34,401 nucleotides of DNA from NCBI GenBank assembly GCA_031273325.1, contig JAISSB010000038.1, positions 1 through 34,401 on the forward strand, written 5' to 3'. Both the position numbers and the translations under genes were made by a program. This stretch comes from Treponema sp. (lineage in GTDB: Bacteria; Spirochaetota; Spirochaetia; Treponematales; Breznakiellaceae). Below the pieces are notes generated by a model. It ran no database searches. It saw only the letters and a program-made list of their open reading frames with translations, and was not told the origin of the DNA. Each line of letters begins with the position of its first letter. Within the stretch, counting starts at the first letter, position 1. This document shows positions 1 through 34,401 of this stretch, piece by piece.

Positions 1-390
1 CTCAGAAAAGCAGTCGCAGACATCAAAGTGAAAAAAGTCATAGCGGTATCGAGTGGTACGGTCATCATCAGTGTGATAGACATCAAGACCGGCTCTGTCA
101 ACGGCACCTTGACCCCCGGCCGTGATTTAAAAATAACCGGTGTCAAAATCAAGATAGCCGGAGACGACCCCGACGTTGGTCTGTACTTTGTTCCCGCTTC
201 AGGAACCCCCGTGAAAGCCGACCCTAGCGATTTTGTGATCAACAACCCCAGCGAAGTGATTGCCTTAATCCCCGCCCTGACCCCCGGCGTATGGCAGGTA
301 CGCATAGTAACCCAATATTCCGGCAGTAGAGACCTCAAGACCCCCGCACCGTCACCTTTGACAAAGACCTCACTGTACTCTAAAGCATAA
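1..390 (+). CDS. C-terminal part of a DUF4469-like / Ig-fold protein, truncated by the window edge, with an apparent frameshift near its end
   Basis: Frame 1 is open from base 1 (LRKAVADIKVKKVIAVSSG...). Motifs LTPGRDLKITGVKIKIAGDDPDVGLYFV and VINNPSEVIALIPALTPGVWQVRIVTQYS resemble the DUF4469 C-terminal domain from memory. A -1 shift at the C5 run (341-345) restores RTVTFDKDLTVL* ending at 383. Confidence 0.6.
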   Translation, partial: LRKAVADIKVKKVIAVSSGTVIISVIDIKTGSVNGTLTPGRDLKITGVKIKIAGDDPDVGLYFVPASGTPVKADPSDFVINNPSEVIALIPALTPGVWQVRIVTQYSGSRDLKTPAPSPLTKTSLYSKA

Positions 391-414
391 AAAATCTTAT
401 CCTTTATGACAGAA

Positions 415-601
415 GGTCTCTGCACTCTCATGCAGAGACCCTCTGCACTCTCATGCAGAGACCTTCTGCACTACCATGCAGAGACCTTCTGCACTACCAT
501 GCAGAGACCTTCTGCACTACCATGCAGAGACCTTCTGCACTACCATGCAGAGACCTTCTGCACTACCATGCAGAGACCTTCTGCACTACCATACAGAAGC
601 T
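415..601. repeat. Family A tandem array: about 8 units of 23 bp, each an inverted repeat (TCTGCA-N6-TGCAGA)
   Basis: Units at 418-440, 441-463, 464-486, 487-509, 510-532, 533-555, 556-578 and a degenerate 579-601. The first copy, GGTCTCTGCA-CTCTCA-TGCAGAGACC (415-440), is a perfect 10-bp-stem hairpin. Confidence 0.95.
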
Positions 602-1526
602 CTCTGTCAAATGGGGACAGACCTCTGAACTAAACGGGGACAGACCTCTGAACTAAACAGGGACAGACCTCTGAACTCAATGGGGACAGACCCCAAACTA
701 AACGGGGACAGACCTCTGAATAAACGGGGACAGACCTCTAAACTAAACGGGGACAGACCTCTGAATAAACAGACAGACCTCCGAACTAAACGGGGACAGA
801 CCTCTGAGCTAAACAGGGACAGACCTCAAACCAAACGGGCAGACCTCTGAACTAAACGGGGACAGACCTCTGAGCTAAAACGGGGACAGACCCCGAACTA
901 AACGGAGACAGACCTCTAAACTCAATGGGGACAGACCTCTAAGTAAACGGGGACAGACCTCAAACTAGACGGGGACAGACCTCTAAACTCAATGGGGACA
1001 GACCTCTGAGCTAAAACGGGGACAGACCTCCGAACTAAACGGGGACAGACCTCCAGACCTCCGAACTAAACGGGGACAGACCTCTAGCTAAACGGGGACA
1101 GACCTCTGAACTAAAACAGGGACAGACCCCGAATTAAACGGGGACAGACCCCAGACTAAACGGGGACAGACCTCTAAGCAAACGGACAGACCCCGAATTA
1201 AACGGGGACAGACCTCTGAGCTAAACAGGGACAGACCTCAAACCAAACGGGCAGACCTCTAAACTCAATGGGGACAGACCTCTAAACTCAATGGGGACAG
1301 ACCTCTGAGCTAAAACGGGGACAGATCTCTAAACTCAATGGGGACAGACCTCTGAGCTAAACGGGGACAGACCTCTAAGCAAACGGACAGACCTCTGAAC
1401 TAAACGGGGACAGACCTCTAAGCAAACGGACAGACCTCTGAACCAACGGGGACAGACCTCTGAACTAACAGGGACAGACCCCGAATTAAACGGGGACAGA
1501 CCCCAAACTAAACGGGGACAGACCTC
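602..1526. repeat. Family B tandem array: about 41 copies of a roughly 23-bp unit, GGGGACAGACCTCTGAACTAAAC
   Basis: Counted by eye as (A)CAGAC(C/T) cores, with variants in the linker (TGAACTAAAC, TAAACTCAAT, TGAGCTAAAA, CGAACTAAAC and others) and units shortened by a few bases. Confidence 0.95.
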
Positions 1527-1529
1527 ATT

Positions 1530-2666
1530 TTAACCGCGCGGAGCGGTTGCTGGGTCAACGGCAGTTCCATGAGCATCATATACCAGAAAAAGAAGCCGCT
1601 GTTGTCCAAGTGTTCCTAACGACAATCCGGGTGTGACCGTATCACCGACTTTTACTGTGAGTACATCAAGACACGCATAGGTGTACGTGTAGCCGTTAGG
1701 AGAATCAATAATGACCACCTTTCCATACCCGCTGTAAGGACCGGCAGAAATGACTGTCCCTGCCCGAATAGCATACACCGTTTCTCCCCGGTCCCCAGAA
1801 AGTAATACTCCCGAAATCTTTCCGCTGACAGAACGGATTTCACGCGCCGATACCGGCCACTGTTGGTTCCGTGCCGAAACATTCGACGGTCTTGCTTGTT
1901 GAGATACCGGAGTGCTGTATGATTGCTGAGGAATGGTGAGTGTATCGCCGACCTTCAACACATAATTGGCAGAAAGCTTATTCGCTGAACGGAGTGCCTG
2001 TTCCGGTATACCGTAGGCAAGAGCAATTCCCAGAATCGTCTCTCCCCGTACAACGGTATGTTCCCGTTGGCTTGAAGTTCTAGCCGTTTGTTCAATTGGT
2101 TCGGTACGCGGTGCTTGACCGGGAATAGTGAGTATGTCTCCAACTTTCAGTACATAATTAGCAGAAAGCTTGTTTGCTTCACGGAGTACCTGTTCCGGTA
2201 TGCTATATGTACGGGCAATTCCATACAATGTTTCTCCCCGTACAACCGTATGCCGGTTCAAAGCTGCTGAAAGTCCGCCCGCTTGTTCAATTGGTTCCGT
2301 GCGCGGTGCTTGACGGGGGATAGTGAGTGTATCGCCGACCTTCAGCACATAATTGGCAGAAAGCTTGTTTGCTTCACGGAGTACCTGTTCCGGTATGTCG
2401 TACTTAAAAGCAATGCCTGACAAAGTGTCTCCCCATACAACCGGGTGATTCTGTGCCGAAGGTATGATTAATTGTTGTCCTACCCGTAACTTTTGAGGAT
2501 CACTAATACCGTTGCGTGCCATAAGCTCTTCACTTTGAACCATAAATGCCCGAGATAATGAAAAAAGCGTATCCCCATTCCGTACAGTATATATAACGTC
2601 ACGTGCGTAACTTGAAACCGGCACCAAGAAACATACTATACCCCAAAAAATATACACAGCTTGCAT
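1530..2666 (-). CDS. Secreted protein with four LysM domains and a C-terminal LytM/M23-like domain
   Basis: 378 aa with a signal-like N-terminus. LysM repeats include YTVRNGDTLFSLSRAF...VGQQLIIP and three near-identical HTVVRGETLYGIA...VLKVGDTLTIP units. C-terminal GYGKVVIIDSPNGYTYTYACL...VKVGDTVTPG fits the M23 fold. Confidence 0.88.
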   Translation of the reverse strand: MQAVYIFWGIVCFLVPVSSYARDVIYTVRNGDTLFSLSRAFMVQSEELMARNGISDPQKLRVGQQLIIPSAQNHPVVWGDTLSGIAFKYDIPEQVLREANKLSANYVLKVGDTLTIPRQAPRTEPIEQAGGLSAALNRHTVVRGETLYGIARTYSIPEQVLREANKLSANYVLKVGDILTIPGQAPRTEPIEQTARTSSQREHTVVRGETILGIALAYGIPEQALRSANKLSANYVLKVGDTLTIPQQSYSTPVSQQARPSNVSARNQQWPVSAREIRSVSGKISGVLLSGDRGETVYAIRAGTVISAGPYSGYGKVVIIDSPNGYTYTYACLDVLTVKVGDTVTPGLSLGTLGQQRLLFLVYDAHGTAVDPATAPRG

Positions 2667-2715
2667 AACGGCGTTTCCCCTTTTTTCTTAATTATTCGTT
2701 ATATTTTATCATAGA

Positions 2716-3489
2716 ATGCGTATTATCACATGGAACGTCAATGGAATACGAGCTGCCCAAAAAAAGGGGTTTATGCGATGGCTTGTGCAGGAACAGCCTG
2801 ATATCCTTTGTGTTCAAGAAACACGCGCACACAAAGAACAACTTGACGCGGAAATACTTAATCCATGTACAAAATCAGAATCAACGTATGAGTCATACTG
2901 GTTGAGCGCCCAACGTGCAGGATATGCAGGAGTTGCACTCTATACTCTTTTAAGTCCGCAATCAGTTACTCCGCTTGGATTGTATGAATATGATAGTGAA
3001 GGGCGTTTTTTACAAGCAGACTTTGAATCTTTTTCTGTTATTTCTGTTTATTTTCCTCACGTTCAAGAATCTCACAAACGGCTTGATTATAAAATAGCCT
3101 TTTGTGAAGCTGTCCGTAACCGTTGCGATTATATCCGCTCACATAATCGGCATGTTATTCTGTGCGGTGATTACAATATTGCTCATAATCCTATCGATTT
3201 GGCACAACATGAAAAACATGCAGATGATGCAGGGTATCTTCCCGAAGAGCGTGCGTGGATAGATTCATTTCTCCATGCGGGCTATGTTGACAGTTTCCGC
3301 TTTATGCATCCTAACGAGTCCGGTTGCTATAGCTGGTTTTCATATAGATCGGGAGCGCGGCAACGAAATAGAGGGTGGCGTATTGATTATCTCTGTGTTG
3401 ACGAAGAACTTGCCCCGTCCATAAAAAAAGCTTCGATTTTAGCAGGAGTTTGCGGTTTCGATCATAATCCATGTTCAATTGAGCTGTGA
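2716..3489 (+). CDS. xth: Exodeoxyribonuclease III / AP endonuclease
   Basis: 257 aa: MRIITWNVNGIRAA...DILCVQETRA...GDYNIAH...WRIDYLCVDEEL..., typical ExoIII family motifs. Confidence 0.93.
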   Translation: MRIITWNVNGIRAAQKKGFMRWLVQEQPDILCVQETRAHKEQLDAEILNPCTKSESTYESYWLSAQRAGYAGVALYTLLSPQSVTPLGLYEYDSEGRFLQADFESFSVISVYFPHVQESHKRLDYKIAFCEAVRNRCDYIRSHNRHVILCGDYNIAHNPIDLAQHEKHADDAGYLPEERAWIDSFLHAGYVDSFRFMHPNESGCYSWFSYRSGARQRNRGWRIDYLCVDEELAPSIKKASILAGVCGFDHNPCSIEL

Positions 3490-3496
3490 ACAACAA

Positions 3497-4555
3497 TTAG
3501 CATATTTCGTTTAACTTTATTTCATATTCATAACTTAGTTTTCTATAATAATCTAGTTCTATTAAATCTGTCGGTTTTATTTGTCCGTCTTGTTTTTCAA
3601 AATAACTTAATCCTGCAATCTTTAACATTCTGTATACAAACTGAGAGCAAAACATTATATTTGGCTTGAATGAAGATTTAAATACAAGTCCAAATAGATT
3701 ATAGGCATTCCCTTGACTATTTATTTCTTTGATTTTATCGATAATCATTTTCTTATTCTCTGCCGATAACAATACACTGTATACTATAATTGAAGAATCT
3801 TGCTTTTTATTAAAATACTCAATAATTTCCATATTCAATCCGGGAGGATATAATTTCTCTCCCCCATTATAGCTTATAATGGTTTTCAATTCTTTATCAA
3901 ATGATAACGATGCATGATTATACTTTTTTCTTGTAAACATTGAAATAATTTCACTAGCCGGGCTGCCGGTATTTGAAATAATAATATAGATATTCGGATC
4001 AGTTAATGTTTGATAAGCTGATTCAAAATATTCATCCGTAATACTTTCTTTATTAATGTATCGAAATGAATTATGGCGCGGTAAATATTTTAACAATTCA
4101 TAAATATTGTCCTTTGATAAGCTTTTCTGCCCCTTATTGATTATATCTGCAATGTTGTCAATATTTTCAATTAATTCATTAAATGTAAATACTGCTGTAT
4201 CTTGCACTGAAGGCAAATATGATTCAACTCTTTTATTTCCAGGATGTATAGTATTAATAAAAAGGGGTATTAAAACAATTGATATTCCAATAATCTTAGC
4301 TATTACCGTAGTAAACAAATTACTGTTATACGTAAAAATGACTGTATTGGTATATACCAATTGGAATACCATAATCATTAAATATAACAGTAATAATATT
4401 ATCTTGTTCTTTACATTATCGATTCTTAATAATGTATAGGCTATCATAAATAAAGATATAAACACATAGGCTAATACAAACAAAACAAAACTGTTTGAGA
4501 AGAATAGGGCTGATAATAATATTCCAAAAATAAGTCGTACAGTATGCACATTCAT
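3497..4555 (-). CDS. Multi-TM membrane protein with a C-terminal permuted papain-like (NlpC/P60, YiiX/YaeF-type) domain
   Basis: N-terminal hydrophobic helices. C-terminal ...KKYNHASLSF... (His) and later ...MFCSQFVYRML... (Cys). Start taken at MNVHTVRLIF (4555) because the ORF extension to 4663 overlaps ispG. Confidence 0.65.
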   Translation of the reverse strand: MNVHTVRLIFGILLSALFFSNSFVLFVLAYVFISLFMIAYTLLRIDNVKNKIILLLLYLMIMVFQLVYTNTVIFTYNSNLFTTVIAKIIGISIVLIPLFINTIHPGNKRVESYLPSVQDTAVFTFNELIENIDNIADIINKGQKSLSKDNIYELLKYLPRHNSFRYINKESITDEYFESAYQTLTDPNIYIIISNTGSPASEIISMFTRKKYNHASLSFDKELKTIISYNGGEKLYPPGLNMEIIEYFNKKQDSSIIVYSVLLSAENKKMIIDKIKEINSQGNAYNLFGLVFKSSFKPNIMFCSQFVYRMLKIAGLSYFEKQDGQIKPTDLIELDYYRKLSYEYEIKLNEIC

Positions 4556-4610
4556 ATATTTCCTACTGTCATAGATCAAAAAGTATATTAAAACCTTTTG
4601 CTTCTTAATA

Positions 4611-5693
4611 TTATAATGTTTTACTAAGCAAAGATAATGCTTCACTAAATGCAATATCCGCAAGATCTATTGACACAGTACGAAGTAGTTTTCCATGGCG
4701 GAATAGAAGTACTTTATTACCAGCGCCGGTAATACCAAGATCAGCGTGCCGTGCTTCTCCCGGACCATTTACCATGCAACCCATAATTGCAACAGTAGCT
4801 TTAGTTTTTAGTGAATACAGTATAGGTAGCCATTTTTCTGTAAAACTGTGTGTATCAAAGCTGTTTCGCCCGCAACGTGGGCAAGATATGACAGTGATAC
4901 CGTGCTGTGACGGATCAACTGTTCTTAAAATTTCACGCGCAGCAATTACTTCGTTTTCTGGACTGTCTGAAAGAGAGACTCGAATAGTATCGCCAATTCC
5001 TTCACTTAAAAGCGTATATAACGCTATAGCACTGCGCGTTACTCCTGCAATGAGCGGCCCGGCTTCGGTGACACCAATGTGTAAAGGAACTGTTGTTTTT
5101 TGGGCAATTTTTCGATTCACTTCAATAGTAGTATCAAGTGAAGAAGCTTTAATGGAAAGAACGATTGATGGGATATTCCACCGCTCGCACTGTTCCAATT
5201 CACGTTCTGCTGCTTCAACTAAAGCGTCGCTTAGTGATAAGCCTAAGGAATCTACTTTTTGCTGAAGATCGTGGGCTAAACTCCCTGCATTAATCCCTAT
5301 TCGTATTGGTATTCCCCGGTCAGAAGCTTTTTTAGCAACTTCTTCAAAATGATTACCAATGTTACCGGGGTTGATTCGTATTTTTGCTATCGGTGTATCG
5401 AGACAACGGAGTGCGATTTTATAATCAAAGTGAACGTCAGCAACGAGCGGTACCGAAACGTGCGTGGCGAGTTTTTCTAATAATAGCACAGTATCTTCGT
5501 CAGGTACTGCAAACCGTACCATCTCACAACCCATTGCATTTAAACTTTGGATACGTGCAGCAATAGTTTTAATGTCTGATTCAGCAAAAGGCTCTTTCCA
5601 CATAGTTTGAATCGCCACCGGAGCTTGATCGCCGATGGCTACAGCGTGAGTGTTCTTACCAATTAAAGTTCTTCTGCTTTTTCGTTGTACCAC
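4611..5693 (-). CDS. ispG: 4-hydroxy-3-methylbut-2-enyl diphosphate synthase (flavodoxin/ferredoxin-dependent)
   Basis: 360 aa: RRTLIGKNTHAVAIGDQAPVAIQTM...VADVHFDYKIAL...RINPGNIG...ISCPRCGRNSFDT...MGCMVNGPGEARHADLGITG. Confidence 0.95.
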   Translation of the reverse strand: MVQRKSRRTLIGKNTHAVAIGDQAPVAIQTMWKEPFAESDIKTIAARIQSLNAMGCEMVRFAVPDEDTVLLLEKLATHVSVPLVADVHFDYKIALRCLDTPIAKIRINPGNIGNHFEEVAKKASDRGIPIRIGINAGSLAHDLQQKVDSLGLSLSDALVEAAERELEQCERWNIPSIVLSIKASSLDTTIEVNRKIAQKTTVPLHIGVTEAGPLIAGVTRSAIALYTLLSEGIGDTIRVSLSDSPENEVIAAREILRTVDPSQHGITVISCPRCGRNSFDTHSFTEKWLPILYSLKTKATVAIMGCMVNGPGEARHADLGITGAGNKVLLFRHGKLLRTVSIDLADIAFSEALSLLSKTL

Positions 5694-5696
5694 TGC

Positions 5697-6155
5697 TTAA
5701 GCAATTAACATAGAGAAAACCATAACAAATAAAGCGACTGTTTCGCACAATCCAATAACTAACATATAGTTACCGAATCCTTGTCCTGTTTCACCGTAAG
5801 CGTCGCAGGCTGCTGCAGAACAGTTTCCTTGTGCTAGAGCAGAACCACCCATAGCGAGTCCAGCAAATAAACCGACACCTAAAAGCTGAAAAGCATTCAA
5901 GTTTTGACTTCCTAAAAGAGTCTGCATTAAAATAAAACCGTAGATGGTTTGTGTTAACGGCGCACCGGCAAATGCTACTAAAATAAACGGTACTGGTTTA
6001 TTTTGGATAAAACATTTTTTCCAAGCACCAATAGCAGCCATACCCGCAACGCCAGCTCCCGCTGCCGAACCTACCGCAGCAAGTCCAAGGCACGCGCCAA
6101 CACCGATCTGTCCAACTAATCCCGCATCCATGAAATTCTCCTTGTGTTTGTCCAC
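5697..6155 (-). CDS. atpK: V-type ATP synthase subunit K (proteolipid)
   Basis: 152 aa, four hydrophobic helices: MDAGLVGQIGVGACLGLAAVGSAAG...APLTQTIYGFIL...GLAMGGSALAQG...GLCETVALFVMVF. Real start may be MDAG at 6131. Confidence 0.9.
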   Translation of the reverse strand: MDKHKENFMDAGLVGQIGVGACLGLAAVGSAAGAGVAGMAAIGAWKKCFIQNKPVPFILVAFAGAPLTQTIYGFILMQTLLGSQNLNAFQLLGVGLFAGLAMGGSALAQGNCSAAACDAYGETGQGFGNYMLVIGLCETVALFVMVFSMLIA

Positions 6156-6386
6156 ACAAACAATATTATTAAAGGTGGGGCACCTACTAGAGTAGTATAT
6201 ATGAAAAAAGTATTCAGTGAATAGCTTAAACTGAAAATAGCAACGGAAATACCTGACAATCTATCCATCCTTAATACACTTATAATCATACTACACAGTA
6301 TAAAAAAATTCTGAGTTACATTTTAAATTAATACAGTGTTTCATAGTTGCTATTTTATTTTAAAGTTAAGTATTAATAGGTTTTTA

Positions 6387-6419
6387 CACCGTAAAGCTTA
6401 ATTCCATAGCTTTACGGTG
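6387..6419. other. Perfect 12-bp-stem hairpin downstream of the VWA-like gene
   Basis: CACCGTAAAGCT-TAATTCCAT-AGCTTTACGGTG. No strong T-tract on the minus strand, so terminator function is uncertain. Confidence 0.7.
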
Positions 6420-6439
6420 CTCCCTTTATTTATACGTAA

Positions 6440-7999
6440 TTAATTCTGGGATGGAATGTTCTCAAAAAGAATAGTAATGAATTCCCGGGCATCTCTTTGT
6501 ATCTCTGAAATACCGCCACTACCGAGAGAAGTACTATTATCCAATATCAGATAAACGATACCTGATTTTGGAATCACTTTTGCTGCTGCATTTGGATCTT
6601 TATCAATTTCACTGTTTCTCTGCCACTCTTTACCTGATTCTTTGAACCACTGTTGAATAGGATTTCTTTGAACTTCTGCTGGATCGTAGTTTCCGATATT
6701 GTTAAAGGCATAGTGAACTACAGTGCGGTTAACAATTTGTCCAGTCACCTTATCAGTAGTAATATTAACACCAACACCAATAGCGTTAGTTAGTACATAC
6801 TGATAATTTTCAATCTGTACTGTACCTTCAATGTATTTTTCAGAGGTTGTAGCAGATTTACCGTCAAGAATAACTCGCACTTGAGTACCGCGTGCATAGG
6901 AAGGAGTTCCTACAATGAGGTCAGCATTGATGTCACCTCTAAGTTTTTGAGCTAATTCTCTAAATTTCGCTCTCAACCCTTCAATATCATCTGCATAGTA
7001 GAAATTTTCTTCCGCAGAAGCTAATTCCCGCAATGATTGTTTAAACTGGTTTTCTAAATCGGGGAGAACGTCTTGTCCCTTTGAACCGACTGAGTACGCA
7101 GTAATCGTTTTATCACCGAGTATCTCTCTACTAATAGGTTGTGCAAGTTGATTAACAACAAAAGCTTTATAGTTATCAGTTACGTCTCCCTTATAAGGAT
7201 TGCCAGCATCAGTGAGAAGCGGATCAACTAAACCAAGAGCAGTTGAGTTATTATCAATACCGTCGGTAAACGTAACTAAACTAACAGTATCAAGATTAAC
7301 AATATCTTTTGCTACAATGTTTTTGATATCCAGCAAAGCTGAATGCACAGCTGCATAGAGTGATGTACCAGGTATCTCTGCTTCTTTATAATCGCTCTGA
7401 ATTTTATTCTGAACGGTACGATAATCAGAATCTGGCACTTTAACCAAACGGAATGGCGAACCCGGCTCACTGAGGTGAGTAATCTGATCGGCAAAAGCAA
7501 GAACTCCAAGATACAACCCGCTGTCCCACAGTTTATTTATAATCGGGGATCCTACTGAAGTTAGTTTAGCGATAATAGGATCAGCTTCAAATTCTATTGT
7601 GAGTAATTGTCCCTGAAGATTTACAGTATATACTTCAGGAACACCGGGCCACTGCTGAAAAACGGATTTACTAGCGTCAATTTTGTACGTTGCCCGCTCT
7701 TCAGGGATGAGCGGATTCAATGAAACTGCCAAATAAATCTGGTGTGTTCCATTCGGAACAATAATCCGCACCGTTTCTCCTATACCGGTTGCTTCACTAT
7801 ACCCTAGTGCTGCAGTTGGTTTACCGTCAACATACAGTATTACTGGTAGTGGGTGATATCCATTATAGGTGACAACTATCTCAGACTCTCCATCCTGTGG
7901 AATAGTTCGATTTACCTTAGGAATTCCCGGTAAATCCAACACGAAAGCAAAGTTTACCGCAATTACGGCAAACACACTAAAAAATATTACTCGTTTCAT
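6440..7999 (-). CDS. Secreted VWA-domain-like protein, possibly circularly permuted
   Basis: Start taken at MKRVIFFSVFAVIAVNFAF (7999, signal-like). VWA-like segments: YLGVLAFADQIT, GTSLYAAVHSALLDI, VSLVTFTDGIDNNS, and a C-terminal IVYLILDNSTSLGSGG. Confidence 0.7.
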   Translation of the reverse strand: MKRVIFFSVFAVIAVNFAFVLDLPGIPKVNRTIPQDGESEIVVTYNGYHPLPVILYVDGKPTAALGYSEATGIGETVRIIVPNGTHQIYLAVSLNPLIPEERATYKIDASKSVFQQWPGVPEVYTVNLQGQLLTIEFEADPIIAKLTSVGSPIINKLWDSGLYLGVLAFADQITHLSEPGSPFRLVKVPDSDYRTVQNKIQSDYKEAEIPGTSLYAAVHSALLDIKNIVAKDIVNLDTVSLVTFTDGIDNNSTALGLVDPLLTDAGNPYKGDVTDNYKAFVVNQLAQPISREILGDKTITAYSVGSKGQDVLPDLENQFKQSLRELASAEENFYYADDIEGLRAKFRELAQKLRGDINADLIVGTPSYARGTQVRVILDGKSATTSEKYIEGTVQIENYQYVLTNAIGVGVNITTDKVTGQIVNRTVVHYAFNNIGNYDPAEVQRNPIQQWFKESGKEWQRNSEIDKDPNAAAKVIPKSGIVYLILDNSTSLGSGGISEIQRDAREFITILFENIPSQN

Positions 8000-8079
8000 A
8001 AAGAAAACACCGCTATTAAGTCTAGCAACAACAGCGGCGGGCTTAAGCCCAACCTCCTTTCTCAAAAAAAATAGGATAA

Positions 8080-8119
8080 GAGCAGACGACGGAATCGAAC
8101 CGTCTTTACCGTTTCTGCC
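8080..8119 (-). other. tRNA 3'-half-like fragment (T-arm plus acceptor-like stem)
   Basis: Minus strand: GGCAGA-AACGGTAAA-GACGG-TTCGATT-CCGTC-G-TCTGCT-C. Perfect T-arm (GACGG/CCGTC with loop TTCGATT) and a 6-bp acceptor-like pairing. No D or anticodon arm found. Confidence 0.4.
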
Positions 8120-8239
8120 CAATCTAACCTCCGGATAAACATACTGTTATCTACTTTTATTTTACCATAGTACTAACATTTGTGCAAGTACAAAGTAAAT
8201 AGTAATATACACTGACTTTATACTTCTTTTAATATTTTG

Positions 8240-8953
8240 TCAACCTTTATTTATATCGGGTTGAAGTTTTGATGTTCTCAATCGACCTTTGTAATATACT
8301 CGTACTTGACGGTAGAATCCTTCTCCTTCACTTCTGGTTTCTACCCCCATTATTTCATTGATAACAGTATGAATAATACGACGATCAAACGGATTCATTG
8401 GTTCAAGGAGAATTGAAGAGTGGCTTTTTCGTACTTTGTCAGCGGTTGAATGAGCAAGTTGAACCAATAACTCTTCACGTTGAATTCGATAATTTTCACA
8501 ATCTAAAATGATTCGAATATATCCTCGTTCCTGGTGTCCGGCATAAATATTCATTAAAAGTTGAAGTGCATCAAGAGTTTTTCCTTTTTTCCCAATCAAT
8601 TCTGAAGAAAACTCAGTATCGATTCTTAAGCCAATCTTGTGTTCCTCGTGAAAAAAAACGATAACTTTTCCTGAATAACCCATAAGTTTAATAATATTTT
8701 CCAAAAAATTAATAAGCTGCTGTTCAAATTCTCCTGTTATTTCCGTTGGTTTAAATGTTGATTCTACGACTTCTAATGGTTTTTCTTCCTGTTGATTTAC
8801 ATGTACTCGTATTTTTACATACCCTTTTTTAAGAAAAAAGGGACGTTGTGTTTCAATTATTTCAACATCAAAATTAGATTTCCCTAATCCTAATTCTATA
8901 GCCGCTTTATCAATAGCTTCTTTTTCAGTGCGGCCTTCAAATTCATATACCAT
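8240..8953 (-). CDS. jag: Jag/KhpB RNA-binding protein (Jag-N, KH, R3H)
   Basis: MVYEFEGRTEKEAIDKAAIELGL..., KH segment ELIGKKGKTLDALQLLMN, R3H-like C-terminus. Sits next to yidC. Confidence 0.93.
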   Translation of the reverse strand: MVYEFEGRTEKEAIDKAAIELGLGKSNFDVEIIETQRPFFLKKGYVKIRVHVNQQEEKPLEVVESTFKPTEITGEFEQQLINFLENIIKLMGYSGKVIVFFHEEHKIGLRIDTEFSSELIGKKGKTLDALQLLMNIYAGHQERGYIRIILDCENYRIQREELLVQLAHSTADKVRKSHSSILLEPMNPFDRRIIHTVINEIMGVETRSEGEGFYRQVRVYYKGRLRTSKLQPDINKG

Positions 8954-8995
8954 ACATACTCCTCACATTTACTGTTTGAATAATGAAATTCATTG

Positions 8996-10756
8996 TTATC
9001 TTTTTCGTTTTTTCTTTGTATTAATACCTACTTTTGAATGAATAATAGGTATCGGTATACTCTGCTTTGCTTTTTGTTTGGCAATAAATTTATTGATAAG
9101 TATTTGCTGTACCAATGTTAATATATTTGACATAATCCAATATACTAAAAGTCCTGAAGGTACGTTATAAAGTACAAAGAAAAACATAATCGGCATAGCA
9201 AATAATATCATTTTCATTTGAGCATTACCCTGCTGATCTGGTGTTTGAGTAACTTTTCCGTATAGAAGTTGTGAAGCTAGGTAAATAAATGGTAGTAACC
9301 GTATGTCACTCCAACCAAGGAGAGGAATTTTGATTGGAGCAAAATTCCAAATTGATTCTGGTATTGACAGATCAGGAATCCAACCGGGAATAAACATTGC
9401 TCCACGGAGGTCAAAATGAGTGTTGAATAAATTGTACATTGCAAAAAATATAGGAATTTGTAATAACATTGGGAGACAACCAGACAATGGATTGTACCCT
9501 TCAGCTTTATACAGTTCTGCCATTTCAGTGTTCATTTTTTGAGGATTATTTTTATGTTTTGTTTGAATTTCTTTGATTTTTGGCGAAAGAGCTTGCATTC
9601 GTAACGTTGATTCAGAACCTTTTTTAGTAAGTGGGAAAAATAATACTTTTACTATAAGGACAGTGAAGATAATAGCAATACCGTAATTTGGAATAATTCT
9701 GTAAAAGAGTTGCAATATCCATTTAAGAGCGGTTTCCACTGGAGCTAAAATACCGCTTGTATCTGCCACTTTGATTAAGTCAGTACCGAGTAACCCAAAA
9801 CTGTTTGCTCCAGTATTATATACTGCAAGATCTTCTTGATTCTTTGGTCCTAAATAAAATCGATAAACATCCTCAGTTCGTGAACTATTAATAACGGGAC
9901 GAGTCACGAAAAGTCTCGAACTGCTAGATAAGCCTGGTTCTGTCGCCGTTGAAAAAATAAGATCGTACTGAGTTGGATAAGGAATAGCAACAAGAGTAAA
10001 ATATTTTCCTGCAATAGCTGCCCATGTTGGATGGTTGTTGATAATAGTCTGGCTGGAATTATTTACTCGTTCTTGTTTGCGCTTGCCGTTAGTATAACTA
10101 AAATAATTTCGATAATCAGACCGTTGATCAAGCACGTCAAAACGTGGACCGATCTGCGGACCAAAGCCAAGTGTATATGAGACTCCTCCAAAATTAAGCG
10201 TCGGTATACTGTTGTCACCGCTGAGGGTTACCGTCAACTCAAACATATATTCTTCGGGACGAAAATCATATTTTTTACTGATGTGAAATAGTTGACCATC
10301 TATGCTAAAATCACGAAAAAATTCAACACTGTATTCCGACAACCGTCGAACATGAAAAGGAAAGTTAAGCGGCTCGGCTTGTAATGAACCAAGTGCAACA
10401 GTAAAAGCATGAGACTCACGGTTCCCTTGAAGAACCATTTCTACCAACGTATCACCGTCTTTATGGTTTTTAAGTTGGTATGAAATGATATCTCCTCCCA
10501 TATTAGTCAACGTTACGTGAAGTAATTTTGTATCGATTTCAAGTTGTTGGGCAACAAGCGTTTCCTCTGCAGGAATCTCAACCATTTGAGCTGCCGACGG
10601 TTGTTCACCACGGGAATTTTCCTGTACAATGACTGTTTGTTCCTGTTCTGGCGGAAATTGTCCCTGCTGCGGCGGAAGAAGTGCCAATTGAATACCGTAA
10701 AAAACCACTAGTACTAATGTTGAAAGTACTATAGCGAGTATTGTTTTCTTTTCCAT
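8996..10756 (-). CDS. yidC: Membrane protein insertase YidC
   Basis: 586 aa: N-terminal TM, periplasmic domain, and ...YGIAIIFTVLIVKVLFFPLTKKGSESTLRMQALSPKIKEIQTKHKNNPQKMN...NPLSGCLPMLLQIPIFFAMYNLF. Confidence 0.97.
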   Translation of the reverse strand: MEKKTILAIVLSTLVLVVFYGIQLALLPPQQGQFPPEQEQTVIVQENSRGEQPSAAQMVEIPAEETLVAQQLEIDTKLLHVTLTNMGGDIISYQLKNHKDGDTLVEMVLQGNRESHAFTVALGSLQAEPLNFPFHVRRLSEYSVEFFRDFSIDGQLFHISKKYDFRPEEYMFELTVTLSGDNSIPTLNFGGVSYTLGFGPQIGPRFDVLDQRSDYRNYFSYTNGKRKQERVNNSSQTIINNHPTWAAIAGKYFTLVAIPYPTQYDLIFSTATEPGLSSSSRLFVTRPVINSSRTEDVYRFYLGPKNQEDLAVYNTGANSFGLLGTDLIKVADTSGILAPVETALKWILQLFYRIIPNYGIAIIFTVLIVKVLFFPLTKKGSESTLRMQALSPKIKEIQTKHKNNPQKMNTEMAELYKAEGYNPLSGCLPMLLQIPIFFAMYNLFNTHFDLRGAMFIPGWIPDLSIPESIWNFAPIKIPLLGWSDIRLLPFIYLASQLLYGKVTQTPDQQGNAQMKMILFAMPIMFFFVLYNVPSGLLVYWIMSNILTLVQQILINKFIAKQKAKQSIPIPIIHSKVGINTKKKRKR

Positions 10757-10770
10757 GCAAATCCTTATAT

Positions 10771-10980
10771 TTATGGCACCGGGTCATACCCACCACTATG
10801 GAATGGGTGACAGCGCATAAGTCGTTTTAAACCAAGAAAAATCCCTTTTATTGTTCCATACTTTTGAATTGCTTGATACATATACCTTGAACATGTCGGG
10901 TAATATCTACAGCAACTCTGAAAATGAGGGGAAATAGCTAATTGATACACTCTAATCATTGTAAGAATTATTTTAGACAT
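10771..10980 (-). CDS. yidD: Membrane protein insertion efficiency factor YidD
   Basis: 69 aa: [31 protein letters not shown]...[20 protein letters not shown]. Confidence 0.95.
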
Positions 10981-11323
10981 ACAAACCCGCTTTTTTAAAA
11001 AGACTGTTTAACTGCTCTAAACGTGCTTTTAATGTATCATTACTTGGATACAATACTATGATCATATCAAAACCCGTTGACAAACGGTTCCGTAAAAAAC
11101 GGTAAGCTTCCCGTCCAAGCCGCCGTGCTCTATTCCGTGCAACTGCGTTCCCAAATTTACGCGAAAAACTCACGGTAATACGGTTATACTCTCGTTTATT
11201 TGTTCTAAACAACAGTTTTGCACCAAAACATTGTACTTTATTTCCGCGGCTAAACAATAGGTGTATATCTGTGTATTTTTTCAATCGTTCCATCCGCGGA
11301 AAACAATAACTCTGTTTCAACAA
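10973..11323 (-). CDS. rnpA: Ribonuclease P protein component
   Basis: 116 aa, basic; [23 protein letters not shown] is the RNR motif. Lies between rpmH and yidD. Confidence 0.93.
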
Positions 11324-11326
11324 CGT

Positions 11327-11482
11327 TTAGTAAGGTTTTTTTTCATCTGAGACGCTTAGTTTTGTTCGCCCTTTTGCTCTTCTCCGCTTCAGGATAAGTC
11401 TGCCACTGCGGGTTGCCATTCGGGCTCTGAATCCAAATTTACGCGTCCGTTTTACTTTACTTGGTTGATAGGTACGTTTCAT
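11327..11482 (-). CDS. rpmH: 50S ribosomal protein L34
   Basis: [44 protein letters not shown]; start trimmed from 11515 to 11482. Confidence 0.97.
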
Positions 11483-11631
11483 GCAACAACTCCTCTTCTT
11501 CCTATCCTCAATCAAATCTATTTTTTATACTATAAAACAATGGATATAGATCAGTCAAGTGGACATCTCGCACAGCAAAGTATTGTCAAAAGAAATTTTT
11601 TTACCTAGATTGGAGGGTATAGGAAAGTATT

Positions 11632-13533
11632 GTGGCAACGGTAGATGTTCTTTTTGATAAAAATTTTTTAGAATATGCTTCATATGTGATCCGGGATCGG
11701 GCGATCCCTGAACTTGAAGATGGATTAAAGCCCGTGCAGCGACGTATTTTGCATTCGTTATTTGAAATGGACGATGGAAAATTTCATAAAGTAGCGAATG
11801 TCATCGGGCATTGTATGTGTTATCACCCGCATGGAGATAGTTCTATTGGACAGTCACTAGTTGTATTAGCAAATAAAGATTTATTTATTGATAAACAAGG
11901 TAATTTCGGTAATATTTTCACTGGCGATGAAGCGTCTGCACCGCGGTATATTGAGTGTCGTGTTAATGCTTTTGCAAAAACAATTTTTTATAAACCGCAT
12001 TTAACTGTCATGATTGATTCTTATGACGGGCGTAATAAAGAACCAATGGTATTTCCGGCGAAAATTCCAACAGTTCTACTTATGGGAGCAGAAGGTATTG
12101 CTGTTGGTATGTCGACAAAAATTTTACCGCACAATATTATTGAAACGCTTGAAGCTGAAAAAAATTGCCTTGAAGGAAAATCATTTAAACTTTTTCCTGA
12201 TTTTCCAACCGGCGGTTTGGTAGATGCATCCGATTACCGTGACGGTAATGGCAGAATATTAGTCCGAGCAAAATTAGATACCTCAGATTCAAAAAAAATT
12301 ATTATTCGTGAACTGCCTTTCGGTTCTACGACAGAAAGTCTCATTAATAGTATTGAAGCAGCATCAAAAGCTGGAAAAATTAAAATTCAGTCTATAAGTG
12401 ATTTTACTGCTGAACATGTTGAAATTGAAATAAAATTAGCGCGTGGAATATATGCTCAAGAAACAATTGATTCACTTTTTGCTTGGACGGATTGTGAACA
12501 GTCTATTTCGGTAAATTTATTAGTTATTAAAGATCATTTACCAACAGTACTTACTATATCCGAGATTATTCACTACCATGCAGTACAGTTAGTACGTCTT
12601 TTAACTCAAGAATTAGAATATGAAAAGAAAAGTTTGTTAGATAAAATCCGTACTCTTAATATAGAAAAAATATTTATTGAAAATCGTCTATATACTATGG
12701 TTGAATCGGCAAAAACTCCTGCTGCAATTATAAAAGCAATTCAAAATGCCTTTGTATCATTTCCGCACATATTACCTATTACGGGAGAAGAAATAGAAAA
12801 ACTTCTCAAAATCCCCATCCGGAGACTGTCGCTTTTTGACAGTGTTCAAGCCCATAAAACGATGAATGCTATTAATAAGCGTATCAAAGAACTTAATAGT
12901 TATTTAAATAACAGTACGGAATATGCGATCACATTTTTAAATAATTTAATAGAACAGATTAAGAAAGAAGGATGGGGAAACCGAAAAACCATTATAGGGC
13001 AATTTAATAAAATTGCTATCAAAGAAGTGGTTAAACGTGATATTAATCTTAAATATGACCGTGAAACCGGGTATCTCGGCACAATAGGGGACAGCACTGT
13101 TGTAGCAACAGTATCACAATGCGATAAAATTTTTATCGTGCGGAATAATGCTTCATATATAGTAATTGATGTTCCTGAAAAGGTATTTATTGGACCGCAT
13201 GCATGGTATATTGGTGTTGCTGAAAAAGAAATAATTACAAAAATCGTATGGACTATTTTCTACAAAGAAAAAGAAGTTAATAATATATGTATTAAACGGT
13301 GCACTGTTGAATCGTGGATAACAAATCATGAGTATACTTTTGTACCAGAAGATGCAACGGTAGTTCATATTGATAACCGTCTGCAGTTTAATTTTACTGT
13401 GTATTATACGTCAAAACCACAGCGAAAAATTGTTAAAGAAACTTTTAATAGTGACCATTTCATGGTAAAAAATGTAAAAAATAAAGGCGTTTGTATTTCA
13501 AAAAAAGAATATCACCGTATAAAGATTGAATAG
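11632..13533 (+). CDS. Type IIA topoisomerase subunit A, ParC-like (topoisomerase IV / short GyrA)
   Basis: GTG start. YVIRDRAIPELEDGLKPVQRRILHSLFEM, YHPHGDSSIGQ, catalytic-Tyr context ASAPRYIE. Short C-terminal region with no recognisable GyrA box. Confidence 0.9.
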   Translation: MATVDVLFDKNFLEYASYVIRDRAIPELEDGLKPVQRRILHSLFEMDDGKFHKVANVIGHCMCYHPHGDSSIGQSLVVLANKDLFIDKQGNFGNIFTGDEASAPRYIECRVNAFAKTIFYKPHLTVMIDSYDGRNKEPMVFPAKIPTVLLMGAEGIAVGMSTKILPHNIIETLEAEKNCLEGKSFKLFPDFPTGGLVDASDYRDGNGRILVRAKLDTSDSKKIIIRELPFGSTTESLINSIEAASKAGKIKIQSISDFTAEHVEIEIKLARGIYAQETIDSLFAWTDCEQSISVNLLVIKDHLPTVLTISEIIHYHAVQLVRLLTQELEYEKKSLLDKIRTLNIEKIFIENRLYTMVESAKTPAAIIKAIQNAFVSFPHILPITGEEIEKLLKIPIRRLSLFDSVQAHKTMNAINKRIKELNSYLNNSTEYAITFLNNLIEQIKKEGWGNRKTIIGQFNKIAIKEVVKRDINLKYDRETGYLGTIGDSTVVATVSQCDKIFIVRNNASYIVIDVPEKVFIGPHAWYIGVAEKEIITKIVWTIFYKEKEVNNICIKRCTVESWITNHEYTFVPEDATVVHIDNRLQFNFTVYYTSKPQRKIVKETFNSDHFMVKNVKNKGVCISKKEYHRIKIE

Positions 13534-13543
13534 ATAATATCTA

Positions 13544-14626
13544 CTAATTTTTTGTCAATGTTCCGTTTTTTACTGTATAAACAAGGGTATTCGTGATGTA
13601 ATGCTCGTATTGTTCTCCCGGCAAAAACGTATAAAAAGCTTGAGAATAATTCGGCAATATATTAAAAAAATTTTTCCGTTTTTCCGGATCTAATTCTAAT
13701 AACACGTCATCAAGGAGCAGTACCGGCAGCACACCGGTTATTTCAGAAAAGCAATGAGCTTGGGCAATTCTTAATAACAGTGCAAGGAGTCTTCGTTGTC
13801 CGGTGCTTGCTTGTGACGTAAATTCGTGTGTTCCTTTATAAAAACTGTAGCGGTCGCGGTGCGGACCTGAAAGACTCGTTCCAACAGTTAAATCTTTAAG
13901 CCGTCCTTTCCGCAGTAATTCAATAATAACATGTTCATTTTCTCTTTTCCACGAAGGAGACCAATATATGTTAATACCGCTGATACCGGACATTAATGCA
14001 TAGAGCGGTCCGAAAATATGAGAAAAATATTGCACTGATTTCGAGCGTTTTTCCATGATATTCCAACCGTAATGTACGAGCTGCTGGTCTAATGCATCTA
14101 ACAGCGACGTATTAAATGATCCGTCTTTATATTCTTTCAGCACGGTATTTCTGTTTTTAAGTACTCTGCGGTAATACCTTAAATCATCTACATAGAGAGG
14201 ATCGTATAAACTTTGAACTTGATCGAAAAACCACCGCCGTTCCTCTAAAGAACCTGAAACAAACAGCATGTCGTCATGACAAAAGACAATGCAGGGAATT
14301 ATAGAAAGAATATCTTTTCTATCTTCTATTTTTTTCCCATCAATGTTAATAATTTTTTTATTATTTTCAATGGACGTTACTATGCGGTTACGCACCGCAC
14401 CGTTTAATACAGCAGCAACGGTACAAGATTTTTCTCCCGTGCGTATCAACTCCCGATCATGTGCAACACGAAAAGACGAAGCGTACGCAGAAAAATAAAG
14501 CGCCTCAAGAAAGTTTGTCTTCCCTTGCCCATTCTCCCCGACAAGAAAGATATTTTTCGCGTCGGTATACACGGCTGTATCCGCAAGGTTACGGAAATTT
14601 TTGCTCACGAGAGACGAAAACGTCAC
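13544..14626 (-). CDS. recF: DNA replication and repair protein RecF
   Basis: LVSKNFRNLADTAVYTDAKNIFLVGENGQGKTNFLEALYFSAYASSFR...LSGPHRDRYSF...TSQASTGQRRLLALLLRIAQA...LLLDDVLLELD. Confidence 0.95.
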   Translation of the reverse strand: MTFSSLVSKNFRNLADTAVYTDAKNIFLVGENGQGKTNFLEALYFSAYASSFRVAHDRELIRTGEKSCTVAAVLNGAVRNRIVTSIENNKKIINIDGKKIEDRKDILSIIPCIVFCHDDMLFVSGSLEERRWFFDQVQSLYDPLYVDDLRYYRRVLKNRNTVLKEYKDGSFNTSLLDALDQQLVHYGWNIMEKRSKSVQYFSHIFGPLYALMSGISGINIYWSPSWKRENEHVIIELLRKGRLKDLTVGTSLSGPHRDRYSFYKGTHEFTSQASTGQRRLLALLLRIAQAHCFSEITGVLPVLLLDDVLLELDPEKRKNFFNILPNYSQAFYTFLPGEQYEHYITNTLVYTVKNGTLTKN

Positions 14627-15747
14627 CGCTGTATAGGCATAATAATATGAAACGACGTTGTTTCCGGTTCTGCTTTTAAGGTGATCGCTTTCGCCGGATC
14701 GGTAAATAATATCTGTACATCAGGAGAATCAAGAACTTTAATCGGATCAGCTACATAATGATAATTAACCGCAATAATAGTTTCTTCGGTTCCAGTATAC
14801 GAGCATTCGATCTTTTCTTCAGCAACACCCACTTCAGTTTCATCGATATACACTGACAGTTGCGCTGATTCTTCTCCTTGAGCCGGCGAAATTTTAAAGT
14901 ATATTTTTACTTCTTTAGCCAGCAATACAGTCATATGTTTGATGGCATCGATGAGTGCCGACCGGTTTATGGACACCGTCATATCTTGGTGTTCAGGAAT
15001 AACCCGCTGCCAATTGGGGAATGCTCCTTCAATTAAGGTAGAAGCCCATTGATAAGAACCAATCTTAATAAAAATTAACCGGTCGGTAACCGCAATGGAT
15101 ACGAGACCTTCGTCGCCTGCATATTTGCGGACTATTTCTAGTATTTTTTTAGGAACGGTAATACCGTCAAAGTCGGGAATAGATTCCTCGGCAGGTATGT
15201 CCGTATACGCCATTCTCCGGCCGTCGGTTGCAACCATAATAAATTTGTTTCCTGTTTTAGAAAACCACAGTCCCGTCATAAAATAGCGGGATTCGTCAGA
15301 AGAAACAGAAAAAATCGTTTGATTAATCAAGAATTTAAATAAACTTACCGGCACATCAAAGAATTTTTCCGCTGAAGCTTGGGGAAGTTCCGGAAAACTA
15401 TCCTGTGCAATGCATTTCAGTTGAAATTTTATCTTTTTTTTATCATGTGAAGGCTGTATTATAATATGCGATTCTGTTTTTATAACCGTAATTTCTGCTT
15501 CGGGTAATGTATTGAGGATAGCCAGCAATTTATCGCTAAATACTGTTACCGTTCCCGGCTCGGTTACCGTAACCGGAAAGCTTGTTTCAAAGCTGACTTT
15601 CATATCAGTAGCTTTAAGATGTGCAAAACCGTCATACACATCTAAGAAAATATAAGAAAGAATTGAATCGGTACTTCGAGAAATAACAATGTCTCGAGCA
15701 ATCGTGACTTCGTTGAGTATCACTGAACGTTCACATTTGAATTCCAT
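14623..15747 (-). CDS. dnaN: DNA polymerase III beta subunit (sliding clamp)
   Basis: 374 aa beta-clamp pattern (DGFAHLKATDMKVSFET..., VATDGRRMAYTDIPA..., C-terminal HIIMPIQR). Overlaps recF by 4 nt. Confidence 0.95.
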   Translation of the reverse strand: MEFKCERSVILNEVTIARDIVISRSTDSILSYIFLDVYDGFAHLKATDMKVSFETSFPVTVTEPGTVTVFSDKLLAILNTLPEAEITVIKTESHIIIQPSHDKKKIKFQLKCIAQDSFPELPQASAEKFFDVPVSLFKFLINQTIFSVSSDESRYFMTGLWFSKTGNKFIMVATDGRRMAYTDIPAEESIPDFDGITVPKKILEIVRKYAGDEGLVSIAVTDRLIFIKIGSYQWASTLIEGAFPNWQRVIPEHQDMTVSINRSALIDAIKHMTVLLAKEVKIYFKISPAQGEESAQLSVYIDETEVGVAEEKIECSYTGTEETIIAVNYHYVADPIKVLDSPDVQILFTDPAKAITLKAEPETTSFHIIMPIQR

Positions 15748-15891
15748 AGCAAAACCGTCCTTAAAAAAGTTATTTGATGCGCTTCAAAGAACTATTGCTT
15801 CAGTATATTTAAAAGCGCGTGCTTTGGCAAGCAAGTCTTTTTTTTCAAACTTTCCAAATTTTCAAAATCGATCAATCCTTCTCTTTCTTGA

Positions 15892-15979
15892 GGTCTGTCC
15901 CCATTAACTTTGTTGTCTGTTAAAGGACTGGGGTCTGTCCCCAAATGACAGAGGGTCTCAAGACAGGAGGTCTGTCCCC
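15892..15979. repeat. Three family-B copies (GGTCTGTCCCC orientation) upstream of dnaN
   Basis: GGTCTGTCCCC at 15892-15902, 15932-15942 and 15969-15979. Confidence 0.9.
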
Positions 15980-16014
15980 ATAAACAAAGCAAGGCTTCTC
16001 CTTAAGTGTAGAAT

Positions 16015-16184
16015 GTTCCTTGCAAGATGCAAATGACTTGATACATAGTGTTAAAGGTTCTTGCAAGGTGCAAATAACGTACTGCATAGTGCTAAAGCTT
16101 CTTGCAAGGCGCACATGACTTGCTACAGAGTGTAGTAACCTCTGAAGGAGGTAGTGAGAGACTTAATACGTAGTGCAGCAAATC
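16015..16184. repeat. Degenerate direct repeats of about 42 bp, three units plus a partial fourth
   Basis: TTCCTTGCAAGATGCAAATGACTTGATACATAGTGTTAAAGG / TTCTTGCAAGGTGCAAATAACGTACTGCATAGTGCTAAAGC / TTCTTGCAAGGCGCACATGACTTGCTACAGAGTGTAGTAACC / ...GACTTAATACGTAGTGCAGCAAATC. Confidence 0.8.
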
Positions 16185-16225
16185 TCCCGATCAAGCGGGA
16201 TGCACATGAATCATGCCAACGTTGC

Positions 16226-16251
16226 AGCTAGTTTTGATTCAAGGGTCTGTC
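16226..16251. repeat. Left copy of the direct repeat bracketing the transposase
   Basis: AGCTAGTTTTGATTCAAgggTCTGTC; 17 bp are identical to 16791-16807, and similarity extends into TCTGTC. Confidence 0.9.
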
Positions 16252-16254
16252 CCC

Positions 16255-16770
16255 TTAAGTCGAAAAGTCTGCCGTGAAAACCTTAGCGAATAAATCTGAG
16301 AAGGTCGTCACAATATGAGTAATATTGTGAAGATAATGGTATAAACCGCCGAATATCCATTCTTTCGCTTGTCTTACCAACCCGGCTTTTACCGGATTTT
16401 GATTAATATACCGGAATACTCTCAGAAAATCCTCTCTCCTTTCAATTACTCGTGCGTGAAATCTATCTCCCCATACATGCCCGGTTACCCCGTGCATCTT
16501 ATTCCACCGGATAGCGAAGACCATTTTTATCCATTTCATAATTACGGAAAGACTAACGTCTTTGTCCGGTGTTATGAGGAAATGAACATGGTTATCCATA
16601 ATACAGAAGTTCCACAGTTTAAACCCATACTTTTGATGTGCTTCAGCGATAATCTTTATAAGAAGCGCTTTGATAACGGGATTTTTGAGTTCCATTAACC
16701 ATCGGTTTATTTCAAAGGTGACATGATAGGTATAACCGTAAAAGGTATTTCCTCTAATTTTGCGAGCCAT
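16255..16770 (-). mobile_element. REP-associated tyrosine transposase (RAYT, Y1/IS200-like HUH)
   Basis: 171 aa: YHVTFEINRW..., FCIMDNHVHFLITP (HUH), HVWGDRFHARVIERREDFLRVFRYINQNPVKAGLV (catalytic Tyr region). Confidence 0.9.
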
Positions 16771-16790
16771 ATCAAGTTAACGGAGTGTAT

Positions 16791-16816
16791 AGCTAGTTTT
16801 GATTCAATAATCTGTC
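16791..16816. repeat. Right copy of the direct repeat bracketing the transposase
   Basis: AGCTAGTTTTGATTCAAtaaTCTGTC. Confidence 0.9.
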
Positions 16817-16842
16817 AACTTTTTTTGTCGTCATAACTCAGA

Positions 16843-16915
16843 GGTCTGTCCCCTTAAGCTATCCCTTTTTGAGGTCTGTCCCCGTTAGCTCTTCTTTTAT
16901 TTGAGGTCTGTCCCC
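16843..16915. repeat. Three family-B copies between the transposase and the M28 peptidase gene
   Basis: GGTCTGTCCCC at 16843-16853, 16873-16883 and 16905-16915. Confidence 0.9.
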
Positions 16916-17884
16916 TTAGTACATTTTTCCTGAGCACAGCGCTTGAGCAAAACGTACTGTGATAGAAAAATGTTGAGGAGTAAGGTGAGTAATGGTGTCG
17001 TCACTACTGTTGAGTCGTTGCCATGTCGGCGGAATCCAGTCTCTATTATATGTGTTATTAATTAATGAATGCGCCAAATCGGGTTTACTCCGAATGAGTG
17101 ACGTAACCTGTGAAGCCTCAGTCGCCGGAAGCATAGTAATCGTTTGGGCGGCTATTCCCGCACGGAAAAATCCAACATCGTCAGAAAACGGTGTTGCGGT
17201 AAGCGTAATTCGTTCAATAAAAACGTTTCGTGCTGCGTACAATGCGTCGTTCCGCAGTTTCCGCACCGTATGACGAAGCCGTGCGTTTATATGATTCGTA
17301 TTATTTTGGAATAATCTATCGGCTACAGTAGAGATAATCACGGTATCCCCCGTGCCGCATGCGTCAAAAATAAAGAAAGAACGCGCATTAAAGCCCGCTT
17401 CACAAAGACCTTTTGCTAATGAATATGCGCCTTGATCGCATATCCCTTCTCCATGTGCTAGTTCTTCTTTGTCCGTAAGAATGATAAGCCAGCGGTTAAT
17501 TTGCTCCTTTTGAAGGTATGATGCCGCTTCAATCAACTGAAAAACGGCTGCACTGTTGTCATTTGCACCGGGACTCCCTTCATAACGGTCGTAGTGCGCC
17601 ATCAGTGCAATGGCATCAATGTCCCCTATTAACCTATTTTTAAGGAGATCAAAGCGGAGTAATTGAGCACCGTTGAGTTGATATTCTAAGTCGGGGCGCA
17701 TATTGCGGAGCGAGCGCCCGGGAAATAGGAGAAAATGCCGATGTCCATTGATCGTAACAATTTGATAGTTAACCCGCATTTCACTCAATACTTCACGAAG
17801 AATCCGGTAACGGTCAGAGTTAACGCTTACAAAATCAACGAAGCGATGATAGGGAGATCGCTTCAAAAGTGGCATAGTACTCAT
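16916..17884 (-). CDS. M28-family metallopeptidase
   Basis: ALMAHYDRYEGSPGANDNSAAVFQLIEAASYL..., TDKEELAHGEG...QGAYSLAKGL..., DACGTGDT. Confidence 0.8.
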   Translation of the reverse strand: MSTMPLLKRSPYHRFVDFVSVNSDRYRILREVLSEMRVNYQIVTINGHRHFLLFPGRSLRNMRPDLEYQLNGAQLLRFDLLKNRLIGDIDAIALMAHYDRYEGSPGANDNSAAVFQLIEAASYLQKEQINRWLIILTDKEELAHGEGICDQGAYSLAKGLCEAGFNARSFFIFDACGTGDTVIISTVADRLFQNNTNHINARLRHTVRKLRNDALYAARNVFIERITLTATPFSDDVGFFRAGIAAQTITMLPATEASQVTSLIRSKPDLAHSLINNTYNRDWIPPTWQRLNSSDDTITHLTPQHFSITVRFAQALCSGKMY

Positions 17885-18089
17885 TATTGTAGAACGGTCC
17901 GCCTCTTCGTAATGATGGTAATTAGAGTTTCGCCCGTTTCTTTATATATTTTTTCACATGCTTTAATCAAGATAATAATCAAAACGAACAGTACTACAAC
18001 TATAGCAACTCAATGAGTATTCGGCAATATACCTTTAAAGACGAACTCTTTTAATACGGTATATTATACATTGTTTAAAAAATACCTCG

Positions 18090-19148
18090 TTAGTGGGAAA
18101 AATATTCTGCTATAACGGTTATCCACTCTGTTTTATACGTTTCATAGCCTTGCGACGGTGCGACTGCTACAAGATAGGTAGAATCGTCTGCAAGATGAAA
18201 ATGTTTTGTCTCAGAGCATAAACTGTTGATATCATTGAACGGTATTTTCCTGTCCCGCCATTGCGGATCAGTAGAAGCAACCACTGTGCCGTCTTGTCGG
18301 CAAATCCATAATTCAACATTAAATTCTGTTTCTGAGATAAGGAGTTCATGTATTTGTTTAAGGAGTTTTTCTGCTAAGTTATCCCAATTAAACACAACGC
18401 CGAATACTCCCACCAAAGCTCCCTGTGAGCGCACCCCGCATGAATACATGAGTACTGGTTTTCCATTTGCAAGTGGAGAGACAAAGGGACCCTCAACGCT
18501 AAATTCAGAACTGTATGTCGTTTTTAAAGCGTTAGTGAACCATTCGCTCTTACTTACATCTATTCCAACACTTTTGAACCGTTCCGGACGTCCATTGCAG
18601 ATGATAGTACCTTTTATATCACACAGAACAAGATCAAAATATACCGTATAGGATTCAAGAATAACGGTCATTCGTTGACTTGCAGCATTGAGCTTTGCTC
18701 GATTAGTTGGATCGAGCGCCGCTTCATACACGGAATTTCCGGTTGCCCACCAGCGTACATCACAAGAACGTTCATACAGATTACGGTCAATAATATCCAT
18801 GCATGTTTCTGCTGAGTGTACAAGCCGTTGTCCCCGCACTTGGGTTGCTATATAGGTCTGCAAATTCTCTAATTCATGTATTGTTTGTACTACATCTTTT
18901 TTAAGATCAACGGTACTTCCCCGTGTCTTTGATACGAGCGATTCCATCTCATGTGCAATAACTTTGAATCCCGTCCCAGCAGCACCAATTCGGGCAGCTT
19001 GAATCCGAGCATTAATTGCAAGTACATTGAGATCATTTGTTATTGAGTCGATAGAGTTAACGGACGTTCCAAGATTATCGTCAATAGATTGAATCAATTC
19101 CTTCATTCGTACCGATAAAGAAGTTGAAACATTTTTTACAGCTCTCAT
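18090..19148 (-). CDS. Protein with an N-terminal MCP-signalling-like segment and a C-terminal Cache-like sensor domain, no obvious TM helix
   Basis: Start taken at MRAVKNVS (19148), preceded by GAGGAGAATT. NDLNVLAINARIQAARIGAAGTGFKVIAHEMESLVSKTR resembles the MCP hairpin region. DLVLCDIKGTIICNGRPERFKSVGIDVSKSEWFTNAL... is Cache-like. Confidence 0.7.
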   Translation of the reverse strand: MRAVKNVSTSLSVRMKELIQSIDDNLGTSVNSIDSITNDLNVLAINARIQAARIGAAGTGFKVIAHEMESLVSKTRGSTVDLKKDVVQTIHELENLQTYIATQVRGQRLVHSAETCMDIIDRNLYERSCDVRWWATGNSVYEAALDPTNRAKLNAASQRMTVILESYTVYFDLVLCDIKGTIICNGRPERFKSVGIDVSKSEWFTNALKTTYSSEFSVEGPFVSPLANGKPVLMYSCGVRSQGALVGVFGVVFNWDNLAEKLLKQIHELLISETEFNVELWICRQDGTVVASTDPQWRDRKIPFNDINSLCSETKHFHLADDSTYLVAVAPSQGYETYKTEWITVIAEYFSH

Positions 19149-19179
19149 ACAATTCTCCTCTTTATATACGTTAAGTCTT

Positions 19180-20034
19180 TTAGGAAAGCTTAACTGTTTC
19201 ACGACGCTGTAATGTAATCATAACAGTAACTCCGACAGTTGTCACTGCGGTTAATACCATAGCAATAGCAGAAGCAAGCGGCCAGTTACGTGATTTTAAT
19301 AGTTGATCGGCAATAATATTGCCAAGCATATACGAATCTTTCCCGCCAACAAGAAGCGGAACCGCATAAGCTCCTAACATGGGAATAAAAGTGAACAGCA
19401 TTGCCGTGTACAATCCGCTTTTAATATTAGGGAATAATACTTTGATAATAGCGACGGTTTTTGTAGCTCCAAGATCTTGAGCGGCTTCTAACAGTGAAAA
19501 ATCAAATTTATCAATAGTTGAAAAAAGCGGTAAAATCGCATAGGGTAAATACATATATACGAGTACTAAGACAACTGACTTTTGATTATATAAAAAAGGA
19601 ATATAATTATCAATTAACCGTATATGCATGAGGAAATAATTAAGAAACCCATTGTTGCCAAGGATATTCATCCACGCAAAAACACGGATTAAAAAATTCG
19701 TCCAAAAAGGGATGATGATTAAGAGGAGTAAAAAATTTTGATTTTTACTGCGCGCCATAAAATATCCGCATGGCAATGCTATAATAATAGTAATAACTGT
19801 TGCAATAGCTGAAATAAGAAGTGTCCGAACTGTAATAAGAATTAATTTTGGATTTGCAAGTTCCCGGTATGCTTGTACTGAAAATGTTGATTCAACCCCG
19901 CCATATAAACCTCTTTTAAGTATACTGTACCCGACAATGATAAGCAATGGAACGAGAAAAAAAACTGTAAACCAAAGCGTTTGCGGCAATGAATAGAGGA
20001 GACCTCTGTTGCGTGTTTCTGGACCGGCATTCAC
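19180..20034 (-). CDS. potB: Spermidine/putrescine-type ABC transporter permease
   Basis: Six hydrophobic segments; MYLPYAILPLFSTIDKFDFSLLEAAQDLGATKTVAIIKVLFP (EAA motif). Overlaps potA by 4 nt. Confidence 0.85.
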   Translation of the reverse strand: MNAGPETRNRGLLYSLPQTLWFTVFFLVPLLIIVGYSILKRGLYGGVESTFSVQAYRELANPKLILITVRTLLISAIATVITIIIALPCGYFMARSKNQNFLLLLIIIPFWTNFLIRVFAWMNILGNNGFLNYFLMHIRLIDNYIPFLYNQKSVVLVLVYMYLPYAILPLFSTIDKFDFSLLEAAQDLGATKTVAIIKVLFPNIKSGLYTAMLFTFIPMLGAYAVPLLVGGKDSYMLGNIIADQLLKSRNWPLASAIAMVLTAVTTVGVTVMITLQRRETVKLS

Positions 20035-21170
20035 GATTTTACCTCAACAATGTACCCGTCAGCGGCACCCCATGAAATGAAAACTTCATCTTTCCACACA
20101 ATATCCGGACCATCGTCAGAATATTTGGCATGCTGTTTAATAACCCGAATCAGGATACCGTTTCGCATCTTTACATAAAATTTCGTTTGAAATCCTGAAT
20201 AAATAGGTTCGTCAACTGCCCCTTGAAATAAATTAATATCTTCACGTTTGGTTGTTGGCTTTTCTTTTGAAATAAGAATTTTTTCCGGGCGGATAGTCCA
20301 ACTTACCGTTTGTCCAATTTTGATATGATCAATAGTTGTAACTTTTATATGCCCAAAATTGGGTATTTCAAGACTTGCCATATACTCGATATCACCGTTT
20401 ACGTCAAGTTTTTCCAACTGTGTTACGTTGAGAACATTCGCGTCAAATAAATTTGTCTCTCCAATAAATTTTGCTACAAAATCGGTTGCGGGACTTTCGT
20501 AAATTTCATACGGTGTACCAATTTGTAACACGTCTCCCGTATTCATAACAGCAATGCGGTCTGAAACGGACAGAGCTTCTTGTTGATCATGCGTTACATA
20601 AATAAACGTAATACCGATTTTATCGTGAATTTGATCCAGTTCAATAAGCATGTGCTGCCGTAATTTTGCATCAAGAGCCGAAAGCGGTTCATCAAGGAGC
20701 AGCACCCTTGGTTCATTGATCAACGCCCGTGCAATTGCTACTCGCTGCTTTTGTCCTCCCGACAGTTGGCCTGGTTTTTTATACCCATGCCCTTCGAGTT
20801 GTACCAATTTGAGATATTCGTTAACTTTTGCAGTGATATCAAGTCTCGACATTTTTTTTAAACGGAGGGGAAACGCAATATTTTCAAAAACAGTTAAATG
20901 AGGAAAAAGGGCATAGTTTTGAAAAACTGTGTTTGCTTGCCGTTTATTCGGTGCTAATGACACTATGTCAGTTCCATCAAAAGTAACCGAGCCGATATCC
21001 GGACTTTCAAAACCGGCAATGATACGCAGTAATGTTGTTTTTCCACAGCCTGATGGACCTAACAGAGAAAAAAATTCCCCTTTTTTTATTGCAAGGTTAA
21101 CCTTATTTAATACTCTAAAATCACCGAATGTTTTGCAAACACCTTCGATAACGACATCACTCCCTTTCAA
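20031..21170 (-). CDS. potA: Spermidine/putrescine-type ABC transporter ATPase
   Basis: Walker [25 protein letters not shown], Walker [17 protein letters not shown]-like C-terminus. Confidence 0.92.
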
Positions 21171-21247
21171 TGTAGTATTTGTTCCTCCAATTACTTCTGA
21201 AAATAAGTGTGTTGACAGTAGAAAAAAAAGAAAGCATTGTCAATAGA

Positions 21248-22108
21248 TCATGAGACAGGTGATACGTGATAATGATTCATCCAAGACTGTGACAGTTGGA
21301 CATTTCGGCGTATAGTCTGCGGACCGATCCATGCATGTCCCAGTACAGTACCTTTAAAAAATTGCTTTATTGCCTCGTCTTCCATATTAAGAAGCATATC
21401 TCCGTCTATTGACGGCGGCAAAATCCCCAGTGAACTTTCAATTCCAACGGTATGATCCATATTCCATGGACAACAATCTTGACATTCGGTGCAACCGTAA
21501 AGCCTTCGTCCCCACACTCGAGCAACATATTCAGGAACCGTTTTCTCATGTCCAGATGCATACCATTGAATACATCGAAGCCGCTTAAATACTCCTTCAA
21601 TAGTGAGTGCGCCGGTCGGACATTGTTGTATGCAGGCAGCACAACGGGCGCACGGTTTGAACGAATCGTCGCACCTATCACTCGGCATATCAAACGGGAG
21701 AGTCATTGCTGCAATAATACACCGTGAACCAACTTCACGGGTAATAACTAGATCATTTTTTCCCATAACTCCCAATCCGCACGCAACAGCTAGCGGCTTT
21801 TCTGCTATCGGAGAATTACACAAGATTTGATAGTGCGACGGCTTGCCTCCCCATGCGTTCCGAAATATCCGAGCCAGTTTTTGAAGCCGCAACACAGCTT
21901 CACGGTAATAGTTCCGTTGAGCAAAAGGGGCTATTAAACATCCATGTTCTGGTTGTTCTGGTTGTTCTGGGTAAGGAAGCGCACAAACAAGCAATGAAGG
22001 AGCTTTATTCCGTCCCCTTTGTTCGGGAATAAAGGGACTCAACACACGGACAGCAGCAAACCCCGCATGCAAGGTCTCAGATTTCACCGTCTCAGATTTC
22101 AAATCCAT
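21248..22108 (-). CDS. queG: Epoxyqueuosine reductase-like 4Fe-4S protein
   Basis: Start trimmed to MDLKSE (22108). CARCAACIQQCPTGAL and GCTECQDCCPWN clusters; GLGVMGKNDLVITREVGSRCIIAAM. Confidence 0.8.
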   Translation of the reverse strand: MDLKSETVKSETLHAGFAAVRVLSPFIPEQRGRNKAPSLLVCALPYPEQPEQPEHGCLIAPFAQRNYYREAVLRLQKLARIFRNAWGGKPSHYQILCNSPIAEKPLAVACGLGVMGKNDLVITREVGSRCIIAAMTLPFDMPSDRCDDSFKPCARCAACIQQCPTGALTIEGVFKRLRCIQWYASGHEKTVPEYVARVWGRRLYGCTECQDCCPWNMDHTVGIESSLGILPPSIDGDMLLNMEDEAIKQFFKGTVLGHAWIGPQTIRRNVQLSQSWMNHYHVSPVS

Positions 22109-22127
22109 AGGTATTATGCGTCTTTTT

Positions 22128-22775
22128 TTAAAGTACTTTTTTTTGGAATGCGTGACAGGAAAGCGGTGCAACTGTGTGACTGATGTTTAGAATCACTTGT
22201 GCATACTGAGAAATTTCCTTTTGAGCAGATTTATCAAGTCTTAATTTAAGAAAGTTAAATAAGTTCCTGAGATCAATTTGCCAATACCATTCGGTATACA
22301 GTGATAACGGAAGGTTTATTCGTGCTATTTCGCGTGGAATCTTTGCATTAATCCGCTCTCTATACTTTTTATATGCGCTTTCCTGTTCATGGGCAAACGA
22401 TTCCCGAAGTTGTTGATCTTCAAAGTCTGGAACATAAAATTCCTCTTGAAGGGTTGAATACCGCCCCGAAACTTCATTGATCCGTGCCGTACGGTGCCGT
22501 ACCCATTGACGGGCAATGAATATAGGAAGCTTAATGCGGAACGTGAATACCACTTGTTCAAACGGTGTCCAGTGTTCGTTCTCAATAAGGAAGTCAATCA
22601 ATGCTTCGTGTGAACGGATCGTTGCGGCATTATCACTCCGATACGATATATGCGCTGCTTGTACAACACGTTCGTCGCCGCCGAGATAATCAACGAGTTG
22701 GACAAATCCTTTATCAAGCACGACAAACTGCTGATCAAGTATCGCTTCAGCTTCAGGGATTCTACAGTGTGCCAT
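22128..22775 (-). CDS. thyX: FAD-dependent thymidylate synthase
   Basis: ThyX signature RHRTARINEVSGRYS. Confidence 0.95.
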   Translation of the reverse strand: MAHCRIPEAEAILDQQFVVLDKGFVQLVDYLGGDERVVQAAHISYRSDNAATIRSHEALIDFLIENEHWTPFEQVVFTFRIKLPIFIARQWVRHRTARINEVSGRYSTLQEEFYVPDFEDQQLRESFAHEQESAYKKYRERINAKIPREIARINLPLSLYTEWYWQIDLRNLFNFLKLRLDKSAQKEISQYAQVILNISHTVAPLSCHAFQKKVL

Positions 22776-23058
22776 TCATCTTCTCCTCGAGTTCTTGAAG
22801 ATCCCGAAGTTCACGAAGGAATGTTTCGGCATCTCCCATAGATTCATAGCAATCGCAACTGTCCATACAACGCCGCATAATGGTAGAATATCGATACTTT
22901 TTTTCTTGTCCAAGCTTCTTTTTCCATTTTTCTGCGGCACAACGAACATGCAATTCCGCTCCTATTTCCTGAGGTACCGAAAAAAGCTGACAGTGAATGC
23001 AGTTGGCACAGTATATTTTATTAAGATTAAGTGAACGCTCAACATTACTCATAGACAT
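22762..23058 (-). CDS. Small Cys-rich conserved hypothetical protein
   Basis: MSMSNVERSLNLNKIYCANCIHCQLF...VRCAAEKWKKK...RRCMDSCDCYESMGD. Overlaps the start of thyX. Confidence 0.65.
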   Translation of the reverse strand: MSMSNVERSLNLNKIYCANCIHCQLFSVPQEIGAELHVRCAAEKWKKKLGQEKKYRYSTIMRRCMDSCDCYESMGDAETFLRELRDLQELEEKMNGTL

Positions 23059-23248
23059 TACATAGTAGCAATGAATAGCACCGCTATGCAAGAGGAATGA
23101 ACCTTTTTTTTACGAAAAGATAAAATTTCCTGTTCAATATTCAATCATACATATTCTGTGGATCGTACTTCCTCTAAGGTAGAGCTTACTCATTGAACGA
23201 AACTAATGGGGGGACAGCCCTTCTGGGGACAGACCCCGTATCGTTTTT

Positions 23249-23440
23249 AAAAATGGTCGCTTGATTTTCTAAAACGGTCGTTTGATTTTGTAAAACGGTC
23301 GTTTCATTTTAGTAAAACGGTCGTTTGATTTTAACAAAACGGTCGTTTCATTTTGTAAAATGGTCGTTTCATTTTCTAAAACGGTCGTTTCATTTTCTAA
23401 AACGGTCGTGTGGTTTTCTAAAACGGTCGTTTGATTTTTG
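23249..23440. repeat. Family C tandem array, left: 9 copies of a 21-22-bp unit AAAACGGTCGTTTGATTTTNN
   Basis: Direct count of (A)AAA(C/T)GGTCG cores. Confidence 0.95.
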
Positions 23441-23493
23441 AACAGAGACATTCGGTTCTTAAAAAAAAAGAAGGTCTGTTTCCGCTGGCTTGG

Positions 23494-23540
23494 GGTCTGT
23501 CCCCGTGTAGAAATCTACGGTTGTTCGGGGTCTGTCCCCA
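23494..23540. repeat. Two family-B copies (GGGGTCTGTCCCC) immediately upstream of the ttcA-like gene
   Basis: GGGGTCTGTCCCC twice in cttggggtctgtccccgtgtagaaatctacggttgttcggggtctgtccccattg. Confidence 0.9.
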
Positions 23541-23569
23541 TTGCTGCTACTTTGGTAGAATGAGAACGT

Positions 23570-24325
23570 ATGGCACACCGTTTTTTTCGTACTGCAAAAG
23601 CCACTGATATTGTTGAAAAGTTGGTTACAAAACTGGTATACGAGCATGCTATCATTGAAGAGGGCGACCGTATTTTAATCGCAGTGTCCGGAGGCAAGGA
23701 TTCTACGATACTTGCGTGGGCGCTTTCCAAGATTCGTCCCACTCTGAAGCGGAACTATACATTAACCGCCATACATATTTCAAGCGATTTTTGCGCTTGC
23801 TGTAAAAAATCAGCGCTGGAACAACGCCTTAATGCGTGGGATATTCCCTTTGTTGATCGTTTTGTACCCATTATCGGGAGATTAAAAACGGGAAAATCAA
23901 TGAATTGTTACTGGTGTTCTACGCAGCGCCGGTTGGAATTGTTGAACTATGCAACGGAACATCACTTCAATAAGCTTGCACTCGGACACCATTTGGACGA
24001 TATCATCGAAACATTCTTTATGAATTTGACGATAAAAGGAACGTTTTCAACGATGGCTTTGTCTATGCCCTATCGTAATTATCCGGTACGTATCATACGC
24101 CCCCTTGCTTATCTCGAGGAACAGCAGATTATAGCCTGTGCCGCAGAGCAGCACATTCTCAACAATATGTGTACATGTCCTTACGGCATGCGCTCCGAGC
24201 GCCGTGTCATGCGCGCACGCATTGCTAACTTTACCCATAATTCCAGTGCGGTGAAACGGCATATCCTTCACGCACTCCTTAATTCCCCCGTATTTGCTGG
24301 AAATAATAAAGAGTCACAAGGTTAA
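23570..24325 (+). CDS. ttcA: TtcA-like tRNA 2-thiocytidine biosynthesis protein (PP-loop ATPase)
   Basis: PP-loop AVSGGKDSTILAWAL, CxxC in MNCYWCSTQRR, LGHHLDDIIETFFMNL. Confidence 0.8.
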   Translation: MAHRFFRTAKATDIVEKLVTKLVYEHAIIEEGDRILIAVSGGKDSTILAWALSKIRPTLKRNYTLTAIHISSDFCACCKKSALEQRLNAWDIPFVDRFVPIIGRLKTGKSMNCYWCSTQRRLELLNYATEHHFNKLALGHHLDDIIETFFMNLTIKGTFSTMALSMPYRNYPVRIIRPLAYLEEQQIIACAAEQHILNNMCTCPYGMRSERRVMRARIANFTHNSSAVKRHILHALLNSPVFAGNNKESQG

Positions 24326-24362
24326 TCCGCATACCCCTTATTTTTATAAACGCTTTGTCTTT

Positions 24363-24571
24363 GGGGACAGACCCTATATCATTGGGGACAGACCCTGTGT
24401 CTTCGGGGAAAAATCCCTATGTTTTTGGGGACAAACCCTATATTTTTGGGGACAGACCCTGTGTTTTTTGGGGACAGACCCTATATCTTTGGGGACAGAC
24501 CCTGTTGATCTGGGGACAACTTCTGTTGATTTGGGGACAACTTCTGTTGATTTGGGACAGACCCTGTGCCG
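24363..24571. repeat. Family B-like array: about 10 units of 21-23 bp (GGGGACAGACCCTATATCTTT and variants)
   Basis: Repeated GGGGACAGACCCT with decayed units (GGGGAAAAATCCC, GGGGACAACTTCT). Confidence 0.93.
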
Positions 24572-24575
24572 TTTT

Positions 24576-24832
24576 CAAAAACGGTCGCTTAATTTTCAAA
24601 AACGGTCGTTTGATTTTGTAAAACGGTCGCTTGATTTTAATAAAACGGTCGTTTTATTTTAACAAAACGGTCGTTTGATTTTCTAAAATGGTCGTTTCAT
24701 TTTCCAAAACGGTCGTATAATTTTCCAAAACGGTCGTTTGATTTTGTAAAACGGTCGTTTGATTTTGTAAAACGGTCGTTTGATTTTGTAAAACGGTCGT
24801 TTGATTTTGTAAAACGGTCGTTTGATTTTAAG
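24576..24832. repeat. Family C tandem array, right: 12 copies of the 21-22-bp unit
   Basis: Direct count; the last five units are nearly identical (AAAACGGTCGTTTGATTTTGT). Confidence 0.95.
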
Positions 24833-24942
24833 AGATGGGCGCTCCTCTTTGACAAGAGGAGCAGAGTCGTGTATGGTTCTGCTGCGCATCTCTCTCAGTT
24901 GTTGAAAAGAAACTTCTAAGCAGGTATACTTGTTTTATTAAT

Positions 24943-25833
24943 ATGAAGAATATATTAGAAGACATTGGTATCGGCAGTTTGTGGATCGCTCTAATTCTGG
25001 CGGCCGGCGTGTTTGCATGGGGAATGACAAGAAGCGTCCATGCGGAATCGCTGCAGAAAGCTGTCAATACGGTGGTCGGCAATTTGGTAGAAGTCGGAGA
25101 CACGCTCTCCTATCCCGATAGCCCGCAGAGTAATTTGGGAACATGGTATGCAGGAACTCAGCCTGAAGAAAAGGTGTTAGTCTTTTCTATTTTGTACGAA
25201 GGAATGTCAATTCCGTGCGTTGCTCAGATTTCTGAAGAAGGAACCCGCGTCATTCCGGTGAGCAGCTCTACGCAGGAAACCTTAAAGCGCATACAACCGC
25301 GGGTTATCAATGACTATGTGAGCCGCATTGAAGCGTCTGTACATAAAGAAGCGTCAGAGAGCGAGAGCGAAATGATTATAGAATACCGGGAGCCGGCAAA
25401 TCCGGTTAATGAGCAGATAGCAGCAGATATCACGACTGAATTAGAAAATTTAGGTATCACTGATACTCAAGTGACGATTGTGGACGAAGGAATATCGATT
25501 AACCTTGAAGATATTCAGTTTGTTTCGAATTCTGAACGGATGTTAGCGGGGGAAGAACGGAAACTCGATCAGATCGGTACTATTTTGCGGCAGTATCAGA
25601 ACCGCAATGTCTTGATTACCGGACATACCGCTCAGGTCGGAAATACGACCGCAGGCGACCAAGAACTGTCGGAATCACGGGCACGGACCGTGGCGAATTA
25701 CTTTATTCAAAACGGTATCCGTGAAGCTTCGCAAATTGAGTCCCGCGGCTACGGCTCGTCACGCCCGGTTGCCGACAACAGTACTGAAGCCGGACGGCAA
25801 AAAAACCGCCGGGTTGAGATTATTCTGCGATGA
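24943..25833 (+). CDS. OmpA-family C-terminal domain protein
   Basis: N-terminal TM/signal; NRNVLITGHTAQVGNTTAGDQELSESRARTVANYFIQNGI...ESRGYGSSRPVADNSTEAGRQKNRRVEI. Confidence 0.9.
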   Translation: MKNILEDIGIGSLWIALILAAGVFAWGMTRSVHAESLQKAVNTVVGNLVEVGDTLSYPDSPQSNLGTWYAGTQPEEKVLVFSILYEGMSIPCVAQISEEGTRVIPVSSSTQETLKRIQPRVINDYVSRIEASVHKEASESESEMIIEYREPANPVNEQIAADITTELENLGITDTQVTIVDEGISINLEDIQFVSNSERMLAGEERKLDQIGTILRQYQNRNVLITGHTAQVGNTTAGDQELSESRARTVANYFIQNGIREASQIESRGYGSSRPVADNSTEAGRQKNRRVEIILR

Positions 25834-26588
25834 CCACGAAAGCATTCGATACCTTTTTCCGAGACCTGTTAGATATCGAACGGTTTCAAAACTTTGATTC
25901 GTCTTTAAATGGACTTCAAGTTGATAATGACGGTGCTGACGTGAACATTGTTGCCTTTGCTGTTGATGCTTCTTTGGAAACATTTAAAAGGGCGTTGAGC
26001 GTTGGGGCCGGCATGCTCTTTGTACACCACGGGTTACTGTGGGGAAAGCGGGAACGGTTCACCGGCCTTTTGAGGGAGCGGCTTGCGTTCTTAATAAAAC
26101 ATAATATTGCCCTCTATGCGGTACATCTCCCCCTTGATCAGAATCCAACGCTAGGAAATAATGCCGTGCTGGCACGACTATTAAATGTTGATTCACCCAA
26201 ACCTTTCGGTTGGTATCACGGTGTGCAGATCGGCTACACCGGACGATTGAGCAGCGAACTGACTGTGGACGAAGCGGTGCAGCGAATCAGTTATCTCAAT
26301 CGGCCCCCTTTAAATGTTTATCCTTTCGGCGTGCAAAAGAACCGCACCGTTGCAATTATCTCTGGGGGAGCGGCATTTGAGGCGCAGCAAGCGCTTGAAG
26401 AAGCCGTTGATCTCTATATAACAGGAGAAATGAATCATGCCGTTTATCACATGGTGTTGGAAGGAAAACTCAACATGATTGCCGGGGGACATTATAATAC
26501 TGAAACATGGGGAGTGCGAGCTGTTATGGATAGTTGTGTACAATTGCCGATACGCACTGAATTTATTGACGTTCCAACAGGCTTATAA
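25830..26588 (+). CDS. Nif3-like dinuclear metal-center protein (GTP cyclohydrolase I type 2 family)
   Basis: SSLNGLQVDNDG..., MLFVHHGLLWG, ALYAVHLPLDQNPTLGNNAVLARLL, DLYITGEMNHAVYH. Confidence 0.88.
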   Translation: MTTKAFDTFFRDLLDIERFQNFDSSLNGLQVDNDGADVNIVAFAVDASLETFKRALSVGAGMLFVHHGLLWGKRERFTGLLRERLAFLIKHNIALYAVHLPLDQNPTLGNNAVLARLLNVDSPKPFGWYHGVQIGYTGRLSSELTVDEAVQRISYLNRPPLNVYPFGVQKNRTVAIISGGAAFEAQQALEEAVDLYITGEMNHAVYHMVLEGKLNMIAGGHYNTETWGVRAVMDSCVQLPIRTEFIDVPTGL

Positions 26589-26593
26589 CAATA

Positions 26594-27133
26594 ATGACGA
26601 TGAAATATATACCGTTTTCACTGACAGCACTCGTTATATTGCTCGATCAAGCAGTAAAAATATTCATTGCCGACCAGTGGCCTCTTAGACAGGGGGAAAA
26701 AGCACGCCTGATTAGCGATGTGTTTAATAACGAGTTTTTAGAAATTTACCATGTGCGGAATACTGCTATGGCGTTTGGTTTGGGACATGCATTGCCCGAT
26801 TCTGTCCGCTTTATGGTTTTTATTGTCCTGCCCCTTGGAGCGCTGTGCTTTTTGTTGTGGCATTATTTTAAAGCAAAGGATATTTCGTCTTTACAGCGGT
26901 GGACTGTTGCCGGTATCCTCGGCGGCGGAATTGGTAATTTAATTGACCGTATGTTCCGTCCGGACGGAGTTGTTGATTTTATCAGTGTTAAGTTCTATGG
27001 GTTTCTCGGTATAGAACGATTTCCAACTTTTAATATAGCTGATTCAAGCGTTGTTATCTGTTTATTCACCCTTCTTATCTCTATGTTTTTTGATAAAAAA
27101 CCGCAAATTACCAAAACGGAGGTTATTTCATGA
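26594..27133 (+). CDS. lspA: Lipoprotein signal peptidase
   Basis: LLDQAVKIFI, VRNTAMAFGL, ILGGGIGNLIDRMFRPDGVVDFI, FPTFNIADSSV. Confidence 0.95.
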   Translation: MTMKYIPFSLTALVILLDQAVKIFIADQWPLRQGEKARLISDVFNNEFLEIYHVRNTAMAFGLGHALPDSVRFMVFIVLPLGALCFLLWHYFKAKDISSLQRWTVAGILGGGIGNLIDRMFRPDGVVDFISVKFYGFLGIERFPTFNIADSSVVICLFTLLISMFFDKKPQITKTEVIS

Positions 27134-27423
27134 ACCGCAAGACAACAAATACCATATTCTTTATGCTCGGTGCAACAGTATTTAATATATTAATGTGCTT
27201 AATTTTTTTCGTCGGAATAATCGTTTTATACGTTAAATTCCTTGTACCTGTTCTTGGGGAACAATCAACAGTGTGGGGAATGCCGCTTAGTTTCGTACTT
27301 TCCTTGGCACTTTCATTTTTCGCTTACCGTGCTATAGTTAAGTTTTTATTCAAAAAGATTGATATGGAAAAGTATTTTGATCCGATTTTTGGAAAAAAAC
27401 GAAGAACACAGCGGCTTGATTAG
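27130..27423 (+). CDS. Small two-TM hypothetical membrane protein
   Basis: 97 aa, two or three hydrophobic segments, start overlaps the lspA stop by 4 nt (translational coupling). Confidence 0.75.
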   Translation: MNRKTTNTIFFMLGATVFNILMCLIFFVGIIVLYVKFLVPVLGEQSTVWGMPLSFVLSLALSFFAYRAIVKFLFKKIDMEKYFDPIFGKKRRTQRLD

Positions 27424-27464
27424 CATATTTAAAAAGACCCTCTCAATACTTACTGTCTCAATAC

Positions 27465-28709
27465 TTACTGTCTCAATGCTTCTACCGGTTCAATAAAAGC
27501 GCTTTTAAGCGAAGGAATAAGGGTGCATAGTGCAGCAACTATAACCCCGAAAAGAAAGCCTTGAAGCAAAATAACGGGAGAGAATTTCAAAAATAGTGAA
27601 CCCGTTATCGGATATTCTTTTAACCCACCGCCAGTAAAAGTTTGTAAATCAACAGGAAAAATAGAACCTATTCCGGTTGTAATTCCCCCGATAATCACTC
27701 CAACTAAAGAGCCTAACACACTTAATAGTACTGCTTCAAAGAAAAATACTATAACGATTTCACGGCGAGTCATACCAAGTGTCCCCATCATTCCGATTTC
27801 TTTTACCCGTTCATGAATGATCATTACCACTGTATTCACAATAAGAAAACTTGCAACTATTTGAAATACTAAAAAGATAACTATATATATAGATGTAGTT
27901 TGTTGCATCATTGCAACCATATAATTATCACGCCATTCATGAACAGTATTTCCATCTCCGACAATTGTACGAATCTGTTCCGCTGTTGCGGACGTTGTTT
28001 TTTCATCGTTAACGTAAATATACAGTTGTTGAGTCCCTTCCCCAAGAACAAGGAGCCGCTGTAAGCGGCTAAAGTCAACCAAAATAGCATTTTCGTCAAA
28101 GCGCCGGTAATCAAATTCAAATAACCCAACAATTTCCGGACTCCACATTTTATCAGAAAATTGCGCCGAAACTGTTTTAAGGGGAATACGGTCACCAATA
28201 CGTAACCCCGCTTTTTTAGCTAATGCCGTCCCAATGACACATTCATTTGTATTGGGAGTAGGAAAATGCCCCGCACGTAAACCGTTACTGTGGTCACTCA
28301 AATTAAAATCGAGTACTGTTTGCTCTTTTTCAAAATTAAGCCCCCAAAGGAGTGCATGCTTCACCGTACTGTCTTGCAAAGTCGCATACGCGTTAATCCG
28401 TGGCAGAACAGCACGTATATGAGGAATTGCTTCAATACTCTCAATCATCTCCGATGTACTCCTTCCCTGTGCAACGGGATACTGTACTGGATAGTACTCT
28501 TTTTCTTCTTCATACTGTGACGAAACAACATTGATATGTCCAGTGTCAAAGACTTTAACGACATCTTCTATGCCTTTCGTCATACCTTCTGTCATAGATT
28601 GCAAAAAAATATTAAAAAATACTGCTATTGCAACCGCCACAACACAGAGAATTGTCCGCCGCATATTTCGTCCAATGTTTCGATATGCTATTGTTAAAAG
28701 ACTAGCCAT
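27465..28709 (-). CDS. FtsX/LolC-like ABC transporter permease
   Basis: IAYRNIGRNMRRTILCVVAVAIAVFF..., MacB-like periplasmic domain, VKEIGMMGTLGMTRREIVIVFFFEAVLLSVLGSLVGVIIG. Confidence 0.88.
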   Translation of the reverse strand: MASLLTIAYRNIGRNMRRTILCVVAVAIAVFFNIFLQSMTEGMTKGIEDVVKVFDTGHINVVSSQYEEEKEYYPVQYPVAQGRSTSEMIESIEAIPHIRAVLPRINAYATLQDSTVKHALLWGLNFEKEQTVLDFNLSDHSNGLRAGHFPTPNTNECVIGTALAKKAGLRIGDRIPLKTVSAQFSDKMWSPEIVGLFEFDYRRFDENAILVDFSRLQRLLVLGEGTQQLYIYVNDEKTTSATAEQIRTIVGDGNTVHEWRDNYMVAMMQQTTSIYIVIFLVFQIVASFLIVNTVVMIIHERVKEIGMMGTLGMTRREIVIVFFFEAVLLSVLGSLVGVIIGGITTGIGSIFPVDLQTFTGGGLKEYPITGSLFLKFSPVILLQGFLFGVIVAALCTLIPSLKSAFIEPVEALRQ

Positions 28710-28828
28710 ATATCACCTCTTCTTAATTTGTCCTATTTATCTATTACAATAATAATTGAACTAATACAGTGTGTCAATAGAAAATTTTAGAGTAGTCATT
28801 TTAGGCAAAAATAGTATACCATACATTT

Positions 28829-29269
28829 ATGAATAGCTTAAAAGTTTATACAGACGGTAGCTGTTTGGGTAATCCCGGACGAGGTGGTTGGGCGTTCATT
28901 ATACTAGACAGAGACACAGTATGCAAAGAACATGCCGGTGCTGAACTGTACACTACCAATAATCGCATGGAATTGATTGCAGTTATTAATGCGCTTGAAA
29001 CAGTTTTATCCATGAGTAGTTCCGAAGTTACGGTTGTAACTGATTCTCAATATGTAAAAAATGGCATTACGGCATGGATTTATAAATGGAAACGGAATAA
29101 TTGGCAAACAACTTCCAAAACGCCAGTTAAAAATAAAGAATTATGGCAAAAATTAGAATTATACACGCAACAACTTTCAGTATCCTGGGAATGGACAAAA
29201 GGACACAATGGTGATAAGTATAATGAACGTTGCGACTTTCTTGCGCGTCGAAACAGTTCCAGCTTATAG
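28829..29269 (+). CDS. rnhA: Ribonuclease HI
   Basis: KVYTDGSCLGNPGRGGWAFII, TNNRMELIAVINALE, VTDSQYVKNGI, WTKGHNGDKYNERCDFLAR. Confidence 0.95.
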   Translation: MNSLKVYTDGSCLGNPGRGGWAFIILDRDTVCKEHAGAELYTTNNRMELIAVINALETVLSMSSSEVTVVTDSQYVKNGITAWIYKWKRNNWQTTSKTPVKNKELWQKLELYTQQLSVSWEWTKGHNGDKYNERCDFLARRNSSSL

Positions 29270-29285
29270 AAACTACAAGCTGGAA
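29257..29285. terminator. Possible bidirectional terminator hairpin between convergent rnhA and groES
   Basis: TTCCAGCTT-ATAGAAACTAC-AAGCTGGAA (9-bp stem) holding the rnhA stop codon; no strong T-tract. Confidence 0.45.
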
Positions 29286-29291
29286 TACAGT

Positions 29292-29564
29292 TTATTCAAT
29301 GATAGCAACGATATCAGACATTCTAAGGATAAGATATTCAACACTGTCGATTTTAATTGCTGTTCCTGCATATTTATCATGCATAACTTTCTGTCCAACT
29401 GTTACGGTAATTTTTTCTTTTTCTGTACCCGGACCGACTTCTACGACTGTACCAATTTGTGTTTTTTCTTGTGCTGTGTCAGGGATAATAATCCCTCCCG
29501 CACTTTTAGATTCACTTTTTTCCAATTTAACGATGACTCTATCCGCTAACGGCTTTACTTTCAT
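29292..29564 (-). CDS. groES: Co-chaperonin GroES
   Basis: KVKPLADRVIVKLEKSESKSAGGIIIPDTAQEKTQIGTVVEVGPG...VMHDKYAGTAIKI. Confidence 0.95.
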   Translation of the reverse strand: MKVKPLADRVIVKLEKSESKSAGGIIIPDTAQEKTQIGTVVEVGPGTEKEKITVTVGQKVMHDKYAGTAIKIDSVEYLILRMSDIVAIIE

Positions 29565-29651
29565 AGAAAATCCTCCATAAATTATATTATTTAAGAGAAA
29601 TATACAAAAACGGATAAGCTTCCGTCAACAAATTTTAGGTTTGGCTCTATC

Positions 29652-30032
29652 TCAAGAGGTTTTATTCTTTATTTGTCCCAAAACTATTGAAGCAAGTTTT
29701 TTATATTGAGCGGGGAGAATCGACGCATCCGGTTCATTATACCGTGCTAAAATTAATTCACATTCATAGGCAGCAACGGTATATTGTTTCATTTTATAGT
29801 GAATAAACGCTTTTTCATATTGGGCAGTAAGTGCTAATGCAGGGTTATTTGAAAAACGTGTTTCAAGCGCTTCATAGTATTGGAGCGCCTGATCATATCT
29901 ATTCTGATCAAACGCTTCTTGTCCATGTTGAATGATTTGTGCGGGAGACATATCCGCTTCAACAACAATCGATCCCTTTGAAGCGCAGGAATATAGGCTT
30001 AAGAAAATTCCAATAATAATTAATATCCGCAT
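29652..30032 (-). CDS. Small TPR-like lipoprotein
   Basis: Start taken at MRILIIIGIFLSLYSCASKG (lipobox-like LYSC), then TPR-like ALQYYEALETRFSNNPALALTAQYEKAFIHYKMKQYTVAAYECELIL. Confidence 0.75.
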   Translation of the reverse strand: MRILIIIGIFLSLYSCASKGSIVVEADMSPAQIIQHGQEAFDQNRYDQALQYYEALETRFSNNPALALTAQYEKAFIHYKMKQYTVAAYECELILARYNEPDASILPAQYKKLASIVLGQIKNKTS

Positions 30033-30321
30033 ATACTTATTATAATACCCAACAGAAAAATAGTAAAGCACAAGAGCCGAGCATATTGGCGCACATAAAT
30101 AAATTTTAGCGTTTACAAAACGGTAGCTCAAGTAATTATAGGGTGAATATATATTCTATCAATTGATAGACCAATTCTGTAAAGTCTCTGTATTCTGCAC
30201 ATCATAGAAGCAAATTTTATGTCTTTTTGCAGTGGCACCTGAAACGTTTTTTAACGTATACTATTGCACACAGACGTACATATCGACAATACTATATAGC
30301 TAATATTGAGAGGTATTAACT

Positions 30322-31458
30322 ATTTTTGTAGACAATTTTTTTAGTATTCAACACTGTGACGGTAATGCACGAAATGGAACTCTTAAGCTGGCGCATGGAA
30401 CAGTACAAACTCCCATTTTTATGCCTGTCGGCACCAATGCAACCGTTAAAGCTCTCCGTGCAGCAGATGTCGAAGCTCTCGGTTACCGACTTATTCTTTC
30501 AAACACATATCATGTGTACTTACGTCCGGGCATTGAAGTAATAGCGGCTGCTGGCGGTCTTCATGAATTTATGGGGTGGAATCATAACATTTTAACCGAT
30601 TCGGGCGGATATCAAGTGTTTTCTTTGGCACCATTTCGAAAAATTACTGAGGAAGGAGTCCAGTTTCGTTCTCATATTGACGGTTCATTGCACGACTTGA
30701 GTCCAGAAAAAGTAGTGCACATTCAAACAGTATTTCATAGCGATATTTTAATGCCCCTCGACGTTTGCACTCCCTGGGGAATTTCCTATCAAGAATCGGT
30801 TGAAGCACTTAAGACAACCACACAGTGGTTAGATCGATCAGTAAAAACGTGGAAAAAAACTCAGCAAGACGGTTCCAAAGGAATGCTTTTCGCCATTGTA
30901 CAAGGAAACTTTTTCCGCGATCTCCGTGTTGAAAGTGTTGAGAATACCCTTAAGTATGACACACCAGGAGTCGCTCTTGGGGGACTTTCAGTAGGAGAAC
31001 CTCAAGAAGTATTTTTAGAATATTTAGCTTATACAACCGCCCTTTTACCTGTTCAAAAACCACGGTACGTGATGGGTATCGGCAGTCCCGATTACATCCT
31101 TGCTGCAATTGAAAACGGTATTGATATGTTTGATTGTATTCTACCCACGCGCACAGGCAGAACAGGACGTGTTTTTACTCGTGATGGGCATCTTTCTCTT
31201 AAAAAAGAGGAACGACGTTTTGATTTTAAACCAATTGACTCTGAATGTTCCTGTTCCGTTTGCCGTAGTCACACTCGTGCGTACCTTCGGCATCTTTTCA
31301 AAACTCAAGAAATCCTTTGTTCTATTTTAGCTACTTATCATAATCTCTATTTTCTGGAAGAGCTTGTCCGGAATGCCCGTCAAGCAATCAAAGAGCATCG
31401 ATTCTCCTCTTTTAAAGCAGTATTCCTTAAACGGTATTTTTCTCAAAAAGAGGAGTAG
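30322..31458 (+). CDS. tgt: Queuine tRNA-guanine transglycosylase; 5' end uncertain (ATT at 30322 or ATG at 30421)
   Basis: DSGGYQVFSLAPFRKITEEGVQFRSHIDGS...GGLSVGEPQEVF...CILPTRTGRTGRVFT...CSCSVCRSH zinc site. Tgt-like sequence FSIQHCDGNARNGTLKLAHGTVQTPIF lies in frame upstream of the first ATG. Confidence 0.92.
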   Translation: MFVDNFFSIQHCDGNARNGTLKLAHGTVQTPIFMPVGTNATVKALRAADVEALGYRLILSNTYHVYLRPGIEVIAAAGGLHEFMGWNHNILTDSGGYQVFSLAPFRKITEEGVQFRSHIDGSLHDLSPEKVVHIQTVFHSDILMPLDVCTPWGISYQESVEALKTTTQWLDRSVKTWKKTQQDGSKGMLFAIVQGNFFRDLRVESVENTLKYDTPGVALGGLSVGEPQEVFLEYLAYTTALLPVQKPRYVMGIGSPDYILAAIENGIDMFDCILPTRTGRTGRVFTRDGHLSLKKEERRFDFKPIDSECSCSVCRSHTRAYLRHLFKTQEILCSILATYHNLYFLEELVRNARQAIKEHRFSSFKAVFLKRYFSQKEE

Positions 31459-31465
31459 AGTGACG

Positions 31466-31729
31466 TTAATCGTCCTCCCCAAAATCTAGCTCATCTTCCT
31501 CGTCAAAGTCATCGTCAAAATCATCATCGTCGAAATCATCATCATCGTCATCGTCAAAATCATTTTCGTCGTCGTCAATATCATCAAAATCGTCGTCGTC
31601 GAAATCGTCAAAGTCATCGTCGTCATCGTCACTGCTACCAAAAATAAGAGCAGGGAACTCATCCTCGTGTTCGACTGTCCACTGCATGAGGCTCAGTACA
31701 TCTCTATCATTCATACTATTTTGCCGCAT
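31466..31729 (-). CDS. Poly-aspartate, low-complexity acidic protein
   Basis: 87 aa; C-terminal about 55 residues almost entirely D/E with spaced F/I: SSDDDDDDFDDFDDDDFDDIDDDENDFDDDDDDDFDDDDFDDDFDEEDELDFGEDD. Confidence 0.7.
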   Translation of the reverse strand: MRQNSMNDRDVLSLMQWTVEHEDEFPALIFGSSDDDDDDFDDFDDDDFDDIDDDENDFDDDDDDDFDDDDFDDDFDEEDELDFGEDD

Positions 31730-31831
31730 AAAACGGCCCTCCTTATTAAAAATAGCTACTTTACAAGCCTTCTTTAAAATTCAAAATTAACACCATTGCC
31801 TAGAACATTACAAGTATATTAATATCATTTC

Positions 31832-33163
31832 ATGCATTATTATAGCACCCGTAGTAAAACAAAGGCGGTATCTTTCACCACTGCTGCACTTGAAGGGCTT
31901 GCTCCAGACGGCGGTCTTTATGTGCCTGAAACTATCCCACAGTATTCAACAACTGTCAAGAATTCTCTTGCCACTATGGATTTTTCTTCTCTTGCATTTG
32001 AAACAATATATCCATTTGTTAGCGCCGATATACCTCCTTCAGTATTAGAAATAATCGTTCACGAAGCTTTTTCATTTCCAGCTCCGGTGGTGCCTGTTGC
32101 CGACCGGCTTATATTGGAATTGTTTCATGGACCGACTGCCGCATTCAAAGACTTCGGCGCACGGTTTATGGCACGCATTTTTTCTTATGTGCGGCGTGGA
32201 GAAGATAAAGCACTTCACATTCTTGTTGCAACTTCGGGGGATACCGGAGGTGCTGTCGCCGCAGGTTTTTTGGGTATTGAAGGTATCAATGTCACGGTTC
32301 TTTACCCACACGGTCGGGTATCTCCTCTTCAGGAACGTCAAATCGCGGGACTTGGAGCTAATATCCGCGCCCTTGCCGTTGAAGGAAGTTTCGATGATTG
32401 CCAAAGACTCGTCAAGGCAGCCTTCAGTGATCCTGTCCTCAAGAAACAACATAATTTATCGTCTGCTAATTCTATCAATGTGTCAAGACTCATTCCTCAG
32501 ATACCGTACTATTCTGCGTCTGCGGCTAAAGTCTTTGCGGGACGGTGTGACGCCGACGAAGAAGCAACGCCGCGGAAACACAAACTCCTTAACCCGCAAC
32601 TGTTAAAGGAAAAAAGCGGAAAGCAAGCAATTATCTCTGTCCCTTCCGGAAACTTCGGTAATTTAACTGCCGGACTCTATGCAAAAAAGATGGGAGCGCC
32701 GATTCAATCGTTCATTGCAGCAACGAATGCAAATAAAATCATTCCCAATTATTTAGAGAGCGGGTACTATGAAGTTCAGCCGACAAAAAAAACATTATCA
32801 AACGCTATGGACGTTGGGAATCCCAGCAATTTTGAGCGTATGGCTGCACATTTTTCATTGACGGCTCTGCGCGAATGTATGATCGGGATTTCTGTGTCCG
32901 ACAACGAAACGAAGCACATCATACAGTCGGTGTTCAACACCGAACAGTACTTTTTAGATCCGCATACTGCGGTCGGCTACCGTGCGTCGCACCGTGCGGC
33001 TCTCCCGGTTATAGTACTTGCAACCGCGCACCCCGCAAAATTTGCGGATATTGTTGAACCGCTTACCGAAACGATTCCAGTTCCTGCAAGTTTAACTATA
33101 CAAAGAAATCCTCAAAAACAAATTATTCCGGCAGATTTATCTGCTCTGATGGAGTTTTTATGA
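31832..33163 (+). CDS. thrC: Threonine synthase
   Basis: [33 protein letters not shown]..., [19 protein letters not shown] (PLP Lys), [34 protein letters not shown]. Confidence 0.96.
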
Positions 33164-33663
33164 AACTGTGTCATTGCGGTTCCGGCTCTCTTTATCAAGA
33201 ATGTTGTGAACCGTTTATTATTGGGACTGCATTGCCCCCAACTGCTGAAGCTCTCATGCGGAGCCGCTATTCGGCGTATGTTGAACATGCCATTAACTAC
33301 ATTGTAAGTACCTGTACAAAAACTCAAGAACGCATTGACGAAAAACAAACCCGTGCATGGAGCGAACAGTCCGAATGGCTTAAATTAGAAATACTGTCGG
33401 TCGCCGAAGGTAGAGAACAAGATTCTACCGGTACCGTTGAATTCAAAGCTTACTATAAGCATGATGGAATACCGGACGTACACCACGAGAAAGCGTTTTT
33501 CAAAAAACAAGGCGGTAAATGGGTGTACGACACGGGGAAAATGATTATTGAAACAGTGGTAAGAAGCAGTCCGAAAGTTGGTCGAAATGAACCGTGTCCA
33601 TGCGGAAGCGGTAAAAAATATAAATATTGCTGCGGAAGCCGTCCGCTTGCGGAACGCCAATAA
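33160..33663 (+). CDS. ychJ: YchJ-like SEC-C motif protein
   Basis: N-terminal [39 protein letters not shown]-terminal [23 protein letters not shown]. Confidence 0.9.
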
Positions 33664-33669
33664 GTCAGA

Positions 33670-33724
33670 GGTCTGTCCCCGTTGTCGATGATTCGGGGTC
33701 TGTCTCCCCTTGAGGTCTGTCCCC
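33670..33724. repeat. Three family-B copies downstream of ychJ
   Basis: GGTCTGTCCCC (33670-33680), GGGGTCTGTCTCCCC (33695-33709), GGTCTGTCCCCTTAAG (from 33714). Confidence 0.92.
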
Positions 33725-33730
33725 TTAAGA

Positions 33731-33763
33731 CAAAAAAAGGCGGAGCCTTTTGCTCCGCCTTCA
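33731..33763 (-). terminator. Rho-independent terminator of the minus-strand gene at the right edge
   Basis: Minus strand: AAGGCGGAGC-AAAAG-GCTCCGCCTT followed by TTTTT. Confidence 0.85.
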
Positions 33764-33779
33764 TAAAACTTTGTTAGTC

Positions 33780-34401
33780 TTATTCTTCTATAAATGCTAT
33801 TGCAAGGTCATCTTTTGCTGAGCCGGTTACAGCGGTTGCCTCTGACTCATCGAATGCAGCGTCTTCAAAGCTAATCGTAAGATCAGTAACGCTATCCTCA
33901 GCATCATTATTAGTCGCGGTGCCAGTAATACTGAAGGTAATAACGGTACCGCTCGTTTTGACTGCTCCGAGTGTTAAGCCGTCCGGAAGATTTTCAACCG
34001 TGAAGCCGGTGGTTAATGTTGCCGCATCTTCAGTAAACGTATCGCCGCTCAGCGTTGCAGTAACCTCGCCTTCGATGGCTCATGCAGTATCATTTGATTC
34101 CGTAAAGCTGCCGTCCCACGTAATTGCCGGTGCCGACGGTTCGGCTCCTGTTCCTGCTTGAGTAATGGTAACAGTAGCAGTGCCTTTGATCAGCGTGCTG
34201 TCTGAGGCAATGCCCACGGTGAACGTTTTGTCAGTGGATTCACTGTTTGATTCTGTAATCGTTATCGGAACGGTTACGATATCATCGCTTACTGTTGGGG
34301 TACCAATAGTGGCAGTAGGAGTAATGGTGAAGTCAGTTGCTGCAAGCCCAGTAACTCCGGTTGCACCGCTGAAGGTAACCGTTACTTCGGTGTCCGCGTC
34401 T
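33780..34401 (-). pseudogene. 3' part of a tandem Ig-like/Calx-beta-like surface protein gene, interrupted by an in-frame TGA
   Basis: Hand translation of the minus strand: DADTEVTVTFSGATGVTGLAATDFTITPTATIG...ITWDGSFTESNDTA*AIEGEVTATLSGDTFTEDAATLTTGFTVENLPDGLTLGAV...AKDDLAIAFIEE*. The internal stop is at 34080-34082. Absent from the supplied ORF track. Confidence 0.75.

Follow-up and report, generated by a model that had tools for sequence, protein, structure and literature searches.

The 171-aa protein encoded in the 34,401-nt stretch of DNA that we analysed (hereafter the window) belongs to a set of about 30 paralogous Y1 transposases of the RAYT type encoded by one spirochaete genome. These paralogues lie in short elements bounded by usually direct copies of an 11-nt core, GGGGACAGACC, a putative recognition and cleavage site on single-stranded DNA, and it is probable that the RAYTs spread core-ended DNA, from which arrays then grow locally. 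Most knowledge of RAYT-repeat systems comes from proteobacteria, in which a single domesticated gene is accompanied by hairpin REPs. Here, one genus offers dozens of RAYTs per genome, cores at the exact ends of the elements and, in sister lineages, at least four cores that are specific to their lineage and occupy the same position. Because sister lineages carry their own cores at the same position, the specificity of a RAYT for its repeat is directly testable by protein and oligonucleotide swaps. In the collection of papers that we searched, we found nothing relevant on the core word, on RAYTs in treponemes, or on a comparable spirochaete system.

A Large Family of RAYT Paralogues

The gene is located at 16255–16770 on the minus strand and was identified from its open reading frame together with Pfam, NCBIfam and structure matches. 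Its product contains the HUH motif in the form NHVH (H61, H63), a single catalytic tyrosine, Y121, within YINQNP (the Y---NP arrangement of class 2), and a W100-G101 signature. Y1_Tnp is the only domain matched by Pfam profiles. The NCBIfam profile REP_Tyr_transpos (NF047646) gives 98.4 bits, above its cut-off of 80, and the IS200 profile NF033573 gives 33.7 bits, below its cut-off of 55. When a profile built from 25 relatives was compared with solved structures, TnpA_REP (4ER8) was the sole match; 4ER8 is also the top structural match of the predicted fold (pLDDT 85; TM 0.71), followed by IS608 and ISDra2. The profile, the YINQNP motif and the fold match all uphold the RAYT identity proposed in an earlier note on this DNA. 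One peculiarity is the W-G at the guide-contact motif, where W-Q or W-E would be expected; the published class-2 table lists mostly these two at the W signature (PMC6006769). We considered a phage or plasmid origin of the gene and rejected it, the matches being only distant (<40% identity).

The same note took the RAYT to be single-copy, and this does not hold. The genome itself (G000) has 37 RAYT matches, 24 of them above the NCBI cut-off, and three relatives have 116 (G001), 47 (G002) and 49 (G003), so that the low or single copy number expected of a RAYT is found in none of these four genomes. The G000 copies share 62–91% protein identity with the window copy, and 20 intact ones have a median dN/dS of 0.13 and a median dS of 0.73. 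Judging from these substitution rates, the copies are under purifying selection and are old, with their functional state preserved. A recent burst of the IS kind is contradicted by the protein differences of 9–32% among the G000 copies and by their median dS. Because about 30 paralogues could have made the repeats described below, these are not attributable to the window copy in particular.

Anatomy of the Element

The ends of the window element were defined by exact matches to the core and by alignment of element ends. All its parts are on the minus strand. The right-end core (16244–16254) directly abuts the stop codon, confirming the contact already noted at the 3′ end of the gene. The left-end core (16843–16853) is the first upstream copy, at offset −83 from the ATG. 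Between it and the gene is the leader (16771–16842; family D13), which holds a diverged core-like GTTGACAGATT at 16809–16819 and a conserved TTGAATCAAAACTAGCTATACACTCCGTTAACTTGAT before the ATG. Immediately after the right-end core, CTTGAATCAAAACTAGCT (16226–16243), also of family D13, corresponds to a partial second left end, a solo remnant of the leader.

Most intact RAYT copies in G000 have a core about 47–84 nt upstream of the ATG and a second one at the stop codon or a few nucleotides past it, usually both in gene orientation; in a minority both cores are reversed (L041, L057), the strands of the cores are mixed, or no core is close by (L043). In the core-aligned copies, mean pairwise identity is 0.98 inside the core and 0.26 just outside it at the left end, and 0.96 inside the core and about 0.28 beyond +16 at the right end. 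Since homology stops this sharply at the cores, the element consists of core, leader, gene and core. It measures about 0.6 kb, with a leader of about 50–70 nt, and its bounding core reads aaN-GGGGACAGACC-[T/C][C/T]. At L047 the leader is joined straight to a core and the gene is absent, which fits the expectation for gene-less derivatives.

The Core in the Window and in the Genome

The core occurs 45 times exactly in the window, against 0.00 expected by shuffling. The 1.82-Mb genome has 1,255 exact copies, compared with a single copy of the reversed word. All seven copies listed in the earlier note around the RAYT are exact and on the minus strand: besides the two element ends, these are two more upstream cores in direct orientation at 16873–16915 (16873–16883, 16905–16915) and three between the RAYT and dnaN at 15892–15979 (15892–15902, 15932–15942, 15969–15979). 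Between the RAYT and these last three, positions 16012–16134 contain three 41-bp tandem units, 76–78% alike and unrelated to the core. A long direct array on the plus strand (609–1526) has a 22–23-bp period and about 40 units, with 28 exact cores, and a second plus-strand array (24363–24501) has a 21-bp period, with five exact cores plus degenerate ones; the latter ends 71 bp short of a 21-bp array of another family, and a degenerate core ends about 9 bp short of it. Dispersed cores are present at 23225–23235 (plus strand), at 23494–23539 (23494–23504 and 23529–23539, minus strand) and, after a YchJ-like gene, at 33670–33724 (33670–33680 and 33714–33724, minus strand). Of the cores, 77% are intergenic.

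Taking one copy per cluster (n = 417), the consensus is aaN-GGGGACAGACC-[T 78%, C 20%]-[C 79%, T 16%], the two bases 3′ of the core being TC in 264 clusters, CC in 64 and TT in 51. The flank consensus of these 417 clusters has no GTAG beside the core, which is preceded by AAN. The sister cores AGGTCAGACCT and GTGTCAGACAC, described below, are perfect short palindromes around CAG. As single-stranded DNA, the commonest form of the core, with CCTC rather than CCCC, has a folding energy of −0.4 kcal/mol (z +0.41) and no significant hairpin on either strand; the minority CCCC form does fold (−3.5 kcal/mol). The form GGGG-ACAGA-CCCC, given earlier as the core, is correct for one of the seven window copies (15932) and not for the other six. 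Likewise, its description as an interrupted palindrome of the kind expected of a REP is not supported, as GTAG is absent, the commonest form has no significant hairpin and pairs are direct. A single-strand structure is hinted at by the two pyrimidines that follow the core, since on that strand alone they could form G-C or G-T pairs with the two Gs at its start.

Arrays of Cores and Their Growth

Repeat organisation was sampled, by stretches, in 1.25 Mb of G000. Neighbouring cores within 200 bp are direct in 958 cases and inverted in 47 (95% direct). They form 421 clusters, of which 210 are single cores and the largest has 35 copies, so the earlier remark that the arrays exceed ordinary REP/BIME doublets is correct. 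All genomes used are drafts, and the counts are lower bounds because contigs often end in arrays. Core spacings peak at 42, 22, 23 and 21 bp. In three of the 42-bp arrays (L101 10972, L123 18892, L145 6937), intact core units alternate with diverged ones (GACAGATT..CTG), which shows that G000 has higher-order units.

Comparing unit with unit in 34 arrays, identity is 0.95 in the core and 0.81 in the linker. The 12 nt located 3′ of the core share 0.64 identity within an array, at all lags, and 0.39 between arrays. From these comparisons it follows that arrays grow locally with the core kept constant; the greater similarity of linkers that belong to one array calls for local tandem duplication in addition to dispersal. 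Growth by duplication of nearest neighbours was rejected, because linker identity is flat across lag.

Core Type Follows RAYT Lineage

Using the 171-aa protein we searched 119 genomes, our own included, and found a match in 58. In the relatives, the best RAYT copies have a core in the corresponding position, and its four main kinds are GGGGACAGACC, AGGTCAGACCT, GTGTCAGACAC and GGGGACAGAGC. Of 28 relatives, 22 have an exact linked core of one of these types and 26 have one with at most one mismatch, compared with 0/140 and 1/140 for shuffled flanks. On a tree of 66 RAYTs, core type requires 5 changes, versus 30.5 with shuffled labels. The linked core of a RAYT lineage is also usually the abundant core of its genome. 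Counts of the four words, in the above order, are 1255/0/4/1 in G000, 7/749/0/1 in G001, 239/3/0/1 in G002, 41/397/0/3 in G003, 9/4/222/1 in G026, 0/0/67/2 in G006 and 5/0/0/85 in G083, and G075 is mixed (115/0/0/102). G026, where each of two RAYT lineages has a core of its own, serves as a within-genome control. As expected of a RAYT, the gene is tied to a lineage-specific short repeat present in many copies.

The sum of the four cores per genome has a median of 21.5 where a RAYT is present and 3 where it is absent (p = 2e-14, or 2e-13 without the genus; genomes are treated as independent, and their kinship makes these values optimistic). At least 20 core copies are found in 32 of the 58 genomes with a RAYT versus 2 of the 61 without. 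Two genomes with about 40 copies of GGGGACAGAGC each are exceptions: G045, in which no RAYT was found (79% complete), and G053, with one weak match. They possibly hold relic repeats left after loss of the RAYT gene, or are incomplete. Two others, G016 and G065, gave 162 and 75 first-look candidates for more distant Y1 transposases (best E about 1e-17 and 1e-14), together with few cores of the four types. The element ends, the co-segregation of core with lineage and the tracking of RAYT presence by core abundance together bear out the view of the earlier note that the core, its family B, is the sequence linked to the RAYT. Relatives without a RAYT do not match the others in repeat abundance, and none of the RAYT copies of G000 carries a different linked palindrome. 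An empty-site comparison at dnaN showed no empty site and no movement: the contigs of G001–G003 end beside dnaN or lack the flanking genes, and the relatives are too diverged.

A second RAYT lineage in G002 has AGGACAGTCCT at its ends. We had predicted that this word would be abundant, and the prediction failed: there are only 11 copies in the genome, most at RAYT ends, so linkage to a RAYT does not always bring amplification. Three G002 RAYTs (C14:2907-3555, C14:19507-20130, C30:18615-19242) have inverted ends, AGGACTGTCCT ... AGGACAGTCCT, and almost no dispersed copies. This lineage is TIRtron-like and coexists with an amplified lineage in one genome.

The distribution of core types also bears on an alternative in which the cores are protein-binding or regulatory sites kept by the host and older than the RAYT, which would insert beside them as its target. 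The intergenic location of most cores, their constancy relative to the linkers and the frequent presence of RAYTs inside core clusters would all suit such sites. However, core type switches with RAYT lineage across genera, and even inside G026, while its position upstream of the ATG stays the same; RAYT-less genomes are mostly without cores; and core plus leader is common to the copies as a unit. We therefore consider host sites improbable as the source of the repeats.

A Possible Mode of Spread

We favour instead a spread of cores driven by the RAYTs, which is likely. The core is most likely the recognition and cleavage site of the protein on single-stranded DNA, and the RAYT would cut at or beside it. 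A C|T step sits at the 3′ edge of the core in conserved sequence, and E. coli TnpA_REP cuts at this dinucleotide (PMC8266576); as a cut site here it is, by this analogy, only suggestive. The RAYT would then move or copy core-ended DNA, mainly gene-less left-end pieces, and dispersed cores would become direct arrays of 21–23-bp units via local tandem duplication, with the core staying more constant than the linkers.

Less probable still than host sites is that slippage or unequal recombination alone made the repeats, the RAYT genes being passengers copied with the surrounding DNA. The arrays are indeed direct and locally alike, and unrelated sequences also form arrays with a 21/23-bp period, but half of the 421 clusters are single cores, the homology of RAYT copies ends exactly at the cores, and core type follows RAYT phylogeny. 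Slippage accounts for the growth of arrays and not for dispersal.

Comparison With Known Systems

TIRYTs and TIRtrons are RAYTs flanked by GGGGWSAS-type sequences (PMC3733652), a group that was subsequently connected with subclass 2.1, whose proteins have a median length of 238 aa and a C-terminal HTH tail (PMC6006769). The window system resembles them in having a RAYT-like Y1 gene with GGGGACAG, which fits GGGGWSAS, at both ends, in having copies of it elsewhere in the genome, and in belonging to a species without GTAG REPs. It differs in that the ends are usually direct rather than terminal inverted repeats (inverted AGGACTGTCCT ends occur in one G002 lineage), in the length of the protein (171 aa, with no C-terminal HTH in the Pfam search, which matched only Y1_Tnp), and in its scale, with more than 20 RAYTs and more than 1,200 cores per genome and long 21–23-bp arrays. 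The system is nearest to the TIRtron/TIRYT type, but with direct ends, and is not a canonical REP system.

With the TnpA_REP/REPtron type of E. coli (4ER8) it shares HUH and a class 2 Y---NP, the best structural match, and a repeat proper to each RAYT lineage; unlike that type, it has no GTAG guide, a weak or absent hairpin in the commonest core, direct arrays, a multicopy gene and W-G. REPINs are inverted pairs, as are 93% of the doublets in SBW25 (PMC3116915). Like REPINs and BIMEs, the cores are short, intergenic, gene-less repeats linked to a RAYT, and some tandem clusters have been reported for REPINs (PMC3116915); here, in contrast, direct neighbours account for 95% and clusters contain up to 35 copies. 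The core has neither GT[AG]G at a hairpin foot nor an inverted pair as its unit. It is very unlikely indeed that we are dealing with a canonical domesticated RAYT and hairpin REPs or REPINs in gammaproteobacterial style: protein family and fold, the many copies of a short repeat linked to the gene, purifying selection and the perfect palindromic arms around CAG in sister cores AGGTCAGACCT and GTGTCAGACAC agree with one, but GTAG is absent next to the core, direct neighbours outnumber inverted ones 958 to 47, the commonest core does not fold significantly, there are 37 RAYT matches and not one, and the guide-contact motif is W-G, not W-Q/E.

The IS200/IS605 family shares the Y1 transposase fold and the plan of a gene-carrying element with a core at either end. 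It is set apart by the IS200 profile score below cut-off, by Y---NP (YINQNP) here rather than Y---Q, by the lack of any subterminal hairpins found, and by copies that are old (dS 0.73) and not near-identical.

Other Tandem Arrays of 21 and 23 bp

Tandem arrays of 19–25 bp make up 3.3% of the 1.25 Mb sampled, with sharp peaks at 21 and 23. Those that do not contain the core number 127 and fall, by simple clustering, into 51 unrelated families, mostly intergenic, whose period is in almost every case exactly 21 or 23; the window contains three such arrays (419–597, 23250–23438, 24572–24829). A core lies within 50 bp of 56% of the non-core arrays, versus 25% of random intergenic points. Of 30 cases in which cores are present on both sides of an array, 24 have them in direct orientation, and the orientation to the core is fixed in several families. 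G001 has the same 21/23 periods with its own core, and the RAYT-less G030 and G031 have almost no such arrays (60-kb sample each). Arrays and RAYTs are not strictly coupled, however, as G002 combines few of the former with many of the latter.

It may be, although we find it rather doubtful, that the RAYT system of this genus is a general maker and carrier of tandem arrays. Core-bounded segments, including the RAYT gene and 21/23-bp arrays of about 50 unrelated sequences, would be copied between loci with the core and expanded at a period of roughly two helical turns. If true, this repeat system would be of a new kind, beyond RAYTs with REPs. The 21/23-bp arrays offer a lead on the origin of short tandem arrays in bacteria. 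The idea that every array unit is a REP-like hairpin was rejected, a 6-bp stem being present in only 9 of the 51 families (null about 2.6%). No known RNA family was found in the window. In G001, a stretch at L255 18454–18684 has a 66-bp period with GTCGCACCCCACGCGGGTGCGTGGATTGAAAC and resembles a CRISPR repeat.
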